Shown here piece by piece: positions 1 through 64,000 of a DNA stretch of 64,000 nucleotides. Numbering within the stretch: the first letter of the stretch is position 1; the number at the start of each line of letters is the position of its first letter. This stretch comes from a virus. The translations under genes and the position numbers were made by a program. The stretch is taken from IMG/VR virus record IMGVR_UViG_3300008120_000018, positions 1-64,000 of that record, one strand, 5' to 3'. A model generated the notes under the pieces. That model did not search any database. It saw only the letters and a program-made list of their open reading frames with translations, and was not told the DNA's origin.

Positions 1-29
1 TAAAATCGGTAAGAATAGGCTTTTTCCAT
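1..29 (-). CDS. tnpB: IS200/IS605-family TnpB, 5' end only (runs off the left edge)
   Basis: Reading the minus strand from position 29, the first residues are MEKAYSYRF, which match the usual start of cyanobacterial IS200/IS605 OrfB/TnpB transposon nucleases (RuvC-like, RNA-guided). Only nine codons lie inside the window. About 50 bases upstream is a hairpin (CCGTCGT/ACGACGG, about 84-101) followed by GGGGTTTCAGACCC, which resembles the left-end structure of such elements. The identity rests on a short N-terminus, so it is likely but not proven. Confidence 0.6.
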
Positions 30-115
30 GTCTCACATTTTAGCATATATTTCGTAAACGATGCTCATATTTAACAGTAAAGCCGTCGTAGAACGACGGG
101 GTTTCAGACCCAAAA
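1..115 (-). mobile_element. Left end of an IS200/IS605-type element
   Basis: This stretch contains the tnpB start and, upstream of it, a GC-rich hairpin with a short AGA loop next to GGGGTTTCAGACCC. The complement of the same 14-base motif recurs at about 1614-1627, close to a 38-bp direct repeat. The element interrupts an older transposase-like reading frame at 115-300. No tnpA is visible on this side, so it is either a tnpB-only (IS1341-like) element or has tnpA outside the window. Confidence 0.5.
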
Positions 116-300
116 TTTTCCATGATGCTCCTTGATATGATAATTTTAATCTAGGAATACCTCGGTCTTCAAACTGAGTTTTCCATTTATCAATAAAACT
201 TAGAGAGACATTGAGTATGGGGGCGACCGTCGGTTAAGATACAAGGTTTTTGAACCACCAGCTTGAAAATCCTGCAGCTGCTTGGTCAAACAGGCCGCTA
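115..300 (-). pseudogene. Decayed transposase-like fragment with helix-turn-helix segment
   Basis: The minus strand encodes VAPILNVSLSFIDKWKTQF followed by EDRGIPRLKLSYQGASWKI. This resembles the N-terminal helix-turn-helix of IS630-like transposases. The frame stops at the IS605 end near 115, and upstream (about 240-300) another frame continues with LTKQLQDFQAGGSKTLY after a TAA, indicating a frameshift. There is no start codon or intact domain. It is best read as an old insertion sequence broken by decay and by the later IS605 insertion. Confidence 0.4.
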
Positions 301-343
301 AACCCCTTACCTTGTCTATACACATTTATTCAGCCAACCCTAC

Positions 344-1135
344 TTAAATCTCTGCAAAAATTGCCCCTCGTCGAATTAAATCCTGTTTTTGTTCAGGAGT
401 GATTCCCGTTGCATCGATAAAGATAGCGTTTTTAACGTTAGCCCAACTCAATTCAGCCCCACTCAGATTAGCTCGACTCAAGATAGCATTACTCAGGTTA
501 GCCTCATTCAGGAAAGCCCCCCACAGAACAGCCCCTCTCAGGATAACATTACTCAGGTCAGCTCCAATCAGGAAAGCCTCACTCAGATTAGCTCCATTTA
601 GAATAGCCCCACTCAAGTTAGCCTCACTTAGGCTAGCTTCACTTAGGTTAGCCCGTTTTAAGTTAGCCCGTTCTAAGTTAGCCTGTCTCAGATCAACCCT
701 TCTCAGAATAGCCCCACTCAGGTCAGCCTCACTCAGGTCAGCCCCACTCAGGTCAGCCTCACTCAGGTCAGCCCCATTTAGGTTAGCCCCACTCAGGATA
801 GCCCCACTCAGGAAAGCCCCACTCAGGTCAGCCCCACTTAAATCAGCCTGTTGTAAAGTTATCTTATCTATTGTTCCCTCTTGAATTGCCTTAATTAATT
901 CGGCTTTTTCAATAACTTTTGCATCTGTAGTGAGCTCTATTTTTGTGACGACAATATCGTCTGATTTAATATTGAGAAAGACTCGCAATTCCCCTGATTG
1001 ATGTAAATCTGCTAGGTGCTGGAGCCCATCTTCTGAACCTTCTAAAAATAACCGAATACTGCCTTTAAGTTTCATAATAGAAATCATTCCTTTTTGCTCT
1101 GTTTGTAGATTTGGTTTGACCAGTTTAGCATTCAT
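344..1135 (-). CDS. Pentapeptide-repeat protein
   Basis: From about residue 95 the protein is a long run of A(D/N)LSxA-type pentapeptides, which fold as a right-handed quadrilateral beta-helix. The first ~90 residues form a separate N-terminal segment (LKGSIRLFLEGSEDG onwards) shared almost word for word with the frameshifted gene at 22748-23744. The C-terminus GITPEQKQDLIRRG is also shared. Start is uncertain: ATG 1135 lacks a clear ribosome site, and ATG 1075 (MKLKGS) fits the paralog better. Such proteins are abundant in cyanobacteria; some mimic DNA and inhibit gyrase, but no specific role can be assigned. It looks acquired rather than part of the phage core. Confidence 0.9.
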   Translation of the reverse strand: MNAKLVKPNLQTEQKGMISIMKLKGSIRLFLEGSEDGLQHLADLHQSGELRVFLNIKSDDIVVTKIELTTDAKVIEKAELIKAIQEGTIDKITLQQADLSGADLSGAFLSGAILSGANLNGADLSEADLSGADLSEADLSGAILRRVDLRQANLERANLKRANLSEASLSEANLSGAILNGANLSEAFLIGADLSNVILRGAVLWGAFLNEANLSNAILSRANLSGAELSWANVKNAIFIDATGITPEQKQDLIRRGAIFAEI

Positions 1136-1157
1136 CTGGACGGTGCTCCTGTCTCTG

Positions 1158-1175
1158 GCCCAGCTCGAGCTGGGC
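1158..1175. promoter_or_regulatory. 18-bp perfect palindrome
   Basis: GCCCAGCTCGAGCTGGGC reads the same on both strands. It sits between the end of the zinc-ribbon gene (1225) and the start of the pentapeptide gene (1135), both on the minus strand. It may be an operator or a transcription-termination hairpin; there is no T-run right after it on the minus strand, which makes a simple terminator less likely. Confidence 0.5.
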
Positions 1176-1189
1176 TCAATTAATTAACC

Positions 1190-1227
1190 TTACCTTGGCT
1201 TCTATAGGACAGCGAGGCGCTGCTCTA
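1190..1227. repeat. Direct repeat, copy 1 (38 bp)
   Basis: TTACCTTGGCTTCTATAGGA, the following CAGCGAGG and CTGCTCTA recur at 1641-1678 with a single mismatch. In the second location this DNA is the 3' end of the 133-aa gene. Between the two copies lie the 126-aa zinc-ribbon gene and a sequence resembling an IS605 end, so the repeats look like a recombination or insertion footprint. Confidence 0.8.
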
Positions 1228-1605
1228 GGTGTTAGTTAGTAACTTTAAAGCTAGGTGAATGTTATTGTCATCTTCTTCAGACCACTCTCCTCCAGACGCC
1301 TGGCGGGCTTCCTTTAGCTTTCGTCCGCAGTAACAACAGTAAACCATACCGTTCTCTGAAGGGGTGCCGTTGTTAACGACAAACTGGTGGGCACATGAGG
1401 TATTCCAAGCCCCTTCTTCCTCCCAAGTCCAAGTACAATAAGGCACTTCTTTCTCAAACTCTATAGCTTCTTCTACTGTCTTAAAGGGTCCGTGGAAGAT
1501 GACCGTATCTTCTTCTGCCTCGGACTTGTCGGACTCTGTTAGTAGTTGAACATTAAATCTGTTGAGGTACTCTGTTGTGTACCAGTGCGGTTTGTCGTTA
1601 ATCAT
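1225..1605 (-). CDS. Conserved phage protein with C-terminal zinc ribbon, 126 aa
   Basis: The C-terminal half contains CAHQF and, about 17 residues later, CCYCGRKL, giving a C-x-H...C-x2-C-type zinc-binding ribbon around residues 71-96. The N-terminal half is acidic. Proteins of this shape (a short acidic region, then YCxYCGKxL) occur in many tailed phages without a known function. It precedes the pentapeptide gene and follows the 133-aa gene on the same strand. The C-terminus ends next to copy 1 of the 38-bp repeat, so its last residues may have been altered by that event. Confidence 0.75.
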   Translation of the reverse strand: MINDKPHWYTTEYLNRFNVQLLTESDKSEAEEDTVIFHGPFKTVEEAIEFEKEVPYCTWTWEEEGAWNTSCAHQFVVNNGTPSENGMVYCCYCGRKLKEARQASGGEWSEEDDNNIHLALKLLTNT

Positions 1606-1640
1606 CAGAAAAATGGGTCTGAAACCCCACCCTTTAGCTA

Positions 1641-1678
1641 TTACCTTGGCTTCTATAGGACAGCGAGGAGCTGCTCTA
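1641..1678. repeat. Direct repeat, copy 2 (38 bp)
   Basis: Second copy of the element at 1190-1227. It overlaps the last codons of the 133-aa gene (SIEELEQLL), so this is probably the original location and copy 1 the derived one. Immediately to its left (1614-1627) is GGGTCTGAAACCCC, the complement of the motif at the IS605 end near 98-113. Confidence 0.8.
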
Positions 1679-2054
1679 ATTCTTCGATACTCTTTTCAGC
1701 GAGAAGATCATTCTTCTTACGCTCAATGAGGGCCAGTAAGTTCTGTCGATTCTCTTCTATAGCAAGGGCCTGCTTAGTGACCTCAGTGCGGTCCTTAACA
1801 TGAGCAATGACAAATTTGACTATGTCGAGCTTTCTTTGTAAAATAATAATCTCGTTGCTATCATCAACGAAGTCTACGCCACCGCAGGCCATGATACGCT
1901 TGTTAAGCTCAATAGCAACATTATTAAGAGAGGGTGTATTGGGTGATCTAGACCTGAGGTTAAGACAGAATAGATCCTCAAGCGTGAGGTCACCGCTAAC
2001 AGAGGGAAAGCGGTACCGACCAACGAGAGCACCAATAATGATATTGAGTTCCAT
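1653..2054 (-). CDS. Conserved phage protein, 133 aa, helical C-terminus
   Basis: The N-terminus GRYRFPSVSGDLTLEDLF followed by a KLDIVKFVIAHVKD segment and a coiled-coil-like end (EELEQLLAV) is a pattern I have seen in many large tailed phages as a hypothetical protein of unknown function, often beside the larger DUF2135-like protein as here. It starts 8 bases downstream of that gene's end, so the two are probably co-transcribed. The stop is TAG. No catalytic motif is visible; a structural or assembly role is only a guess. Confidence 0.75.
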   Translation of the reverse strand: MELNIIIGALVGRYRFPSVSGDLTLEDLFCLNLRSRSPNTPSLNNVAIELNKRIMACGGVDFVDDSNEIIILQRKLDIVKFVIAHVKDRTEVTKQALAIEENRQNLLALIERKKNDLLAEKSIEELEQLLAVL

Positions 2055-2061
2055 AGTTCCT

Positions 2062-4092
2062 CTAGAATATGACTTTGAAAATACGTTTACGTGTGGAGCT
2101 ATCCCCCACGCGGCATGTGAAACTAGCGCGAGTGGTGCTAGAGAAGCCTAGGCCAGCAAGTCCATTAGGAGTACTGTTGACTGGTACCATGCTACCTAGT
2201 AACTCGAACACGCGCTTGTGATCTCGTAGTAGATCAGCGCGAATAAACTCATTAAAGAAGGGACGGATGGGCCCCTCGGGTACAGCCTTATCTAAGAAGA
2301 TAAAGAAGTGTAGATTACCGCACTGTGTATCCCCCCAGTGATTAGGACTGGTAGTAATGAGGCGGACCTTCTGCCACTGATTAGTGCCCATACCCCACGT
2401 AGTAAGAGAGCGGCCTGTAGCACTAGATGGTTTAAGTAAACCACTATCTGTATCTAATTTTAGCACGCCATTAACCATACTGAAGCGAGCTACGTTTACA
2501 GTTTTTCCAGTAGGCATCAGGGTTTTATACGTGAAGGTGTAGAACTGACCTCCCTCTGTCTCGATATCTACTTGGAAGCCGATATCAACGCTACTACGTC
2601 TATTAAACTGATTAACAGACAATAGATACTCAGCATTAGGTGCCTTATTGGCAAATGCTATATTCTCAACGGGGGTATTAGTTAGAGAAGAAGTACTGGC
2701 GTTAGCATCTACATCGAGCTCACCGCCACAGGCCTTCTTACTTCCGTAGTAGATTCTATTGCGGTCCCACTCGAGATGAAGGTCTAAGTCATCAGTATTA
2801 TACCACATCAACCGGCAGCACAGGGCCCCATCTACCTTACCGCCAGCAGCCTTGACACGCTGACGACTACTATCAGCTAACTGATTATTGTAGCTCCAGC
2901 CCATACCATTAGGCCACTGGAAGAAGCTAGGGGTATCCGTATCTACAGGAGCTGTCATAGTAACTAAATTATTTATTAGTTCATCTTCAAATAGGATCTC
3001 CATAGATGTGATATGAGGCACTACGCTGCTAAGGAACTCGCTGAAGCTAATATCTTGCTGAGTAATACGCGGGTTAGCCACTACAAGCATATTGTTGAAG
3101 AAGTCATTCTCGATGATCGTTGGTAGCCTATCAACATATAACCACTGGTCAATAGGGACATCATCGATAGTAGCCTGACGACGTTCTAGACTAGATTGAC
3201 TGAAGCCCATAGCGAGAAAATCAGTCCGGGCTCTAGCCTTCATATTCTCAGTGACGATGGCAGTAGGACGCCGATAGTTCTCGGGGGCCACCTTACTCTC
3301 ATAAGATGTAACAGCCTTATCTAGATCGCGTCCCTCACTAATATCAGTCAGCAGAGTACCGATGGCTGTATTGCGGATATGGCTAAATTTAGCAGACATG
3401 ACCCAGCAGAAGGTTTCATGCTGCTCCTTAGTAAAATTAGGATTACGCAGGTGATTCTGGCGATTGGCCTCTTGTAGGGCGAGAAACTTAGTTAACAGGG
3501 GCTTAAACTCATTACCGCGATAGAGAGCGCCTTGATTGATGAGTTCGAGGACAGTATTCACTGAGTCAATAGAGATCATTTCTAGATCTCTCTTGAGGCC
3601 CGCCGCCCTATTACGGGCATCACTCTGACTACCATTTACATCACTGGAAGCATAGGCTGTAGGAAACTTATAGTATAGATGGTGCCACTTAATAGTGCTG
3701 CCGTCCTCTAGACGCTGCAAGTCACTTGCGTGCCCTACGGTCAATTCACTACGGTCTAATAAGAACGTGTCTCGAATGCGGGCCTCTGTCACTAGAGCAT
3801 TGAGCTTATCAACTACTCCCTGTAAGTAACCTGGTACAGTTACATTCCACATACTGATGAGATTATAATTCTCATCTGGTTTAACGAGGCCCCCCGCCTT
3901 CTTAATGAATTGTCGACAGGCCATACAGTTATGCGCCTGTCGCTCGTGTGGGGGGAAGGCATCGAGGTAGGTCTGCCAGAGTACATCTCCTGGTACGTCG
4001 ACAATAAATAAGGGCTGCTTATCCTTACACATATTGTCTAGCTGTTTAACGCATGCAGCCTGGATATCACGGAAATCAATTGTAGTAATCAT
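2062..4092 (-). CDS. Large conserved phage protein with C-terminal DUF2135-like domain, about 676 aa
   Basis: The C-terminal third contains RLMWYNTDDLDLHLEWDRN, then GGELDVDANAS and PVENIAF, the pattern of the DUF2135/YfaP-type beta domain (DLDLH...GGxLDVD...EN). The N-terminal part has CMAC at about residues 57-60 of this start (C-x-A-C near an ERQAHNCMACRQF segment) and no recognised catalytic site. An upstream in-frame ATG at 4158 would overlap the small gene at 4118-4279, so ATG 4092 (MITTIDFRDIQ) is preferred although no Shine-Dalgarno is obvious; a small hairpin (GGGGT/ACCCC) lies just before it. It heads the operon with the 133-aa and zinc-ribbon genes. Function unknown. Confidence 0.8.
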   Translation of the reverse strand: MITTIDFRDIQAACVKQLDNMCKDKQPLFIVDVPGDVLWQTYLDAFPPHERQAHNCMACRQFIKKAGGLVKPDENYNLISMWNVTVPGYLQGVVDKLNALVTEARIRDTFLLDRSELTVGHASDLQRLEDGSTIKWHHLYYKFPTAYASSDVNGSQSDARNRAAGLKRDLEMISIDSVNTVLELINQGALYRGNEFKPLLTKFLALQEANRQNHLRNPNFTKEQHETFCWVMSAKFSHIRNTAIGTLLTDISEGRDLDKAVTSYESKVAPENYRRPTAIVTENMKARARTDFLAMGFSQSSLERRQATIDDVPIDQWLYVDRLPTIIENDFFNNMLVVANPRITQQDISFSEFLSSVVPHITSMEILFEDELINNLVTMTAPVDTDTPSFFQWPNGMGWSYNNQLADSSRQRVKAAGGKVDGALCCRLMWYNTDDLDLHLEWDRNRIYYGSKKACGGELDVDANASTSSLTNTPVENIAFANKAPNAEYLLSVNQFNRRSSVDIGFQVDIETEGGQFYTFTYKTLMPTGKTVNVARFSMVNGVLKLDTDSGLLKPSSATGRSLTTWGMGTNQWQKVRLITTSPNHWGDTQCGNLHFFIFLDKAVPEGPIRPFFNEFIRADLLRDHKRVFELLGSMVPVNSTPNGLAGLGFSSTTRASFTCRVGDSSTRKRIFKVIF

Positions 4093-4117
4093 AAAAATAC
4101 GGGGTCCACCCCCGTTG

Positions 4118-4279
4118 TTATAGTTTCCACGTCTCTCCTTTGAAATATTTTGATGCACAAATAGGAAAATTGGCCCTGATTATTTCTAGAGCTATATTTA
4201 AGCATTGTTCATCACTATACAAAGGTTTTTCTTCTTTAATTGAATTAATTAAAAATTCAATTATGGTAATCTCTTCCAT
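4118..4279 (-). CDS. Small protein, 53 aa
   Basis: The frame starts MEEITIIEFLINSIKEEK and ends KGETWKL. An AGGAG ribosome site lies six bases before the ATG. It stops 26 bases before the start of the DUF2135-like gene and is probably the first gene of that operon. A minus-strand TAAAAT box upstream near 4350 could be the promoter -10. The protein is helical and acidic at the N-terminus; I recognise no family. Confidence 0.6.
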   Translation of the reverse strand: MEEITIIEFLINSIKEEKPLYSDEQCLNIALEIIRANFPICASKYFKGETWKL

Positions 4280-4407
4280 AGCTATCTCCTGTGTATTTGT
4301 GGTAGAGAAGCTCCTTCAAATGAAGGGGGCCCTGCGTGATAAATATTTTACACAAGAATTAAAAACCTGTGCTATAATAGTAGAAGGAATGGCTAAGGTT
4401 CCTTAAA

Positions 4408-4421
4408 CCGCCTATCGGCGG
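4408..4421. terminator. GC-rich hairpin between the phage operon and the IS element
   Basis: CCGCC-TATC-GGCGG forms a short stem. It lies upstream of the minus-strand operon starting at 4279 and outside the IS605 element, so it may end plus-strand read-through or be part of a leader. No T-tract of typical length follows, so the call is tentative. Confidence 0.3.
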
Positions 4422-4602
4422 TACCGATGACCTCCTATTTACCGCCCTCTCATTTGCCTTAATCAGTTGATTGATGTAGGCATCAGAGAGGGGCCGGTAT
4501 CTATAGATTAAAAGACACAGTGAGCCGTGAAGTTCGAGCGGAACAGGGTAAACCCATACGCTTCACCTCCGCACGCCGTGCCCCGCTAAGTAGTAATACT
4601 GA

Positions 4603-4760
4603 TTGACGCTCCCATCGCTAAAAGCGAGGGATTCCCTGTTCATCCAGTTACCTTATCTATTAAGCTTTCACCTAATAGACAGTGGGTAGTCTGTCCGAGG
4701 GCTTGAATTTCTGTCCGCCCGACAGTATTTGCTTTTTGAAGTATATTGATAGCGGCATTT
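4603..4760 (-). ncRNA. Probable omega RNA (reRNA) at the tnpB 3' end
   Basis: In IS605 elements the guide RNA for TnpB is made from the 3' part of tnpB and the adjacent element end, with its guide taken from flanking DNA. Here the tnpB 3' end and the terminal hairpin at 4611-4630 occupy the right place, and the flanking sequence left of 4603 (on the minus strand CAGTATTACTACTTAGC) would be the guide. This is inferred from position and family knowledge, not from a covariance match. Confidence 0.45.
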
Positions 4761-5821
4761 TCATCTCTGTCCAGAACACAACCACAAGAACATATATGAG
4801 TTCTTACAGACAATGTTTTCTTGACAATCGAACCACAATTAGAACACTCTTGACTTGTATATTGTGGATTTACCGCTACCACAAACTTCCCGTGTATTTT
4901 TCCAAAGTAGTCTAACCAATCGGTGAACATTGACCAACTTGCATCAGAAATTGATTTCGCAAGTTTTCTGTTTTTCACCATATTAGAAACCTTCAAATCC
5001 TCATAGACTACCAAATCGTTAGATTGGATTAACGCTTTTGCTGTCTTAACGGCAAAATCTTTACGTTGTCTAGAAACTTTTAAATGAAGGCGGGCTACTT
5101 TAGATTTCTGCTTTAACCTTTTTTGGCTTCCCTTTTTCTTTTTGGAGAGTTTACGCTGTGCCTTTTTCAGTCGTTTTTCGGCTTTACGGAGGAAACGAGG
5201 GTTATCAATTTTATCCCCATTAGAGTCGGTCAAGAAATGGTTTAAACCTAAATCAATCCCTACTTCCTTTCCTGTAGAATTAAGCAGTTCTACTCGTTCA
5301 AGGTCTAAGACAAATTGACAATAGAATCCGTCAGCCCTTTTAATAAGCCTAACTCTTTTGATTAGGGGCTTATCTAGAATTTCACGATTATAAGAGCCAA
5401 CTAGCTTTAACTTACCAATTCCAGTTTTATCTGTTATGTGGATAGACTTTTTATCTTCTAACAGTTTCCAGCCAGAAGTTTTGTACTCCACAGACCTTGA
5501 GAACTTCTTGAATTTAGGGTAGCCTTTTTGAGCTAAACCTTTCTTACAATTGTCATAGAAACGAGATATAGCAAACCAAGCTCTTTCGGCACTAGCTTGA
5601 CGAGCCATAGAGTTAAGATTACCTACAAACGGAGTGTCTGAATCATTACTCAACGTTGTTACAAATTTGCAAAAAGAAGCATAATTTACCTTATCTTCTC
5701 TGTGAGAATCCATCCAGAGTCTAATGCACTTATTCCGAATGAACTGTCCTATTCTAATAGCTTCTAAGATAGCTATTTGTTGTTGTTGTGTAGCTTTAAC
5801 CTTAAACTCTATGACTCGCAT
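4640..5821 (-). CDS. tnpB: TnpB, RNA-guided RuvC-like nuclease, 393 aa
   Basis: All three RuvC residues are visible: D190 in KEVGIDLGLNHF, E in VVYEDLKVSN (about residue 274) and D in CVLDRDENAAINIL (about residue 352). Between the last two is the four-cysteine zinc finger CSNCG...CSCGC. N-terminal helix-turn-helix and a basic KKAQRKLSKKKKGSQ stretch are typical. Length is normal for the family. The ATG at 5821 fits. In these elements TnpB cuts DNA using the omega RNA and favours retention of the element. It is divergent from tnpA. Confidence 0.95.
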   Translation of the reverse strand: MRVIEFKVKATQQQQIAILEAIRIGQFIRNKCIRLWMDSHREDKVNYASFCKFVTTLSNDSDTPFVGNLNSMARQASAERAWFAISRFYDNCKKGLAQKGYPKFKKFSRSVEYKTSGWKLLEDKKSIHITDKTGIGKLKLVGSYNREILDKPLIKRVRLIKRADGFYCQFVLDLERVELLNSTGKEVGIDLGLNHFLTDSNGDKIDNPRFLRKAEKRLKKAQRKLSKKKKGSQKRLKQKSKVARLHLKVSRQRKDFAVKTAKALIQSNDLVVYEDLKVSNMVKNRKLAKSISDASWSMFTDWLDYFGKIHGKFVVAVNPQYTSQECSNCGSIVKKTLSVRTHICSCGCVLDRDENAAINILQKANTVGRTEIQALGQTTHCLLGESLIDKVTG

Positions 5822-5886
5822 TGACCCGACCTCTCAATGTGTTATGTTATCACTATATCATCTCACCGTACAAGTTGTCAATAGGC

Positions 5887-6306
5887 ATGGAACCCAATTA
5901 CTTTAAGACCCGCAGGGCTACGTTTAATCTTACTGTTCATATAGTGTTGGTGACTAAATATCGGAGAAAAGTATTCAAGAAAGAACATTTAGAGTTCTTA
6001 AATGAGGCTTTTAAGTCTATTGCTGATAAATGGGATGCCAGTATCGTAGAGTTTAGCGGTGAGTCTGACCATGTCCACATTCTTTTAACTTATCCCCCCC
6101 ATAAATTACTAAGCGGGTTAATTGCTAATTTGAAATCTACTTCAAGCAAGCTTTTGTGGGATAACTACAGTGACCATTTAAAGAAGATTTACTGGAAAGA
6201 CAAGAGAGTATTATGGACAGGAGCTTACTTTGTGGCTAGTTGTGGTGGCGTTACGATAGATCAACTTAAAAAATATGTGGAGAGCCAAGACTCCCCAGAA
6301 TATTAA
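5887..6306 (+). CDS. tnpA: TnpA, Y1 single-strand transposase, 139 aa
   Basis: The HUH motif is HVHIL within GESDHVHILLTYPP (about residues 62-66), and the catalytic tyrosine lies in QLKKYVESQ near the C-terminus. The N-terminus VHIVLVTKYRRKVF is characteristic of IS200/IS605 TnpA. The longer frame from 5821 would overlap the tnpB start, so ATG 5887 (MEPNYFKTRR) is chosen. TnpA cuts and rejoins single-stranded ends of the element as a dimer. Length is in the family range. Confidence 0.95.
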   Translation: MEPNYFKTRRATFNLTVHIVLVTKYRRKVFKKEHLEFLNEAFKSIADKWDASIVEFSGESDHVHILLTYPPHKLLSGLIANLKSTSSKLLWDNYSDHLKKIYWKDKRVLWTGAYFVASCGGVTIDQLKKYVESQDSPEY

Positions 6307-6464
6307 TCGTGCTTCGCCGTTCTATACTGGTCGGCTTTTCATCTCATCGGTAAAACCGAGAGCCTTCAAACCGACATTTCAAGTAAACAAGATAGGGCTA
6401 AATGTACAAGACTTGACACCGGTTACATCAAGCGCGGTAGGTTAATTCTGACTCTAGTGGACGC

Positions 6465-6510
6465 CGCCAGCGAGTAGGACGGAGGGAAACATCCTCCGTT
6501 ACGCTGGTGC
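6465..6510. other. Strong nested hairpin in the 300-bp gap after the IS element
   Basis: The gap 6307-6621 contains an outer stem CCAGCG (6467-6472)/CGCTGG (6502-6507) enclosing an inner stem ACGGAGG (6479-6485)/CCTCCGT (6493-6499) with a GAAACAT loop. It lies upstream of the HNH gene. It could be a terminator, or part of an intron-like or untranslated RNA. I could not recognise a group I intron core. Nothing else in this gap looks coding. Confidence 0.45.
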
Positions 6511-6621
6511 GCCAGACCTATTGTGCCTCTGGGGTGACTCAGTTCTAATCTACATTAATCTAAGCCGGGTTGTAGAACCACGGCTGTATTGTTGTATCTA
6601 TTCACCTAACAGACATTGACC

Positions 6622-7257
6622 ATGTTCAACCAAATACGGTACGTAAACAAGGCAGCGTTGAAGGCACTGAAATCAATCCTGCGAGATAAGGCCTATCAGG
6701 CTTCTAAACAGGGGGATTACCTAGTTCTGCGCGCGGCCCGTAATTCTCACTTATATCAGCTATTACACCTAGTTGGATTCTTTGAATTTCACGTTACGAA
6801 TACCCAGCGACTCATCGTTGGCCTCCATCAGGTTGTCGCCTACGCTTACTGGGGGTGGAAGGCCTACCGCAATGGCTTCCTCGCTCGTCGAGGAGAGGTA
6901 GAGGTACACCACATTGATGATAACCCTCTCAACAACCATCCCCGTAACCTTATCTACGTATCGCCGATGGAGAATTGCCTTGTGGCTCAAGCAATCCGTA
7001 GTGAGTGCGGTAGCCGTGTACTACACGGTAAGACTATTCCATTCAACCGGCAAGGACGTCTCGTTAAGAACCCCACCGCGTACTTTGTAAGTATTGTTAA
7101 GTTGAGCATCGAACGCACCTTCGCTGCACTCGGTCTACAGGTGGAGGCAGTGAATGTGCTACTCGAGCTGCCCCGCGACTTCGGCATCGCTCGAGTGAGT
7201 TGGGCCCCGCGCTTCTTCGTTAACGCCCTCCGTAAACTCGGGTGGCAATACGGCTAG
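6622..7257 (+). CDS. HNH homing endonuclease-like protein, 211 aa
   Basis: The motif VEVHHIDDNPLNNHPRNL (HH at about residues 96-97, then N...NL) is the HNH catalytic core found in phage homing nucleases, followed by the conserved YVSPMEN segment. The upstream TTG (6616) is in frame, but ATG 6622 (MFNQIRYVN) is more likely. It has a paralog at 39386-40021 with the same order of segments. It is a free-standing gene between the IS element and the nuclease gene 7159-7758, whose 3' end it overlaps by 99 bases, which suggests it landed there. Target site unknown. Confidence 0.85.
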   Translation: MFNQIRYVNKAALKALKSILRDKAYQASKQGDYLVLRAARNSHLYQLLHLVGFFEFHVTNTQRLIVGLHQVVAYAYWGWKAYRNGFLARRGEVEVHHIDDNPLNNHPRNLIYVSPMENCLVAQAIRSECGSRVLHGKTIPFNRQGRLVKNPTAYFVSIVKLSIERTFAALGLQVEAVNVLLELPRDFGIARVSWAPRFFVNALRKLGWQYG

Positions 7258-7758
7258 GCTCTTAAAGTCCTCTATATCCATAGTAACGACGCTTCGATTA
7301 TTATGAGTAGTAATAAATAGACGGCACCCCTGCGCCTGGGCAGTAGCCCACTCATCTTCAGTAGGGCCTAGTGTATTACGTCGGGCCACTCGCGTCTTAT
7401 GCTCTATACGCCAGGTCTCCCCATCTATAACAATAGAGCCATCCCCGTCTCCGAAGATGGCCCCACTAGCCACTGTTGCTCTTGCACCTAGATTCCGTAA
7501 CACTCGCCTCTCAGTGACGCGCCCTATCTTCGATGCAGTGTTAATCTGCTGCGATGCAGTGTTAATCTGCTGCGATGCAGTGTTACTCTGCTTGCGAGGA
7601 GGCGGAGGGGGCTTCTTATATGCGGGGTGACTCTTAATAGAGGGGCTACCAGCCAGTGGTAAATAGGCCAGCTCACCCTCTCCTATCTCAGCTCTACATC
7701 TATGACATGCTATATCCAGATTACGGCAGGCCTGCTGCCACTCTAGTGGACAGGTCAT
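7159..7758 (-). CDS. PD-(D/E)XK nuclease-like protein, 199 aa
   Basis: Residues about 80-120 read RVTERRVLRNLGARAT, then ASGAIFGDGDGSIVID and WRIEHKTR; the SGA-D...E-x-K order is that of phage PD-(D/E)XK nucleases, including resolvase-like enzymes. The N-terminus carries CHRC, possibly half of a zinc site, and a proline run PPPPPR followed by three copies of NTASQQI/NTASK encoded by a short tandem DNA repeat (about 7530-7595). The C-terminal ~30 residues overlap the convergent HNH gene and are probably not original. A DNA processing role is likely; the substrate cannot be read from sequence. Confidence 0.6.
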   Translation of the reverse strand: MTCPLEWQQACRNLDIACHRCRAEIGEGELAYLPLAGSPSIKSHPAYKKPPPPPRKQSNTASQQINTASQQINTASKIGRVTERRVLRNLGARATVASGAIFGDGDGSIVIDGETWRIEHKTRVARRNTLGPTEDEWATAQAQGCRLFITTHNNRSVVTMDIEDFKSLAVLPPEFTEGVNEEARGPTHSSDAEVAGQLE

Positions 7759-8114
7759 GCTACGCCGGCGTATACTAACTGTAGCGGTACGGACGCAGTG
7801 CCTACGGCTGTTAGTTCTACCCTAGCATTGACTATGTCTACGTTATTAAAGTGATAGGAGCCAGCTACTACTTTTGGTAGATTAATAATAGTGCTACCAT
7901 TATTAATAACAGTGAGGTTAACAGAACCTGTCTCACACGAGAGGGCTATTACCTGTAGCGCAGTAATATCGATTAGATCAATTGATACTTCTGCGCCGGG
8001 GCTCAGGGTTAGAGTAACCGTGCGGGGCAGTGTGGTATCTGTAAATGTGTAACTAGCAGAAAGCTGTGTATACAATCTACCACGTGTACCTCTAAATTCA
8101 ACTGTATAATGCAT
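7755..8114 (-). CDS. Small beta-rich protein, 119 aa, possibly virion-associated
   Basis: The protein is rich in beta-prone and Thr/Val residues (TVTLTLSPGAEVSIDLIDI, then ETGSVNLTVINNGST) with no charged catalytic cluster, resembling small phage decoration or tail accessory proteins. It overlaps the start of the nuclease gene by 4 bases and follows the 75-aa gene at 8119-8346 by 4 bases, so the three form one minus-strand operon. I do not recognise the family. Confidence 0.65.
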   Translation of the reverse strand: MHYTVEFRGTRGRLYTQLSASYTFTDTTLPRTVTLTLSPGAEVSIDLIDITALQVIALSCETGSVNLTVINNGSTIINLPKVVAGSYHFNNVDIVNARVELTAVGTASVPLQLVYAGVA

Positions 8115-8118
8115 TAAT

Positions 8119-8346
8119 TTAATCCTTTATGCGACATCCAACATACAATCTCGGCATCTCATTAGGCTTAACTCGATAGAGCCGACTAACATATAACACG
8201 TATCCATCCTCTATCTCGTAGTTAGTCCTTAGGCCACTATTAGGACTAAGGACTTGACCATTTAGATGGTGCCAATCGCTATATATAGTAATTGGCACCC
8301 TGTGAGGATTTCTTATATCTACCATCCATACCTCGCTACTCACCAA
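8119..8346 (-). CDS. Small protein, 75 aa, unknown
   Basis: It begins MVSSEVWMVDIRNP and contains YEIEDGYVLYVSRLYRVKP. AGGAGG precedes the ATG (complement of CCTCCTT at about 8349-8355), supporting the start. It is the first gene of the operon with 7755-8114. Within the gene are two short inverted repeats (AGTCCTTAG/CTAAGGACT at 8224-8254 and GGTGCCAAT/ATTGGCACC at 8269-8299). Function unknown. Confidence 0.65.
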   Translation of the reverse strand: MVSSEVWMVDIRNPHRVPITIYSDWHHLNGQVLSPNSGLRTNYEIEDGYVLYVSRLYRVKPNEMPRLYVGCRIKD

Positions 8347-8378
8347 TACCTCCTTTCTAATGCTTACAGTACGCCATA

Positions 8379-8439
8379 CACCGATAGTATAACCATATTA
8401 ACCATTAGCTACAGTTCTATGCCAATTATACTATCGGTG
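8379..8439. promoter_or_regulatory. Inverted repeat in the divergent promoter region
   Basis: CACCGATAGTATAA (8379-8392) is the exact reverse complement of TTATACTATCGGTG (8426-8439), with a 33-base spacer. It lies between the divergent starts of the 75-aa gene (8346) and the tail-fibre gene (8419); the right arm is inside the first codons of the latter. The AT-rich arms include TATACT and TATAA boxes, so it could be a paired operator or two mirrored promoters of a shared regulator. Confidence 0.55.
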
Positions 8440-9321
8440 AGTAAGGGAAGTCCTATTACTTGTGCTGAACTCGACAATAACTTTCTAGAGGCTGCTAATC
8501 GCGCCAATCATACGGGAACACAGGCAGCTAATACTATATATGATCTATCTGACACAGTGCGGGCGTTTGCATTTATTGCCGACATGCTGGCTGATATAGC
8601 CACTCTAGAGAATGAACTAGAGGAATTACGCGATGACCTATTCGGTGATGGTGAGTTACAGCAGATCATTGCTAACCTGCAGCAGTTAGTCAATGATCTA
8701 ATTAATAACCTAGCTGCTGTCGTAGGTGAGTTAACTATAATTCAGGACCTACAGGCATGCTGCGATACTAACACAACTGCTATCAGTGATCTACAGGCTC
8801 AATTTACTACATTGAGTAACCAACTAACTGCTCAGATAGCCACCATCAATGCCTCAATCACTGCTATAAACGACAGGCTCAATCTAGAGATACCCAAGAT
8901 AACAGCATTACAGAATACTGTAAGTAGTCTACAGACACAAGTAACTAATCTATCGAACACTAAGGCTAATATAGATAGTCCTTTCCTAACGGGCAACCCC
9001 CGTACTGTATCGCCCACTACTAATGACAGTATAGCTCGAGTAGACTGGGTTAACCAGGCCATAGCCGAGCAAAGCCAGGCGGCCCTCCCAATAGGTTCTA
9101 TAATCTGGTGGGCGGGCCCCCCCGGGAGCTACCCTACTAATTGGTTACCACTGGATGGGGAGGATATCAGCAGGACGCAATACGCAGCGCTATTCGCATT
9201 GTTAGGTACTACATACGGTGTTGGTGATGGTTCTACTACCTTCGGCCTCCCTTATACAGTGTGGTGGCCGCAGGGAGTACCAAAACTCGACATTAGTACT
9301 ATCCTAATACGCGCGCTCTAA
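8419..9321 (+). CDS. Tail-fibre protein with coiled coil and collar domain, 300 aa
   Basis: The N-terminus PITCAELDNNFLEAANRANH matches the TxxELDxNF start of many phage tail-fibre proteins. Residues about 50-205 are heptad-rich (LEELRDDLF, QQLVNDLINNL, NRLNLEIPKI) and likely form a trimeric coiled coil. The C-terminus has LPIGSIIWWAGPPGSYPTN and WLPLDGEDISRTQYAALF then GVGDGSTTFGLP, the phage tail collar domain. ATG 8419 (MPIILSVSKG) is chosen over the upstream frame because homologous fibres start here. It likely mediates host binding. It is separated from the main fibre module at 29-32 kb. Confidence 0.85.
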   Translation: MPIILSVSKGSPITCAELDNNFLEAANRANHTGTQAANTIYDLSDTVRAFAFIADMLADIATLENELEELRDDLFGDGELQQIIANLQQLVNDLINNLAAVVGELTIIQDLQACCDTNTTAISDLQAQFTTLSNQLTAQIATINASITAINDRLNLEIPKITALQNTVSSLQTQVTNLSNTKANIDSPFLTGNPRTVSPTTNDSIARVDWVNQAIAEQSQAALPIGSIIWWAGPPGSYPTNWLPLDGEDISRTQYAALFALLGTTYGVGDGSTTFGLPYTVWWPQGVPKLDISTILIRAL

Positions 9322-10793
9322 CGACTCAGGAACTCATCTCGACCATTCTCGACTACACGTATGATGTGAGTAAGGTCGAATAGTGGATTAACCTCAGCTA
9401 TACTATTGGCCCACTCATTAGCTATCACACGATAGTTGATATGACCTCCTACTCGAGAGCGAAGCTGGCATACATAGGCCATATGCTTATGTGTGCCACC
9501 TATACAGTATCGTATATTATGGGCTAGTGGTATACGATACTGTATGGCGGGGCCATCTAGTGTCTCGTAGTATTTATCCAGCACCTCTCTATAACGCTTA
9601 GCTATAGGGAGGTGCTCTACATAGAGTGGTAGAGTATAACCAGTATCTCCCCGTAATAGCTCAACATTAGTTAGGGCAGGAAAGTACCGCCATATACTGC
9701 GGTGACGATTGAAGTCGCGGGCCGCACCCACATCCATATAACCACTCATGTACATATGCGGGGCATTGAACTGAGTAGGTAATCTATCGTAATGCCGCCA
9801 CGTAGTCAGCTCCTCTCGCAGCGTAGCTAATAGTCTTCTACCAGTAGATAGGACTAGGGCCGGCCGATACAGATCATTCTGAAGTAATAGGGCGAGGTTA
9901 CCAACGATATCACAGTCTTGCTCCTGTACAATTACTAGCTTTGAGCGATAATATTCATCTCTCATATTATCAATAAGAGATGACTGAGCTGCCCGCGCCA
10001 TATTGGCTAGACTAGCGCTTAGGTCATGCCGTGCCTCTGCGTGACGTATGAGCCCTGGAGCACCTGCTACGTAGCCTTGGGCCTCTAGCTCAGGACAACC
10101 CCCCAGCAGTTGCTTCAGCATGTGCCCTATAGTACTGTATAACTCATCGGGCCCCGAGTTAAATTGATTACTCAGTAGGTCACTGATGAATCGACTCCAC
10201 GTCTCGGCATCCGATGTGATACCCAGACTAGTGCGGGCTCCCATAGGTAATAGATAACGCGTACAGTCCAGCGTACGGGCATCCAGCGCCTGTACCTGGC
10301 GTTTATCACTCATATCTACGCCGTAAGCGCGGGCCAACGCCTCTCGAGTGGGCTCATAGAGTTCCTCATATGCACTGAATAAATAGTCCATTGACTCGTC
10401 ATAGGACTCATTACCAACCCTATAGTAATCGCCCATCTTCTGATAACGAGTACTGCGTTCCTGCCCTGCTCCTAGAGGCATAGTATTGAACAGATAGAAG
10501 GCAAACCATAGGGGAATACCTTCAAAGCACACTGATAACGTGGCCAGGCCCTGTACACTACCGTGACCATAATTATAGAATATATTATGAAGACGTTTAT
10601 CTGCATCTACTCCCCGCGCCTCATTGAGTAGGTTCTCTACTGACTCAGCGCTGCGAGAATATCGTGCCATAGTATAGGCTATAGTGGCCTCATACCTCTG
10701 CCCCGGGCGGGCCACAGGGGCGAATACCTTAATATTACGCTCAGTATCAGTAATACAAGCAAGCCCTAATTGATTATCATAATTATAATTCAC
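9318..10793 (-). CDS. Two-domain ThyX-like flavin-dependent thymidylate synthase family protein, 491 aa
   Basis: The first half has YGHGSVQGLATLSVCFEGIP (residues 75-94), matching the ThyX H-x-S...F.IEG segment, and QERSTRYQKMGDYY (111-124), equivalent to the NEQSxRY motif. The second half contains AARDFNRHRSIWRYFP, reminiscent of the RHR motif. Ordinary ThyX is about 220-250 aa, so this is a long, duplicated form. ThyX makes dTMP from dUMP with FAD and methylene-folate; whether this protein is catalytic is unknown because the RHR and S motifs are split between halves. It converges on the tail-fibre gene with a 4-base overlap. Confidence 0.7.
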   Translation of the reverse strand: MNYNYDNQLGLACITDTERNIKVFAPVARPGQRYEATIAYTMARYSRSAESVENLLNEARGVDADKRLHNIFYNYGHGSVQGLATLSVCFEGIPLWFAFYLFNTMPLGAGQERSTRYQKMGDYYRVGNESYDESMDYLFSAYEELYEPTREALARAYGVDMSDKRQVQALDARTLDCTRYLLPMGARTSLGITSDAETWSRFISDLLSNQFNSGPDELYSTIGHMLKQLLGGCPELEAQGYVAGAPGLIRHAEARHDLSASLANMARAAQSSLIDNMRDEYYRSKLVIVQEQDCDIVGNLALLLQNDLYRPALVLSTGRRLLATLREELTTWRHYDRLPTQFNAPHMYMSGYMDVGAARDFNRHRSIWRYFPALTNVELLRGDTGYTLPLYVEHLPIAKRYREVLDKYYETLDGPAIQYRIPLAHNIRYCIGGTHKHMAYVCQLRSRVGGHINYRVIANEWANSIAEVNPLFDLTHIIRVVENGRDEFLSR

Positions 10794-10885
10794 CTACAAA
10801 GTCCTCGTGAATAAATATAAAACTAGAAGCACTTAGACACTAACTTAAGGATGTACTTAAAGGCCTGAGGAATGCCCCATCAAAC

Positions 10886-11569
10886 ATGAATGTACCACAG
10901 AATGATAAGGCCTACACTATTCACTTAGCTCCGCACACTCTGGTTAAGGAAGCTCTACCGCAGGTCACTGATTTCCTATGGCAGAACACGTTTAGTCTGA
11001 CTCTATTTATTATAATCTTTATTGGGCGATGGATGTTCCGCAATCAGATAGAGCGCAGGTACGCTATACAAGATCTGATACGCCATGTTAGCACTATAGA
11101 TAAAGACATCTATATCCTTGATCTACTCAACCAGATACGTATTACAACGGCGGCCGATAGAGTCTTACTCCACCAGTTCCATAATCCTGGTCGCAGTATA
11201 TCTGGTCTTAAGTTCCTCAAGATGACGTGTACTCATGAGAGTCTGGCCCCCGGGATTAGCAGTATAGCTAATCTCTATAGACAGGTATTAATTAGCGACC
11301 ATTGCTATGACCTACCTACTCTAGTGCAACACGCCAGTACCCGATCCTTCATGAAGACTGATGCTAACTCTATACTACTTAGCTTTAAGCAGCGGGCCCA
11401 CCTAGATATCATAGGAGTACGACACCTATACCAGCAACTACTATTAGATGATGATAGCCCTATAGCTCTCATTAGCGTCCACTTTATAGGGGAGGGGGGT
11501 ACAGCCATGGATACCACGCAGGTGAATGATATAGTTAATATAGTGACCTATAATCTACTCGTCATCTAA
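10886..11569 (+). CDS. Membrane-anchored GAF-like sensor domain protein, 227 aa
   Basis: A single membrane segment (FSLTLFIIIFIGRWMF, about residues 35-50) is followed by a cytosolic domain. The pattern ADRVLLHQFHNPGRSISGLK then KMTCTHESLAPGI resembles the GAF-like fold seen in phage proteins with HxG...F.K.S...E...GI. No kinase or nuclease domain is attached. It is divergent from the ThyX-like gene with 92 bases between them. A sensing or lysis-timing role is only speculation. Confidence 0.6.
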   Translation: MNVPQNDKAYTIHLAPHTLVKEALPQVTDFLWQNTFSLTLFIIIFIGRWMFRNQIERRYAIQDLIRHVSTIDKDIYILDLLNQIRITTAADRVLLHQFHNPGRSISGLKFLKMTCTHESLAPGISSIANLYRQVLISDHCYDLPTLVQHASTRSFMKTDANSILLSFKQRAHLDIIGVRHLYQQLLLDDDSPIALISVHFIGEGGTAMDTTQVNDIVNIVTYNLLVI

Positions 11570-11719
11570 TGGACGCTGCTGTTTCTTCTCGGCGAGCCGC
11601 TGTTGGGCCTTCAGTCCACCTCGACGACCTATCTCTCTCATATGCTCTCTATCCTGGGCTGTCTTCTCACCACCGCGGCGCCCCATACTAGACGCTGTAT
11701 CTGAATTAAACTTAGCCAT
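11555..11719 (-). CDS. Small KGG-type (YciG/Em-like) protein, 54 aa
   Basis: Translation gives MAKFNSDTASSMGRRGGEKT followed by AQDREHMREIGRRGGLKAQQ. Two GRRGG units separated by about 13 residues match the KGG repeat of bacterial stress proteins such as YciG, usually small, basic and disordered. The ATG at 11719 and stop TAG at 11555-11557 are clear. Its 3' end overlaps the convergent gene 10886-11569 by 15 bases. In phages such proteins often sit near packaging or nucleoid genes; the role here is unknown. Confidence 0.7.
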   Translation of the reverse strand: MAKFNSDTASSMGRRGGEKTAQDREHMREIGRRGGLKAQQRLAEKKQQRPLDDE

Positions 11720-11931
11720 AGTTATCTACTTAATGTGATTAGGTAGGTGGCCAGAATTAAATATAGGATAAGCGTAGGTTGGGCCTCATGTCAGCCCAAC
11801 ACTCGTGTAAGCTAATTGCTAACCTATCATACAAATAATTGTGCCCCCTACCTAAGTAAATTACTATGGCTGTGAGCATGGCATTATGTAGGCGACTTCC
11901 TAATTAGGCTCACTAAGTGCCGAGCCAGTTG

Positions 11932-12219
11932 TTACTTATCGCCTAGTCCTTCAGTTTTGAGATTAATAGAAGTTGATGGATTAGTCGGTGGATTAACTAA
12001 TAATTGATTAACTGATGGTACGAGATCTGCGATAGCCCGCCACGCATGCCATAGACCTAACACGCAGAGTGCATCGCCGAGGCCCAACACTCCTGCTGCG
12101 TAAACAAGGCGGCCAACAATAACCGTCAGACTATAGGCCAATAACAAGCCGATAGCTACAAGCAGTGTACGGAATTGCACCTTGCCAAGTTTTTCCAATA
12201 GATAATTAATGAGATTCAT
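11932..12219 (-). CDS. Small membrane protein, holin-like, about 95 aa
   Basis: Two hydrophobic segments are present: TLLVAIGLLLAYSLTVIVG and AAGVLGLGDALCVLGLW. A polar tail with NPPTNPSTSINLKTEG follows. Three ATGs lie close together (12234, 12228, 12219); the last gives MNLINYLLEKLGK. Size and two membrane spans are compatible with a holin, but it is far from the lysins at 59.7-61 kb, so this remains a weak suggestion. It lies just downstream of the antirepressor gene on the same strand. Confidence 0.55.
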   Translation of the reverse strand: MNLINYLLEKLGKVQFRTLLVAIGLLLAYSLTVIVGRLVYAAGVLGLGDALCVLGLWHAWRAIADLVPSVNQLLVNPPTNPSTSINLKTEGLGDK

Positions 12220-12265
12220 AATAGTCATAGTCAATAAGTTGTAATTGTGGTTTACGAGAACAGTA

Positions 12266-13078
12266 TTATTCTACAAGCTCGTACGCGGCTTCTAGTTGCG
12301 ATTCTACTAACTTAGCACATTCTAGTTGCTTTAACTTCTTCGCTATGTATAACTGACCTTTAGCCGTTATAACAGTAACGCTATCAAAGATACCAGGTTG
12401 ATGGGGGCGCTCTTTGCGGAACACCTCTGCTCTGGCAGCTAATACATGTCGCTGATAGGGTAGCCGACTTGGCATCATCATGATAAAGCGAATGTCACGC
12501 AACATATCGAAGAACGTTGTACGACCTACGCCATAAGCTTTAGCCAAATCTCCTATTAGGACAGCATCGGCGTCGCTGACTGTCAACGTCTCTGCTAATT
12601 TAATTAGTGGGGCTTGCTCTTCTAATGTAGCATTAACTTGTTCTAAGGTGATATTAGTTTGTTCTAATTCTAAGGCCAGGCGCCCCGCTTCAAGTAAGGC
12701 CTCACCATAAGTAGTAGGTATCTTGAAGTCACTAACAGAATAGCGACCAGTCTTGCGAATGGTAGGTAGTACTTCTTGTACTACCCAGTCTTGAAATAAC
12801 TCTGCCTGTGGTTTGCGGCTGCTGAGTACTAATCTATATAAGCCAGATTCTGAAATGGCTGATATATATTGATTTGAGACTGACCCTAAGTATTGTTTAG
12901 GGTCAACTAATTGTTTTTCATACACCTTTAACCGAAGTAGAGCTACTGACGTATTAGTGTGTTCGAGAACAGCGCAAACGTCGGCTGCTATAAACCAGGG
13001 CTCATTATCAATGATTATAACGCGGATTTCTTGGTTGTTAAAGTTAAAGGTAGGTAATTGAGTCTGGGCGCATCTCAT
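12266..13078 (-). CDS. BRO-N/ANT-type phage antirepressor, 270 aa
   Basis: Residues about 10-115 form a BRO-N domain (IRVIIIDNEPWFIAADVCAV ... GLYRLVLSSRKPQAELFQDW ... VLPTIRKTG). A helical linker (LELEQTNITLEQVNATLEEQ) leads to a C-terminal ANT/KilA-C domain (SDADAVLIGDLAKAYGVGRT then QPGIFDSVTVITAKGQLYIA). This architecture is typical of phage antirepressors that bind DNA and repressors. It overlaps by 4 bases the small gene 13075-13260, whose stop abuts its ATG. Likely role: regulation of the phage life cycle. Confidence 0.9.
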   Translation of the reverse strand: MRCAQTQLPTFNFNNQEIRVIIIDNEPWFIAADVCAVLEHTNTSVALLRLKVYEKQLVDPKQYLGSVSNQYISAISESGLYRLVLSSRKPQAELFQDWVVQEVLPTIRKTGRYSVSDFKIPTTYGEALLEAGRLALELEQTNITLEQVNATLEEQAPLIKLAETLTVSDADAVLIGDLAKAYGVGRTTFFDMLRDIRFIMMMPSRLPYQRHVLAARAEVFRKERPHQPGIFDSVTVITAKGQLYIAKKLKQLECAKLVESQLEAAYELVE

Positions 13079-13260
13079 TTTTGATCCTGTTGCTGTTGAT
13101 AATGATCAAAGTTTTGGGCTAAATCTTTTGGTAGTTTTGCCCATTCTTCATTGGGAATTTTAGCAGAAAGTCGAGTCGCTAATTTCCAGATTGGTTCTGC
13201 ATTATAGTCAAATTTAATATTCGCTAAAGAGAAACTCTCGATAGGTGTTTGATTATTCAT
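13075..13260 (-). CDS. Small cyanobacterial-type protein, 61 aa, antitoxin-like
   Basis: The core PIWKLATRLSAKIPNEEWAK followed by LPKDLAQNFDHYQQQ matches a family of short cyanobacterial proteins (PIWE...EISAQVPDEEW..LPxDLAxxFDHY) that often sit in toxin-antitoxin-like pairs. No toxin gene is adjacent; the partner would be the antirepressor gene, which overlaps it by 4 bases. It was probably acquired from a cyanobacterial host. Confidence 0.65.
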   Translation of the reverse strand: MNNQTPIESFSLANIKFDYNAEPIWKLATRLSAKIPNEEWAKLPKDLAQNFDHYQQQQDQK

Positions 13261-13378
13261 ATGCTTTGTGCTTTGCAGGCAACGGCCTTCACCATTACTG
13301 GTGATGCCATACCTAATATATATTTACTCGGTAATGGATAAGTTTAAGAAGATTAAATGTTACACAATAAGTTAATAA

Positions 13379-13398
13379 CCCCGCACGGAACGCGGGGC
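13379..13398 (-). terminator. Intrinsic terminator of the phosphoesterase gene
   Basis: CCCCGC-ACGGAAC-GCGGGG forms a six-pair GC stem just after the stop at 13420. On the minus strand it is followed by TTATTAACTTATT, a T-rich stretch. Confidence 0.7.
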
Positions 13399-13419
13399 TA
13401 TCGGTAACATCATACGCGA

Positions 13420-14571
13420 CTAGGCTGAAGCCTTAACCAAATGAGGCACGTTTCTTCTAACGCTACTTGCATCCTGTATTGCAGACGCAATGGGATTAAG
13501 ACGCATAGTATTACGCGCGGAGTTCACATTCTCTGTGGATATGAATTGACAGGTAGAGCCCATGACATGAGCTGCTGTTAGATAACAGCCTAGGAAGGCA
13601 CCTGTATCAATCATAGCCCGGTTATTAATTAGTAGCGGACGCTTAGTAGTGACATGACCATTAACAACTAACGGCCAGTTCGGCTGGCCGTTGAAATACG
13701 GATATAGTATTTCATCTACGCTGGTATTCTGCTTATCGGCCTGACCTCGAATACTAGGTAGGTGAATCTGTTTCTGTATAGAGACAGGGTCAGACTTACC
13801 CACATACTTATAGTCGCAAGGAGAGTGATGAACAGCAGAGGTACGACTACGGGATACGAGGTAGGGCATACTCTTCCTATATATCTCAGTGAACATATTA
13901 CGCTGCATGCGATTAGTCCTAGCTGTAGTGAGATAATCGAAGTAGCGACTAATAGGCTTCTCATCATCTATGTGCTGCATAATATATAGTTCGTGATTAC
14001 CTAGTACAACCTTGAAGTCAGGGTGACCTAGGTTAGAGTACACGAATCTAATAACGTCAGCAGAGCTGGGGCCCTTATTCACTAAGTCTCCATTGAGCAC
14101 TAATTGCATGGGGTAATGAGTAATCTCATCCCCTGCAAATAAGAAGCCCGCCTTTCTAAGTAGCGCACGCAGATGGCCGTAACAACCATGAATATCCCCT
14201 ACTACTAGGGCCTCATCATTCATAGTGTAGTGGGGCACTTGCTCTACACTAAGCGCTATATCTTCCTGTCGTTCTATAAGATGACTGAGCTCAACCCCTA
14301 CGCCGCTCTCGGCATTGAATAGTATTTCTCCTACGCCGTAGTGATGGCAGCCCGCCATCATTATAACCTGATCGGCCTCTTCTTGATTCTTAATTTCTAC
14401 TAGCACGTGGTGCGCTGAGAGAGAGCTAGGATACGATATCGTATTCTCTAGTAGATGAGGGCTCTCTACATAAAGGGCCCCTACTTCCTGAGCGGCCCTC
14501 ATTAATATCTTCTTCTTTTGTGAATATGGCCTCACGACCATATATACGGTGTGAGCCTTCATGTTAATCAT
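13420..14571 (-). CDS. Calcineurin-type metallophosphoesterase, 383 aa
   Basis: The metal and phosphate motifs occur in order: GDIHGCYGHL (125-134), NGDLVNKGP (160-168), GNHELY (191-196) and NGHV near residue 305. This matches the PPP/serine-threonine phosphatase and bis-tetraphosphatase branch. The first ~115 residues form an unrelated N-terminal domain, making the protein longer than lambda phosphatase (~221 aa). ATG 14562 is an alternative start. The substrate may be phosphoprotein or dinucleotide; this cannot be decided. It is a single gene with its own terminator. Confidence 0.85.
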   Translation of the reverse strand: MINMKAHTVYMVVRPYSQKKKILMRAAQEVGALYVESPHLLENTISYPSSLSAHHVLVEIKNQEEADQVIMMAGCHHYGVGEILFNAESGVGVELSHLIERQEDIALSVEQVPHYTMNDEALVVGDIHGCYGHLRALLRKAGFLFAGDEITHYPMQLVLNGDLVNKGPSSADVIRFVYSNLGHPDFKVVLGNHELYIMQHIDDEKPISRYFDYLTTARTNRMQRNMFTEIYRKSMPYLVSRSRTSAVHHSPCDYKYVGKSDPVSIQKQIHLPSIRGQADKQNTSVDEILYPYFNGQPNWPLVVNGHVTTKRPLLINNRAMIDTGAFLGCYLTAAHVMGSTCQFISTENVNSARNTMRLNPIASAIQDASSVRRNVPHLVKASA

Positions 14572-14673
14572 GGCTATACTCCAATTGTGTGATTGATCTT
14601 GTGTACCACAGAAAGTTGCCTGATAGTGAGGTTAATATTAATTTGACTAACGCCTCCCGGCTGACTGCACAGT

Positions 14674-14742
14674 TAACCTCTAGCAATCAATGATTAAGCT
14701 AACGGATTGAAGGTCGACTTAATCATTGATTGCTAGAGGTTA
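14674..14742. repeat. 25-bp perfect inverted repeat
   Basis: Two 25-base arms (14674-14698 and 14718-14742) are perfect complements separated by 19 bases; the arms start TAACCTCTAGCAATC. The gap between the phosphoesterase start (14571) and the 60-aa gene (14839) contains nothing coding that I can support. There is no T-run on either side, so it is not a standard terminator. It could be a recombinase, replication or partition site, or a small hairpin element. Confidence 0.75.
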
Positions 14743-14838
14743 TATGATATAGCCAGGCATATATAAGAACGCAAAGCAAATAGTTCACTTGCATTATTAA
14801 ACGTATAGATAACCCTTACATTCAAAGTAAATAATTGG

Positions 14839-15021
14839 TTAGTCTGTTGTATAACCTGTATAACCTAAACGCCTTAGATATATATCAATATCTCTAGGAA
14901 CATCATCTACATTGTGCATAATTACGCACAATATATAAGATAACATTGCATATTCACTCTTCTTAATACGAGGCTCTATATCTGGGTACCTATGGTATAT
15001 TTCTTGCATGGCTTTAATCAC
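14839..15021 (-). CDS. Small protein, 60 aa, unknown
   Basis: MIKAMQEIYHRYPDIEPRIK begins a short, helical, tyrosine-rich protein ending YLRRLGYTGYTTD. The ATG is preceded by GTAAACTGTG with no strong ribosome site. It lies downstream of the FGE gene on the same strand. I recognise no family; it may be a real short phage gene. Confidence 0.4.
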   Translation of the reverse strand: MIKAMQEIYHRYPDIEPRIKKSEYAMLSYILCVIMHNVDDVPRDIDIYLRRLGYTGYTTD

Positions 15022-15120
15022 AGTTTACATATCTAACAAATCAAGTATCAGTGGCGCAGCTGAAAGCATAGGCCACCTAATTTTTGCAAGTCTGCTAGCA
15101 CTAAGTTGAATTCCTTTTTG

Positions 15121-16071
15121 CTACAGAGTCCTCCCAGCACCGCACACCACCCGAAAACCGAGGTTGAGGCCGAAGTCGCGACGGTTGTTGTGGCCGCGGT
15201 AAGCAGAACGACAGCGACGGGAATAGCTGAACCAGGAACCGCCCCGCAACGGAGAACGATTATCATCCCCATTTTCTATCCAGGCACTGCCATCCGTCGG
15301 CGCACCGTAGTTATCGTGCCAAGTATCGGCGCACCATTCCCAGACATTGCCGTGCATATTATACAAACCAAAGGCATTGGGTGGAAATTGTCCCACGGGA
15401 GTTGTTTCGTTTTGATATTCTCCTGTAGGTTCATCGGCGTAGGTATTACTGGCATCATAGTTAGCCAATTCCCCCGTAATGGTTTCCCCAAAGTGAAAGG
15501 CGGTTGTTGTCCCTGCTCTACAGGCATATTCCCATTCTGCCTCACTCGGTAGTCGATACTCCCCTCCCGTTAGTTTAGATAATCTCGCGCAGAACTCGAC
15601 GGCATCGTACCAGTTGACTTGTTCTACGGGTCTACCCCGGCGCGTGGATGATCCCCCCCTATCTTTAAAGTGGGAGGGATCAGGATCAAGGTCTTTTTCT
15701 ACTTTCAAATCCTTGCGAGAGGCAACTACTCTCCACTGTGCCTGGGTGATGGAATACTTGCCCATGAAAAAGGGGCGGACGTTAACCTCATGTTGAGGAC
15801 GTTCATCATAGTAACTATCTTTCTCGTCTTGCGGTGAACCCATCAGGAAAGTTCCCCCTGGGATGGTAACCATTTCTAAGGTGATGTCGTTGTCTAAATC
15901 TTGGCTGAAATATTGGGACTGTTTCGACTCTTTGTTAATTTGCTCACCCTTCTCATTTACTCCCACCACCTCAAAGTTAAATGATAACAATTCTAACTTT
16001 TGCAACGGTTTAACTGAATCTGGATTAACTGAGACTGGAACCTTCTTTGATTGCGTATTTTGGTGTTTCAT
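15121..16071 (-). CDS. FGE-sulfatase-fold (SUMF1-like) protein with variable C-terminus, 316 aa
   Basis: Residues ~70-310 form an FGE-sulfatase domain ([65 protein letters not shown]). The C-terminal segment after GGSW has codons almost all ending in C or T (TTC AGC TAT TCC, then CAC AAC AAC, TTC GGC CTC AAC CTC), as in AAY-to-NNY mutagenesis by diversity-generating retroelements. The N-terminus (SFNFEVVGVNEKGE) is typical of cyanobacterial copies. The ATG overlaps the stop of 16068-16559 as ATGA, so it is translated with the phage operon. It is likely a 'C-type lectin'-fold binding protein, not a true formylglycine enzyme. Confidence 0.85.
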   Translation of the reverse strand: MKHQNTQSKKVPVSVNPDSVKPLQKLELLSFNFEVVGVNEKGEQINKESKQSQYFSQDLDNDITLEMVTIPGGTFLMGSPQDEKDSYYDERPQHEVNVRPFFMGKYSITQAQWRVVASRKDLKVEKDLDPDPSHFKDRGGSSTRRGRPVEQVNWYDAVEFCARLSKLTGGEYRLPSEAEWEYACRAGTTTAFHFGETITGELANYDASNTYADEPTGEYQNETTPVGQFPPNAFGLYNMHGNVWEWCADTWHDNYGAPTDGSAWIENGDDNRSPLRGGSWFSYSRRCRSAYRGHNNRRDFGLNLGFRVVCGAGRTL

Positions 16072-16559
16072 AATAAAATGTCAAGTAATGTATTGATGTC
16101 CCCAATAGTGCAACTGAGGGCATCGGCCTCTATAAAGCGTATTTCTCCCCCTACACGATGAAAGGCCTGGGCCTTCTCTTTATCGAGGGGCCGCTCCTTA
16201 TTAGTAAAGACTACCTCTTCTGTCTCTTGCTGTAGTGCGTAGTTGATAGCCGTACGATAGAGGTCCTGGTCTATTACATAGCGGAGGGCCGTTTCGTTAG
16301 GATTAAGCCCATCTGTCACGTAACGGCGGCCCACTACTAAGAAGGGGCTGTTCTGATAACGCACTACCAGAACAGTCCAATACATAGTGCCATAGCGTGT
16401 GCCCTGGGCCCACGGACTAGTAGCCACTACATTTATGGTGATGTTAGGAATGACATCTTCTATACTCAGGAGAGTATAGAGGGATAACTCTGGGAAGACG
16501 AAGGGTAGTGCTGTTCTGTCTTGTCTAATGGCGGGCAGCGCCAATACAGTCTCAAGCAA
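16068..16559 (-). CDS. Unknown phage protein, 163 aa
   Basis: The protein has mixed alpha/beta composition (PFVFPELSLYTLLSIEDVIP, TMYWTVLVVRYQNSPFLVVG) and ends DINTLLDILL. It overlaps the upstream gene 16552-17172 by 8 bases and the downstream FGE gene by 4, making a tightly coupled operon with the polymerase-like gene at 17159. No family recognised. The stretch FTNKERPLDKEKAQAFHRVG followed by EIRFIEAD suggests a Rossmann-like or nuclease-accessory fold, but this is not supportable by motif. Confidence 0.6.
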   Translation of the reverse strand: MLETVLALPAIRQDRTALPFVFPELSLYTLLSIEDVIPNITINVVATSPWAQGTRYGTMYWTVLVVRYQNSPFLVVGRRYVTDGLNPNETALRYVIDQDLYRTAINYALQQETEEVVFTNKERPLDKEKAQAFHRVGGEIRFIEADALSCTIGDINTLLDILL

Positions 16560-17172
16560 TATATTCTCCTGCTATCTCGTAGCATACTGTTAATGCGGCC
16601 TCGTGCATAATCTCAGACTTTGTATCGACGTATATAACCCCAGACTTTATATCGACGTGTGTATCAGAGAATGTTACTGTAAGAGGAGAATGGTAGCGCT
16701 CCTTAAACTTATTCTCTATCTGCTGCCATACTGTCTGTATGGCATCATCTTTAGTTATATCATCCTTATACTCTCGTGCTGCAATTAATTGATTAACTAT
16801 GCGGGACAGCTTATCGACAGCATCGGGGGCATCCATAATATCCTTGAGGATACGACGAGCCTTCATGTAATTGCTCATACGCAACATTGACTCCTTAGCA
16901 ACAGCCAGTGCTTCGTCACTGTACCAGTCCCAGAAGTCTATCTCATCATTGATAAGAACCAGCTGATATACACCAGCTGGTTCTAGCACCATTGTTGAGT
17001 TCTTCATAAGCTTGTTATGACTAGTGACCTGTTCTAAGGCATCGTCAGAGAGATTGATGGCTCTGAGAACATCTCTGGCGCTAACATAGCTCTCTATGAA
17101 TTCTATGGGCAAGTTATTGTATTGTTGAATCAAGGCACACGCCCCCCTTGTACGGGTATTAATTACTATCAT
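16552..17172 (-). CDS. Unknown phage protein, 206 aa
   Basis: ATG 17172 (MIVINTRTRGACALIQQYNN) is chosen; the longer frame from 17286 would overlap the polymerase-like gene by over 120 bases with a proline-rich, non-coding-looking prefix. The chosen start still overlaps that gene's 3' end by 14 bases, suggesting coupling. The protein is mostly helical with WDWYSDEALAVAKESMLRMS in the middle. It has no recognised domain. By operon it may work with the polymerase-like protein. Confidence 0.65.
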   Translation of the reverse strand: MIVINTRTRGACALIQQYNNLPIEFIESYVSARDVLRAINLSDDALEQVTSHNKLMKNSTMVLEPAGVYQLVLINDEIDFWDWYSDEALAVAKESMLRMSNYMKARRILKDIMDAPDAVDKLSRIVNQLIAAREYKDDITKDDAIQTVWQQIENKFKERYHSPLTVTFSDTHVDIKSGVIYVDTKSEIMHEAALTVCYEIAGEYIA

Positions 17173-18631
17173 CGGCGCTGATATTCGATGTATCAGCACT
17201 GCTATCTGATCTACTAACGGTATTCTTATGGGGGGTGGGGGCCCAGTCTCCGTATCCCGTTGTGGCCTGGAGCCGGGTACCCGCACCCATGATGATGTCC
17301 GCGATGTTGGCGCACCCCGCGTTGAATGGTATGATCTCGATCTGGCGGCCGCACACGGTGACTGCTTCTTCGGGGTCTGGTGCGGAGATGGGCTTCGGTT
17401 GCACGAGTAGGTAGCCCGATTCTACCTCACTGATGTTGGTGGAGTTATGGATCAGGGCCCCGTCGTGCTGATTGTTGGATGCGAGGCCGTGGATGTCTCG
17501 TAGACTGTCTACTTCTATACGTTGAAGTAGGGCGGACATGGCGGCTATCTTCTCGTGCTTGGGTATTAGTTTAGACCACTTCGCTATGCTGGTAGCTATG
17601 CCCTTGAGGTATCCTACTAGGCAGGCCAGGGCCCGCGTCTTAGTGGTTACATCCTTATCAGCTAAGAGCGGCTCTTCTAGTACTAGGCGCGGTATAGTGA
17701 AGCGGCTACTGAGACGCTTAACGAGCCGAGCCCCATTAATTGCTGCTAACACAGCTGTCTTCACCGTGCCTACAGACAGTAAGGGATCAGGAGAACTCAC
17801 ACGGCCCGATAGCATCTCATCCAGGTGGGAGCTAATACCCAGCTTCTCCATCTCATGGTGAGCAATCGTCGCGTGGCACTTCACGACGTCGTAGTTAATG
17901 ACAGGGCTGGATATTAGCAGCACTTCTCTGAAGTTACGACTAGCACCTTGGAGGCCGCCCCCTTTCTCGTACACGCGGAGCCCCTCGTGAGGCTGGGTTA
18001 GTTCTTGCGAGTACTCTGCCTGACGTTTCGTGTAATCGATACTAGTCACGCGCTCGAGTATACCCTGATAGCAGTTTAGGTTATGAAGGTAGCGGGCCCG
18101 TTTACTAGCCAGCTCAGCATTACTCAGACTATCGCGAGTCCTCTCTATTCTATCTCGCTGTCGTATCAGCCACGCGATGCCGTAGCCCAAATCAACTTGT
18201 GTTGGCGGTGCGCTACTAAGCGGCTTATTAAGCTTAGGAAGCGGACGGCCATCTGCATCAACGAACCACTGATCCTGTAGTCGAGAGGGGCTCAATAGTA
18301 AATCCTCTCCCTTCTCGATGAAGGTATCGATGATGTGCTCGTGAATACGGTAGCGGAAGCAGATTCCTTCCTTAGCGTAATAGGGGGCCCGCGTCATAAA
18401 CGCCTCTACGCTCTCCCAGTTATAGTTTCTGCAGTAAACGTGAATGAAGCTCTTACGAGGCAACGGCACTCCCTTCCACGCGTGGTAATCAGACTTAGCA
18501 CGCATTTGGCGCTGGCACAAAAACGTGTGGATGAATAAACGCCGACTATCACTATTCATACCAGCCGTTAGCTCGCGCAAATAATGATACTGACTAATAG
18601 TGAGTTTTAGATTAGTTTGGATGTACGGCAT
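17159..18631 (-). CDS. Candidate divergent PolA/T7-type palm polymerase, 490 aa
   Basis: Three segments match the order of the PolA superfamily: INYDVVKCHATIAHHEM (D248, motif A), SVGTVKTAVLAAINGARL (K291, resembling the O-helix motif B) and SNNQHDGALI (H389-D390-G391, resembling motif C HDE/HDS). The family match is inferred from motif order and spacing; overall similarity to characterised polymerases is not visible. There is no 3'-5' exonuclease domain; the N-terminal ~230 residues are unassigned. The C-terminal tail (SRSDSSADTSNISADDS) is disordered. GGAG lies six bases before ATG 18631. It leads the operon 18631-15121. An RNA polymerase or primase-polymerase is an alternative. Confidence 0.5.
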   Translation of the reverse strand: MPYIQTNLKLTISQYHYLRELTAGMNSDSRRLFIHTFLCQRQMRAKSDYHAWKGVPLPRKSFIHVYCRNYNWESVEAFMTRAPYYAKEGICFRYRIHEHIIDTFIEKGEDLLLSPSRLQDQWFVDADGRPLPKLNKPLSSAPPTQVDLGYGIAWLIRQRDRIERTRDSLSNAELASKRARYLHNLNCYQGILERVTSIDYTKRQAEYSQELTQPHEGLRVYEKGGGLQGASRNFREVLLISSPVINYDVVKCHATIAHHEMEKLGISSHLDEMLSGRVSSPDPLLSVGTVKTAVLAAINGARLVKRLSSRFTIPRLVLEEPLLADKDVTTKTRALACLVGYLKGIATSIAKWSKLIPKHEKIAAMSALLQRIEVDSLRDIHGLASNNQHDGALIHNSTNISEVESGYLLVQPKPISAPDPEEAVTVCGRQIEIIPFNAGCANIADIIMGAGTRLQATTGYGDWAPTPHKNTVSRSDSSADTSNISADDSN

Positions 18632-18643
18632 AAATTCTCCACT

Positions 18644-18763
18644 TCATTTAATTTTAGCACGATCTAGCAATTTAAACAAGCTGGCAAAAGGCTGTAAACT
18701 AGAATTAGCTATATTGACTCCTTGTTCGACGGACGACACCCAAAGATGCCGCCCATCAAACAA
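18644..18763 (-). CDS. Possible short ORF (39 aa) between two phage genes
   Basis: A TTG-started frame reads (M)FDGRHLWVSSVEQGVNIA then SSLQPFASLFKLLDRAKIK. It looks protein-like, lies between the 93-aa gene and the polymerase-like gene on the same strand, but has no clear ribosome site and may be a remnant. Weak call. Confidence 0.25.
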   Translation of the reverse strand: MFDGRHLWVSSVEQGVNIANSSLQPFASLFKLLDRAKIK

Positions 18764-18773
18764 ACACCAAAGA

Positions 18774-19055
18774 CTACAGCGAAACGAGCTTTCGTCCGCC
18801 GTTGATGTCTTCTGCAATCTTGACACCTGGAACAAACGTCAACGCTTCAGCCACATTGTCGCCCTGCTGTGTTGTCACTTGCACGACGCATCCACCTGGT
18901 GTCTCCATTGCTTTACACGACTTCATCCAACCTTGTTCCTTGCTGCTGGCTTTAAAGAGAAGCTGGAATGCATCACAATTGCCAACAACTTTGATGTCCG
19001 AAACCTTACCAGTTTGTGCGTCTGCAGTGCTGGTCACATCCAATGCCTTACTCAT
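18774..19055 (-). CDS. Conserved small phage protein, 93 aa
   Basis: MSKALDVTSTADAQTGKVSD with GNCDAFQLLFKASSKEQGWM and VAEALTFVPGV is a pattern I have met in large phages and cyanobacterial genomes without known function. TTTTGGAG lies six bases before the third in-frame ATG (19055), so the two earlier ATGs (19067, 19061) are not used. It is beta-rich and may be a virion or DNA-associated protein. It is the likely first gene of the leftward operon with the polymerase-like gene. Confidence 0.75.
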   Translation of the reverse strand: MSKALDVTSTADAQTGKVSDIKVVGNCDAFQLLFKASSKEQGWMKSCKAMETPGGCVVQVTTQQGDNVAEALTFVPGVKIAEDINGGRKLVSL

Positions 19056-19091
19056 AGTCATCTCCAAAATCGCCGTCGAATAAATGGTTAG

Positions 19092-19244
19092 TCCCTCGTT
19101 GACGTGAGGGCATTAATATTGTAGCACTTTAATTAACACTTCCCTCACTTTAGCGAGGGCTTCGGTCGTGAGCTCAGCCGAACAGTCTTTACCCTGACAT
19201 TCAAGATAATTAAATGTTTTCCAATATAGAATTTTCTATATTGG
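19092..19244. promoter_or_regulatory. Three hairpins in the divergent control region
   Basis: Between the leftward 93-aa gene and the rightward 78-aa gene are CCCTCGTTGACGTGAGGG (about 19092-19110), CCCTCACTTTAGCGAGGG (about 19142-19160) and the perfect inverted repeat CCAATATAGAA/TTCTATATTGG (19221-19244). The first two share CCCTC...GAGGG arms and may be operators or RNA hairpins. No ORF is evident in 19092-19313. Confidence 0.45.
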
Positions 19245-19313
19245 GACTACTACTAAGTTTACTATTAGGGCCCGCCCATCTGTCAGCATAACCGTATCTA
19301 GTCAACAACATAA

Positions 19314-19550
19314 ATGAAGAGAACTAAGAAGGGCAATGTGACGGCAGAAGCGCGGGCCGAGTACGGCACAGTAGAAGATAGATTCCCTATATTCGATAAG
19401 CGCAGCGCATTGAGTGCTCTTAAACTGCGGGGCCATGGGAATCTATCTAAGCAGGAGAGGGCCCGTGTTATTAACAAGGCCGCTAAGTTTGTTCCTGAGG
19501 CAGCTCGGGCTGCTCGAGAGGCGGATCAACAACGCTCTCGTCGTAGTTAG
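19314..19550 (+). CDS. Small basic phage protein, 78 aa
   Basis: The segment AEYGTVEDRFPIFDKRSALS then ALKLRGHGNLSKQERARVIN is a recurrent small phage protein pattern, very basic and helical, probably nucleic-acid associated. Its 3' end overlaps the convergent 82-aa gene by 68 bases. Function unknown. Confidence 0.7.
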   Translation: MKRTKKGNVTAEARAEYGTVEDRFPIFDKRSALSALKLRGHGNLSKQERARVINKAAKFVPEAARAAREADQQRSRRS

Positions 19551-19731
19551 AGAGGAGGAAGGTGTTAATCCAGTCTATATTGCTCTGGGTTAACTCTCTA
19601 CCAGTCTCTTTGTAGTATTCTCGAAGGGCCAGTACGCTTTGTATCCAATCGAGTTCTCTATCCGATACGCTCTGGGGGTTATCTAGGATCCAATTATTGT
19701 TGCGTAGTCTCTGAATCTGTTCTGGGGTCAT
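19483..19731 (-). CDS. Small helical protein, 82 aa
   Basis: MTPEQIQRLRNNNWILDNPQ then SVSDRELDWIQSVLALREYY suggests a helical domain; the C-terminus DPPLEQPELPQEQT is proline-rich. ATG 19731 is preferred over 19776 because it gives the natural N-terminus. It overlaps the upstream amber-interrupted gene by 38 bases and the convergent 78-aa gene by 68. Unknown function. Confidence 0.55.
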   Translation of the reverse strand: MTPEQIQRLRNNNWILDNPQSVSDRELDWIQSVLALREYYKETGRELTQSNIDWINTFLLSNYDESVVDPPLEQPELPQEQT

Positions 19732-20074
19732 GGTAATCTTTAAGAATATGGCTTGCAGGGGAGAGAGACTTACCATCTATAATATCGTCTATACTGCCGA
19801 TTAATATAGAGGGGTCGCCCTTTTCATCGACTCTATCACGAACGACAATTACATCTCCATTAGTGGCTAGGAAGATAGAGACATTTACATTATCATAGAT
19901 ATATGATAGGAAGTACATATCACCATCATTATCATCAGGACGGTCTTCTCTAGTATTGTTGATTACTACGTAACTAGATCGATTGACATGAACTTCAATA
20001 AATTTATTATTGGAATCTAGACCTAGATTCTAATAGGCCCACGCCTTCACGACATCAACTGCGTTATCTTGCAT
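19694..20074 (-). pseudogene. Gene interrupted by an in-frame amber codon (127 codons)
   Basis: With GGAGGAGACGAAATG at its start (ATG 20074, overlapping the stop of 20064-20747), the frame reads MQDNAVDVVKAWAY, then TAG at 20030-20032, then continues open through NLGLDSNNKFIEVHVNRSSY and VVINNTREDRPDDNDGD to a stop at 19694. The region between the amber and the next ATG (19918) is clearly coding-like. A perfect hairpin, GAATCTAG/CTAGATTC (20013-20030), begins at the amber codon. It is either a nonsense mutation (for example TGG to TAG) or a readthrough site. TAG is used as a normal stop elsewhere in the window. Family unknown. Confidence 0.6.
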
Positions 20075-20747
20075 TTCGTCTCCTCCCTTGTTTAAGTCTA
20101 CCTATCTCGAGAGCATCACTGCCCATGATGTGGAGCTCCTTATTGCTGTTAAGCAATAAGTGTCGCGTTCGTGCGCCGGGCCAATAATAGTAATCGCCCC
20201 ACTTTATCAGCAGGCCTGTATCGAGTATAGGCTCTATATTCTCTACTACTAATTGCATCTCTTCCTTAGTCATACCGAACTCACCATGGTTATGGCGCTG
20301 ATAACTATCGCGCCGATAATGCTGAGTACGACGGGCCCATACTCCTTTAACGGATTCAGAGTTAGCTATCATAGCCAGCTGACAATAATAGCGTAGATTA
20401 CCCCCCGGCATATTGAGAGGGATACTCTCAACAAGGCGGCGTATAGTGGGGCTATAGTAGTGAATACGCCATTGGTCCACTGAATTTTTATCATTATAGA
20501 AGTCGGCCCCCCATGCGGTTATACCTAACTCGAGCACATTAGTTAGGTAGTATTTATTAGAGTTATCCTGACCACCACTCATCCTAGCATGTAACCGCGT
20601 ATAGTTAATGTGGGGCTCCATATCCTCGAACCAGAGTTGGATAAAGCGTCCTCCCTCCTCAGGGGTAGGTTTGTATAATGATAAAAACTGGTAGTCTGTT
20701 GCCTGCCATATAATGCTGGATATCTGCAATGTTTTAGCTAGGTACAT
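20064..20747 (-). CDS. Unknown phage protein, 227 aa
   Basis: The protein has a basic, possibly nucleic-acid-binding C-terminus (RTRHLL ... IGRLKQGRRRNAR) and aromatic-rich centre (INYTRLHARMSGGQDNSNKY, WRIHYYSPTIRRLVESIPLN). A segment FGMTKEEMQLVVENIEPILD looks like a helical switch domain. It starts the leftward chain 20747-19483. No family can be named. Confidence 0.65.
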   Translation of the reverse strand: MYLAKTLQISSIIWQATDYQFLSLYKPTPEEGGRFIQLWFEDMEPHINYTRLHARMSGGQDNSNKYYLTNVLELGITAWGADFYNDKNSVDQWRIHYYSPTIRRLVESIPLNMPGGNLRYYCQLAMIANSESVKGVWARRTQHYRRDSYQRHNHGEFGMTKEEMQLVVENIEPILDTGLLIKWGDYYYWPGARTRHLLLNSNKELHIMGSDALEIGRLKQGRRRNAR

Positions 20748-20792
20748 TAGAATTGTAAGTTAGTGTGAGATGTTCTGTATTCTGAATTATGT

Positions 20793-21212
20793 TTACTCTT
20801 TTAGTGCACACTTAGTATTTTCTAGATTAAAATACTCTAGACTGAGAAAGTATACACCATCTAGCTCTCCTTCTACAAATATAATTGAAGCTATTGCAGT
20901 AGCTACCGCAAAAAGATTAGTATTCTTTCTAAGCTGGTCAGGAACATCGACTCTTAGAAACAATGTTACTATAGTTAACAGTAGTTGATTTTTGAGAACT
21001 TCACGAAAATACAGTACTGTATTTTCCTTTACTATGCCGAACGCATAAACTAGCCCATTGGCAATAGTGCGGTAGTAACAATGTTTAAGTAATGCTGAAA
21101 ACTGTGGTTTTTGTTTTGCTTCATTGACTAAATCAGCGATAAAATCTTTTGTTGATTTAGGTAAATTATCATAAACACTTTTGATTTCTATTGTAGCTCC
21201 GTAACTAATCAT
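20793..21212 (-). CDS. Tandem paralog family member 4 (139 aa)
   Basis: This is one of four neighbouring genes with the same layout: an N-terminal YDxLPxxxKxxI...LV segment, a hydrophobic stretch (QLLLTIVTLFLRV), then VPDQLRKNTNLFAVATAIAS and a VEGE...-type end. Sequence identity between copies is low, but the core (T/V)GVxxPxxL(R/K)K(D/N)xxLFxxAxxIAS is kept in the others (RVDVPDQLRKNTNLF here). AGGAGTAAAAA precedes the ATG. Likely membrane-associated. Function unknown; immunity or defence accessory roles are possible but unsupported. Confidence 0.7.
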   Translation of the reverse strand: MISYGATIEIKSVYDNLPKSTKDFIADLVNEAKQKPQFSALLKHCYYRTIANGLVYAFGIVKENTVLYFREVLKNQLLLTIVTLFLRVDVPDQLRKNTNLFAVATAIASIIFVEGELDGVYFLSLEYFNLENTKCALKE

Positions 21213-21215
21213 TTT

Positions 21216-21635
21216 TTACTCCTTAGTTGTATTTGGTTTGTAAGTTAGTCCCCAGATATGTGACGTTCCGTATATTTCTTTATATTCCCCCTCTACTACA
21301 AAACTAGAAGCTATAGCGATAGAAAGCATAAATAAGTTAGCATCTTTTTTCAACCGTTTAGGGGTAGAAACGCCTGTTAAAAATGTGGCAATAAGTAACC
21401 AAGCTTTAAAAGCTACAAACGAAATCCAATCTATTTTGACATCATTATCATCATTAACATCATTGTATTTTAATTGTATGTATGTATCCATTACATTGTC
21501 TTTAATTGCGGCTTTATAAAAGTGTTCTAAGTATTTTGACTTAGGATTCTGTACTAAAGCGTCAACGTATTGTTTAGCTTCGATAGGTAAACTATTGTAT
21601 TGTTTTCTAACCAATATTGCGCGTTGAATATCCAC
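21216..21635 (-). CDS. Tandem paralog family member 3 (139 aa)
   Basis: Starts at GTG (complement of CAC, AGGAGTAAACCA before it) with MDIQRAILVRKQYNSLPIEA. The core is LLIATFLTGVSTPKRLKKDA then NLFMLSIAIASSFVVEGEYK, the best preserved copy of the family signature. It lies three bases upstream of member 4, so the two are co-translated. It is AT-rich compared with the phage core genes. Confidence 0.7.
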   Translation of the reverse strand: MDIQRAILVRKQYNSLPIEAKQYVDALVQNPKSKYLEHFYKAAIKDNVMDTYIQLKYNDVNDDNDVKIDWISFVAFKAWLLIATFLTGVSTPKRLKKDANLFMLSIAIASSFVVEGEYKEIYGTSHIWGLTYKPNTTKE

Positions 21636-21674
21636 TGGTTTACTCCTGTTTTAGGTTATTTTTAGCTTCTTACT

Positions 21675-22073
21675 TTATTCGTAGTCCCAATAATAGGGAG
21701 ATTCATTGACATAACCCTCCTTTACAAGGTAACTAGCTATAACAAGAGATTGCAGAAAAAGACAAAAGTTTTCTTTGAGAAGCTTAGGTATTGTCACACC
21801 TGTTAGTAGCGAAAAGACAAACAGGAATATCTTGATTTTTAAGTACCAAAAACACCCTGCTTTTTCAAATGGATCAGAGTCAATAAACGCACCGCTTAGA
21901 AGTACACCTACGTCGTTTGATTTGATTGCGCTACTATGGAATCCTTTTAGTATTGAAAGTACAAAAGGTTTTTTCGATACTTTAGTTACTAATCGGTTGA
22001 CGTAGTGTTTGACTTCTCTTGGCAACTCATCGTAGCTTGAATCGATTAGTATTTGATAGATTTGAGCGTCCAT
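21675..22073 (-). CDS. Tandem paralog family member 2 (132 aa)
   Basis: Contains SSYDELPREVKHYVNRLV and LFVFSLLTGVTIPKLLKENF then CLFLQSLVIASYLVKEGYVN. The hydrophobic region (YLKIKIFLFVFSLLTG) supports membrane insertion or a buried helix pair. GGGGTAAAAAA precedes ATG 22073. Same order and strand as the other three copies. Confidence 0.7.
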   Translation of the reverse strand: MDAQIYQILIDSSYDELPREVKHYVNRLVTKVSKKPFVLSILKGFHSSAIKSNDVGVLLSGAFIDSDPFEKAGCFWYLKIKIFLFVFSLLTGVTIPKLLKENFCLFLQSLVIASYLVKEGYVNESPYYWDYE

Positions 22074-22077
22074 TTTT

Positions 22078-22476
22078 TTACCCCTGAGTTGTATTGTCGG
22101 TTATTTCTTTATACCAGCTTTTTTCTACTAGAAAGATTGACGCTAGTGTTAAAGCTTTTCTGAAAAGATCAAAGTCTTTTCTAAGAGAAGAAGGAATAGT
22201 AACTCCTGTACATATAGGCATAAGAACAGTTATAACCCAAAATTTAAGCTGGTCAAGAAAAGAAAGATTCCACTTGTCATCGGATAGATAAGGATTGATG
22301 TTTCCTTTTTGTATATCCCCTTTCCACCACCAGGTCAGTATATCATTAGTTACTTGGTTGGTTTCAGATGCTTTCAATAAACCATCAATCCAATTTTTTG
22401 AGTCAAGAGATAATTCGAGATATTCACCTGTAATTATAATCTTATACAGCCGCTCTTTGATAATGTTAATGTTCAT
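22078..22476 (-). CDS. Tandem paralog family member 1 (132 aa)
   Basis: First gene of the four-copy array: YLELSLDSKNWIDGLLKASE at the N-terminus, then VITVLMPICTGVTIPSSLRK and DFDLFRKALTLASIFLVEKS. AGGGAGTAAACA precedes ATG 22476. The divergence between copies, with conserved spacing and signature, implies an old duplication with different specificities. Confidence 0.7.
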   Translation of the reverse strand: MNINIIKERLYKIIITGEYLELSLDSKNWIDGLLKASETNQVTNDILTWWWKGDIQKGNINPYLSDDKWNLSFLDQLKFWVITVLMPICTGVTIPSSLRKDFDLFRKALTLASIFLVEKSWYKEITDNTTQG

Positions 22477-22502
22477 TGTTTACTCCCTAATTGTGCTAGT
22501 TT

Positions 22503-22748
22503 TTACTGATAACTGATAACTAAAATTAAACCATTAGCATTTATCAACTGTCCTTTTTTTATTTCATCTGCTTGATCCATCATTATTGATGCAAAAAGGT
22601 CAAAAGCATCTTAGTTACTTTGTCTTAATGCCATTAACTCTTCTGGGTTATATTTCATGAAAAAACGTAAATTAGGAGCCACGATAGATAAAGCTTCAAC
22701 TTGTCGCTCTAAACTCTAATCTTTCATTAATTCTTTCTGATGTGTCAT
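22503..22748 (-). pseudogene. Small cyanobacterial-type gene with two nonsense codons
   Basis: From ATG 22748 the frame reads MTHQKELMKD-TAG-SLERQVEALS then IVAPNLRFFMKYNPEELMAL, RQSN-TAA-DAFDLFASIMMD and QADEIKKGQLINANG. Both stops sit where glutamine (CAG, CAA) would fit, suggesting C-to-T changes. AGGAGTAGATTA precedes the start. The gene overlaps the end of the pentapeptide gene and ends in the CTGATAACTGATAA-type filler seen throughout this island. Confidence 0.6.
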
Positions 22749-23744
22749 TAATCTACTCCTTGTCTAATTAAATCCTGCTTTTGTTCAGGGGTGATCCCCG
22801 TTGTATCGATAAAGATAGCGTCTTCAATGTCAGCCCCTCTCAGGTTAGCTTTATTCAAGTCAGCCCCCTTTAGATTAGCCTCAATCAGAATAGCTGCATT
22901 CAGATCAGCCCCACTCAGGATAGCCCCACTCAGATCAGCCCAACTCAGGATAGCATCACTTAGAATAGCATCACTCAGGATAGCCTTAATCAGGTCAGCC
23001 CCACTCAGGTCAGCTTCACTCAAGTCAGCTTCACTCAGGATAGCTTCACTCAGTTTAGCTTCTCTCAGGTCCGCTTCACTCAGGATAGCCTTAATTAGCT
23101 TAGCCCCACTCAGGTTAGCCCAACTCAGGTCAGCCCAACTTAGGTCAGTCCTTCTCAGGTTAGACCTTCTCAGGTCCGCTCCACTCAACTTAGCCCCATA
23201 CAGGTTAGCCCAACTCAGGTCAGCCGCGCTCAGGTCAGCTCTTATTAGTTTAGCTCCACTCAGGTTAGCCCTTCTTAATTTAGCCCCCCACAGGTTAGCC
23301 TCACTCAGATCTGCCCCACTCAGATCAGCCTTAATCAGTTTAGTCTCACTCAGTTTAGCCCCTCTCAGAATAGCTCCACTCAGTTTAGCCTCACTCAGGT
23401 CCGCCCCACTCATATCAGCCTTAATCAGGTCAACCTTAATCAGGTCAGCCCCACTTAAATCAACTTGTTGTAGAGTTGTCTTATCGATTGTTCCTTCTCG
23501 AATTGCCTTAATTAATTCAGCTTTTTCAATCTTTTGCATCTGTAGTGAACTCGACTTTAACTTTTGCATCTGTAGTGAACTCTGCTTTTGTGACAACAAT
23601 TTCGGGTATATCGTCTGGTTTAAGTTCATTGAGAAGGGACTGCAATTCCCCTGATTGATGTAAATCTACTAGGCGCTGGAGCCCATCTTCTGAACCTTCT
23701 AAAAATAGCCGAATACTGCCTTTAAGTTGAGGTTTAATGTTCAT
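22748..23744 (-). pseudogene. Pentapeptide-repeat gene disrupted by a frameshift
   Basis: ATG 23744 (AGGAGTAAACCA before it) gives MNIKPQLKGSIRLFLEGSED, the same N-terminal domain as the intact gene 344-1135, ending in TTDAKVKVEFTTDAKD-stop at about 23526. The pentapeptide domain (IEKAELIKAIREGTIDKTTL onwards) continues in another frame to 22748. A 30-base tandem duplication (TTCACTACAGATGCAAAAG with adjoining bases) precedes the junction, where two bases appear lost relative to the paralog (AAAAGTTATTG versus AAAAGATTG). The downstream part could still start at an internal ATG. Confidence 0.75.
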
Positions 23745-23842
23745 TGGTTTACTCCTGATTAATTACAAGAACTGATTGCTTATTTCGCACTAACCTAACT
23801 CAGACAGCAAGGCTTTAATTGTTTCTAATGCCCGGGTTGCCA

Positions 23843-24031
23843 TTAAATAATGCTTTTTTTGCTAGTTAAATATAGCAAGTCTTCAAGCATTTGATCAAAA
23901 AATTCTCGTTGTTTGTCTTTATCAGAATGATGAAAAGGGAAAACTGTATTACCGATTATATCTGTTAGTTTATCCGACATTAGCGAAATATCAGTTTCTG
24001 TGGGCGCGTGATAGTAAATTTCTTGGCTCAT
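23843..24031 (-). CDS. Small protein, 62 aa, unknown
   Basis: ATG 24031 (MSQEIYYHAPTETDISLMSD) with GGAGAAAATCA before it. The protein is acidic with FFDQMLEDLLYLTSKKS at the end. Just downstream a short frame MATRALETIKALLSELG looks like a C-terminal fragment of another gene. Part of the AT-rich island. Confidence 0.5.
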   Translation of the reverse strand: MSQEIYYHAPTETDISLMSDKLTDIIGNTVFPFHHSDKDKQREFFDQMLEDLLYLTSKKSII

Positions 24032-24057
24032 TGATTTTCTCCAACTCATTAGCGTGA

Positions 24058-24597
24058 TTACAAAAAATCGTAAACAAAATAATTGACAACCTTGACCGCT
24101 TCTTTGATCTTTGGGATAAAATCAATGTCTAAACTAATAAAGATAAAAGGGTTTTCTGTTTTCCTTGTATTTTCTAGTTTATGGTAGTATGAAATATCTA
24201 ACAGCAAAATATCCCCTGCTTTTAATATTAGCCTTTGAGTGTTTTTTCTGCGAACTAACAGATTATCTATTCGCTCATCCATACTCCTAAAAGTGGTGTC
24301 GCAATCTGTTTTTAGGAGTTTTTCTATTTTTTGATTATTTACTGATGATGCATAAAGTTCATAATTGGCGCTTTCGACGACTAAAATAATTGAGTATTTT
24401 TTATCTTTATAAATGTCGTCGACGTGCCATTCTACTCCCAGAGTAGCCCATAAAGTATAAGAGTAATCGTACTCATTATAGAGAGGGTTTACATAATTAT
24501 GTTTTGTAGGAAACTTATCAGTAAAACAAAAATTGGTTGCTATGCTGTTTAGCTTCTCTAGATTGTGATATTTACCCAGTTTATGCAAAGGTTTCAT
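24058..24597 (-). CDS. Possible 2-oxoglutarate/Fe(II) oxygenase-like (double-stranded beta helix) protein, 179 aa
   Basis: WHVDDIYKDKKYSIILVVES gives an H-x-D pair, followed by a beta-rich stretch and LKAGDILLLDISYYHKLENT with a distal histidine, then PFIFISLDID. This H-x-D...H layout resembles small 2OG-Fe(II) dioxygenases, although the usual arginine is not obvious. In such enzymes iron and 2-oxoglutarate are used to hydroxylate a substrate. The assignment is a hypothesis from motif spacing alone. Island gene on the minus strand. Confidence 0.35.
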   Translation of the reverse strand: MKPLHKLGKYHNLEKLNSIATNFCFTDKFPTKHNYVNPLYNEYDYSYTLWATLGVEWHVDDIYKDKKYSIILVVESANYELYASSVNNQKIEKLLKTDCDTTFRSMDERIDNLLVRRKNTQRLILKAGDILLLDISYYHKLENTRKTENPFIFISLDIDFIPKIKEAVKVVNYFVYDFL

Positions 24598-24641
24598 TTT
24601 TTTGTTTGATTAAAGATTACTAACTCATAACTGGTAATTGA

Positions 24642-25115
24642 TTACCTACCAAATAAGAAAGATGCGGCGCCAAGTAAATACACCCATTCTTCTTCAAGCA
24701 TTAATTCCGTTTTAGAAGGGTAGGCTATATCAAATAAACAAAAGTCAACTTCATCTATACGACCACCATCGTAATATAACTCAATATCAGTATTTGGAAA
24801 TACTGTCATAAAGCTAAATTTAAACATGGCATTTTGGCGATTCTCGCAGGTTAGTGTAGCTGAATGACTTGGATTTTCCCACGGAATCTTATCTTTAGAG
24901 TTTTGATAAGTTACTTTTAACTTCCAATCGATAACCGAGGGAAAGTCTTTTTTAAAATGAGTTTCTCTTACCCATTTAGCGATTTCATCTACTATCCATC
25001 CCTGATCCTTTTGGATAAAATAGTGAATGCCTTCTGAATATCGAAACGGATATGACTTTGTTTCGTACCAGTTTATCTCAATCTTAGCAAATTGTCCTAT
25101 GTCTATCATTGTCAT
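24642..25115 (-). CDS. Unknown island protein, 157 aa
   Basis: Starts MTMIDIGQFAKIEINWYETK, with several aromatic beta strands (WKLKVTYQNSKDKIPWENPS, TLTCENRQNAMFKFSFMTVF) and a C-terminal hydrophobic stretch EEWVYLLGAASFLFG. AGGAGTAAAGCA precedes the ATG. No family recognised. It shares the island leader with its neighbours. Confidence 0.55.
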   Translation of the reverse strand: MTMIDIGQFAKIEINWYETKSYPFRYSEGIHYFIQKDQGWIVDEIAKWVRETHFKKDFPSVIDWKLKVTYQNSKDKIPWENPSHSATLTCENRQNAMFKFSFMTVFPNTDIELYYDGGRIDEVDFCLFDIAYPSKTELMLEEEWVYLLGAASFLFGR

Positions 25116-25164
25116 TGCTTTACTCCTAAGTTATTTTGTTTACTGATAGCTGATAACTGATAAA

Positions 25165-25386
25165 TCAACTGTTCCATTGATGCAATCCAGGTGATAACTC
25201 AAGCGTAGTTATAATTGGTTGCAGTTGAATAGTGGGATCAAAAACTACATAGTACTGGTTTTCTGTATCCAATTGTCGCGAAGGCAATACATCTTCGTAA
25301 ATATAAGCTACGTACAGTATATATTTTGAGTCGATAATTATACCGACTTTACTGCACCCACAAATACCTTCAATACGAATCTTCAT
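25165..25386 (-). CDS. Small protein, 73 aa, unknown
   Basis: ATG 25386 (MKIRIEGICGCSKVGIIIDS) follows AGGAGTAAAA directly; the upstream ATG at 25413 lies before that site and is not used. It has beta-prone segments and a CGC pair near the N-terminus. Unknown function; island gene. Confidence 0.55.
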   Translation of the reverse strand: MKIRIEGICGCSKVGIIIDSKYILYVAYIYEDVLPSRQLDTENQYYVVFDPTIQLQPIITTLELSPGLHQWNS

Positions 25387-25434
25387 TTTTACTCCTAAAT
25401 AATGAGTGAACACTGATAACTAATAAATACCTGA

Positions 25435-26031
25435 TTAGTAACTGTCACAAACTACCCGAAAACCGACATCGTCGTAGCGGATGAGGCTGAAGTTGTAGTC
25501 GCAAAACTCAGAACGGCAGTAATAAGGACAGCTGTTCCAGGAACCGCCCCGCAGACACTTATCAATACACCATTCCCAGACGTTGCCACTCATGTCATAG
25601 AGTCCCCAAGCATTAGGTAATTTTTGCCCTACAGGATGGGTTATCAACCAAACATTAGGTGATTTTGCTGCGCCTACAGGATAGGTTGCCAGCCCAGAGT
25701 TGTCTTCATACCAGGCGTAATCTCCTAATTGATTAGCATCATCTCCAAAATAATAGTCAGTAGTAGTCCCTGCACGACACGCATACTCCCACTCTGATTT
25801 TGTGGGGAGGCGATAATTCTTACCAGTTACTTGACTTAGTTCTTGACAAAAGGCTACGGCATCATTATAACTAACACTTTCCACTGGCTTTTGAGGATTG
25901 CCTTTAAAGTAAGATGGATTAACTCCCATTACCGCCTGATATTGTTCCTGAGTCACTGGATATTTACCAATCGCGAAACTATTGATCTCCTGGCTTGCTG
26001 GTATTTCTACCATTTCAATTTTAATCATCAT
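25435..26031 (-). CDS. FGE-fold protein with variable C-terminus, 198 aa
   Basis: MMIKIEMVEIPASQ starts a minimal FGE-sulfatase domain: [68 protein letters not shown] and GFRVVCD. Between GGSW and GFRVV the codons are AAC AGC TGT CCT TAT TAC TGC, then GAC TAC AAC TTC AGC CTC, nearly all NNC/NNT as in retroelement-diversified genes. AGGAGTAAAAATG precedes it. It is the third of three tandem FGE genes. Confidence 0.85.
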   Translation of the reverse strand: MMIKIEMVEIPASQEINSFAIGKYPVTQEQYQAVMGVNPSYFKGNPQKPVESVSYNDAVAFCQELSQVTGKNYRLPTKSEWEYACRAGTTTDYYFGDDANQLGDYAWYEDNSGLATYPVGAAKSPNVWLITHPVGQKLPNAWGLYDMSGNVWEWCIDKCLRGGSWNSCPYYCRSEFCDYNFSLIRYDDVGFRVVCDSY

Positions 26032-26119
26032 TTTTACTCCTAGTTATGTTTTTACTGACTAATAACTAACTGACGCTAAAAGATAATCAAAGCAACTTAA
26101 ATCCTTTTTTTGTACCTCT
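26009..26119. repeat. 111-bp direct repeat, copy 1
   Basis: Identical to 26679-26789. It spans the first codons and ribosome site of the FGE gene plus about 80 bases of upstream DNA, including the end of a small ORF (RGTKKGFKLL). The copies are 670 bases apart and show that the FGE genes spread here by tandem duplication. Confidence 0.85.
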
Positions 26120-26140
26120 TGCTGATAATTGACTAATTGA

Positions 26141-26701
26141 TTAATTGTCACAGACTACTCGAAAACCACCATTGTTGCCGCAGAAGTCGCGGCGGAAGAA
26201 GAAGGTGCGAATTACGGAACGGCAGTCATAAGGAGTGTCCCACCAGGAACCGCCCCGCAGACAACTGACATCTTCACACCATTCCCAGACGTTGCCACTC
26301 ATGTCATAGAGTCCCCAAGCATTAGGTAATTTTTGCCCTACAGGATGGGTTGTCTTCTGAGAATTATCACAATACCAAGCGTAATCTCTTAATTGATGAT
26401 AATTATCTCCAAAATAATAGTTAGTAGTAGTCCCTGCACGACAGGCATATTCCCATTCCACTTCTGTCGGTAAGCGATAAGTTTTGCCGATTATTTCACT
26501 CAATTTCTGACAAAAAACTTGGGCATCGTTCCAACTAACAGTTTCTACTGGATTTTGAGGATTACCTTGAAAATAAGATGGATTAACTCCCATTACTACT
26601 TCATATTGTTCCTGAGTTACTGGATATTTACCAATTTTAAAACTACTAATTTCTTGATCTTGACTTGATGGTACCTCTACCATTTCAATTTTAATCATCA
26701 T
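26141..26701 (-). CDS. FGE-fold protein with variable C-terminus, 186 aa
   Basis: Same architecture as the neighbour ([71 protein letters not shown]). The variable stretch is encoded by TGG GAC ACT CCT TAT GAC and later ACC TTC TTC TTC CGC CGC GAC TTC TGC GGC AAC AAT, again NNC/NNT codons within a fixed frame. It shares a 111-bp identical 5' region with 25435-26031. Probably a binding protein with a C-type-lectin fold. Confidence 0.85.
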   Translation of the reverse strand: MMIKIEMVEVPSSQDQEISSFKIGKYPVTQEQYEVVMGVNPSYFQGNPQNPVETVSWNDAQVFCQKLSEIIGKTYRLPTEVEWEYACRAGTTTNYYFGDNYHQLRDYAWYCDNSQKTTHPVGQKLPNAWGLYDMSGNVWEWCEDVSCLRGGSWWDTPYDCRSVIRTFFFRRDFCGNNGGFRVVCDN

Positions 26702-26789
26702 TTTTACTCCTAGTTATGTTTTTACTGACTAATAACTAACTGACGCTAAAAGATAATCAAAGCAACTTAAATCCTTTTTTTGTACCTCT
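26679..26789. repeat. 111-bp direct repeat, copy 2
   Basis: Second copy of the 26009-26119 element; here the upstream part is the intact 3' end of the 35-aa ORF 26757-26864, so this is probably the source copy. Confidence 0.85.
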
Positions 26790-26864
26790 AAACAGGGTGC
26801 CACTAAATTGATATTCAGTATTGTCAAAGTCTTTAGCGAGAAAAGTGACTTGTTGAATGATCAT
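26757..26864 (-). CDS. Short ORF, 35 aa
   Basis: MIIQQVTFLAKDFDNTEYQF followed by SGTLFRGTKKGFKLL. It lies between two FGE genes and its 3' end is duplicated in the 111-bp repeat. It may be a real small gene or the N-terminal remnant of a longer one; the next in-frame stop is TGA. No strong ribosome site apart from an AT-rich leader. Confidence 0.35.
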   Translation of the reverse strand: MIIQQVTFLAKDFDNTEYQFSGTLFRGTKKGFKLL

Positions 26865-26886
26865 TGTTTTTACTGCTGATAATTGA

Positions 26887-27945
26887 CTAATTGTCACAGA
26901 CTACCCGAAAACCGTAATCGCTGATGCGTTCGTAGAGGCTGTAGTTATCGTAGTAGCAGTAAGTGGAACGGCAGAGATCAGGATTGCTGTACCAAGAACC
27001 GCCCCGATTCACGCCGTCTTCGCACCACTCCCAGACATTGCCACTCATATCATACAGTCCCCAAGCATTGGGCTTTTTCTGGCCCACAGGATGAGTTGTC
27101 TGCTGAGAATTGTCGTAATACCAAGCGTAATCTCCTAACTGATTAGCATCATCACCAAAATAATAGCGAGTGGTTGTCCCTGCACGACAAGCATATTCCC
27201 ACTCCGCTTCCGTTGGTAGACGATAGGTTTTGCCAGTTATTTGACTTAATTTCTGACAAAAGGCTTGAGCGTCATCCCAACTAACCTTTTCTACCGGATT
27301 TTGTGGATTATTTTTAAACCGAGAGGGATTGGTTTCCATTACTGTTTCATATTGCGCCTGAGTAATTGGATATTTCCCAATCGCAAAACTACTGATTTTT
27401 TGATCCTGACTTGATGGTATTTTTACCATTTCAATTTTAATCATCACTTTTACTCCTAACTCTAATTGATTTTTTAGTCGCTTATTTTCCTGTTGCAGTA
27501 GCCAAACTGAGGATTCTAAATCGTGAACCTTTTGTTTTAAGTTGTCAATCCATGCTTCGTTGTATTCTTTGCTCTGTTCTAATTCTTGATTTTTTTTCTC
27601 CAGAATTTCATTTTTTGTTTCTAGTTCCTCAACTAATTTGCTTAAGTTGTCAGAGTTTTGATCTTCTGGCGTGTACTTGCAATAATCTAAATAGTCCCAT
27701 AGGTCATAAGGAGAACTAAGAAGCTCCCGAACTTCTTCAATAAAATCTTCTAGAGCGTCAAAAAGCTTTTGAGTGTCATAATCTGCTAAGTAAACACCTT
27801 GTTTTTTGACAGTGAGGTAATCACCGTTATCAGTCACTGATAATATCACGTGGCCTCCCTCAAAATATCTTTGGTTAATTTTATTGAGATTGTTTTCGAT
27901 ACGCTTGATAAGCGCCGTTCTTTCGTAAAAATTAATAGAAGTCAT
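26887..27945 (-). CDS. Coiled-coil protein fused to an FGE-fold domain with variable C-terminus, 352 aa
   Basis: Residues 1-165 are a separate module: a folded start ([20 protein letters not shown]) then a long coiled coil ([35 protein letters not shown]). The FGE domain begins at [15 protein letters not shown], exactly where its neighbours have their start codon, and the neighbours' ribosome site GGAGTAAAAGTG is still present inside the frame (encoding GVKV). The fusion therefore arose by loss of a stop between two genes; the FGE part could also be translated alone. Its variable region (TAC AGC AAT CCT GAT CTC, TAC TAC GAT AAC TAC AGC CTC TAC) follows the NNC/NNT pattern. Confidence 0.85.
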
Positions 27946-28109
27946 GTTTTGTTACCTCTTGTGTGTTTGTTTACTTGATCCTGTCTTACGATATTCTCCC
28001 AGAAATATCAACTATTTGAGAGAATTATTTCTGTTAATCCCTTGCTTTTTGATTATCTTAGGATGCTTATCACAGATTAAAGCTATTCTTGTCAGCGGTA
28101 TGCCTGATA

Positions 28110-28176
28110 GAGAGTAATCTTGTAACTTAACAAGATTTAAGACAGAAGATTTTAAAGTTTTAAAATCTTCTGTTCT
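28110..28176 (-). terminator. Two terminator-type hairpins after the 197-aa gene
   Basis: GACAGAAGATTTTAAA/TTTAAAATCTTCTGTT (about 28141-28176) is a long AT-rich hairpin, followed by AATCTTGT/ACAAGATT (about 28111-28132). They lie directly downstream of the gene ending at 28209. The 66-aa frame across them is not convincing. Confidence 0.6.
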
Positions 28177-28208
28177 AAGAGAGATAATTAAGATCATAAG
28201 GTTACAAA

Positions 28209-28802
28209 TCACTCTTGAGGTAAATAGAAAAATCCTTTAATTGCTGGAAGACAATTAAAACTAACAGGCAAAAAAACAACTTTTATACCATCGCAATACC
28301 AGCCATCATCATGTAAAAAAGTAAATCTTTTATCAAGATTAGCACCTTTGGTATAAATACACTTACTTTTGATGTACTCAAGTACATCTTGCGCTTTTTT
28401 TATGCAGTCATCAAAAGCTTTTTCTATTTGATGTGGTTGATATGGTCCGATAATAATTTCTTGACTATCGACCCGGCAACATTCAGCGTAAAACTCCCCT
28501 AAGATACCGCTAAGACTAGGATGCAAGTAGATCGTTTCTTCATTTCTAGTAGCTGTAGCAGGAACGACAGCGACAACAGAATCCGTCCAGGCATCTTTTA
28601 AATAACAGCAAGAATCAAACTTAATATTATCTGTATCGACAAAACCTTGTTTGTTTAATGCCCATTTTACAGTTTCTTCACAGGGATTACCGTCTTCCCC
28701 GATAAACGGAGGTTTTGCGTTCCACATATTAACCAAAGATACCGTTTTTGCGCCCAATCTTTTGTATATGTTCATAATCTTTGTTAATGCTAGTGTTAAC
28801 AT
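28209..28802 (-). CDS. Unknown island protein, 197 aa
   Basis: The conserved-looking part begins MWNAKPPFIGEDGNPCEETV and includes DSCCYLKDAWTDSVVAVVPA and FTFLHDDGWYCDGIKVVFLP. Start is uncertain (28802, 28775 or about 28727). A second frame, 28729-28971 with a GTG start, overlaps its 5' end and reads VDLSLELPTTKEICNVYKNN; it may be a separate short gene or the frameshifted N-terminus of the same gene. No domain recognised. Confidence 0.5.
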   Translation of the reverse strand: MLTLALTKIMNIYKRLGAKTVSLVNMWNAKPPFIGEDGNPCEETVKWALNKQGFVDTDNIKFDSCCYLKDAWTDSVVAVVPATATRNEETIYLHPSLSGILGEFYAECCRVDSQEIIIGPYQPHQIEKAFDDCIKKAQDVLEYIKSKCIYTKGANLDKRFTFLHDDGWYCDGIKVVFLPVSFNCLPAIKGFFYLPQE

Positions 28803-29187
28803 AAAACGGGAATAATTTCCCGTTTTGACTTAATTGCTTGTTACCAAATGCTGTAAAAGTGATAGCCACCTTTATAACCTCTACGCTGAAATGGGCGTTA
28901 TTGTTTTTGTAAACATTGCATATCTCTTTCGTTGTCGGCAACTCTAGAGACAAATCAACTAAAGCCGTCACGCTGTAGAGTGTGTCGTGGATGCCACAAG
29001 ATAAACCTTCCGCAGGAATTATAACTAGCTATGAAACATAGATAGTGATGTAATCTAGAACGTCAGCCATATTATGACTGTGTTTTGTGTGAATAGCCTT
29101 TGCTATAAAACTAGCCACGCATAGTTTTAGTTAGTGCATGCCTGCCTAGTGCCTGCCTAATCCTGTATGTGTAAATTATAATCAACG

Positions 29188-29664
29188 ATGTCTCTCATGA
29201 GCCCACCAATTACTCTAGTAATCCCGGATTCGGGTCAGACCAGTTTAATAATAACGGATACGCCCAGCGACCTCATCACCATAGGTGGAGGTAATCTATC
29301 AGAGGCTGCCAGTGCTATTGGTATACGCGACAAGATAGGTAGTCTTCAGGGAGAACAGCGTCTAAGTGCGTTAGTGCTTAAAGATATTCCTCCTGGATTT
29401 CCTGGCCCGCCTGGTCCGCCTCTATTAATTAAAGGTAATCTTAATTCTATAGGCGATCTGCCTACTAACCCCTCTATAGGACATGGTTATTTAATTCAAG
29501 GTATTCTTTACACTTGGTCGGGTATAGCGTGGATTAATGGCGGACAACTGCAAGGCCCTATTGGGCTATCCGCTTATCAAGTAGCCCTGGACAATAGTTT
29601 TATTGGCACGGAGCAAGAATGGCTCGATAGCCTAAAACAACAATGGATTGTTACAGACTGGTAA
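29188..29664 (+). CDS. Tail-fibre-type protein with collagen-like segment, 158 aa
   Basis: Contains PPGFPGPPGPP (a short Gly-X-Y collagen-like run, about residues 68-78) and SAYQVALDNSFIGTEQEWLD near the end, which matches the SAYEVAVxNGFxGTExEWL motif of phage tail fibres. The N-terminus (IRDKIGSLQGEQRLSALVLK) resembles a fibre-attachment region. First gene of a plus-strand module ending at 32026. Confidence 0.8.
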   Translation: MSLMSPPITLVIPDSGQTSLIITDTPSDLITIGGGNLSEAASAIGIRDKIGSLQGEQRLSALVLKDIPPGFPGPPGPPLLIKGNLNSIGDLPTNPSIGHGYLIQGILYTWSGIAWINGGQLQGPIGLSAYQVALDNSFIGTEQEWLDSLKQQWIVTDW

Positions 29665-29668
29665 AAAT

Positions 29669-30247
29669 ATGAGTACAACTTTTAAGCCCTCTAAATTAAC
29701 TGCAGTCCCATCGCTACCCTGCGAGGGTAACGCTGTGTTTTTTGTTGCGCCTCAGGGCAAACCGAACTATATTGAAATATATGTAAGCAATACTTCTGGG
29801 ACTGCTCTAAAGCGACTACTGACAGACACCGATATTCAGTCTTTAATCGATGCTTCAATTTCTGGATTAGCTGGCGAAATGCCGATTGTAGCTAATATAG
29901 CAGCTAGAAATGCCCTATCTCCAACTGAGAATACTCAGGTTCTGGTACTAGACGCAACTGGCGATGCCACTGTGGCAAGCGGCGCAGCCACTTATATCTA
30001 TCGATTTTCTACAACTTCTTGGATTAAAATAAGTGAAGCGGAATCACTCGATCTAATTCTTCAGTGGGCTAATATTCAGGGAAGGCCTATTAGCTCTCCT
30101 AGTGCTATCGATACGGCAGTATCTAATAGCCACGTTCACAATGGGAATTTGAGCCAACTTAATAAAATAGGAGAAAATGCTGACGGACTTTTTACCTATA
30201 ATAATGCCTTGCCTAAGACTGCATGGGAGGGAACGATTGCATGGTAG
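29669..30247 (+). CDS. Tail-fibre module protein, 192 aa
   Basis: ATG 29669 (MSTTFKPSKLTAVPSLPCEG) lies five bases after the previous stop. VFFVAPQGKPNYIEIYVSNT and ISSPSAIDTAVSNSHVHNGN then LSQLNKIGE resemble repeats in phage fibre shafts (SAIDxAVxxxHxHxNxxxLxxI). It likely forms part of the host-recognition apparatus together with its neighbours. Confidence 0.75.
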   Translation: MSTTFKPSKLTAVPSLPCEGNAVFFVAPQGKPNYIEIYVSNTSGTALKRLLTDTDIQSLIDASISGLAGEMPIVANIAARNALSPTENTQVLVLDATGDATVASGAATYIYRFSTTSWIKISEAESLDLILQWANIQGRPISSPSAIDTAVSNSHVHNGNLSQLNKIGENADGLFTYNNALPKTAWEGTIAW

Positions 30248-30462
30248 TTTTTCACTCTGAAAAAGTATTAGGAGGCCTCCCCCTTACTTTAACGCCTAAT
30301 GCCGTTTATTTTGTCAGAGTAGGGAGTGGAATCATGATTTATGTCGCCGATGCTACGGGAAGCGTGGCTTATCCTATAAATCAGGAGGGTGGGGGCGGCA
30401 GCGGCTCTGAAATTACCTCTCTGGCTACTTACGAGTACCTCCTAGCTATAGGATTAGGATAA
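30241..30462 (+). CDS. Small virion-type protein, 73 aa
   Basis: ATG 30241 (MVVFHSEKVLGGLPLTLTPN) overlaps the previous stop. AVYFVRVGSGIMIYVADATG is similar in style to the N-terminus of the preceding gene (VFFVAPQG...IYVSNTSG), suggesting a shared small beta domain. A glycine-rich stretch EGGGGSGSE precedes the end. Confidence 0.65.
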   Translation: MVVFHSEKVLGGLPLTLTPNAVYFVRVGSGIMIYVADATGSVAYPINQEGGGGSGSEITSLATYEYLLAIGLG

Positions 30463-30465
30463 TAA

Positions 30466-30792
30466 ATGGCACTAAATAACGCTACTTTTTCAGGACTGAC
30501 GACATCCTTTCAGGATGTGTACGTCCCTCCTAGCGGCGTATCAGTCGTATCTGTCTTCTCAATTCTTTGTTGTAATAGGGCGTCGACGGCAACCGACTTA
30601 AATCTGGTTTTAACTAATAGCGAAAACGTGACTTTGTGCTTCATTAGCTTTACGATACCTATCCCAGTTGGGTCCAGTTTTGTTCCTATTTCTAGCCCTA
30701 TTATCATCAAGCCGAATCAGAAGTTAAGGGCTTCAGCTTCTGCCCCTAATGTAATAGATATGTTAATAGGTTGTTCGGAGTTTATGCCATGA
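30466..30792 (+). CDS. Small beta-rich tail-module protein, 108 aa
   Basis: Begins MALNNATFSGLTTSFQDVYV and continues with beta-prone sequence (DLNLVLTNSENVTLCFISFT). It overlaps the next gene as ATGA. The pattern resembles small phage receptor-binding or attachment domains. No precise family. Confidence 0.65.
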   Translation: MALNNATFSGLTTSFQDVYVPPSGVSVVSVFSILCCNRASTATDLNLVLTNSENVTLCFISFTIPIPVGSSFVPISSPIIIKPNQKLRASASAPNVIDMLIGCSEFMP

Positions 30793-31538
30793 CACGTGAA
30801 GGTGGCTTCATGGGCTCTCAACCCCTTTGGGATGGAGCCAATAGACCGGGGAATTGGAGTGTTCTTGACGTTTACAATCGACAAAGACGGAATCTTTGGA
30901 TTCAATCCAGTGATCCTTTTATTAATAATGTTGTTTGCGATCTTAGGTTTGAGGGACTAAATAATGGAACCGTGTTTGCTGACAGTGGTCCACTGTTACT
31001 ACCAGTTTCGCGACTGGGAACCACGGGTGTAGTAACGAGTACCACTCAATCTAAATATGGGTCTGCTTCTGGCTTATTTCCTGGCACAAACGGGTATTTA
31101 AGTGTCACCCATCCCAACCTAGCATTGGGAACTGGGAATTTTACTATTGAGATGTGGTTATTTGCCGCTACATCTCGCTCTAATAATGGAATTATATCGC
31201 TTGGGACAAGTGATAGCATTTTTACTGTTATTTTATCTGCTATTAGTAATTACTTAAGAGTGGCGGGTAGTTCCAATATAGCTTCAGTCCCCCTTAATAG
31301 TTGGTTCCACCTTGCTTATGTTCGCGAGGGTACTGGAACTAGTCAAGCAAAATTATATTTAAATGGAACCTTAATCAATCAAGCCATTAATAGCACTAAC
31401 TATCTTCAAACCTTTTATAATATTGGAGTATATTCATCCAGTCTTTGCTGGGGCGGCAATATCGACAATTTTAGAGTGACTAAAGTTGCTAGGTATCTAA
31501 CAAACTTTAATCCTGAAACCGACACTTATATGGAGTAA
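30789..31538 (+). CDS. LamG-like (concanavalin A-like) tail protein, 249 aa
   Basis: The sequence FEGLNNGTVFADSG, then FTIEMWLFAATSRSNNGIIS, LNSWFHLAYVREGTGTSQAK and LYLNGTLINQA, IDNFRVTKVARY is the laminin-G/concanavalin A jelly-roll signature, a carbohydrate-binding fold common in phage fibres. ATG 30789 overlaps the previous stop. It likely binds a host surface glycan. Confidence 0.85.
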   Translation: MTREGGFMGSQPLWDGANRPGNWSVLDVYNRQRRNLWIQSSDPFINNVVCDLRFEGLNNGTVFADSGPLLLPVSRLGTTGVVTSTTQSKYGSASGLFPGTNGYLSVTHPNLALGTGNFTIEMWLFAATSRSNNGIISLGTSDSIFTVILSAISNYLRVAGSSNIASVPLNSWFHLAYVREGTGTSQAKLYLNGTLINQAINSTNYLQTFYNIGVYSSSLCWGGNIDNFRVTKVARYLTNFNPETDTYME

Positions 31539-31540
31539 TT

Positions 31541-32026
31541 ATGATTCTTTATTCTTTACGAGGGCAATACCCTCAACAACTACCAGATAGAATTATTCTC
31601 AGTAACGGGTTCACTCGTACTGGGGGAAATTACACCGCTGAAGAGATAGCCGATGCTGGCTACCTTCCAGTTGAAGTGCCAGACTATGATCCAACTATCT
31701 ATCAATTGGGCTGGAATGGGGCCGAGTTTGTATTAGAACTAATCCCTCCTTCCCTTCCTATTCCTGATTGGGTAGAATTTGCCCGGCTAATGTTAGTAGA
31801 TGTCGAGTTCAACCAATTCTATCAACAATTGGTTCCTTTAAATCCACTACTTGCAGGGAGTCTACAAGTAGCTCTATCTCAAGCAAGTCTGGGACGGCCA
31901 GAATCTTTTGCAATGGTTTGGGGCCTGGTCGCTCCTAACATCGCGCTGGAGCATAAAAGTCAATGGGCTGGGTATGCTCAGATCTGTAATCTACCTAGTG
32001 ACTTTATTGCTATTCTACTCTCTTAA
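31541..32026 (+). CDS. Tail-fibre-associated protein, 161 aa
   Basis: N-terminal half has GGNYTAEEIADAGYLPVEVP and YDPTIYQLGWNGAEF, and the C-terminal half VEFARLMLVDVEFNQFYQQL is helical, resembling phage proteins placed after fibre genes (chaperone or tip subunits). It is the last gene of the module and is followed by a terminator. Confidence 0.65.
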   Translation: MILYSLRGQYPQQLPDRIILSNGFTRTGGNYTAEEIADAGYLPVEVPDYDPTIYQLGWNGAEFVLELIPPSLPIPDWVEFARLMLVDVEFNQFYQQLVPLNPLLAGSLQVALSQASLGRPESFAMVWGLVAPNIALEHKSQWAGYAQICNLPSDFIAILLS

Positions 32027-32071
32027 GAGAGTGGTAAAATCTTGCCACTGATTAATTGACTTAGCGTATGG

Positions 32072-32128
32072 TCCCTCTCTTGAGTATCAGCGAATTATTC
32101 TAGAGAGGGATTATATTATTTATTTTTT
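32072..32128 (+). terminator. Terminator of the tail-fibre module
   Basis: TCCCTCTCT (32072-32080) pairs with AGAGAGGGA (32102-32110), followed by TTATATTATTTATTTTTT. Confidence 0.75.
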
Positions 32129-32265
32129 CGAGTATTGACAAAATCTTCAAGAGCTTCAATAAACCCATCAAAAAAACTAATTGTATAAACCATAATAAAA
32201 GCAACAATTAGTACAAGTATTGTGAGTACTACAATAGATAAAATAACATTAAGAATGATGTTCAT
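32116..32265 (-). CDS. Small single-span membrane protein, 49 aa
   Basis: MNIILNVILSIVVLTILVLI then VAFIMVYTISFFDGF gives one long hydrophobic helix, followed by EALEDFVNTRKNK. It converges on the tail module, overlapping the terminator. It could be a small holin-like or membrane-anchor protein. Confidence 0.5.
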   Translation of the reverse strand: MNIILNVILSIVVLTILVLIVAFIMVYTISFFDGFIEALEDFVNTRKNK

Positions 32266-32445
32266 AATTAATCAGCGCAACTAGGGTGGTTATTTTTAAA
32301 GTTGTCCTTTTTTTAAAAGAACAGTACATTTGTATGGCGCTGTCTTGATTTTCTTTAGTTTGTAGTAAAGAAAATAATAGATGCTCACTATTGTAGTTAA
32401 AACTAATTTAAATTTGATAGAATATAGTAAAGCCAAGAGGTAATT

Positions 32446-32598
32446 ATGTCGCTAAAAGCTTATGTTGTTTCTGATTCTAATGGCAGTGTCGTAGTCGCCA
32501 ATATGACTGAAGTGGAGAGAATTAAAGCTTTAGAAGATGAAGTGTATGAGTTAAAGTCTCATATTAAATTATTAACTGATGAGCTTGATAAAGCATAA
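32446..32598 (+). CDS. Small protein with coiled coil, 50 aa
   Basis: AAGAGGTAATT precedes the ATG. MSLKAYVVSDSNGSVVVANM is followed by a helix TEVERIKALEDEVYELKSHI then KLLTDELDKA. An AT-rich promoter (TTGATAGAATATAGTAAAG) lies just upstream. Unknown role. Confidence 0.65.
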   Translation: MSLKAYVVSDSNGSVVVANMTEVERIKALEDEVYELKSHIKLLTDELDKA

Positions 32599-32657
32599 AG
32601 AGAAGCGTACACTGGATTAGGAGACTAGTAGCGCATTGATACTAACAGCGATATACT

Positions 32658-32687
32658 AATAGCACACAAGTTAGCTTGTGTGCTATT
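32658..32687 (+). terminator. Hairpin terminator, copy 1 of a repeated type
   Basis: AATAGCACACAAG-TTAG-CTTGTGTGCTATT followed by ATAATTATTTG. A near-identical hairpin is at 33008-33037. Confidence 0.7.
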
Positions 32688-32734
32688 ATAATTATTTGTA
32701 GATTATTAATTGATTTAATCTTTGGAGATTATTT

Positions 32735-32977
32735 GTGCTCAGAGAAAAACTTGCAGAATATGCCCACGAAGCTTGGTCAAGGTAGATGCGCTATCTCTTT
32801 TCAAAATCTATAGTAAATAGTGACGGCTCTGTAACGATACCTGCATCACTGGTAAAGAGGTGGGCCAGACAGATGAATACTAATTATCACATGCTTCCAA
32901 ACAGTGAGCAGCAGAGTGATATTCTAGAAGCAGATAAAATGCTTAGTATAATAAATGCCAATCATACAGCCGCATAG
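32735..32977 (+). pseudogene. Conserved small phage protein interrupted by an amber codon
   Basis: A GTG start at 32735 with GGAG seven bases before it gives MLREKLAEYAHEAWSR, then TAG (32783-32785), then MRYLFSKSIVNSDGSVTIPA and SLVKRWARQMNTNYHMLPNS. Phage homologs known to me read HEQWSGWMRYLF...SVTIPxWxVxRWxRQMNTPY without interruption, so TAG replaces a tryptophan (TGG). The downstream part could start at ATG 32786 but lacks its own ribosome site. It is either a nonsense mutation or a readthrough codon. Confidence 0.7.
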
Positions 32978-33007
32978 AAAGATCGTAGAGTAACTATTTG
33001 TTTAATT

Positions 33008-33037
33008 AATAGCGCACAAGTCAATTTGTGTGCTATT
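33008..33037 (+). terminator. Hairpin terminator, copy 2
   Basis: AATAGCGCACAAG-TCAA-TTTGTGTGCTATT, nearly the same as the hairpin at 32658-32687; follows the amber-interrupted gene. Confidence 0.65.
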
Positions 33038-33082
33038 AATGGTTGTATGCTATTATTAGAATAATTACTTTAGGATTCAAAT

Positions 33083-34024
33083 ATGCCAGCTGCACTACCA
33101 GATTTATCTACGGCCATTCTTAAGGAGTACCCTAATTGCGCGGGCCCCATACTAGACCAATTAGTTCATTGGGTTGATGAATACCAACTCACCTGGGTAC
33201 CTGATAGAGACGGTAAAGATGCTTACTTCTTAATGCCTGAAATAGCGCAAAGACTCAAGATGTCGACTAGCAATGTCAGGAACTTATTTAACCCTATTGT
33301 ACGCACCTGGGCAGATAGACCTGGCCTACCTAAACCACGTTTGATTAAATTAGATGCCTTAGCTATTAAACCATTTCAAAGAGCACTATGTACTTATTAC
33401 GATGTCAATTACTATAATAATCACTTATGGGTATGTAATTGGACAGCGGCTTATGGGCGTATAGCCCTCCATAATAATATTAGGTTGGGCCCCGCTCTCT
33501 CTCGTGTAGAGGGAACTAAGACAGCACCTGCACCACAAGCTGCACCTATACGTAACGTAGAGACATTGAGCCCCACCTATAACTCTGAGCTTGAGTTACA
33601 GATGGATCTAGTATTATTAGCTAGTTATACTACTAACCCTTTCACTAGAGAGTTAACAATAATCAACACACTAGAGAGTCGGGCCCGCACTCGCCGCTTT
33701 GACTTATGCCGTTCTAGCAATGGTAAGACACAGGTCATTGAGATTAAGATTAACCCTATTGGCGTAGAGGACGTAGTATCTACTATAGCTGATAAGGGTT
33801 ATATAGAACTAGCCAATAATCATTTTGATACACCAGTTGAGTTCATATTTGTGGGGCCCAGCATTACCCCTCAAGCACAACGTTTATTGCACGAGCCTGT
33901 TTCATTTATGACTGTACAAGGGGTGCGCGATATGTTATTCCAGGAAGCATTAGATAACACTCCTCCTGAAGGCCACTGGTATATACATAAGTGCAAGGAG
34001 ATGCTACCTCGCTTATGGAGCTGA
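33083..34024 (+). CDS. PD-(D/E)XK-like nuclease or DNA-binding protein, 313 aa
   Basis: Residues about 170-225 read ELELQMDLVLLASYTTNPFT, then ARTRRFDLCRSSNGKTQVIE and IKINPIG; the RRFDL...IEIK pair matches the D-x(n)-E-x-K core of PD-(D/E)XK enzymes. The N-terminal ~110 residues include EIAQRLKMSTSNVRNLFNPI, a helix-turn-helix-like segment, suggesting DNA recognition. TAGGATTC lies before ATG 33083. Likely a phage endonuclease with its own DNA-binding domain; target unknown. A hairpin terminator follows. Confidence 0.6.
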   Translation: MPAALPDLSTAILKEYPNCAGPILDQLVHWVDEYQLTWVPDRDGKDAYFLMPEIAQRLKMSTSNVRNLFNPIVRTWADRPGLPKPRLIKLDALAIKPFQRALCTYYDVNYYNNHLWVCNWTAAYGRIALHNNIRLGPALSRVEGTKTAPAPQAAPIRNVETLSPTYNSELELQMDLVLLASYTTNPFTRELTIINTLESRARTRRFDLCRSSNGKTQVIEIKINPIGVEDVVSTIADKGYIELANNHFDTPVEFIFVGPSITPQAQRLLHEPVSFMTVQGVRDMLFQEALDNTPPEGHWYIHKCKEMLPRLWS

Positions 34025-34038
34025 TTAGCTATTTATAT

Positions 34039-34060
34039 ACCTCCCTGTTAGCGGGGAGGT
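34039..34060 (+). terminator. Hairpin terminator of the nuclease gene
   Basis: ACCTCCC-CTGTTAGC-type loop-GGGGAGGT, 15 bases after the stop at 34024, followed by AATTGATAATAG. Confidence 0.55.
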
Positions 34061-34170
34061 AATTGATAATAGATGTAGTCTATTAGAGCTGTATGTAGAT
34101 GAGAGTGAGGCGGGCCCCTTGTGATATACTACACTATGCTGATTACGCTACGCTGTATACACGCCTCTGA

Positions 34171-34395
34171 TTAACGTAGTAGTTTATCTGTATATGCCGT
34201 TGGCACTATTAGTACCGTAGAGCCATCAGTATATACTAACTTATGCAACCTGATCATAAACCCATCCTCGTGTTCTGTATACTGTAGCTTCAGTGTGTCG
34301 AATAGGTATCTCATCAGCTGGACACTGCGGGCCCCATTATTGGGCCACATCACCGTATCAATCTCTACGCTGATTAAATTAAGAATCACGATCAA
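34171..34395 (-). CDS. Small paralog A, 5'-truncated, 74 aa
   Basis: SVEIDTVMWPNNGARSVQLM then LKLQYTEHEDGFMIRLHKLV is about 70 percent identical by eye to the protein at 35218-35508. Compared with it, the first ~25 residues are missing and replaced by DNA of gene 34379-34762, which overlaps it by 17 bases. Start is GTG/ATG-like at 34395 and may not be native. No known family. Confidence 0.55.
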   Translation of the reverse strand: MIVILNLISVEIDTVMWPNNGARSVQLMRYLFDTLKLQYTEHEDGFMIRLHKLVYTDGSTVLIVPTAYTDKLLR

Positions 34396-34762
34396 ATAAT
34401 TCTACAGATATATCGCACATACAATAGTCCTCCTTATGTGTTACGACAATATCTTCAGAATTAGTCAAAGGGTGATCCCACCCTTTGGGAGTGATTACTT
34501 GTAAAGCAATATACTCTTCTATTTCATCCCAATTAACATCTAAAAACAAGTTTTCTTTAGATATTAATTGACGACCACATCCGTGGTGTTTTACTAAATT
34601 AATCACTAAGTCGCATAATTTAGTTGCTCCTTCTGCATTCTCAGCGTAAGATGCAATGGGAACATTTATACGCATCTTATCGTAATAATTATCGGTTTTT
34701 TGCCCTTCACTTAGCCAATAAGCTCGCTGAATATCTGGGCGATCATTGTCGATGCCGTACAT
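34379..34762 (-). CDS. Unknown AT-rich protein, 127 aa
   Basis: MYGIDNDRPDIQRAYWLSEG starts a mixed alpha/beta protein with CDLVINLVKHHGCGRQLISK in the middle. It seems to be inserted at the 5' end of the truncated paralog 34171-34395. Leader repeat CCTTATTAGGGATACCCTGA lies upstream. Possibly a polymorphic-immunity or defence-type accessory gene, but no motif supports this. Confidence 0.55.
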   Translation of the reverse strand: MYGIDNDRPDIQRAYWLSEGQKTDNYYDKMRINVPIASYAENAEGATKLCDLVINLVKHHGCGRQLISKENLFLDVNWDEIEEYIALQVITPKGWDHPLTNSEDIVVTHKEDYCMCDISVELFDRDS

Positions 34763-34847
34763 ATTGATTGCTTTTCCCCTACTTAAGCTTCAGGGTATCC
34801 CTAATAAGGATTAGATAAAGCGCACGCGACTACGACTATAGTACATA

Positions 34848-34884
34848 GTTTCAATTCCTAATAGGAGTTCTTTGTGCGATTAAC
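34848..34884 (-). CRISPR. Weak solitary CRISPR repeat-like sequence
   Basis: On the minus strand the 37 bases end CCTATTAGGAATTGAAAC, the classic ATTGAAAC 3' end of cyanobacterial type I/III repeats. No second copy or spacer is adjacent. Because the nearby leader elements share the CCTATTAGGAAT core, this may be a diverged leader instead; the match is weaker than at 37942-37977. Confidence 0.3.
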
Positions 34885-34917
34885 TCTAATATATCCTGCA
34901 TTCCTAACCCGTGAGAG

Positions 34918-35139
34918 TTAGATTATGCAACTATCCCAATTGTCCCAAATCCAATCATCGAATTTTTTATAAAGCCTCGATTCTGATTCTTGATCAGTTG
35001 TATCTAGAAAAGAGCATGAGTATTTTTCCCAAAATCCAAAGTTTTGATCTTTCATAAAACTTAATGCTTGTTTAAAAGCTTCTTCTTTAGTTTTATGCTT
35101 CGAGATGAATTTGTTGTTCCAAAAAAACTGAATTGTCAT
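34918..35139 (-). CDS. Small AT-rich protein, 73 aa
   Basis: MTIQFFWNNKFISKHKTKEE followed by FGFWEKYSCSFLDTTDQESE. AGGAGAAATC precedes ATG 35139. Aromatic-rich; codon use resembles the accessory island rather than phage core genes. Unknown function. Confidence 0.55.
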   Translation of the reverse strand: MTIQFFWNNKFISKHKTKEEAFKQALSFMKDQNFGFWEKYSCSFLDTTDQESESRLYKKFDDWIWDNWDSCII

Positions 35140-35217
35140 GATTTCTCCTGTTTTTCTTCTACTTAAGCTTTAGGGTATCTCTAATAGGGGGGCCCCTCGT
35201 GATATACTACGCCCTAA

Positions 35218-35508
35218 TTACTGTAGTAGTTTATTCGTATACTTTGTTGGCACTATTAGTGTTGTGGGGCCATTGGTAAACGTTAACTTATGTACTTTGA
35301 TGTCAAATCCATTATCGTGTTCTGTATATTGTAGCTTCAGACCTTTAAACAGGCGTCTCATCCGCTGAATACTGCGGGCCTCATTATTAGGCCACGTTAC
35401 TATATCAATCTCTACGCTGATGATGTGCTTCGTGAAGCACGCGTACCTATTAATGTTGATATGCTCGTCTGGCGATGGATATAAAACGTAAGAGGTTAAT
35501 ACTTTCAT
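35218..35508 (-). CDS. Small paralog B, 96 aa
   Basis: MKVLTSYVLYPSPDEHININ, then HIISVEIDIVTWPNNEARSI and LKLQYTEHDNGFDIKVHKLT. AAGGAGAGCT precedes the ATG. It is the complete version of the truncated copy at 34171-34395. Unknown family; likely a small alpha/beta protein. Confidence 0.6.
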   Translation of the reverse strand: MKVLTSYVLYPSPDEHININRYACFTKHIISVEIDIVTWPNNEARSIQRMRRLFKGLKLQYTEHDNGFDIKVHKLTFTNGPTTLIVPTKYTNKLLQ

Positions 35509-35563
35509 AGCTCTCCTTAGTATTATGGTATTCCTAATAGGGGGGCCTATATTAGTTCTGAAT

Positions 35564-35635
35564 GCAGGATAGCGGAATCGAACCGCTCTAAGCCGTCTTA
35601 TGAGGACGGTGCCTCCACCTATCGGCCAATCCTGC
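35564..35635 (-). tRNA. tRNA with CAU anticodon (Met or modified Ile)
   Basis: On the minus strand GCAGGAT pairs with ATCCTGC at the ends; the anticodon arm is CCGTC-CTCATAA-GACGG (anticodon CAT) and the T arm AGCGG-TTCGATT-CCGCT. It lacks an encoded CCA. A second, very similar gene is at 36690-36761. Elongator Met is the simplest reading; Ile(CAU) with lysidine is possible. Confidence 0.9.
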
Positions 35636-35704
35636 TTGGGGTGCAGCCCCGGGGGCCACGTTATCGGCCCTAACTGAGGGGGCCGCGTTATATCTAGTAT
35701 GCCG

Positions 35705-35833
35705 TTACTTACCCTTTCTTATCAATCTATCTGTATTCTTGTCCCACGCCGCTACATAGAAGTGATGTAACAGCCTGTGAAGCAGAATTACAAAGAAGAT
35801 TAATCCACCAATCCGCGAAAGCAATAAAATCAC
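35705..35833 (-). CDS. Small membrane protein, 42 aa (GTG start)
   Basis: AGGAGGAAGATA precedes GTG 35833. MILLLSRIGGLIFFVILLHR gives one membrane helix, followed by a basic tail (KNTDRLIRKGK). Located between a tRNA gene and other small membrane genes. Unknown function. Confidence 0.55.
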   Translation of the reverse strand: MILLLSRIGGLIFFVILLHRLLHHFYVAAWDKNTDRLIRKGK

Positions 35834-35935
35834 TATCTTCCTCCTGAGCTTAATTCTTGATAAGGTTTACTGTATGCAGGATAGTGGAGTCGGTTACACT
35901 ATTCCACTTATCCTTATTATGGCGCGGGCCTTGTG

Positions 35936-36139
35936 TTATAGCCTGGATGTAGAGTAGTGTAACATTCTACTACATGTATCACTGGCGGGCCCTCCATTAG
36001 ACATGATCGATATCCATACCAACGCTATGACGCATATTAACGCGACAAGGCCCCACTTAACGCGGGGCCCTACTCTAGGAATTAGATACATCAGGAATAC
36101 TATGTACACGATAAAGAACGCTATTACTGTTATTGACAT
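35936..36139 (-). CDS. Small membrane protein of a tandem family, 67 aa
   Basis: Two hydrophobic stretches (TVIAFFIVYIVFLMYLI and WGLVALICVIALVWISIM) precede NGGPASDTCSR. The last motif is shared with the upstream paralog 36130-36291 (GGAASDTCSR). Its ATG (36139) lies inside that gene's last codons. Possibly lysis or superinfection exclusion related, but this is unsupported. Confidence 0.55.
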   Translation of the reverse strand: MSITVIAFFIVYIVFLMYLIPRVGPRVKWGLVALICVIALVWISIMSNGGPASDTCSRMLHYSTSRL

Positions 36140-36291
36140 GCTTGTATATCCTTAATAATTGAGTGGCTACACACTCTACTACATGTATCGCTGGCGGCCC
36201 CTCCAGCAGGTATGATTGATATCATTAGATACATTAGAATCACTATGAACACGGTAAGGGTCACATATAAAGCTAATACTGTTTTTGACAT
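36130..36291 (-). CDS. Small membrane protein of a tandem family, 53 aa
   Basis: MSKTVLALYVTLTVFIVILM then YLMISIIPAGGAASDTCSR. GGAGATATAGGC precedes ATG 36291. A third, truncated relic lies upstream: at 36302-36345 the minus strand still encodes RVCSHSIIKEI-stop, matching this protein's VCSHSIIKDI end, so the family once had three tandem copies. Confidence 0.55.
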   Translation of the reverse strand: MSKTVLALYVTLTVFIVILMYLMISIIPAGGAASDTCSRVCSHSIIKDIQACQ

Positions 36292-36361
36292 GCCTATATC
36301 TCCTTAATAATTGAGTGGCTACACACTCTTGTCTATCCCTCTGCCTAGGTTTCGCTCGCAT

Positions 36362-36689
36362 TTGATAGCTTAATATATGTTTAAATATAGCTAGAATATG
36401 GCGATATTTGCCGTATTTTCAACGCTGTATTAAAAACCCCATTTTTATTGTTTAAATTGTTACATATTCTAACTGTATGTTATGGGCATATTTATTTGAG
36501 GTGAGAGAAGCTGTGGTTAATTGATAAGTATAACTTATCGATATACAATACTATACTCTATACTAAGTAGCGCTAGCATAGACTACAATCAATAGTTAAT
36601 AGGTTTGCCTCAGGGAGTAGAATGGCACTTTGATAGTGACTCATAGGTTTAACTTATATAACGTTGTGGGTTTTGCTCTAACGCTGTAT
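36362..36689. other. AT-rich stretch without a recognisable gene
   Basis: Between the small membrane genes and the second tRNA I see no coding frame. The DNA is AT-rich, with a small inverted repeat GATAAGTATAACTTATC (about 36522-36538). Confidence 0.4.
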
Positions 36690-36761
36690 GCAGAATAGCG
36701 GAATCGAACCACTTTGAGCCGTCTTATGAGGACGGTGCCTATACCAATCGGCCAATTCTGC
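36690..36761 (-). tRNA. Second tRNA with CAU anticodon
   Basis: Acceptor GCAGAAT/ATTCTGC, anticodon arm CCGTC-CTCATAA-GACGG identical to the first tRNA, T arm AGTGG-TTCGATT-CCGCT with one G-U pair. The acceptor and T stems differ from the first copy by compensatory or wobble changes, so both probably fold. Confidence 0.88.
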
Positions 36762-36869
36762 TTATTGGGAAACCGTAGCTATGGTCTCATAGTCTATTAT
36801 TCAGTAGGTGCTTCTATGGGGGGCCCCGCTCGTGCTAAGGCCACTACTACGGGTTAGGGGCCCGCGGGT

Positions 36870-37228
36870 TTATCGCCCCTCATGTTGAGTTATTACTTGC
36901 TCGAGGGCCATGGATAGTGCGGGCCCGCAGTCTAACTCTATACGGTAGCTTATCACGCTATTGACCTTAATCTTATCGTTCTCGAACCAATCACAACTGC
37001 GCTAGGCTCGAACTCACCGTATGCTTCTACACTGGTATCCATTACGTAGCTCAGCGCTACGCTTCCACAGTGAAATCAGTCTGGCCCGCGCATAGCAGCT
37101 GTGCGTCTTCTACACGATAGTAGAAGGCCCTGTTACTGTAATTAGCTGGGCCCACAGTAAGTCCTACACAGTACTGAGTTAATGTGGCGCGCCTTGATAT
37201 CTATGTTGTTTATGCTCAGGTTAATCAT
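36870..37228 (-). pseudogene. Phage gene broken by about three frameshifts
   Basis: Starting at ATG 37228 (overlapping the stop of the 73-aa gene) the minus strand reads MINLSINNIDIKA, then in another frame TLTQYCVGLTVGPANYSNRA and FYYRVEDAQLLCAGQTDFTV, then ALSYVMDTSVEAYGEFEPSA, then DWFENDKIKVNSVISYRIEL and DCGPALSMALEQVITQHEGR before TAA. Together this would be a normal ~115-aa phage protein. No frame is open throughout, so it is decayed unless the assembly has several indels here. Confidence 0.6.
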
Positions 37229-37442
37229 TACTTAGAAGCTCTACTAGATAATCAATGGAACGGATACTATATTCTTTATTCGAGCCCTTGGCCCGCCAGC
37301 GGTTACGCGTCGGATAGTAGTAGTAGAAGCGGCCCTTAACGTTAATCAGTAGGGACCCATTACCAACAGAGGACCATTTAATGCCGTGTTTATCTAGGCA
37401 CTCCTTAGCGTGATCAAACTCAGGGAAGTTTTCATTATTCAT
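37221..37442 (-). CDS. Conserved small phage protein, paralog 1, 73 aa
   Basis: ATG 37442 (MNNENFPEFDHAKECLDKHG) is chosen because the paralog at 38034-38255 starts MNNESNDINYAKARLDAHS at the same place. The C-terminal half GRFYYYYPTRNRWRAKGSNK (YYYY...RWR.KGS) is a recurrent phage pattern, possibly nucleic-acid binding. It is divergent from the sigma70-type promoter at 37471-37499. Confidence 0.7.
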   Translation of the reverse strand: MNNENFPEFDHAKECLDKHGIKWSSVGNGSLLINVKGRFYYYYPTRNRWRAKGSNKEYSIRSIDYLVELLSND

Positions 37443-37470
37443 GGGCTCATCCACTTTAATTAATAGGGTA

Positions 37471-37499
37471 TTGACAGGGCGGGGGCCCTGTGCTATAAT
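37471..37499 (+). promoter_or_regulatory. Perfect sigma70-type promoter
   Basis: TTGACA (37471-37476), a 17-base spacer and TATAAT (37494-37499). No ORF follows on the plus strand for over 1.8 kb, so it drives the structured RNA at 37506 onward. Confidence 0.85.
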
Positions 37500-37505
37500 A
37501 CACGC

Positions 37506-37870
37506 ATGTGTATAACACATCTGCAGACGTAAGGCGAAGCTTTATACTGCGTACGCCGTGCCCCTAACTCACGAGAGCACGAAGGGAATGAGGCCAGGAC
37601 TGCCTCACTACCACCTGGGTACCCGACACCCACCTGCCATCGATAAGGTGATGATGGTAGGTAAGTCAAACGGCATACCGATAGGTATGTAGCCCCACAC
37701 GGGGCGGAGGGGATGACCCCTTGCAGGCGGGAGGGGGCAGCGCACGCAGGTAATGAGAGCCACGGAGCAGCGACCGACTGGGGGGAGGGACTCCCGTAAG
37801 GGAGTTAGGCCTATCCTCTCCTCAGGATGACATATAAACCGCCCTTGGCGATTCCCCCAATCGGGTGAAG
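37506..37870 (+). ncRNA. Structured GC-rich RNA candidate, possibly HEARO/omega-RNA-like
   Basis: About seven bases after the promoter a GC-rich non-coding stretch begins with many strong stems: ATGTG/CACAT (37506-37520), GAGGC/GCCTC (37590-37606), ACCTGCCATC/GATGGTAGGT (37632-37662), CATACC-GATA-GGTATG (37674-37689), GCCCC/GGGGC (37692-37705), AGGGG/CCCCT (37708-37721) and ACTCCC-GTAA-GGGAGT (37790-37805, a GNRA tetraloop). No reading frame crosses it. Size and density suggest a phage-carried ornate RNA; an orphan IscB-associated (HEARO) RNA is my leading guess, others are GOLLD/ROOL-type. No IscB gene is present. Confidence 0.5.
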
Positions 37871-37925
37871 CTATTTATTAGACGCTGTAACCAATAAATT
37901 ATTGGCCCCCTTACGTTATCGGGGG

Positions 37926-38024
37926 GGCCCACCACAGGCCCACAACAGCTAACTTAATCCCTACTAGGGATTGAAACTCTAGGATGGGTCCCTCTGATTA
38001 GCTGTTGTGGGCCTGTGGTGGGCC
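37926..38024. repeat. 27-bp perfect inverted repeat around a CRISPR-like unit
   Basis: Arms 37926-37952 and 37998-38024 are exact reverse complements, starting GGCCCACCACAGGCC. The 45-base loop contains the core of the CRISPR repeat-like sequence. As RNA this would be an exceptionally stable stem and may also end transcription of the upstream RNA. Confidence 0.9.
37942..37977 (+). CRISPR. Solitary CRISPR repeat-like unit
   Basis: The 36 bases end AATCCCTACTAGGGATTGAAAC in two overlapping parts: the palindrome AATCCCTA-C-TAGGGATT and the handle ATTGAAAC, which together are the signature of cyanobacterial type I-D/III repeats. No second repeat, spacer array or cas gene is present. Its first 11 bases lie in the left arm of the 27-bp inverted repeat. 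Position downstream of a strong promoter makes transcription plausible. It may act as an RNA anti-CRISPR, a mini-array, or be a chance palindrome. Confidence 0.55.
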
Positions 38025-38033
38025 GTTAGTTAA

Positions 38034-38255
38034 TTAAGGGATCCTGGAGAGGAACTTTATTAGGTGGTCGATAGAGTGTGTATTATACTCCCTATTGCTT
38101 CCTCTGGCCCGCCACCTCCCCCGGCGCAGGTAGTAGTAGTAGGAGCGCTCTCCTACTGTGATACGAAGGCACTCATCGCTGATAGGCGCCCAGGGTATGC
38201 TGTGTGCATCTAGTCGCGCCTTAGCGTAATTTATATCATTACTCTCATTATTCAT
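38034..38255 (-). CDS. Conserved small phage protein, paralog 2, 73 aa
   Basis: MNNESNDINYAKARLDAHSI then GERSYYYYLRRGRWRARGSN. Same length, start and YYYY...RWRA(R/K)GSN core as the gene at 37221-37442. The two paralogs flank the structured RNA and CRISPR-like unit, which therefore sit inside a duplicated gene pair. Confidence 0.7.
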   Translation of the reverse strand: MNNESNDINYAKARLDAHSIPWAPISDECLRITVGERSYYYYLRRGRWRARGSNREYNTHSIDHLIKFLSRIP

Positions 38256-38755
38256 TGGCTGTTCTATTATATTGGCACTATTATACTATCATTTGGCCGC
38301 CTAGACTATCGTATGGCACTATTGTGTCCATTATTCTAATTGGGGCTCGCGGATAGTCCCTGTTCTATACCTGCTCTGCCCCTCGCCCTTATGAGAGTGG
38401 TTATAAGGGGGCTGTTATAAGGAGGGGGCCACCACGGAAGGGGTGGCGGTAATACCTACACGATCAACATAGTTCAGTCGTCATGTCCTTGTCTTCCTTA
38501 TATTGATAGTCCACGAGGAGGGAAGGGGCCGCCTGATTATAGAGCGGGCCCCCCTCTACCGCAGGGCCCACTGTGTTATAACATCGCGGGCCCCATATGC
38601 ATTGGTATATAACAGTAGCTGAGCTTATACACTGGTTCCTTATACCGTAGTAGAGCCCACCATCGTGACAGTATGGCCTCAATACTGAGCTACACCGGCC
38701 GCGTACCGTTATACCGCGGGCCTTATGTTAGTTGACTGTATCCTCAATGTTGGGG
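38256..38755. other. 500-bp non-coding stretch
   Basis: GC-rich, with a hairpin GGCCACCACGG...GGGTGGCGG near 38425-38450. A 72-aa frame at 38464-38682 has no ribosome site and poor composition. A tRNA-like 5' half (GCCGGTGTAGCTCAG on the minus strand, about 38685-38699) is present without a matching 3' half. Confidence 0.4.
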
Positions 38756-38784
38756 TTGACACCACTGCAGGGGCGTGGTATAAT
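38756..38784 (+). promoter_or_regulatory. Second perfect sigma70-type promoter
   Basis: TTGACA (38756-38761), 17-base spacer, TATAAT (38779-38784). The following ~190 bases are non-coding and include GATGTATT (38786-38793)/AATACATC (38861-38868), which could form a closing stem. It may drive a short RNA or the downstream RNA and HNH gene. Confidence 0.75.
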
Positions 38785-38972
38785 GGATGTATTGGATTAT
38801 AGAGGTGCGGCCGCTAGACTATTTAGGCCCATCTTGCTAGCATATCCACAAAATTAGCCTAATACATCACCCCCCTTCACAGAGATGCGGCCGGCGCCCA
38901 GATAGCACCACCTATGGCCATCGAGGGTTCCTAGAGCCCGGGCCTTCCTCGCTAATTAGTACATCGGCATTA

Positions 38973-39001
38973 TTGCCACGACGATAATTTCGATGTATAA
39001 T
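38973..39001 (+). promoter_or_regulatory. Sigma70-type promoter of the hairpin-array RNA
   Basis: TTGCCA (38973-38978), 17-base spacer, TATAAT (38996-39001). Start of transcription would be near 39008, just before the first hairpin. Confidence 0.7.
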
Positions 39002-39007
39002 ATAGAT

Positions 39008-39289
39008 ATGCTAGTGCTCACTGAATATCTGGTCAGTGAGCATGATCTAGACCTACTGAATATCTGGCCAGTAGGTTGAACCTATCCCTAGATTGCGACC
39101 CCGGCCTCCGATGGAGGGGGGGACCCGCGATCAACGGATAATCAAATGCCCTATAGATGGCGTCCCGGCCTCCGATGGAGGGGGGATATGCATCTGTAGG
39201 GCATTTTCTTATCTCTCGATCCCGGCCTCCGATGGAGGGGGGACCCAGAGATAAGAAAATGCCGGGGGCCCATCGTGGGGGCTCCCGGC
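39008..39289 (+). ncRNA. Structured RNA with three identical 22-nt cores
   Basis: Two hairpins share the loop AATATCTGG (GCTCACTG/CAGTGAGC at 39016-39041 and CCTACTG/CAGTAGG at 39052-39075). Then a 22-nt core (CCCGGCCTCCGATGGAGG plus four G) occurs at 39100-39121, 39164-39185 and 39221-39242, each closed by a different outer helix: GATTGCG/CGCGATC, a 16-bp helix AAATGCCCTATAGATG/CATCTGTAGGGCATTT, and TTCTTATCTCT/AGAGATAAGAA. A last hairpin GCCGGG/CCCGGC is at 39261-39289. Segment GGGCATTTT (39199-39207) can pair either upstream or downstream, so two folds compete. No ORF crosses it. Family not recognised. Confidence 0.65.
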
Positions 39290-39385
39290 AACACAGTAGT
39301 AAAAAAGGAAGGAATACCCCCAGTATAACATATGGAAACAAAATATTCAAGTAGCGGATTCGAACCTCGTCCATCTTATCACGCC

Positions 39386-40021
39386 ATGTATATTATGCTA
39401 GGCGGGGCCCGCCGTTATCTCGCGGCTGCCACTATTCGTACCAATGCCAGTGGCTACCAGTACGTTCTCGCTAAGGAGAATAAGCGGCTATTCGACTATC
39501 TCGAGCAGTGTCGCTTCTTCGCGTTCCACTGCACTAACGTCCGTAAGGAGTTGGTATATGTTCACCAGATAGTGCTCTACATTGATAGGCGGCCCGCCGC
39601 TGGTTGGAGACGAGAACGCCGCGGTGAGGTCTGCCGCGCGGGCCTCATGGAGGTACATCACCTCGATGGTGATACCTCTAATAACGACTATAGTAATCTC
39701 TGGTACGTGAGCCCCATCGAGAATAAGCTCCTGGCCCACGCTACTCAGAATCCTGAGGTTATCGCTGACCCCTCTCAGTGGGTAGCACACTACGGTACCG
39801 ATAGTGGTGATATACGCCCCCTCGCTCAGTTCACCCGCCTGCTTGAGCGCACACTACAGTGCACTATGACGCGGTTGGGCCTCGATTGGGCTCAGGAGAA
39901 GGTGCAGCGCTGGTGGCGGGGCCTACCTACTAATGCAGCTCGTCATCTCATGGCTGGCCTTAGATCTACTATCGATCCCCTACTTGATATCTTCAGGAGG
40001 GAGCAGGCTGCTTACGTGTGA
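39386..40021 (+). CDS. HNH homing endonuclease-like protein, 211 aa
   Basis: LMEVHHLDGDTSNNDYSNLW (HH at residues 91-92) followed by YVSPIEN is the same HNH core as in 6622-7257, and the flanks (FFAFHCTNVRKELVYVHQIV) align with that paralog too. ATG 39386 (MYIMLGGARRYL) is preferred; the longer frame from 39332 covers a tRNA T-arm-like sequence (AGCGGATTCGAACCTCG, about 39353-39369). The gene follows the RNA cluster and may have used tRNA-related sites for insertion. Confidence 0.8.
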   Translation: MYIMLGGARRYLAAATIRTNASGYQYVLAKENKRLFDYLEQCRFFAFHCTNVRKELVYVHQIVLYIDRRPAAGWRRERRGEVCRAGLMEVHHLDGDTSNNDYSNLWYVSPIENKLLAHATQNPEVIADPSQWVAHYGTDSGDIRPLAQFTRLLERTLQCTMTRLGLDWAQEKVQRWWRGLPTNAARHLMAGLRSTIDPLLDIFRREQAAYV

Positions 40022-40101
40022 CGCTGTTGCTATGAGGCTGTACTCACAATTACGACGGGCCCCTCTACCTCTCGGCTCTATCCCTTATAGGGGCTGTTTA
40101 C

Positions 40102-40347
40102 TTATAAGGAGCGGGGCTGTTCGGCGGTAGCTGTTGTCTTATTATTATTTATTAAATCATCACATAAGTGCTGGCAATCATATATCACGTATTGACTGAC
40201 GGCAAACGCGCTGTCTGCTACCATTATGTACCCGTCCTCGCTATCCTTCTTAATTAGACCGCTCTTTAGTAACTCCTCTGCTTCCTCTCTAGTAATGGGA
40301 GAGAGGTACCTACCATCCTTTGCTCGTATTGTGTATTTAATTTGCAT
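40102..40347 (-). CDS. Small protein, 81 aa
   Basis: MQIKYTIRAKDGRYLSPITR then EEAEELLKSGLIKKDSEDGY suggests a short alpha/beta domain. The ATG overlaps the end of 40337-40744, so translation is coupled. Unknown function. Confidence 0.6.
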   Translation of the reverse strand: MQIKYTIRAKDGRYLSPITREEAEELLKSGLIKKDSEDGYIMVADSAFAVSQYVIYDCQHLCDDLINNNKTTATAEQPRSL

Positions 40348-40744
40348 ATGATTTGTTTAGTCTAGTACTGCTTGCCCGCGTGGCTCTCTCTCTAGCCGCA
40401 TTTATTATCTTATTGTCTAGTTCTCTGTAAAACTCGTGGTCTCCTAGGGCCATGAAGTAGCCCATCGCTTCTACTAACTCGGGCCTCTCTCGGAAGTATT
40501 CTACTCTTCCTCCTCCCTCTAGATACCTCCCCAGTAATATCGCGATCTGCACCTCCTCATCATTGGCCTCTATCCATAGGCTCTTGAACGCTGTTGTACA
40601 TATATTAATATCGTGGCCCATCTCTCGGGCCTTCGTTAATGTGTATCTCTCTAGTAAGGCGTATCGCATTAGAATGGGGAGATGGGCCGGGCCATACTCC
40701 TCTAACCATTCTGCTATTACCTCTAGTGCTGTATTTAGTTTCAA
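40337..40744 (-). CDS. Helical phage protein, 135 aa
   Basis: MKLNTALEVIAEWLEEYGPA begins an all-helical protein (LPILMRYALLERYTLTKARE, VQIAILLGRYLEGGGRVEYF). No motif recognised. It is upstream of, and coupled to, the 81-aa gene. Confidence 0.6.
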   Translation of the reverse strand: MKLNTALEVIAEWLEEYGPAHLPILMRYALLERYTLTKAREMGHDINICTTAFKSLWIEANDEEVQIAILLGRYLEGGGRVEYFRERPELVEAMGYFMALGDHEFYRELDNKIINAARERATRASSTRLNKSYAN

Positions 40745-40846
40745 TGTATTACGCGCCCTCTGGTATGAGCGGGGTTGGCCCGCTAGTAGCCGCGGGCCGT
40801 GTAATTTATAGCTAGGCTACTCTAGCTCTCTATTAACACTGGTGAG

Positions 40847-41281
40847 TTACATGGTCACCTTTTGGAAGAGCACATTTATATCTCCCTCGTGAATGAGGGT
40901 GTCATCACTACTACAGGCCTCATAATAAACGGAGTCAATGTCGTCCTCCATGATTATGATATTATCCTCAGCCGTGGGTTCTTTGATTTTACATTCAATC
41001 ACCATCGTGATGAATGGGTTATCATTTCCATACATCTTGTAGCCATCAGCTACGCTCTTGGCTATATAATTGCTATGCGGGAACACTAGGTTGACAATCA
41101 TACCAATGGCCAGCTCACTGATATCAATAGAACGGCCGTCTGCTAACTCCAAGTAATAGTCTTGTGCTCCAACGCAAGTTCCAGTTAATACGGCGTTGCC
41201 GCTGCGGTTAGTCGTAAATGTAACTTGTTTGGTTTCACTCGAACGGGTTAATTTGATTCTTAGTTTCATTCTTGGTTTCAT
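40847..41281 (-). CDS. Beta-rich duplicated protein, copy 2, 144 aa
   Basis: KLTRSSETKQVTFTTNRSGN, AVLTGTCVGAQDYYLELADG and NPFITMVIECKIKEPTAEDN align with the neighbouring copy at 41379-41900. An alternative ATG at 41269 (MKLRIKLTRS) matches the neighbour's start better. Rich in beta strands with an acidic end. Function unknown; could be a structural or single-strand-binding-like fold. Confidence 0.65.
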   Translation of the reverse strand: MKPRMKLRIKLTRSSETKQVTFTTNRSGNAVLTGTCVGAQDYYLELADGRSIDISELAIGMIVNLVFPHSNYIAKSVADGYKMYGNDNPFITMVIECKIKEPTAEDNIIIMEDDIDSVYYEACSSDDTLIHEGDINVLFQKVTM

Positions 41282-41378
41282 GGCAGTCCTGCTTAATTAT
41301 TTGATGGGGTGACCCTCTACCTAGTAGAGGGTCACTCTTCCCCTCGGCGAGCCGTGTAATTTATACTCTAGCTCTCTA

Positions 41379-41900
41379 TTAGTGTCTCTCTTGGAGAGTT
41401 ACCTTACGGTTGAAACAGTTGGGAGCACCTGAAGTAGGAACACTTGCTTCACGCGCTGCTCCACTTGCTCCCTTAGTTCCTGCCCCCTTCTGGAAGAGCA
41501 TATCTAACTCATCCTCGGTCACGAGGGTATCATCATTCATCGCCTCATAATTAACTGATGTGATGTCTGCCATCATGATTATGAGGTTACCTTCAGCCGT
41601 AGGCTTCTTGGTCTTACATTCAATCACCATCGTGATAAATGGGCTACCGTTTCCATATTCCTCATAGGCCGAGGCTATACTCTCGACTGCACTCTGAGCA
41701 TCGCGCGAAGAGAATACTACATTGACAGTTAGCCCGACGGCTAGATCACTAGCGTCGACAGAACCACCGTTTGCTAGCTTCAAATGATAGTCAGAGGCCC
41801 CCACACAGGTGCCGGTTAGCACCGCGTTGCCCTTTTCGGTGAAGGTAAAGGTGACCTGCTTGTTTGATGTTTTACGAGTTAATTTGATCTTGAGTTTCAT
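41379..41900 (-). CDS. Beta-rich duplicated protein, copy 1, 173 aa
   Basis: MKLKIKLTRKTSNKQVTFTF then AVLTGTCVGASDYHLKLANG and SPFITMVIECKTKKPTAEGN. The first ~135 residues align with 40847-41281; a ~37-residue extension (KGAGTKGASGAAREASVPTS onwards) follows and ends in a basic tail. Tandem duplication with divergence. Unknown family. Confidence 0.65.
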   Translation of the reverse strand: MKLKIKLTRKTSNKQVTFTFTEKGNAVLTGTCVGASDYHLKLANGGSVDASDLAVGLTVNVVFSSRDAQSAVESIASAYEEYGNGSPFITMVIECKTKKPTAEGNLIIMMADITSVNYEAMNDDTLVTEDELDMLFQKGAGTKGASGAAREASVPTSGAPNCFNRKVTLQERH

Positions 41901-42119
41901 AATACACCTCGGTTAGTTGGTTAATTGATAAGGCGGGACCTGGGGTCTCTTAATGATGCGGCCACTCTTCCCCGCGGCGGGCTCCGTAGTATGGCCATAC
42001 TTGACGGCTGGTCCCCCCCTGCGGGGGCCTTCTTCATCTCTAGACATGCCTTGGATACGAGAACTACTAGTCCTCTATATCGCGGCTTAATGGCTAGACT
42101 ATATAGATGAATGGGGTAG

Positions 42120-42362
42120 CTAGACATTTCCTACCTCCCCTATCTTCCAGTAGCTCTTCCCGCCTACTCGACTCTCTACACCATTAGGTGATAGTATGAT
42201 ACGCGCATTGCTCCGCTTGGAGCTCGATAGATAGAGCGCGCGGGCCAGGAATGCTACGATTACTAGTATTGCTACACTATGTGTGATGACCAGCACTGCC
42301 ATCATGAACATGAACAGTGATAGATACGCTACGTGACGCGCATCTAACTCTATAGGCTTCAT
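42120..42362 (-). CDS. Small membrane protein, 80 aa
   Basis: One or two hydrophobic helices (VAYLSLFMFMMAVLVITHSV, AILVIVAFLARALYL) followed by a soluble tail RIILSPNGVESRVGGKSYWK. It follows the large membrane protein gene on the same strand. Unknown role. Confidence 0.5.
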   Translation of the reverse strand: MKPIELDARHVAYLSLFMFMMAVLVITHSVAILVIVAFLARALYLSSSKRSNARIILSPNGVESRVGGKSYWKIGEVGNV

Positions 42363-42463
42363 ATAGCTCTCCGGCGTATGTAGTTAATGGATGGGTACAC
42401 CCAGTGCCGCCGATTAGGCCGCAGTCGATGTCCCCTAGTGCCCCACTGGGGCCTAGTACCACA

Positions 42464-43507
42464 CTAGGAGACCCATTGGCTTATATAACTGACGACTATT
42501 AGTATGGGGAAGGGTAGCATCTTATCTATCCCTGATATCTCCTCTACCATATACATCAGTCCTAGACATACGGCCCCCGGTAGGAATAGAATACTAACGT
42601 GAGTCGATGCCATCAACACGACCAGCGCGGCCGCCGTTACACCTAGATTGATAAGGCGAGTGGGGCCGGCGTGTAACCAGCGTTGCCACATAGGGCTCCT
42701 TATCATCCAGATGGTCAGCCAATAGGCTGATAAGAATAGGGGTGTCAGTAACACTACTACGCCGACGAAGGCGGGCCAATTCAACTGATCTACATCCGTT
42801 AGGGCCAGATAGGAACTCATGGCATCTCGCCCACTACTATTACCTAACATGACTAGTCCCAATGATATGCCCCGCACAACGGCCTCGAGGTAGGATTCAG
42901 TCTTACCATCAGGGGCGGCTGCAGCTACAGGTAACCCAATAGCGAAGAATGGTCCTAGTGACATAGCGATTCCCAGCGCATTGCTGGTCTCACAGTCCTC
43001 AGTCTTACGTCTAGCGGGGCGTATTAGGCTGGCCATAACGTAGCCCCCCATACCTAGGATGGTAGTAGCGTGGGGCTGACTATGTAGCAGCCATAGGAAG
43101 ATAGCCGTTATAACGGCTAGACCTATTAGCCTAGGCCGGCCCCAACACTGCACTAATATGAAGATGGCCATCATTAATGGCGTTATCCACATATGAGATA
43201 CACCGAGGTATTGGTCCATCACTATTATGCCTAGACTGGCTACTATACCACCAATTAGGCTGGTGATGCGTATTAACAGCGAAGCCGATGCGTCGTACCC
43301 GCTAGTGGCGGTAACTACCCTCATACCAGTAAAGGCCGGGCTACTCATGCGGGCCTCACTGGTTATAGTTCCAATTATCACTATAGCTAATACGCCCATT
43401 GCGTTATCGCCGCTAATAAGCGGCATAAGCGCCATCAACAGAATCTCGATACTCAGATATGGTATCAGAGATACTATGAGGGCCAGTGCCCCCAATACGA
43501 TTGTCAT
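42464..43507 (-). CDS. Polytopic membrane protein, 347 aa
   Basis: Nine to ten hydrophobic segments span the whole protein (MTIVLGALALIVSLIPYLSI, LLIRITSLIGGIVASLGIIV, LINLGVTAAALVVLMASTHV). A central loop has RPARRKTEDCETSN and PDGKTESYLEAVVRGIS. I cannot match it to a transporter family. Large membrane proteins are unusual in phage genomes. It is 10 bases downstream of 43518-43820. Confidence 0.6.
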   Translation of the reverse strand: MTIVLGALALIVSLIPYLSIEILLMALMPLISGDNAMGVLAIVIIGTITSEARMSSPAFTGMRVVTATSGYDASASLLIRITSLIGGIVASLGIIVMDQYLGVSHMWITPLMMAIFILVQCWGRPRLIGLAVITAIFLWLLHSQPHATTILGMGGYVMASLIRPARRKTEDCETSNALGIAMSLGPFFAIGLPVAAAAPDGKTESYLEAVVRGISLGLVMLGNSSGRDAMSSYLALTDVDQLNWPAFVGVVVLLTPLFLSAYWLTIWMIRSPMWQRWLHAGPTRLINLGVTAAALVVLMASTHVSILFLPGAVCLGLMYMVEEISGIDKMLPFPILIVVSYISQWVS

Positions 43508-43517
43508 GTGACTTACC

Positions 43518-43820
43518 CTAAGGTAATGTTTTAAAGGTAACGTTAATTAACGTGCCGTTACTAACGTTACCCGTTACTTCTATAAACCTACCGCTGCGTA
43601 TTCTCCTAGCCAGGATAAGTAAACTGCACCTGCTAGTGCCCGCATCCTCGTATAGGAGGACGTAGGCATGATTGGGTAGGGTAGGGTTAGAGTATGTAGT
43701 GCTCTTAACCCAGGCTCTGGTTGTCACGTGGGCGCCATTATAGCGCCTTATATCACATAGCTCCACTGGTATGGGCGGGGGCCTTCTCCCTAGTATAAGG
43801 GCGAGTAGTGTATCTAGCAC
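43518..43820 (-). CDS. Small beta protein, 100 aa, OB-fold-like
   Basis: GTG start at 43820 inside the upstream gene. IRRYNGAHVTTRAWVKSTTY and RSGRFIEVTGNVSNGTLINV have the strand pattern of a small beta barrel. The upstream gene product also contains an IGERLNIQGRVVNG segment of similar style, so the two may be related. Unknown function. Confidence 0.5.
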   Translation of the reverse strand: MLDTLLALILGRRPPPIPVELCDIRRYNGAHVTTRAWVKSTTYSNPTLPNHAYVLLYEDAGTSRCSLLILARRIRSGRFIEVTGNVSNGTLINVTFKTLP

Positions 43821-44391
43821 GTTTTATGGCCTCATTGAACTCGGTCTCGTTAACGAAGGTCATACTATACACTACACCTTGGTCCCATTCGATGATGGCG
43901 TATACGACACCGCCGTGTCGTAACGCATAATTGATGGCCCGCACGTCGAGCGCATCGACGCGTAGGCTGAGGTTACCTAACAGATAGTAACCAGAATCAG
44001 GTTCGGTCTCTTGTAAGGGCTCCTCTATTCTGAGGAACCGCTTCTTAAGCCTAGGGTTGCTATCACTATCATAGTCTAGATAAGTACGGTTATAGGTGCC
44101 CTTAAACTCACCATTCACTACTCTCCCTTGTATATTTAACCGCTCGCCTATCTCAGGCGGGGGCCCATCTAAGGGTATATATACATAACAGCCTCTCCTA
44201 TTAGAGGCAAGTAGGGGATCGGTGGATGTGATTACCTTAACTCTATCTACTACCTTGTCATTATTAGCGCTACATATGGAAGGCGAGGCCTTCGATAAGT
44301 TAGATCCTACGCCAGCGAATGCAGCTACGCCGAGTGCCATTATTGCACATATTATTAAGGCACTTAAGGGTTTTCTTCCCATCTGCTGCAC
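43753..44391 (-). CDS. Membrane-anchored or exported protein, 212 aa
   Basis: The N-terminus MGRKPLSALIICAIMALGVA then AFAGVGS is a signal peptide or anchor. The rest has a small beta-barrel-like segment (CYVYIPLDGPPPEIGERLNI, QGRVVNGEFKGTY) and a C-terminal alpha/beta part. ATG 44382 is an alternative start. Overlaps neighbours on both sides, so part of a compact operon 44549-42120. Confidence 0.55.
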   Translation of the reverse strand: MQQMGRKPLSALIICAIMALGVAAFAGVGSNLSKASPSICSANNDKVVDRVKVITSTDPLLASNRRGCYVYIPLDGPPPEIGERLNIQGRVVNGEFKGTYNRTYLDYDSDSNPRLKKRFLRIEEPLQETEPDSGYYLLGNLSLRVDALDVRAINYALRHGGVVYAIIEWDQGVVYSMTFVNETEFNEAIKRARYTTRPYTREKAPAHTSGAM

Positions 44392-44549
44392 TCCTTAACA
44401 GAATATACTTCTTTATCCCATACCCAAGGAGGTACCTTCTCCAATTCGGACCGAACTACTGGAGTTCCCCAATAGTAATGCCCGTCAGAGAATTGACCCA
44501 TACATGGATCTTGGTCATTACGACGGGCGCATGATAGGCAGAGGCTCAT
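44364..44549 (-). CDS. Small cysteine-containing protein, 61 aa
   Basis: MSLCLSCARRNDQDPCMGQF begins with C-x2-C and a third cysteine; another cysteine sits in VKECSRWEENP, so a single zinc site is possible. GGGAGTAAAAA precedes ATG 44549, the accessory-island leader type. Its end overlaps the next gene. Confidence 0.6.
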   Translation of the reverse strand: MSLCLSCARRNDQDPCMGQFSDGHYYWGTPVVRSELEKVPPWVWDKEVYSVKECSRWEENP

Positions 44550-44563
44550 TTTTTACTCCCTAA

Positions 44564-44881
44564 TTACTTCTTTAATTGGTTAAAAACAGCAATTTCTTCT
44601 TTTATACTTTCCTCTGTTCTTTGTGCAAGAACTTCTATTGCTTGAGGCAATAACTCAGTAATACACTTACAGGCCTTGTCATATCTTTTAACACAAATCC
44701 AGTGGCCATAGTAACAGTTTTCAGGGTCTGTTACATATTTGACTGCAAAAAATAACCACTGGCAATTAGTGTAACTAATTTCTGCAACGAAACCGTACGA
44801 GAAATTATAAAAATCACACTCTCTTTTAGAGGCACCGAATACTTTTAAGACCTGGTTCTGAAACTCTTCAAATGATAGCAT
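44564..44881 (-). CDS. Tandem paralog, 105 aa (second copy)
   Basis: MLSFEEFQNQVLKVFGASKR then YVTDPENCYYGHWICVKRYD. About half the residues match the copy at 44933-45250. AGGAGATGTT precedes the ATG. Unknown family; helices at both ends, beta strands in the centre. Confidence 0.65.
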   Translation of the reverse strand: MLSFEEFQNQVLKVFGASKRECDFYNFSYGFVAEISYTNCQWLFFAVKYVTDPENCYYGHWICVKRYDKACKCITELLPQAIEVLAQRTEESIKEEIAVFNQLKK

Positions 44882-44932
44882 AACATCTCCTGTTGATAGA
44901 TTAAATCTTGATTACTGATAGCTGATAACCAA

Positions 44933-45250
44933 TTACTCTTCTATTTTTTTAAAGATAGCATTTTCTTCCTTGATGCTTTCTTCTGTTTTTTGTGCAACAA
45001 CTTTTATTGCTTGCATCAAAGAATCTGAAATGTTTCTGTAAGCTTTGTCGTATTCTTTTATAACGATCCAACGACCATAATTACAGTTTTCAGGGTTTGT
45101 TACATATCTGACTCTAAAGAATAAATAATGGCCATTGGTGTAATTAATTAATGCCGAGAAATAATAAGAAGAATCCCAAAACTCACATTCTTCTTTGGTG
45201 CATTTAAATACTTTTAAGACCTGGTTCTGAAACTCTTCAAATGATAGCAT
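44933..45250 (-). CDS. Tandem paralog, 105 aa (first copy)
   Basis: MLSFEEFQNQVLKVFKCTKE then YVTNPENCNYGRWIVIKEYD. The first 15 residues and the upstream leader (AGGAGATGTTATG) are identical to the 44564-44881 copy. Tandem duplication within AT-rich DNA. Confidence 0.65.
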   Translation of the reverse strand: MLSFEEFQNQVLKVFKCTKEECEFWDSSYYFSALINYTNGHYLFFRVRYVTNPENCNYGRWIVIKEYDKAYRNISDSLMQAIKVVAQKTEESIKEENAIFKKIEE

Positions 45251-45305
45251 AACATCTCCTGTTGATAGATTAAATCTTGATTACTGATAACTGATTACTG
45301 ATTGA

Positions 45306-45595
45306 TTAATCACAAACTATTCGAAAACCAATGCACCCAGAACCTCTGTCTCGGTCTTGGTTAAATTTATACAGACAATACTCTGGACCGGTGGCCCAAT
45401 AACCGCACCGTAAACTCCCGCAATTGATCCACCTAGGGCTGCACCTCCTACCGTCACCACCATCAAGCGATCAGCTTTATCCCAAAATCGAGGGGAATCA
45501 GCGCCCTCGCGATCAAGGGGGATCCCCCCGGTATGACAACTATTTCTAAGGTGATGGCTGAAGGATTGCTTCCGAAACTCTTTAAATGGCAGCAT
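45306..45595 (-). pseudogene. Decayed FGE-fold gene with internal deletion
   Basis: One frame begins MLPFKEFRKQSF and a shifted frame continues AITLEIVVIPGGSPL, the usual start of the FGE domain. The middle is missing, and a further frame encodes GSLRCGYWATGPEYCLYKFN then QDRDRGSGCIGFRIVCD-stop, the end of the domain (compare LRGGSW...GFRVVC). Frameshifts plus loss of the central part make it non-functional. Its end region does not keep the NNC codon pattern of the intact copies. Confidence 0.75.
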
Positions 45596-45621
45596 GATCT
45601 CTATTTAATATTGAAACTAAT

Positions 45622-45996
45622 CTAGGATACTTGTAAAAACAGACAACCTAGAATTACGCCTGTCTTTTTATCCCGAACTAGCGCGCCGGGGGCTAAACAG
45701 TCCACGCGACCTATCTTAGCGGCCGCGGCGGCCGCTAACCCAGATACAATGTAATAAACCCCTTCCTGGGGTTCTGGTAGTCCTTCGATCTCTCCGTAAG
45801 TGACGGACTCGATGGCAATACCATCGATCTCCCCCGCAGGGAAGTTGACCATTGAAACTCGTGCGAGAATCCCCGACGGAGGTATCTCTCTCAGAATTTC
45901 AACAGTTTCAGCAAGAAACTGTCTTCTATTGTCCTGTTCGACGCCCTCTCTAGAGACGAGGGTGATAGAGTGAGGGGTTGCGTTGATTAATGTCAT
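45622..45996 (-). CDS. Conserved phage protein, 124 aa
   Basis: MTLINATPHSITLVSREGVE, then REIPPSGILARVSMVNFP, IDGIAIESVTYGEIEGLPEP and GVYYIVSGLAAAAA follow a pattern (NLTPHxItl...IPPSG.aRv...GLPxP..Gt.YIVS) common to many tailed phages with unknown function. Its first ~25 codons and leader are duplicated at the start of the FGE gene 46098-46958. Confidence 0.75.
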   Translation of the reverse strand: MTLINATPHSITLVSREGVEQDNRRQFLAETVEILREIPPSGILARVSMVNFPAGEIDGIAIESVTYGEIEGLPEPQEGVYYIVSGLAAAAAAKIGRVDCLAPGALVRDKKTGVILGCLFLQVS

Positions 45997-46097
45997 TTGT
46001 TCTCTCTGTAGTACGGTATATACGTCCTCTACTAGTAGAAGGGCTCAGCCGGCCTTATCAAAGGTCGGCTGATTACTATTCCATCAAGGAAAAAGGG

Positions 46098-46958
46098 TTA
46101 GGGAGTTCTTCTGAATACGCAGACCACCCGAAAACCGCCATCGTTGCCGCAGACGTCGCGGCGGTTGCTGCTGCCGCGAATCGCGGAACGGCAGCTATCA
46201 GGATTGAAGCCCCAGGAACCGCCCCGCAGAGAAGAATGATTATCATCCTCATTTTCTATCCAAGCACTGCCATCCGTCGGCGCACCATCATAATTATCAT
46301 GCCAAGTATCGGCGCACCATTTCCAGACATTGCCATGCATATCGCACAGTCCGAAGGCATTGGGGGGAAATTGTCCCACGGGAGTCGTTTCTTCTCGATA
46401 TTCTCCCTTCGGTTCTCCAGCGTAGGTATAGCTGGCACGGTAGTTAGCCAATTCCCCCGTAATGGTTTCCCCAAAGTGAAATGGGGGGGTGGTTCCAGCA
46501 CGACAAGCGTATTCCCATTCCGCTTCACTCGGTAGTCGGTATTCCCTTCCCGTCAGTTTCGATAATCTCGCACAAAATTCAACGGCATCGTACCAGTTGA
46601 CTTGTTCTACGGGGCGGCGATCACTATCGGGACGGTCTTTAAAATGGGCCGGGTTGAGATTAAGGTCTTGTTTAACTTTTAAATCTGTGCGAGAGGCAAC
46701 CTCTTTCCACTGAGCCTGGGTGATGGGGTATTTACCCATGAAAAAGGTGGAGACAGTAACCTCATGTTGAGGGCGTTCATCATCGTAACTATCTTTCTCA
46801 TTTGGCGATGAACCCATCAGGAAAGTTCCCCCCGGGATGGCAACCATTTCTAAGGTGATGCCATTGCCCAAATCTTCCCCGAAGGGTTGTTCTTTAAACT
46901 GTCTTCTATTCTGTTCGACGCCCTGTCTAGATATTATTGTGTGTGGTATAGCGTTCAT
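46098..46958 (-). CDS. FGE-fold protein with variable C-terminus and captured phage N-terminus, 286 aa
   Basis: The first residues MNAIPHTIISRQGVEQNRRQ mimic MTLINATPHSITLVSREGVE and QDNRRQF of the adjacent phage protein; the FGE domain begins at GNGITLEMVAIPGGTFLMGS and has [46 protein letters not shown]. Variable codons are GGC TTC AAT CCT GAT AGC and later ATT, GGC AGC AGC AAC, GTC TGC GGC AAC GAT, again NNC/NNT. ATG 46958 has AAGGAA directly before it. The longer frame from 47093 crosses the leader hairpins and is not used. Confidence 0.85.
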   Translation of the reverse strand: MNAIPHTIISRQGVEQNRRQFKEQPFGEDLGNGITLEMVAIPGGTFLMGSSPNEKDSYDDERPQHEVTVSTFFMGKYPITQAQWKEVASRTDLKVKQDLNLNPAHFKDRPDSDRRPVEQVNWYDAVEFCARLSKLTGREYRLPSEAEWEYACRAGTTPPFHFGETITGELANYRASYTYAGEPKGEYREETTPVGQFPPNAFGLCDMHGNVWKWCADTWHDNYDGAPTDGSAWIENEDDNHSSLRGGSWGFNPDSCRSAIRGSSNRRDVCGNDGGFRVVCVFRRTP

Positions 46959-47045
46959 TTCCTTCTCTCTGTAGTAGAACGATATATACGCCTCTCTATT
47001 AATAGAGAGGCGTATATCAGCCGACCTCCGATAAGGTCGGCTAAT
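46959..47045 (-). promoter_or_regulatory. Leader with two hairpins (homologous to 45997-46080)
   Basis: Between 47048 and 46958 are AGCCGACC/GGTCGGCT (about 47018-47043) and ATACGCCTCTCTA/TAGAGAGGCGTAT (about 46986-47014), then TACTACAGAGAGAAGG. The region before 45996 has a related order (AGCCGACC/GGTCGGCT, TATATACG, TACTACAGAGAGAA). The first hairpin likely terminates the upstream gene. Confidence 0.6.
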
Positions 47046-47047
47046 TA

Positions 47048-47746
47048 CTAGTCCATAGGATTGGTGCTTGCGGCAGGGGTCGTCGCCGCCCACTCTGCAT
47101 CGTTATTTGCAGCAGCGACAACAGCTTGTGCAGCTTGTGTTGCTTGTAGCCGAGCAGTGCGCTCTACTTGCCGGCGCTTCTGCCGAGCATTATTCTGAGA
47201 CCGCGCCTTTGAGAACCAGTTATCCATCTCATTCTTTGAATCAAAGCCTCGGCCGCTAATGGAAGTATGATTGACCTCCATGCCTACCAAGGCCATAGCG
47301 TAAAAGACAATGCTATTGACTTCCTCACCGTTTACGGTGAGTTCGGATAAGATGGGCTCCCCGACCTCGAAGAGAACGGATAAGCCCGCTCCTACCATGC
47401 CTTCAGCGCCATCAGAGATAATCTCAAATTGGTCCGGTGTTACCCGGACTTCAACTGTCATATCAACAAGCTGGTCGTTAGCAATTGGGAAACCCTGGCG
47501 GGTAATATTGTTAGTCCGCGTGACTGTGCCTACTAGCCGGACGGTTCCGTCGGAGCATTCTTTGTTCCAAAAGCGTTCTGGAAGGAACTTAGTTGTAAAC
47601 GCTATTGAGAAAAGCAGTTGCGCTTTGGATTCCTGTGGTTTAGGTTCTGCTACCGCTGCTTTGAATGCTTCTATAGGGGATAGAGTAGTAGTGGTTTTGG
47701 CGGTGGTTCCTGCGGTGGTTTTGGCGGTGCGTTGTGTTGTTCTCAT
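47048..47746 (-). CDS. Unknown phage protein, 232 aa, possible virion or DNA-binding protein
   Basis: The N-terminus is a Thr/Ala-rich disordered stretch (TTQRTAKTTAGTTAKTTTTL), the centre is beta-rich (TVRLVGTVTRTNNITRQGFP, LVDMTVEVRVTPDQF) and the C-terminus is a basic helix then Ala-rich tail (NARQKRRQVERTARLQATQA). Architecture resembles ssDNA-binding or scaffold-like proteins with flexible tails, but no motif fixes this. A hairpin terminator follows. Confidence 0.6.
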   Translation of the reverse strand: MRTTQRTAKTTAGTTAKTTTTLSPIEAFKAAVAEPKPQESKAQLLFSIAFTTKFLPERFWNKECSDGTVRLVGTVTRTNNITRQGFPIANDQLVDMTVEVRVTPDQFEIISDGAEGMVGAGLSVLFEVGEPILSELTVNGEEVNSIVFYAMALVGMEVNHTSISGRGFDSKNEMDNWFSKARSQNNARQKRRQVERTARLQATQAAQAVVAAANNDAEWAATTPAASTNPMD

Positions 47747-47748
47747 GG

Positions 47749-47928
47749 CTAGCTAATAGGTAATAATGAGTAATTAGAGGTTATATCCCTCCGTTGGGGA
47801 GTGGTATCGACTACTTTCGCAGCTCGAGTACCATAGGCCCTCCCCAACGGAGTGGCTAGAGCAGCTAGTGCAGCTATAGTAGTTATCACGACTAGTGCGA
47901 CACAAGCCCCTCTGTTGGGGAGTGGCAC
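47749..47928 (-). CDS. Possible small membrane protein, 59 aa
   Basis: A GTG-started frame reads (M)PLPNRGACVALVVITTIA then ALAALATPLGRAYGTRAAKV, with one hydrophobic helix, ending two bases before the next gene's ATG. It lies in a repeat-rich stretch and has no good ribosome site, so it may be non-coding. Confidence 0.3.
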   Translation of the reverse strand: MPLPNRGACVALVVITTIAALAALATPLGRAYGTRAAKVVDTTPQRRDITSNYSLLPIS

Positions 47929-48080
47929 TGGCTACTTTCGCAGCTCGAGTACCATAAGCTCCTCCGTTGGGGAGTGGCTAGTATAGCTATGGTAGCTATC
48001 GCGACAATAGCTCTTCTGAAAGGGAGTGGCTAATGAAACTAACGCAGCTCTTGCTGGGTGCTTAGGGAGTACGCATAACA
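47785..48080. repeat. Repeat cluster with a 13-bp element in both orientations
   Basis: CTCCGTTGGGGAG occurs at about 47790 and 47962, and its reverse complement CTCCCCAACGGAG at about 47847; a variant TCTGTTGGGGAG is near 47911. Between them ACTTTCGCAGCTCGAGTACC is repeated (about 47813 and 47934). The stretch 47752-48250 has no convincing gene other than the weak 59-aa frame. It ends with the terminator-type GGGGCC...GGCCCC and CATATGACCCC/GGGGTCATATG hairpins near 48210-48245. Confidence 0.65.
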
Positions 48081-48250
48081 GATAGTTTATTGCCACCGCT
48101 AATAGAGTTCGCCGTCACGGGCATAAGCCGCCGCTAGTAACATTCGCTGTCATGAGCAATATTAGATACTACCTATCATATGGAGGGAAGAGCTCCACTA
48201 AAAGAAAAAGGGGCCAGGTGGCCCCCAGGGGTCATATGACCCCATTGTAA

Positions 48251-51200
48251 TTAGAAATCAGGATGATCTTCAGCTTCAGCGAGTTCTAGTTTATAGTCGC
48301 CGAGGTCGAGATGTACAACAGTTGCGATTTCCAACAGCTGCTTAAGTTGAGGGTTCCTGACATAGTTAGAGAGTTGGAACTCACTTACCATGTCGAACAC
48401 ACTAACGGGGACGATATCATCAGCGCCATAACTGGCTGCGTCATCCTGGGTCATAGGAACCACAGGATCATGGCCCTGGCCAGTACGACGGAAGGCTCCG
48501 TATATGGCAGATGACATGATAAGGCTCTCGCGAGCGAAGTTGCCCCGTTCGAGAGCACCGTATGTGAGAGTACGGGCGCGGGCCTTTATAAGCTGGTAGA
48601 TTACCGCGGGCTCCTTAGCCAGCTTAGCGGGCATAAGGTCAGCCATAGCCCGAGCAGGAGGTACACCACCTCCTTGGCGATCCGTATCCAAAAGCTTAGT
48701 GGAATTGGCAGAGTAGTATAACCCGTCCTGCGACGACTTATACATAGGTACGCCAGCAGCCCAGGCGCGGGCTGCTTGCACTAAAGTAGCCATGAAGATC
48801 TTAGCCTCAGGGGTATAGCCCCCGAGACCCATGCTTTCATAGACGAAACGCCAGGCGATAACACACGCTTTAAGTGCGTCGGTATCGACGCCGCTAGCAC
48901 GGTACATACTATCCCAGGTTTGGAAGGCAAGTGCAGAACAGATACCATAGCCAACACCTACGGCTACTTTATAATGCGTGTGCACCTCAGCAGCGTCGCT
49001 GACGTACTTATCGACAGCGATAGCAGTAGCTACAGGCTTATCCCACTTAGTGAGGGATTTCTTGCCTATCTTATCTTCATAGCTCATGAAGGCGAAGAAC
49101 GGCAGGTCATCTGCTTCGTAGCAGTAGAAGTAGCCGCCTATGCCCATGAGACTAGCATTGATAGTGAGGGCACTCTCAGCGTCGATACCGTATTTGTGAG
49201 CATTAATGCCGCCGCACTGGTCACCATCAGCATCGCCTTCGTTAACGGCGTGCCATAGGAGAGGGTTGACTGTGTAGTGTGCGACGAAGGCATCGGTAGT
49301 AGATAACTTAACGCGGCCGCATAGGACGAAGCCCATAGGAGTCCGTTGTATCCCAATAACCTGACCTTCTTCGATGCCAAGCATACGTACCATAGGGCAA
49401 TTGGGGTGCATGAGAATTACAGGCACGCCATCAGCGCTATGGAGCAAGGGGCTATAGCTGGTCTTGACCTTACCAACGACCACATCGCCAGCGCGGGCCA
49501 TACTCTTCATAATGCCTTTGGATTTAACCATGGTGTTACACCATGTGCGTAAACCGCGGCTGACCTTAGCGGTCATGGAGTAGATTTTACTATCCAAACC
49601 GCTTTGGTCTTCAATTCCTACATCAGTAACGTAGGCCAACAGTGTCAAGAGGTCTAGCATAATACCAGTAGCGGAGGCGCCAGAGAAGGTACCGAACGCG
49701 CTTAGGGCCTTACCATTGATATGAAGAGAGACTTCATTACCGTTATTCTGAGCAACGATATCCACTCCATCGGGGTAGACGGTAGCAAAACGATCTAGCA
49801 GATTGCGGTCACTGCCAGGGGTGCTATCAGAAACATAGTTGTTAACTACGCCGATAATGTCCCGTAGATGGTCACGCCCCTCAGTAGTGCTGATGTTAAT
49901 ACAAGCATCACATTCCTTAGATGTGATCATACTAACTATGGACATGACGTTATCGTATTTAACCTCCTCCATGAGCGCTTCGCCCCAACCGCGGTTCTGT
50001 AGAGCCACAATACCTATCTGCTCCATAGTCATTTTGGAGAATGCTACGGACTCACGAGGAGTGGCTATCTCGATATCGTATGGCAGATAGCCGTATATAA
50101 CCTCTACTGTTTCTTCGATACGGACGCTGGTATCGTCGATGTCGATTACCTTGATGTCATCGTTAGTTACTACGGAGGAGATGGAATCCCACAGGTCGCG
50201 GGCCATATCAAAGGAGATGACCTCTTTAACACTGGCTCCAGTATCATCAGTAGCCAGTTTGGCTTGAGCCCACTCAGTAAAGGTATTACTCTTAGTCATA
50301 AGATCAATAACTTCACCAGTATCATCGATGGTGAGAAGCGCACCTTCGGGAGTATAGGTGCAGCCCCCCTTCTCAATGGCGAACATCTCTATGAGCGCGG
50401 GCCATCCCTTGGTGGTCTCGTTATTTAGGATGATATCCCAGGGTTGAGATAGTCCCTCAACGTCATAGGGAAGAGTGGTAAGCTTCTTACCTAGACCGCG
50501 GAGTTTGAGGGCTTGGTCGCGCCCCACCATCTCGGTCTCAAGTCGAATAGTGACGCTATCAGCGCGGCCCTCGACGCCATTACGCGTGACAGTCCCGCCT
50601 ATTACGCGGATGTCCTGCGCGAATGTCTCGTTCTTCACTATGCAGTACTTGCCCTGCATAATGCTAATGATAGAGTTACCAGGAGCATAAACCTGGCCCT
50701 TCGCTTTCTCTATCTTGCCTTCGATGACTTCCATGAGTTTACTCGTGGGGTCATCTAGATCAGCAGCCATAAGAGCGCGAACTGAGCTAGGAATACGGAG
50801 TACGTGAAACTCCTTAGTAATGGTCTTCGGTACGGTGTATTCGAACTCAAGGTCGCGGCGTATAGCAGCAACACCACTGCCAAAGCCAAAGCGGCTATTG
50901 GTGAATGCGGTGCGTAGATAGAGGCCACCACCACAACTATAGTTACCATCACCTAAATCAACGCGAAGTAGACTATCACGACGATCTATAATCTCAGCAC
51001 GAGTGTATTTACCCGAGCTAGGCGGACGGTTGTACACCTTAGTGGGCTTGCTAAAATCATGGATGGAGTATATCTTACTATCCTTAAGTCCGAGGAACAT
51101 GGCCTTGGCACCCTTACCTACAGCGATCCATTTTGCATTGTATTTATCAGGTGCTGCTATGACATTGGCTTTGAGCGACAATTCAAGATCGCTGGGTGCG

Positions 51201-53347
51201 AGGCCAACGTTCTCCACTTGCAGGAAGGGGAAGGCCTTATCCCAAGGCTTGAACGCTACAGGACGGGACATACAGCGATTAATCTCAAATAGAGATTGAC
51301 CCTCTTTAGGCTGAGCGCCGTAGTTGATGTCCTCGCGCCACAGGTTAGTTACCTCATTGAGGATAGCACGCGCACCAGTGGCGTTATACGCTACCTTCAT
51401 ACAGAGCGCCACAAGGGCTACACGACCACTGTAGTCTTTGCCTCCGACTTTAACGAGTTCATTAGCGATGCGACTCTGACGACCATCATTGACGCTACCT
51501 GTACTAAAGTTGAAAGTAGTGCTGCGGTTATTACCTTTGATAACCACACAGGGGCCCTCAACACTAACAGTACGATGCTGCTTGACACATAGACAGCCTA
51601 CAAGAGCGGCTAAATCGTCACCAGACCACGTGGCTAACTTAGTGAGGAAGTGCTCACTATACATGCTAACTAAGCATTCGGTCTTAGTAGTATAGGTATG
51701 CTTGTCGTCTTCATAGGGAATAGACTTAGTTACACCTAAGTTAATGACCTTAGGATTCATTTTAGAATCCGTGGTGTAAACAACCCGATGGTCTAGAAGC
51801 GCAAGGAACTTCTTACACATACGGTTGTAACCAGATACGACATAGAGAATCGGACCTTCAGGCAGAAGGTCGAAGTTATTAGCCCCAAACAAGCGGGTTA
51901 ACTCTTTACGAGCTGCTGTGATGCGCGCCTCCTGCTTAGGAGACACGACTCCACCGAGAGTACTAGGGTCAGGAATTAACATCTCGATAATGCTCTTCAT
52001 GGTAGTGCTAGTGTTGGTGGTATTGTTAGAGGAGCTATCACTCTCTAACCCCTTAGTAGGGGCTCCTATGTTAGAGAGCGGGTGGGTAGGAGTTACTGCT
52101 GCGGGCGCCGCACCAATAAGACCATCAATTGCTTGAATGGTTAGCGCAACAGCATTATCGTTGTTGACACTATTGTTAAAGACAAATTCCCAGTCTAATA
52201 ACGTATTAGTGTCATCATATCCAACGGCTTCAGCATATTCGCCATAGGTTTTATAATCGAGTACGCGATCATCGAGACCTACGACTTCACGACAAATCGC
52301 AGGATCTAAACTATCTACTACATCCATCCATATATCATCAGGACCAGGTGCCCCGCTTTCTACAAACGCGGTCATGAGGTAGTGAGTGCATAAGAGGCGG
52401 GCCACTAATGCCGGGTCGTACATAAGCAGAGCTGCTTCGTATTCGTCGTTCTCGTGTTCAGTACCTTCGTAGTAAGATTTAGTGTCATGCCATTGAGCCG
52501 AGCCCGCGCCAATAGCGGCCTCAGACACCAGAGCTATATCTAGGTCTTCAGTAAGACCTAGAGCTTGGCAGTGGTGGACAAGCTCGTGAGTTATCGCGTA
52601 TATATCTTCGAATGAAGGTACAGTAACGACATTGTCACAATAAGACGCTATGTCCCCTTGTACAAAGGTCACACCGCATAGTTTGCCTACGATTCTCATG
52701 CGGCAAGCCAGTACATCACTTGGTAATTCTGGTACTACAACGCTCATACAGCGTTTAACGCGTGCTGCTTTATCAGTAGCTTTAGCAGCTTTAGTTATCG
52801 CTAAAACGGCTTTAGCGTTTTTAGTTTTGTACTTCTTGCCTACACACGTGCGGCCGTTGCCGCGGTAGTTTACGCGGCCTTGGTCGAGGGCAGCGATAAT
52901 ACTATCAGCAGCATTATTTACGGTAGCAACGGCTTTAGCGCCGGTGCTAATAGAACGCGAGGGACGCGCAAATACTGCGCTGACAGCGCGCAGTATAGGT
53001 TTGGCCTTACGTTGTCGTAAGACAAGTTTGTCTACGACGTTACGGTTACGTAATACGGGTTTGCGGGCGGCTGAAGCTGCGGCAGCTGCGGCACGACGTA
53101 GCGCACGTCGTGCTGATTTTACAACGCAGGGACGTTGACTTTGAGGTAGAGAGCGGATGGGGCGGCCGGCTGACGCTATACGACGAGAGCGACGGCGTAC
53201 TACGCGATTAGCGCGACGGCTCGCTATCTGCTGAGCGCGGCGACCAGGGCCTACACGTCGTGTAGTAGGAGCACCTGCGATGATAGCGACGCTGATAGAG
53301 GCTACGAGAATATTGGATTGAAAGACGATAGAGTTGATGGTACTCAT
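48251..53347 (-). CDS. Giant protein: basic N-terminus, zincin motif and DPBB RNA polymerase motif, 1698 aa
   Basis: Near the C-terminus EGDADGDQCGG (D-x-D-G-D at about 1372-1376) matches the catalytic metal loop of double-psi-beta-barrel RNA polymerases; the preceding HPNCPMVRMLGIEEGQVIGI and QRTPMGF fit the barrel strands. HELVHHCQALGL (H254-H258) is a zinc-protease (zincin) motif, with a glutamate ~17 residues on (LVSEAAIGAG). Residues 1-160 are Arg/Ala-rich, virion- or DNA-binding-like. Zincin plus polymerase in one chain recalls the virion RNA polymerases of crAss-like phages. It may be packaged, self-cleaved and used for early transcription. A second barrel is not identified by eye. Confidence 0.75.
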   Translation of the reverse strand: MSTINSIVFQSNILVASISVAIIAGAPTTRRVGPGRRAQQIASRRANRVVRRRSRRIASAGRPIRSLPQSQRPCVVKSARRALRRAAAAAASAARKPVLRNRNVVDKLVLRQRKAKPILRAVSAVFARPSRSISTGAKAVATVNNAADSIIAALDQGRVNYRGNGRTCVGKKYKTKNAKAVLAITKAAKATDKAARVKRCMSVVVPELPSDVLACRMRIVGKLCGVTFVQGDIASYCDNVVTVPSFEDIYAITHELVHHCQALGLTEDLDIALVSEAAIGAGSAQWHDTKSYYEGTEHENDEYEAALLMYDPALVARLLCTHYLMTAFVESGAPGPDDIWMDVVDSLDPAICREVVGLDDRVLDYKTYGEYAEAVGYDDTNTLLDWEFVFNNSVNNDNAVALTIQAIDGLIGAAPAAVTPTHPLSNIGAPTKGLESDSSSNNTTNTSTTMKSIIEMLIPDPSTLGGVVSPKQEARITAARKELTRLFGANNFDLLPEGPILYVVSGYNRMCKKFLALLDHRVVYTTDSKMNPKVINLGVTKSIPYEDDKHTYTTKTECLVSMYSEHFLTKLATWSGDDLAALVGCLCVKQHRTVSVEGPCVVIKGNNRSTTFNFSTGSVNDGRQSRIANELVKVGGKDYSGRVALVALCMKVAYNATGARAILNEVTNLWREDINYGAQPKEGQSLFEINRCMSRPVAFKPWDKAFPFLQVENVGLAPSDLELSLKANVIAAPDKYNAKWIAVGKGAKAMFLGLKDSKIYSIHDFSKPTKVYNRPPSSGKYTRAEIIDRRDSLLRVDLGDGNYSCGGGLYLRTAFTNSRFGFGSGVAAIRRDLEFEYTVPKTITKEFHVLRIPSSVRALMAADLDDPTSKLMEVIEGKIEKAKGQVYAPGNSIISIMQGKYCIVKNETFAQDIRVIGGTVTRNGVEGRADSVTIRLETEMVGRDQALKLRGLGKKLTTLPYDVEGLSQPWDIILNNETTKGWPALIEMFAIEKGGCTYTPEGALLTIDDTGEVIDLMTKSNTFTEWAQAKLATDDTGASVKEVISFDMARDLWDSISSVVTNDDIKVIDIDDTSVRIEETVEVIYGYLPYDIEIATPRESVAFSKMTMEQIGIVALQNRGWGEALMEEVKYDNVMSIVSMITSKECDACINISTTEGRDHLRDIIGVVNNYVSDSTPGSDRNLLDRFATVYPDGVDIVAQNNGNEVSLHINGKALSAFGTFSGASATGIMLDLLTLLAYVTDVGIEDQSGLDSKIYSMTAKVSRGLRTWCNTMVKSKGIMKSMARAGDVVVGKVKTSYSPLLHSADGVPVILMHPNCPMVRMLGIEEGQVIGIQRTPMGFVLCGRVKLSTTDAFVAHYTVNPLLWHAVNEGDADGDQCGGINAHKYGIDAESALTINASLMGIGGYFYCYEADDLPFFAFMSYEDKIGKKSLTKWDKPVATAIAVDKYVSDAAEVHTHYKVAVGVGYGICSALAFQTWDSMYRASGVDTDALKACVIAWRFVYESMGLGGYTPEAKIFMATLVQAARAWAAGVPMYKSSQDGLYYSANSTKLLDTDRQGGGVPPARAMADLMPAKLAKEPAVIYQLIKARARTLTYGALERGNFARESLIMSSAIYGAFRRTGQGHDPVVPMTQDDAASYGADDIVPVSVFDMVSEFQLSNYVRNPQLKQLLEIATVVHLDLGDYKLELAEAEDHPDF

Positions 53348-53381
53348 GGTTAGTGGTAATATAGGGCCACTAAAGGAAAAA

Positions 53382-53400
53382 GGGGCCCTGCTTGGGCCCC
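53382..53400. terminator. Bidirectional terminator hairpin
   Basis: GGGGCCC-TGCTT-GGGCCCC with A5 on the left and T5 on the right. It separates the 246-aa gene from the polymerase gene. Confidence 0.8.
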
Positions 53401-53406
53401 TTTTTA

Positions 53407-54147
53407 TTAGTCAAGTAGATCGTTGATGTCGATGTCGACTGATAGGTCAGCCGGCACTTCCCAATCAGTAGCAGTATCATCAGATGCTACTACTGACTTA
53501 GCAACAGTACCTGGCTTAGATACTATTGCTGCAGTATCTCGTGCAGCCTTAGCAGCCTCCCGTTTGCGTTTGCGGGCGGCCGCTTTACTATGTAACTGTT
53601 CCGTAGTTACCACGTTAGATTTTGCCGTTCCCTCAAACCCGTCTAGTATAGACGGGTCTATTTTCGGACGGACAACTTCCCGATGAAGTTGGATTTCCGC
53701 ACCTTCAAGGTGAAAGTACTGGGTTATTGTGCCCTTGTATTCCGTTTCGCGTCCAACGCGGAGGTCTTCCGCGCTGAAGCTAACTTTTACACACCCCCAC
53801 GAGCTGTCCCACCCGTCTTCAAAATCTGTAGATAACTCTACAGACATTATCACGTCATCGCTGGCGTCTCCGGAGAGAAGCTTTACAAACTCGGCTGTAG
53901 ATAAGCTACGGCCATCGGAGGTAGTGAGAGGTACCTCTCCGTTTTTACTGGATATCAGCCGGAACTCCAGCCAGTAGCTAGACCCATCCAGGCGGCGCTT
54001 GATAGCGCCATTGTGCACGTAAGTAACAACGCCAGGCTTAGTGCTGGCAGAGCGACTTACGTTAAGGGTAAATACGTAGTTTTTGGAGTTGGTGGGTTGG
54101 TTAGAGGCTTGATTAGAGGCCTGGTTGTCGTTGTTGTTGTTTCTCAT
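53407..54147 (-). CDS. Unknown protein upstream of the polymerase, 246 aa
   Basis: ATG 54147 (MRNNNNDNQASNQASNQPTN) is chosen since the longer frame covers the conserved leader. After the Asn/Gln-rich start comes a beta-rich domain (YVFTLNVSRSASTKPGVVTY, YWLEFRLISSKNG) and a basic helix (KAAARKRKREAAKAARDTAA). Ends acidic (DLSVDIDINDLLD). Such composition fits a nucleic-acid-binding phage protein; family unknown. Confidence 0.65.
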   Translation of the reverse strand: MRNNNNDNQASNQASNQPTNSKNYVFTLNVSRSASTKPGVVTYVHNGAIKRRLDGSSYWLEFRLISSKNGEVPLTTSDGRSLSTAEFVKLLSGDASDDVIMSVELSTDFEDGWDSSWGCVKVSFSAEDLRVGRETEYKGTITQYFHLEGAEIQLHREVVRPKIDPSILDGFEGTAKSNVVTTEQLHSKAAARKRKREAAKAARDTAAIVSKPGTVAKSVVASDDTATDWEVPADLSVDIDINDLLD

Positions 54148-54314
54148 TGTGTATACTTGGGTGTATAGGACTACTAAAAGAAAAGGGGCCAATTGCTGGC
54201 GTACTTAACGAACTCAGGTGCTGAACTTCATTCCTCTTCTTTTTAAGGCGCTATCATTTAAAGACGAGGGGCCCGCCTCTATCTTGAATAAGAAGTAGAG
54301 ACGGGCCCATAGTA

Positions 54315-54422
54315 TTACCCTATTAGAGTAATAATCTCCAAATCACCATCTGGTGCAACATACCAGCGATGACCATTGAGGTCTAGATGACATGCCGGCC
54401 CATTTACAGACCGACGCTGAAT
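54315..54422 (-). pseudogene. Truncated copy of the 49-aa gene (no ATG)
   Basis: After AGGAGGTAA the frame reads IQRRSVNGPACHLDLNGHRW then YVAPDGDLEIITLIG-stop, aligning with residues 15-49 of the gene at 55268-55417. The ATG and 13 following codons are deleted relative to it. It would have to start at ATT, so it is probably dead. Confidence 0.6.
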
Positions 54423-54446
54423 TTACCTCCTAGAATAAATGTTTAA

Positions 54447-55205
54447 TTATTCAGGTAAATCTACAGCGGGAGCCCAACCTGCTTCTAACATCGACACGTA
54501 ATCGATGTCGGGATGGTAGTCCCGTCCAACATAAACTCCTTTACCCCGCTGGTAGCGGCAGAGGGGTAATGGCACGTACTTAAGAGGCCGAATGAAGGCA
54601 TAGTTACCCTCATTCCAGGTAGCCACCTCCCAGTAAGTAGCCCACTCAGGAACTACCTCCGTTGTGGGTACCTCTACTTCCCACACGGTCGTGAAGGCAC
54701 GACCAGGATTGAGCTTGACCAGATCCTTTTCACAGATAATTAGCTCTCTTTTATTTTTCTCGTAGAAGACCTCTATACCTACCTTCTTGGCCAGAGAAGA
54801 TATTGCACTCGCTAGACGAGGCGAACAGGGTAGCTTTAGGAAATAAGAGTTGGGATTGAAGTTCCACGTGTCACGACACTCCACCTTAATCGTGTCGGGA
54901 CCTACCGCCAAAATGCGGTAGTTGAAGTTACCGATGGCCCCCTTTAAAGAAGACCACCAACCGTTTTCTATATTTATGTCCACGAAAGTAACTAGAGAGC
55001 GGCGGCTTACCCCTTCGTCCTTAAGACGAGCCTTGAGGTTTCGTATTACCGCATCGCGTGTCTCAGCGATGTCGGCTTCAGATAGAGTCGGGGGCTGGGA
55101 ACCTCCCATGAAATAGTACGAGATGAACGCCCACGTCGTTGGGTGGACGTAGACGCCCGCTGCCTGTAATGCGGCGTAGATTGACGCTGCTAGGATTTTA
55201 TACAT
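54447..55205 (-). CDS. Unknown protein, 252 aa
   Basis: CCAGGAGGACAC precedes ATG 55205. The N-terminal half is helical (SEADIAETRDAVIRNLKARL), the rest beta-rich (FNYRILAVGPDTIKVECRDT, FTTVWEVEVPTTEVVPEWAT). No motif recognised. Flanked by the two copies of the 49-aa gene, so it may have been inserted with one of them. Confidence 0.6.
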   Translation of the reverse strand: MYKILAASIYAALQAAGVYVHPTTWAFISYYFMGGSQPPTLSEADIAETRDAVIRNLKARLKDEGVSRRSLVTFVDINIENGWWSSLKGAIGNFNYRILAVGPDTIKVECRDTWNFNPNSYFLKLPCSPRLASAISSLAKKVGIEVFYEKNKRELIICEKDLVKLNPGRAFTTVWEVEVPTTEVVPEWATYWEVATWNEGNYAFIRPLKYVPLPLCRYQRGKGVYVGRDYHPDIDYVSMLEAGWAPAVDLPE

Positions 55206-55267
55206 GTGTCCTCCTGGGACTAAAATTCACCAGAAGGAAAAAGGGGAGCTATATACTCCCCATAGTG

Positions 55268-55417
55268 TTAGTCTATTAGAGTGATGACCTCGAAGTCACC
55301 ATCTGGTAGAACATACCAGCGGTGACCATCCAGGTCTAGATGACATGCTGGCCCATCTACGGACCGGAGTTGAATCGTTTGATGATTTAATTGAAGATAA
55401 GTGTGATAAGGGGACAT
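55268..55417 (-). CDS. Small protein, 49 aa
   Basis: AGGAGGTAAATCC precedes ATG 55417. MSPYHTYLQLNHQTIQLRSV then DGPACHLDLDGHRWYVLPDG and DFEVITLID. A compact beta protein; intact version of the relic at 54315-54422. Unknown function. Confidence 0.65.
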   Translation of the reverse strand: MSPYHTYLQLNHQTIQLRSVDGPACHLDLDGHRWYVLPDGDFEVITLID

Positions 55418-55626
55418 GGATTTACCTCCTAGAGTAAATATTCACTAGAAAGAAAAGGGGAGTGGGCCCTCCTGAGTATTAATTGATTACATAGATGCAC
55501 TTAGCGTCTATGTAATCGAGTGAGTGGAACCACAGCCGTGACTCCACTCAGGTAGCGTAGGCATCCCATTTACTCTGAGGAGTATTCGATTAATAGACTC
55601 CTCAGTAACTAGGACTTTATACCCTA

Positions 55627-56142
55627 TTACTTTAACCAGCTTAGATCTAGCTGGTAGTGAAAGAGCTTGTCACTCTTCTCTATTGTCTCAAACATCTCAT
55701 AGAGGCACTCCTCGAGATGATCTCGGTCCACCCGGCTAGTCAGGCCGAGCCCCTCCCAGGTAGGCTGAGGGGGTTTAATCTCCACCAAGCAGGTCTTGGC
55801 GATGCCAACAGCCAGACGAAGACTATCGGTACTATAAAGCTGGCCCAGCTTCTTATATACCGCCTCGGCATCGGTAGTAAGCTGAAGAGCCCATAATTCC
55901 CCAGTATACTGGCAGACTATTACGTCCACCTTGTATACCCGGTCTAGGACTCCCCAATCATCAGTGGGGACGAGACGACGAAGGACACCGCCTCGGGAGT
56001 TGAGCTCTAGATGCTTATTCGCGAGCTCATGGGCGGCGTTATACAAGTAACCCTCCCCCCATACCTCACGGGGCTTGGGACATTTAAAACCTAATTCTTC
56101 AATCACACGCAACACTACTTTCTCCATTTGTAGACCATTCAT
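55627..56142 (-). CDS. Unknown protein, 171 aa
   Basis: TAGGAGTACATC precedes ATG 56142. MEKVVLRVIEELGFKCPKPR starts a mixed protein with YKVDVIVCQYTGELWALQLT and TDAEAVYKKLGQLYSTDSLR; the DVIV...ALQLT strands are compatible with a nuclease-like fold, but the D-x(n)-E-x-K pattern is not clear (Q instead). Part of the series of single genes each with its own terminator and leader. Confidence 0.6.
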   Translation of the reverse strand: MNGLQMEKVVLRVIEELGFKCPKPREVWGEGYLYNAAHELANKHLELNSRGGVLRRLVPTDDWGVLDRVYKVDVIVCQYTGELWALQLTTDAEAVYKKLGQLYSTDSLRLAVGIAKTCLVEIKPPQPTWEGLGLTSRVDRDHLEECLYEMFETIEKSDKLFHYQLDLSWLK

Positions 56143-56208
56143 GATGTACTCCTAGGATTATAAACTACTAGAAGGAAAAAGGGGCCTGCCCAGGCCCCTT
56201 AACTACTA

Positions 56209-56340
56209 CTATTTGTCTACCTTACATAGTGAGGTAGGTAGAGGCCCATAACAGGCCTCATGGTATACTCCACCAATGATGGCACCGCATGTGCCAAGAA
56301 TTACCGCAATAGCTGCTATGTAAGATAATGTGTATTTCAT
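56209..56340 (-). CDS. Small exported or membrane protein, 43 aa (tandem pair)
   Basis: AGGAGGGATT precedes ATG 56340. MKYTLSYIAAIAVILGTCGA then IIGGVYHEACYGPLPTSLCK. One hydrophobic helix and three cysteines. Paralog of 56403-56537 (shared TCxAIIGGVY and C-VDK end). Unknown role. Confidence 0.65.
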   Translation of the reverse strand: MKYTLSYIAAIAVILGTCGAIIGGVYHEACYGPLPTSLCKVDK

Positions 56341-56402
56341 AATCCCTCCTAGGGTTATAGATCACTAGAAGGAAAAAGGGGCCTGGGCAGGCCCCTTAAC
56401 TA

Positions 56403-56537
56403 CTACTCTTTGTCTACCTCGCACGCCGTCACGGGGTAGTTACTGTGACAAATGCCTACGTATACTCCACCAATGATGGCAGAGCATGTTAGTAAAACGG
56501 CACTGACAGCAATAACAATTGATAGTTTAGTATTCAT
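56403..56537 (-). CDS. Small exported or membrane protein, 44 aa (tandem pair)
   Basis: GGAGGGTATT precedes ATG 56537. MNTKLSIVIAVSAVLLTCSA then IIGGVYVGICHSNYPVTACE. Same layout as the neighbouring 43-aa protein. The hydrophobic N-terminus could be a signal or anchor, with cysteines outside. Confidence 0.65.
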   Translation of the reverse strand: MNTKLSIVIAVSAVLLTCSAIIGGVYVGICHSNYPVTACEVDKE

Positions 56538-56618
56538 AATACCCTCCTTGGGTATAAAGATCACTAAAAGAAAAGGGGCTACGAGGCCCCTTTTCTTTTA
56601 TTTCATGTCCAGATACTC

Positions 56619-56756
56619 CTAACGTACAGATGGTATGTTTTGACCGTCTCCACGGCTAGGTAATTGATTAGTTATTACCGGATTAGTTATTACCGTTATG
56701 AAGATGACGGGAATTATAACTATGGATACTACTAATGTTAATGCTAATGATTTCAT
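56619..56756 (-). CDS. Small membrane protein, 45 aa
   Basis: GGGAGGGATT precedes ATG 56756. MKSLALTLVVSIVIIPVIFI then TVITNPVITNQLPSRGDGQN. Single hydrophobic helix. It has the same leader module as its neighbours, so it is expressed like them. Confidence 0.6.
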   Translation of the reverse strand: MKSLALTLVVSIVIIPVIFITVITNPVITNQLPSRGDGQNIPSVR

Positions 56757-56816
56757 AATCCCTCCCGGGTTAATAGTTCAATGAAAGAAAAAGGGGCACT
56801 GTGCCCCTTCTATCAA

Positions 56817-57140
56817 CTACTTAACAAGGATGTAGTTGATGTCGAACTGGAGTATATCCTCCTCCGTCCATCGTTCTCCTTCTGCCAACCGCCGAGGGCT
56901 GACAAATAAACATACAATATACTCGGCCCCTGGGGGCACCTGTACCCGATTCACGGGTACGGTTACTCCGAGACGGGCGGAGAGTAGCTCCGCCGTAGAG
57001 AGGTGCCCTATAGCACTTGTCCAGTCAGTAATGGAGAGGAGAGCGCGGGCCTCTTCCTCTGAAATACAAGTGCTGGTTATAACCCCACCTGGTGTGGTGG
57101 GGTACAAAGAATTGGGAAAAGAGTTCAAAACGTAAAGCAT
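56817..57140 (-). CDS. Unknown protein, 107 aa
   Basis: AAGGAGGAGATT precedes ATG 57140 (MLYVLNSFPNSLYPTTPGGV), so the earlier ATG at 57167 is not used. It has ISEEEARALLSITDWTSAIG and VPPGAEYIVCLFVSPRRLAE. The second half resembles STIV-type small phage proteins (Y(I)V..F.SPRRL..GE...EEi) of unknown function. Confidence 0.6.
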   Translation of the reverse strand: MLYVLNSFPNSLYPTTPGGVITSTCISEEEARALLSITDWTSAIGHLSTAELLSARLGVTVPVNRVQVPPGAEYIVCLFVSPRRLAEGERWTEEDILQFDINYILVK

Positions 57141-57224
57141 AATCTCCTCCTTAGAGATAAGGTTCACTACGAGGAAAAAGGGACCCGAGGCCCCTCCTTA
57201 TCTACTCTACTTATTTAGCTCCGC

Positions 57225-57287
57225 TCACTCACGGTGGAGCTTCGCTATTTCCTGCTTTATCTGTTCCATCTCGCGGCGTAAAGCCAC
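57225..57287 (-). CDS. Very short ORF downstream of the 656-aa gene
   Basis: The frame APVINLVALRREMEQIKQEI then AKLHRE is helical and looks real, but a start is unclear (GTG 57287 or an ATA overlapping the previous stop). Low-confidence. Confidence 0.25.
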   Translation of the reverse strand: MALRREMEQIKQEIAKLHRE

Positions 57288-57321
57288 GAGATTAATAACA
57301 GGAGCGGGGAGGCGTTGTTGA

Positions 57322-59292
57322 TCAGTTATGACTGATCACATAGACGCGCTTAGCATCCGTATACCCTTTGTAATCTTGTGGTAGAAGAGACCCTCCTACT
57401 TTAAGTACCTTGCCCCATGCGGCGAGGGCACCATAAAGATCCCCGTTTGCTCCGAGGAGCACCCGGTTGACGAAGGCACTATAGAGATCCCCACTTTCTC
57501 CCATGATCACCCCTTCGATGAACCACATCTTAAGAATCTTCTGGGCTATCTCTTCGTAGAGAAGAATAACCGTGGGCTCTCGTTGCTCTAGCCCAAGTGC
57601 TTCGCAATTGTCGAAGCACAAATCCCCGGACTTGTTAATCCAGGTCCAGGACTGGGCTATTATGGTTCCTATATCATCTTCAAATACGAGGAATCCAGAA
57701 TTGGGCTTTTCTTGCCCATACCAAGCGCAGGCCCCCCCATCTCCGTCTGGGTGCTGACAACAGTTGGTATATTCACCGAGGAAGAGCCCTCGCGTATCCT
57801 CCCGGGGGAGGAAGTACGCCCGTATTCCATCCCGGGTTGCACTAATCCCCGGGAGGAAGTTGGGTTGTTGTAGGGAACGTATAAAACGCCCCTCGTAGTA
57901 CTCGAAATCCCGGGTAGATACGCCCCAATTGGCGCACTCAAAAGCAAACTCTTGGTGCTTAATATTTGTGTACTTACGTACTTTACATGCCGTCACTAGT
58001 TGACGGAATGGCAGAGAGCGCTCCTCTGTATTTAGTTTGTGCCAGACTCGGCATATTAAGCCGAGTTCAGAAACTGAGGTAGAGCGCTGGCGTAGGCGCT
58101 CCCCCTGTGCGAATAGAAACTCGCTCAATCCCTGCCCGCCGAGGGGTAACCAGTAGGTGGCGTCATGCTCGCTGTAGCCGAGCTTGGCCATCTTACTGAG
58201 CCACTCCTCAGAGCGGCCTCCAAAAGTAACCACCAATGGGACAATGTACTCTAGAGGATTCTCACGTAGCAATAGCTTATTAGCTGCTGTTACCTTCAAG
58301 GTAGGTATATGCCCGCCCTCCCCAAATATAGTTTCTTCGTTTTCTTTAAAGGCCTTGAGCAGAGGGCGCTCAATAGCACAACTAAGTTCCCCGTACAATT
58401 TACGGAGGGCTAGGCGCTTGTGCCCATTAAGCCACAGGTACTGAGCTATGGCCGTGCGCCCCAAGTGGCACACCTCATTAAAGCGCTGCCAGAACGCATT
58501 AACGCGTTCGGTACGGGAACGGCGGCGTGCCCGATCCCATTGTTTCCCCTCCTCTTTCCAGATGACCCCAGCAAGGGCTCGGAGGTCTGGGCGGGACTTG
58601 TACAGAGTTCCCAGCCGTACAGCCAGAGACTTAGGAATCTCTGTATTGTACTTCCACACGCTCGCAGCTGGGATTAGATCCCAGACGTTACCAATGCGGG
58701 TGGAAACAGGCATACGAACTAGTACACGCTTAACCCAAATGGGTAAGCGGTTATAGTTCGGGGTGCATGCTACTGCCAATACCGTACTGTGGTCTGGTTG
58801 GTAACCAGAGTTCCATACCCGCCCAGGGGCGCGGACACCCTCCCATAGAGGGAGAAAGCGCTTTACTTCCCACCAGTGTTTAACACCTAGATCTACTAGG
58901 CGTTCAGCTAACTGAGGAGTTCTTAGCTCCTCGAACCAAATTCCCTCTTTCTCGTAGGGGAGTTTAATACCTTCGTTTAAATGAAGGTATCGGATAAGGC
59001 GGAGGCGCACTTTATTTGCTTCCTTTGCCTCCTCCAAGGCTACTTCTCGGGTGATGACCCGAGAGATAATCCAGCGCTGGGAGCTAGATAGACTATTCCA
59101 CTCCTCCCATTCACTCCAGGGAGTGAATGGATTGAGTTCCAGCCACTCCCGGAACTCAAGTAAAACGTTATAAAGAGAGAAGTAGTAGGGAGCGGGGTCA
59201 GCTCCCAACTCAGCTCCCAACTCCCACTCAAAGGAGTAGGCAAGCTGAATACGGCCCGCTTTGGTTTTGGCAGATTTGATAAACTTAGACAT
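57322..59292 (-). CDS. Large phage protein with CCQH motif, 656 aa
   Basis: AGGAGGACAATTCT precedes ATG 59292. The C-terminal third contains GEYTNCCQHPDGDGGACAW (C511-C512-Q-H), then NSGFLVFEDDIGTIIAQSWT and DLCFDNCEAL. I have met this TxCCQHxxGxG...SGFxVxE..G.ixAQSW.W...DN.E pattern in large phages and some bacteria; it reminds me of PcfJ- or acetyltransferase-like domains but the fold is not settled. The N-terminal ~450 residues are helical with many Trp/Arg. A domain with nucleic-acid or protein-modifying role is possible; no claim beyond that. Confidence 0.65.
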   Translation of the reverse strand: MSKFIKSAKTKAGRIQLAYSFEWELGAELGADPAPYYFSLYNVLLEFREWLELNPFTPWSEWEEWNSLSSSQRWIISRVITREVALEEAKEANKVRLRLIRYLHLNEGIKLPYEKEGIWFEELRTPQLAERLVDLGVKHWWEVKRFLPLWEGVRAPGRVWNSGYQPDHSTVLAVACTPNYNRLPIWVKRVLVRMPVSTRIGNVWDLIPAASVWKYNTEIPKSLAVRLGTLYKSRPDLRALAGVIWKEEGKQWDRARRRSRTERVNAFWQRFNEVCHLGRTAIAQYLWLNGHKRLALRKLYGELSCAIERPLLKAFKENEETIFGEGGHIPTLKVTAANKLLLRENPLEYIVPLVVTFGGRSEEWLSKMAKLGYSEHDATYWLPLGGQGLSEFLFAQGERLRQRSTSVSELGLICRVWHKLNTEERSLPFRQLVTACKVRKYTNIKHQEFAFECANWGVSTRDFEYYEGRFIRSLQQPNFLPGISATRDGIRAYFLPREDTRGLFLGEYTNCCQHPDGDGGACAWYGQEKPNSGFLVFEDDIGTIIAQSWTWINKSGDLCFDNCEALGLEQREPTVILLYEEIAQKILKMWFIEGVIMGESGDLYSAFVNRVLLGANGDLYGALAAWGKVLKVGGSLLPQDYKGYTDAKRVYVISHN

Positions 59293-59443
59293 AGAATTGT
59301 CCTCCTGGGACTAAAATTCACCAGAAGGAAAAAGGGGCCCGCAGGCCCTATTATTAATGCTATACCATCATCTACTTGAAGCAAATGATATCAATACCCA
59401 AGAGGATCGAGCATCCCTATATTAGTTGGAATGGATAACCTCT

Positions 59444-59623
59444 GGGTGGGGGAGGGGGTATACCCTATAATACACCAAAATACCGCCAGCAAATATCGAG
59501 AATCTAAGAGCTCTAGGTATTAATACGTATATAGTTTAATACCGCCAGCAGGAGGGTGGGGGAGGGGGTATACCCTATAATACACCAAAATACCGCCAGC
59601 AAATATCGAGAATCTAAGAGCTC
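59444..59623. repeat. 70-bp direct repeat pair upstream of the lysis genes
   Basis: Positions 59444-59513 and 59554-59623 are identical. Each contains GGTATACCCTATAATACACC (TATAAT at 59466-59471 and the matching site in copy 2) and ATACCGCCAGCA, which appears a third time at about 59539. The 390-bp gap 59293-59678 holds no gene. The duplicated box could be a double promoter for the plus-strand lysis cassette. Confidence 0.85.
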
Positions 59624-59678
59624 AGTAATAAGCTGTAGAGGTATGGCAGTATGGAGCAGTTATATAGGAGGTAATGAT

Positions 59679-60305
59679 ATGTTAAAGGACATCAAAGGAA
59701 CAGTGAAGATAGAGGACCTAAGTGAAGAGCAAATAAGAGAATTACAGAGGAGGCTAGGGATACAGCAGACAGGAATAATGGGGCCAATGACGAGGAAGGC
59801 CTGGGAGGACTGGAAGAGGAGTAAGGGTATGGGGGAACCGGGGTTAATAGGGCCGGGTTCTATAGGTCTATTACTAGAGGAGATAGACTGGACGGATATG
59901 ACGAGTAAGGTAAGCAAGTACTTTACTGTGGGAGAGGTAACGAAGCGGCAGGCGGCGCGCATACCAACGAGTAAGGTCATCCAGGACAATATAGTGAGAC
60001 TAGCTAAGGAGTTAGATAAGGTAAGGGAGGAGTGGGGTAAGCCCATTATAGTAACGAGTTGGTATAGGCCCCTCGCGATTAACAGGGCAGTAGGAGGAGT
60101 GGATAATAGTCAGCATATAGAGGGGTTAGCGGTAGACATAGTGCCCATAGACCCCGTCGAACTAATCGAGTTCGAGAGGTGGTTAGACGAACATTGGTAC
60201 GGTCCGCTGGGGTGGGGGGCCCAGAGTGGGAGGGGCTTCACGCACCTAGGGTTAACGAAAGGGTGGAGAGCAGGAGGAAAGAAGGGGCCCCGCTGGAGAT
60301 ACTAA
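59679..60305 (+). CDS. Endolysin: peptidoglycan-binding domain plus M15 peptidase, 208 aa
   Basis: AGGAGGTAATGAT precedes ATG 59679. Residues ~12-68 form a peptidoglycan-binding module (EEQIRELQRRLGIQQTGIMG, LIGPGSIGLLL). Residues ~80-205 are an M15 (VanY/L-Ala-D-Glu type) zinc peptidase: TSWYRPLAINRAVGG, SQHIEGLAVDIVP (H146, D153) and a distal H189 in FTHLGLT. It cuts the peptide part of the cell wall. First gene of the lysis cassette. Confidence 0.9.
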   Translation: MLKDIKGTVKIEDLSEEQIRELQRRLGIQQTGIMGPMTRKAWEDWKRSKGMGEPGLIGPGSIGLLLEEIDWTDMTSKVSKYFTVGEVTKRQAARIPTSKVIQDNIVRLAKELDKVREEWGKPIIVTSWYRPLAINRAVGGVDNSQHIEGLAVDIVPIDPVELIEFERWLDEHWYGPLGWGAQSGRGFTHLGLTKGWRAGGKKGPRWRY

Positions 60306-60362
60306 TGCCTACCCCTCCCCACACAAGACAAGGAGCATTAGCATACTGATACAAATAGAAGT

Positions 60363-61118
60363 ATGCTAAGAAACATTGATAGAGCAATGCGGCTGCAAGA
60401 GTTAAATAGTCAGCAGGTGCGGGAGCTACAACAGGAGCTAGGTGGTTTAGTAGTAGATGGAGTAATGGGGCCGAGGACAGAGGCTAGGTGGAAGGAGTGG
60501 AAGAAGGCAAATAATCAAGCAGAGCCCAACCTAATAGGACCAGGCTCTGTGCGTCTATTACTATCAGATGAGGAAGTAATGACGAGAGGAGAGTACGATC
60601 TAGCGTTAGCCCCCGCCTCTAAGAAAGATAGGGATCGATACTACAGGCCTCTAATGGCAGCGATGGAGGAGTGTAATATAAAGGGGCCCGCGCGTATGGG
60701 GATGTTCTTAGCTCAGCTGATGCACGAGTCGGGGAACCTACGTTACGATGAGGAGATATGGGGGCCCACACCAATACAGAGGGGATACGAGGGCAGGAGA
60801 GACCTCGGTAATATAAAGGTAGGAGATGGGCGAAGATTCAGGGGTAGAGGTTTATTTCAGTTAACGGGCCGGGCCAATTACCAAAACATGGGGAATATGC
60901 TAGGGCTACCGCTAGTAGATAACCCAGAACTAGCAAGGGAGCCCGTCAACTCAGCACGCATAGCGGCGCACTACTGGAGAACACGGGGGCTAAATGAAAT
61001 AGCAGACAAGAATGATATAAACGCATTCAGGCAGGTAACACGACGTATCAATGGCGGGCTGATAGGGTTATCAGATAGACTAGAGCATTGGAAAAGAATA
61101 CAGGCGGTGCTGACATGA
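60363..61118 (+). CDS. Endolysin: peptidoglycan-binding domain plus GH19 lysozyme, 251 aa
   Basis: The N-terminal module (QQVRELQQELGGLVVDGVMG, LIGPGSVRLLL) is paralogous to that of the upstream M15 lysin. The catalytic part is a GH19 chitinase/lysozyme-like domain: FLAQLMHESGNLRYDEE (E122 as general acid, second acidic pair at 130-131), then RFRGRGLFQLTGRANYQNMG and RRINGGLIGL. It would cut the glycan strands. Ends with ATGA overlap into the next gene. Confidence 0.9.
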   Translation: MLRNIDRAMRLQELNSQQVRELQQELGGLVVDGVMGPRTEARWKEWKKANNQAEPNLIGPGSVRLLLSDEEVMTRGEYDLALAPASKKDRDRYYRPLMAAMEECNIKGPARMGMFLAQLMHESGNLRYDEEIWGPTPIQRGYEGRRDLGNIKVGDGRRFRGRGLFQLTGRANYQNMGNMLGLPLVDNPELAREPVNSARIAAHYWRTRGLNEIADKNDINAFRQVTRRINGGLIGLSDRLEHWKRIQAVLT

Positions 61119-61525
61119 TAACAGGAAGGTTCCGTATATATCCGAGTAGAGACAACTATATGTTAGAGGAAGACGGTCACTACTATGAGGCCCGCATTCA
61201 CGACACTGTGGGATCTCTACTATTATGGGGGCACCAGAAGAGAGAGGGGCATACAGTAGACTATAAGGCCATAGTAATACCAGACGATAATATAAATGAG
61301 GACGGCCATATACATAGTAGAGTGGGATGGGTAGGGTTATGTCTTCCCTACCTAGATGCCGGTATAATAGCGCACGAGGCCCTACACATAGCCACATCAT
61401 ATCTGAGACTGAAGGGTCTACTTAAACTAGGAGAAGATATAGATGATGATGAAGAGACATTAGCGTATACGTTAGGTACGGTAATGAGCCAGATAGGGGC
61501 GTATATACACAAGAGATACAGATAG
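61115..61525 (+). CDS. HEALH zinc-protease-like protein of the lysis cassette, 136 aa
   Basis: ATG 61115 overlaps the stop of the GH19 gene (ATGA). IIAHEALHIATSYLRL contains H-E-x2-H (87-91), and DDDEETLAYTLGT follows about 24 residues later with acidic residues able to serve as a third ligand. This resembles a family of small phage proteins with HExxH and unknown substrate. In this position a wall or lysis role is plausible, but it may be a structural zinc fold. Confidence 0.7.
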   Translation: MITGRFRIYPSRDNYMLEEDGHYYEARIHDTVGSLLLWGHQKREGHTVDYKAIVIPDDNINEDGHIHSRVGWVGLCLPYLDAGIIAHEALHIATSYLRLKGLLKLGEDIDDDEETLAYTLGTVMSQIGAYIHKRYR

Positions 61526-61596
61526 TATTGGCAGAGGCGGCCCCGCAAATTTATTGTAGTTCCTCTGTAATTTAATTATTTAATTAGGAGTAATTT

Positions 61597-62523
61597 ATGA
61601 CGTTACCTATTGTCGGCTCGAGATACGGATTTGCCACTTATGGTTGGCGTACATCTGAGGTTGGCGGAGCATATTTTAATATGCCTGATTTTCTTTTATT
61701 CCTGGATGCTATTGGTATCACCTCGACGCATCGATTTGTCAGTGCAGATGGGACGCTAATTAATCTTCGATTCCCAGAGGTTGATACTGACTTAATCCAG
61801 TTGGGAAATGTAACTGAAAGTTCTAGCGATGGGAGGTATCGGGTGTCGATGGTACGTGCTAATAATAATGTTGGAACTAACCCATTTTTCTGGTCGCTTT
61901 TGGCGCATACCTATGCCACAAGAACCCAGCTTAATGACACAAGATCTACAGTAGTAGGTACGTTTGGCGCAGTCTCAGGATACTTATACGCCTGTGCCGA
62001 TGATATGGGGATTGCTATGTTCGCGGCGACTAATACCGGATTATCTACATATAGTGGCCAAACATCTTTTCACTATTTTGGACACTGCGGGGATCCAGCA
62101 TCCGTAGCTTATTTTGGCAATAATGACCGCTATCCACTGGACTATGTTGCAGTTGGATCTGGCGGTGATTTTAGAAGAATTAAGGAGATAGCATTACCTG
62201 GAACACCAGGGGGCATACAATCCCCTCAACCTGTGGTAGTTATTGGATCTATTAATTGCGTCAATCCTACTCCTGGTGCCAATAGTACTGATCTTATGTT
62301 TAGGGACAACGGTCCCTCAGACTATGGGACTAATTATCCCCTAGGAAGAGCCAGACCCTTTTTATTATTTATTAACCAAAATCTAGCAGTGAATAGTCTA
62401 GTAAGGGTTCTAAACGAAGAAGAACCGACACCAGAAGATCACTTTCACATAGTAGTTAGTAGTGTTACTGGTGGCGGCAGCATATTAATGCCAATTATTA
62501 CTGAAAATTACACCTTGCCATAG
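61597..62523 (+). CDS. Putative virion protein, 308 aa
   Basis: TTAGGAGTAATTT precedes the ATG. The sequence is beta-rich and lacks catalytic motifs (TLPIVGSRYGFATYGWRTSE, FHYFGHCGDPASVAYFGNND, PVVVIGSINCVNPTPGANST), in style similar to phage-encoded structural or tail accessory proteins. A histidine/asparagine-rich strand (DHFHIVVSSVTGGGSILMPI) ends it. Family unknown. Confidence 0.6.
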   Translation: MTLPIVGSRYGFATYGWRTSEVGGAYFNMPDFLLFLDAIGITSTHRFVSADGTLINLRFPEVDTDLIQLGNVTESSSDGRYRVSMVRANNNVGTNPFFWSLLAHTYATRTQLNDTRSTVVGTFGAVSGYLYACADDMGIAMFAATNTGLSTYSGQTSFHYFGHCGDPASVAYFGNNDRYPLDYVAVGSGGDFRRIKEIALPGTPGGIQSPQPVVVIGSINCVNPTPGANSTDLMFRDNGPSDYGTNYPLGRARPFLLFINQNLAVNSLVRVLNEEEPTPEDHFHIVVSSVTGGGSILMPIITENYTLP

Positions 62524-62525
62524 CA

Positions 62526-62568
62526 GATTGATTGAGGGCGCAACACTTAACCTTCTCAAAGTCAATCA
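62526..62568 (+). terminator. Hairpin after the 308-aa gene
   Basis: ATTGATTGA pairs with TCAATCAAT about 25 bases later, between convergent genes; likely a shared terminator although the loop is long. Confidence 0.4.
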
Positions 62569-62575
62569 ATACTAA

Positions 62576-63295
62576 TTAGTCTTGAGTTAGGTATGGCTTT
62601 GAAACAAGTGTCTTAAGTTTGTTGAATACCTGTATTTTATGGGCTACGCCGTGTACCGGTATGACTATGTTCTTACCTGTATTACCATTACATTTAAGGC
62701 ACGCGCTACACTGAGTCTCGTTAACTGAATAGAGACAAGCCTGCTCTCCCCTAATAGGTAGCTCACCATCTATAGCAACCCGATAGGTAGCCCAACCCAT
62801 AGAGTGGGCCAGCTTTAAATCCTCATATGACTCTACACTAGCATGGAGATAGTTGCGCCACTCAGGGTCACAATCACGCCATCGATGAGTATAACCAGTC
62901 CATCCCGGTGCCTTATTAATTAGAGGTAGCCAAGCAGAGAGGGGCACCATAGCTGGATCGCCATAGGCTCCCAAGCGCAGGGGGAATGGTAGTGTAGTGT
63001 TCTTCCAGGTATCGAGATCACCACGTTCCCACATACGCCATAGGTTATTAGAGGCCCGCGGATCCACATAACACACCCGTTTCCGCAGAGGACAATCACC
63101 GCATATACTACTATCAGCACCAGACTGTATATTAGATATAGGCGAGCCCTCCTGACGCAGGATATATGTCTGTATCATAAAGCCCGTCTTACGGTTCATA
63201 CTGGGGCGCTGGAATCCACTGGCGAGAACTACTATAGGTTGACTGTCCCAGAGAGAAGGACCACTCCATATAACGAGGGTACTACTTTTATACAT
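62576..63295 (-). CDS. Conserved cysteine-rich phage protein, 239 aa
   Basis: SGPSLWDSQPIVVLASGFQR, then PSMNRKTGFMIQTYILRQEG and GADSSICGDCPLRKRVCYVD are a pattern I know from many tailed phages (SGPS...PIVviatG...NxKTG.m.QtwiL...CGdCPxR...CYV). A second cysteine cluster CSACLKCNG near the C-terminus could bind metal. It also resembles plasmid mobilisation or 'gp4-like' proteins, but function is unknown. Divergent from 63323-63685. Confidence 0.7.
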   Translation of the reverse strand: MYKSSTLVIWSGPSLWDSQPIVVLASGFQRPSMNRKTGFMIQTYILRQEGSPISNIQSGADSSICGDCPLRKRVCYVDPRASNNLWRMWERGDLDTWKNTTLPFPLRLGAYGDPAMVPLSAWLPLINKAPGWTGYTHRWRDCDPEWRNYLHASVESYEDLKLAHSMGWATYRVAIDGELPIRGEQACLYSVNETQCSACLKCNGNTGKNIVIPVHGVAHKIQVFNKLKTLVSKPYLTQD

Positions 63296-63322
63296 AGAAT
63301 ATAGTCTAGAATGGATTGAGGT

Positions 63323-63685
63323 ATGGTATTATCATTGAAAAATATGCACACACAACTCGAAGATTGTGCTAGTCAACTACTAGTAGCAGCAGTAATCAAG
63401 AGAGATGAGGAGGCCACTGAGGCTATTCTAGATGTCATCGCCCTATTATTCAGCGAGGCCGAGCAGGTAGAAGCAGCTCATATGGCTTACAATAGCCTAG
63501 ATGAGAGTGGATGTGACTGGCTTCAGGAGCAGATAGAATTGCTAGACTGCCCCTCAGCCGAGGTTAATCAGAAGGACTTGATGCAAGCACTAGAAGACGA
63601 GGGTATCTTTGTAACAGAGCAGGCCCTAGAACACACGTACGGTAAGTCGGAGCATGATGATGAAACTAATACGATTCTTAAGTAG
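63323..63685 (+). CDS. Small acidic phage protein, 120 aa
   Basis: MHTQLEDCASQLLVAAVIKR (ATG 63344, or the upstream ATG 63323) then DEEATEAILDVIALLFSEAE. Helical and acidic. It overlaps the next gene by 32 bases. Unknown function. Confidence 0.6.
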   Translation: MVLSLKNMHTQLEDCASQLLVAAVIKRDEEATEAILDVIALLFSEAEQVEAAHMAYNSLDESGCDWLQEQIELLDCPSAEVNQKDLMQALEDEGIFVTEQALEHTYGKSEHDDETNTILK

Positions 63686-63935
63686 TTTACTAGCTCTAGT
63701 ACGCCTACTGAGTCGAGCTCATCTTACATGGGCCGGCCCGTATCTCACAGTAGACTATGAGGGAGTGATAATCCGCGTAGGTCAGGGGGAGTTGAGTATA
63801 GATACCAGTAATCATATGATGATTAACTGCAATCACAAGGAGGATAGTAGACCAGATGTTTCCAGCGTGCAGGATAGGAGATATGGTGAGGAGCATATGC
63901 CCCAGGATACCCGACGGGCCTTTCTACACAGGTAG
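63654..63935 (+). CDS. Small membrane-anchored protein, 93 aa
   Basis: MMMKLIRFLSSLLALVRLLS forms an N-terminal hydrophobic or signal segment, followed by AGPYLTVDYEGVIIRVGQGE and a polar tail. It starts inside the previous gene. Role unknown. Confidence 0.5.
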   Translation: MMMKLIRFLSSLLALVRLLSRAHLTWAGPYLTVDYEGVIIRVGQGELSIDTSNHMMINCNHKEDSRPDVSSVQDRRYGEEHMPQDTRRAFLHR

Positions 63936-63945
63936 TCCTGATACT

Positions 63946-64000
63946 ATGATTAATGGTAGACCCGCCATACGAATAGGGGACATGTCAGTGCCGGGCCCTG
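63946..64000 (+). CDS. PAAR-motif spike-tip protein, 5' end only
   Basis: The last 55 bases encode MINGRPAIRIGDMSVPGP. The GRPA-(I/A)RxGD start is the signature of PAAR proteins, which cap the puncturing spike of contractile phage tails and type VI secretion systems. It begins ten bases after the previous stop. Only the first 18 codons are in the window, so fusions cannot be seen. Confidence 0.75.
   Translation, partial: MINGRPAIRIGDMSVPGP

Follow-up and report, generated by a model that had tools for sequence, protein, structure and literature searches.

The window analysed here covers the first 64 kb of a virus record of 107,194 bases, from a Microcystis myophage that resembles Ma-LMM01. 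On its minus strand, at 17159..18631, it carries a gene for a 490-aa TV-Pol-like family-A polymerase, identified by sequence comparison as the ortholog of Ma-LMM01 gp030 (93% protein identity). The gene is a single frame with an ATG start and a TAA stop; its bounds coincide exactly with those of the earlier note, which had given no strand. Nine phage records, of which eight are Microcystis phage entries and one is cyanophage MaMV-DH01, hold counterparts with 92–93% identity; each of them annotates the gene as hypothetical. The gene is present at 15 viral-contig loci. The window protein matched no Pfam family at E-values up to 1 and had no meaningful PDB sequence match, a search of genome contigs returned nothing informative, and its sole PHROG assignment was PHROG 34692, of unknown function.

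Two smaller minus-strand genes follow the polymerase gene. The gp029 ortholog (16552..17172, 206 aa), a conserved neighbour, overlaps it by 14 nt and is itself overlapped by the gp028 ortholog (16068..16559, 163 aa). Since this end-to-start overlap of three genes and their order are kept in Ma-LMM01 and five other named phages, the arrangement suggests that the gp029 and gp028 products may be partners of the polymerase. Neither ortholog had a meaningful Pfam or PDB sequence match, and no homologs of them were found at E-values up to 1 beside other TV-Pols at 17 loci.

Selection on the gene and its variable upstream flank

Across 20 copies (18 of them distinct) from 20 phage loci, dN/dS was 0.086 over 153 pairs, and among seven segments of the protein it was lowest in residues 216–305, from R219 to K291 (0.031), and 373–395, which hold HDG (0.019). 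Strong purifying selection acts on the polymerase gene, a resident of the phage genome.

In Ma-LMM01, gp030 is adjoined by gp031 (OrfB_IS605) and gp032 (Y1_Tnp), an arrangement that would also fit the polymerase gene being cargo of this IS200/IS605 pair. We examined how far an upstream anchor lies from the start of the gene in the window and in 23 further loci; this distance was measurable in 22 (the anchor was missing from one locus, and another yielded no row). It was 199–237 bp in 15 of the 22 and 731–740 bp in six (the window, two window-identical loci and a further three); only Ma-LMM01 had 2,020 bp, and there the extra DNA is the IS200/IS605 pair. A gap of that size therefore exists at one measurable locus only, and the five other named phages have no transposase annotated there. 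Because the excess is confined to Ma-LMM01, the polymerase gene is resident and the IS neighbour was gained in one isolate, which argues against the gene being part of an integrated element. We rejected an IS-borne origin on these anchor distances (~2.0 kb in Ma-LMM01 only) and consider it extremely improbable.

Upstream of the polymerase gene, and not part of its unit, lies a variable stretch of ~575 bp (18681..19256, no strand assigned), which occurs in 6 of the 22 measurable loci and is missing from 15; in Ma-LMM01 the IS200/IS605 pair sits nearby instead. Within it, a 97-aa ORF (18774–19067, minus) matched PHROG 10828, of unknown function, with an E-value of 2.8e-5. Elsewhere in the window, at 22748–23654, is a pentapeptide-repeat-like gene whose repeat region differs in length and place among related phages.

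Family-A motifs, profile register and fold

The residues singled out in the earlier note, D248, K291 and H389-D390-G391, were found in the ORF translation at the positions it gave. On the minus strand, the catalytic Asp of motif A (D248) is encoded at 17888..17890, the fingers-helix Lys of motif B (K291) at 17759..17761 and motif C (H389-D390-G391) at 17459..17467; coordinates computed from the ORF place the codon of R219, a hairpin Arg before motif A, at 17975..17977. In an alignment of 17 rows spanning phages, plasmids, cyanobacterial genomes and one E. coli element, R219, Q228, D248, K291, E373, H389, D390 and G391 are invariant throughout, and D248, K291 and HDG are likewise unchanged in 18/18 distinct phage copies.

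Short motifs of this kind can arise by chance in an unrelated protein. HDG by itself appeared in 4.8% of 20,000 shuffles of the polymerase protein and the relaxed form HD[GESA] in 21.5%, and of the window's 54 open frames with 150 aa or more, 2 fitted a loose D..K..HD pattern. Nevertheless, the motif set is more than a chance occurrence because it is conserved across the phage copies and all 17 family rows; together with a PolA profile match above all 60 shuffles and the fold match of a relative to family-A polymerases, described below, this leaves a coincidental match with a negligible probability.

An hhalign comparison of 12 family rows with 17 canonical PolA domains scored 42.5, compared with 16.2 when the profile was reversed and 23.7 for the highest-scoring of 60 column shuffles. 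The alignment superposed the GR, LQ, Asp, Lys, QG and HD motifs on their PolA counterparts, with R219 in register with the PolA TGR motif. The signal is carried by the proteobacterial rows (46.6), while the phage rows alone (19.0) and the cyanobacterial rows alone (17.5) scored inside the shuffle null.

Structure prediction for the window protein from 14 rows was unusable (pLDDT 35.7, pTM 0.19). A cyanobacterial prophage relative, L071, modelled from nine rows (L071, three cyanobacterial relatives, a partial Calothrix protein and four phage rows), reached a pLDDT of 79.9 and a pTM of 0.67. In VIA-align this model matched Pol theta (Z 18.1, rmsd 4.1, 308 aligned), Klenow (Z 16.7, rmsd 4.0, 301 aligned) and T7 DNA polymerase (Z 16.6, rmsd 4.3, 297 aligned), the family-A match beginning at about residue 153. 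Foldseek returned family-A entries only among the best 50 matches listed, and against viral models a virophage replication protein ranked tenth. The hairpin with the conserved Arg before motif A is visible in the L071 model only, which also has helices 186–203 and 206–224, candidates for the two-helix coiled-coil thumb of TV-Pols. The earlier note had called the protein PolA-type, and this description is supported by the profile register of R219, D248, K291 and HDG on the Pol I motifs and by the confident family-A fold of the relative; we hold with high confidence that the window protein is a family-A/TV-Pol relative.

The same comparisons bear on whether the protein could be a T7-like single-subunit RNA polymerase for phage transcription, since TV-Pols and T7-like RNA polymerases have a common fold, the sugar-discriminating Glu of Pol I is absent, and yeast mitochondrial RNA polymerase was also matched by the L071 model (Z 14.5, rmsd 7.9, 407 aligned; and Z 14.4, rmsd 3.9, 316 aligned). 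This candidate was rejected because DNA polymerases match the model better (Z 16–18 versus 14.5). The protein is also only 490 aa long, and the transcriptome study of Ma-LMM01 reports sigma-70 type sequences of the host, without motifs specific to the phage (PMC5780444). We therefore regard a T7-like RNA polymerase as very unlikely, and the transcription enzyme that the earlier note had offered as an option is unlikely, the relative's fold being closer to DNA polymerases than to the mitochondrial RNA polymerase.

The TV-Pol family and its relatives outside the phages

The family is not new. TV-Pols were defined by Iyer, Abhiman and Aravind in 2008, who included a member from Ma-LMM01, its gene not named in the main text, predicted the family to act as primase and polymerase, and linked a subset to D5 helicases (PMC2579912). 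A family profile search of Ma-LMM01 matched gp030 only, and the other family-A gene of this phage is a canonical PolA; gp030 is for these reasons almost certainly, judging by sequence, the published member. The suggestion of a new enzyme is consequently not supported, while the statement that the protein is unlike known phage polymerases stands for the library searches (Pfam, PDB and PHROG 34692) and fails in that the family was already in print. A full-text literature search for TV-Pol together with cyanobacteria returned no paper, though PMC2579912 names cyanophage Ma-LMM01. Our analysis proposes a function for a gene still labelled hypothetical in nine phage records, and connects that gene with a branch found in cyanobacterial prophages, on small plasmids and in an E. 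coli element.

The first link outside the phages was a protein with the same motifs and 22% identity (E 5e-8), encoded on a 13.7-kb plasmid of Calothrix sp. NIES-4105; its full reading spans the record start. From it we reached a Synechocystis plasmid that carries the gene in broken form. Weak matches were obtained to two Polaromonas plasmids, in one of which the TV-Pol-like gene lies directly upstream of a RepA gene, to Desulfovibrio phage 7757 and to the E. coli element, which occurs with its TV-Pol-like gene in 590 of 5,426 complete genomes. BLAST E-values between the cyanobacterial and Polaromonas proteins were 0.4 and 0.7, not significant alone. In the E. coli element (L025:7816-11398, L021:1-4717) the TV-Pol-like gene is annotated as hypothetical, with an AlpA-type regulator gene and integrase genes nearby.

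A profile of six of these relatives matched 6 of 386 cyanobacterial genomes, and a search with the cyanobacterial alignment matched five viral contigs; scans of viral contigs with the single Polaromonas, Calothrix or Desulfovibrio-phage proteins found no relatives. Two of the five contigs, L070 and L071, are prophage-like, with an integrase, a TV-Pol and a KilAC-type antirepressor, and one of them has a terminase-like gene (the terminase, second integrase and second antirepressor were read from the sequence and are not search matches). The window itself has a Bro-N/KilAC antirepressor gene not far from the polymerase gene, at 12266..13078 (minus), and KilAC-type genes also accompany TV-Pol in these contigs. 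D5 helicase, DnaB_C and PolA were all without a match in L070 and L071, so TV-Pol may serve as a core replication gene in these two contigs.

A search for D5 helicase was negative in all 8 records searched, and DnaB_C gave two weak matches, below the cut-off. Ma-LMM01 also has Pol I, a primase and other replication genes (PMC5780444), which counts, together with the missing D5 helicase, against the primase-polymerase reading given below. The canonical PolA is split over two frames both in Ma-LMM01 (157489–158636; L026-L028) and in a 190-kb viral contig (69112–71203; L077-L079), at a similar PF00476 position (125–135) and with gaps of ~0.2 and 1 kb; Rfam detected no known intron in these split genes. 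The 190-kb contig also holds a TV-Pol homolog (L069:4980-6479) broken by one in-frame TGA.

Predicted activity, sugar gate and known systems

Taken together, we consider it likely that the TV-Pol of Ma-LMM01-like Microcystis phages is a minimal family-A polymerase, with thumb, palm and fingers and no nuclease, and a predicted primase-polymerase; that the window protein is active as such is an evenly balanced prediction. In the proposed mechanism, D248 and D390 would bind the metal ions for two-metal-ion nucleotidyl transfer, K291 would grip the incoming triphosphate, the R219 hairpin would touch the template, and the enzyme would initiate synthesis of DNA alongside the Pol I and primase that the phage itself encodes.

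We compared the active site with that of Pol I, where E710, R754, F762, Y766 and E883 correspond to H253, V287, L295, N299 and G391 of the window protein (R754, Y766 and E883 follow Pol I residue numbering). H253, L295 and N299 were placed from gap-free profile columns next to anchor residues, and V287 by counting back from K291, the profile alignment being gapped there. All 17 canonical PolA rows have Glu, Arg, Phe and Glu at positions 710, 754, 762 and 883, and Tyr at 766 (Phe in one row), whereas Glu at 710 and Phe at 762 are absent from 17/17 rows of the window protein's branch.

Some of these changes would also suit a degenerate TV-Pol, whose family-A scaffold was kept for DNA or protein binding after polymerisation was lost. 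V287 replaces the Arg and N299 the Tyr, the palm hairpin is missing and the strand before motif C is shortened relative to the relatives, the phage clade sits on a long stem branch (3.2 changes per column), and the Pol parts of some related pairs are thought vestigial (PMC10061031). However, all 18 distinct copies retain the two catalytic Asp, the Lys and the hairpin Arg, and dN/dS is lowest on exactly the motif-bearing segments. We regard loss of polymerisation as unlikely, if worth keeping in mind.

Returning to the primase-polymerase reading, the window enzyme probably discriminates weakly against ribonucleotides, a prediction made because H253 and L295 replace E710 and F762 of Pol I, and ribonucleotide-tolerant priming would follow from it. 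E710 and F762 are named as sugar-discriminating residues in PMC7581432, and CCPol keeps both equivalents and uses dNTPs. The window protein's branch, without these two ribonucleotide-rejecting residues of Pol I and CCPol, keeps the catalytic Asp pair, the Lys and the hairpin Arg. More tentatively, the cyanobacterial and plasmid TV-Pol branch could be a distinct ribonucleotide-accepting family-A primase that primes cyanobacterial-prophage and Microcystis-phage replication beside a complete Pol I system, which we rate as a doubtful proposal. If the sugar-gate prediction is true, DNA-priming and RNA-priming family-A enzymes could be told apart, and the 2008 primase and polymerase proposal would become testable in a cultured phage.

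Like the TV-Pols of PMC2579912, the window protein has a minimal family-A domain with two conserved palm Asp (D248 and D390, in 17/17 rows and 18/18 distinct phage copies), a hairpin Arg and a fingers Lys, with no Pfam match to a fused nuclease at E-values up to 1, and both occur in mobile elements and phages. It differs from them in the Arg of RxxxK, which is V287 here (V, K, E, I or P in the other rows, and R in the E. coli row only) with K291 kept, in the lack of a D5 helicase match in the 8 records searched, and in a polymerase gene that is not mobile with an IS. Compared with its cyanobacterial relatives, the phage protein is without the beta-hairpin between motifs B and C and without the strand before HDG. 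In Foldseek the L071 model also matched, with an E-value of 2.2e-6, the Zamilon virophage replication protein V6BPG7, presumably of TV-Pol type; at 778 aa this protein is longer, and it presumably carries a helicase part.

Canonical Pol I (PF00476; for example Ma-LMM01 gp178, PMC5780444) has motifs A, B and C in the same order and register, but the window protein has no visible exonuclease and no PF00476 match, and PF00476 matched 0/1 for the window's record. One TV-Pol, CCPol of SCCmec, has been shown biochemically to act together with its partner MP in priming DNA (PMC7581432), and such polymerase/partner pairs were extended to Bacillota elements in 2023 (PMC10061031). CCPol differs at the sugar gate, where the window protein has H253 and L295, and the PolA-SSB primases have an OB-fold/SSB-like partner, for which Pfam and PDB sequence searches with the gp029 and gp028 orthologs gave no meaningful match. 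Both systems resemble the window locus in having a polymerase-domain-only family-A enzyme, in a mobile element or phage, with small genes of unknown fold after the polymerase gene.
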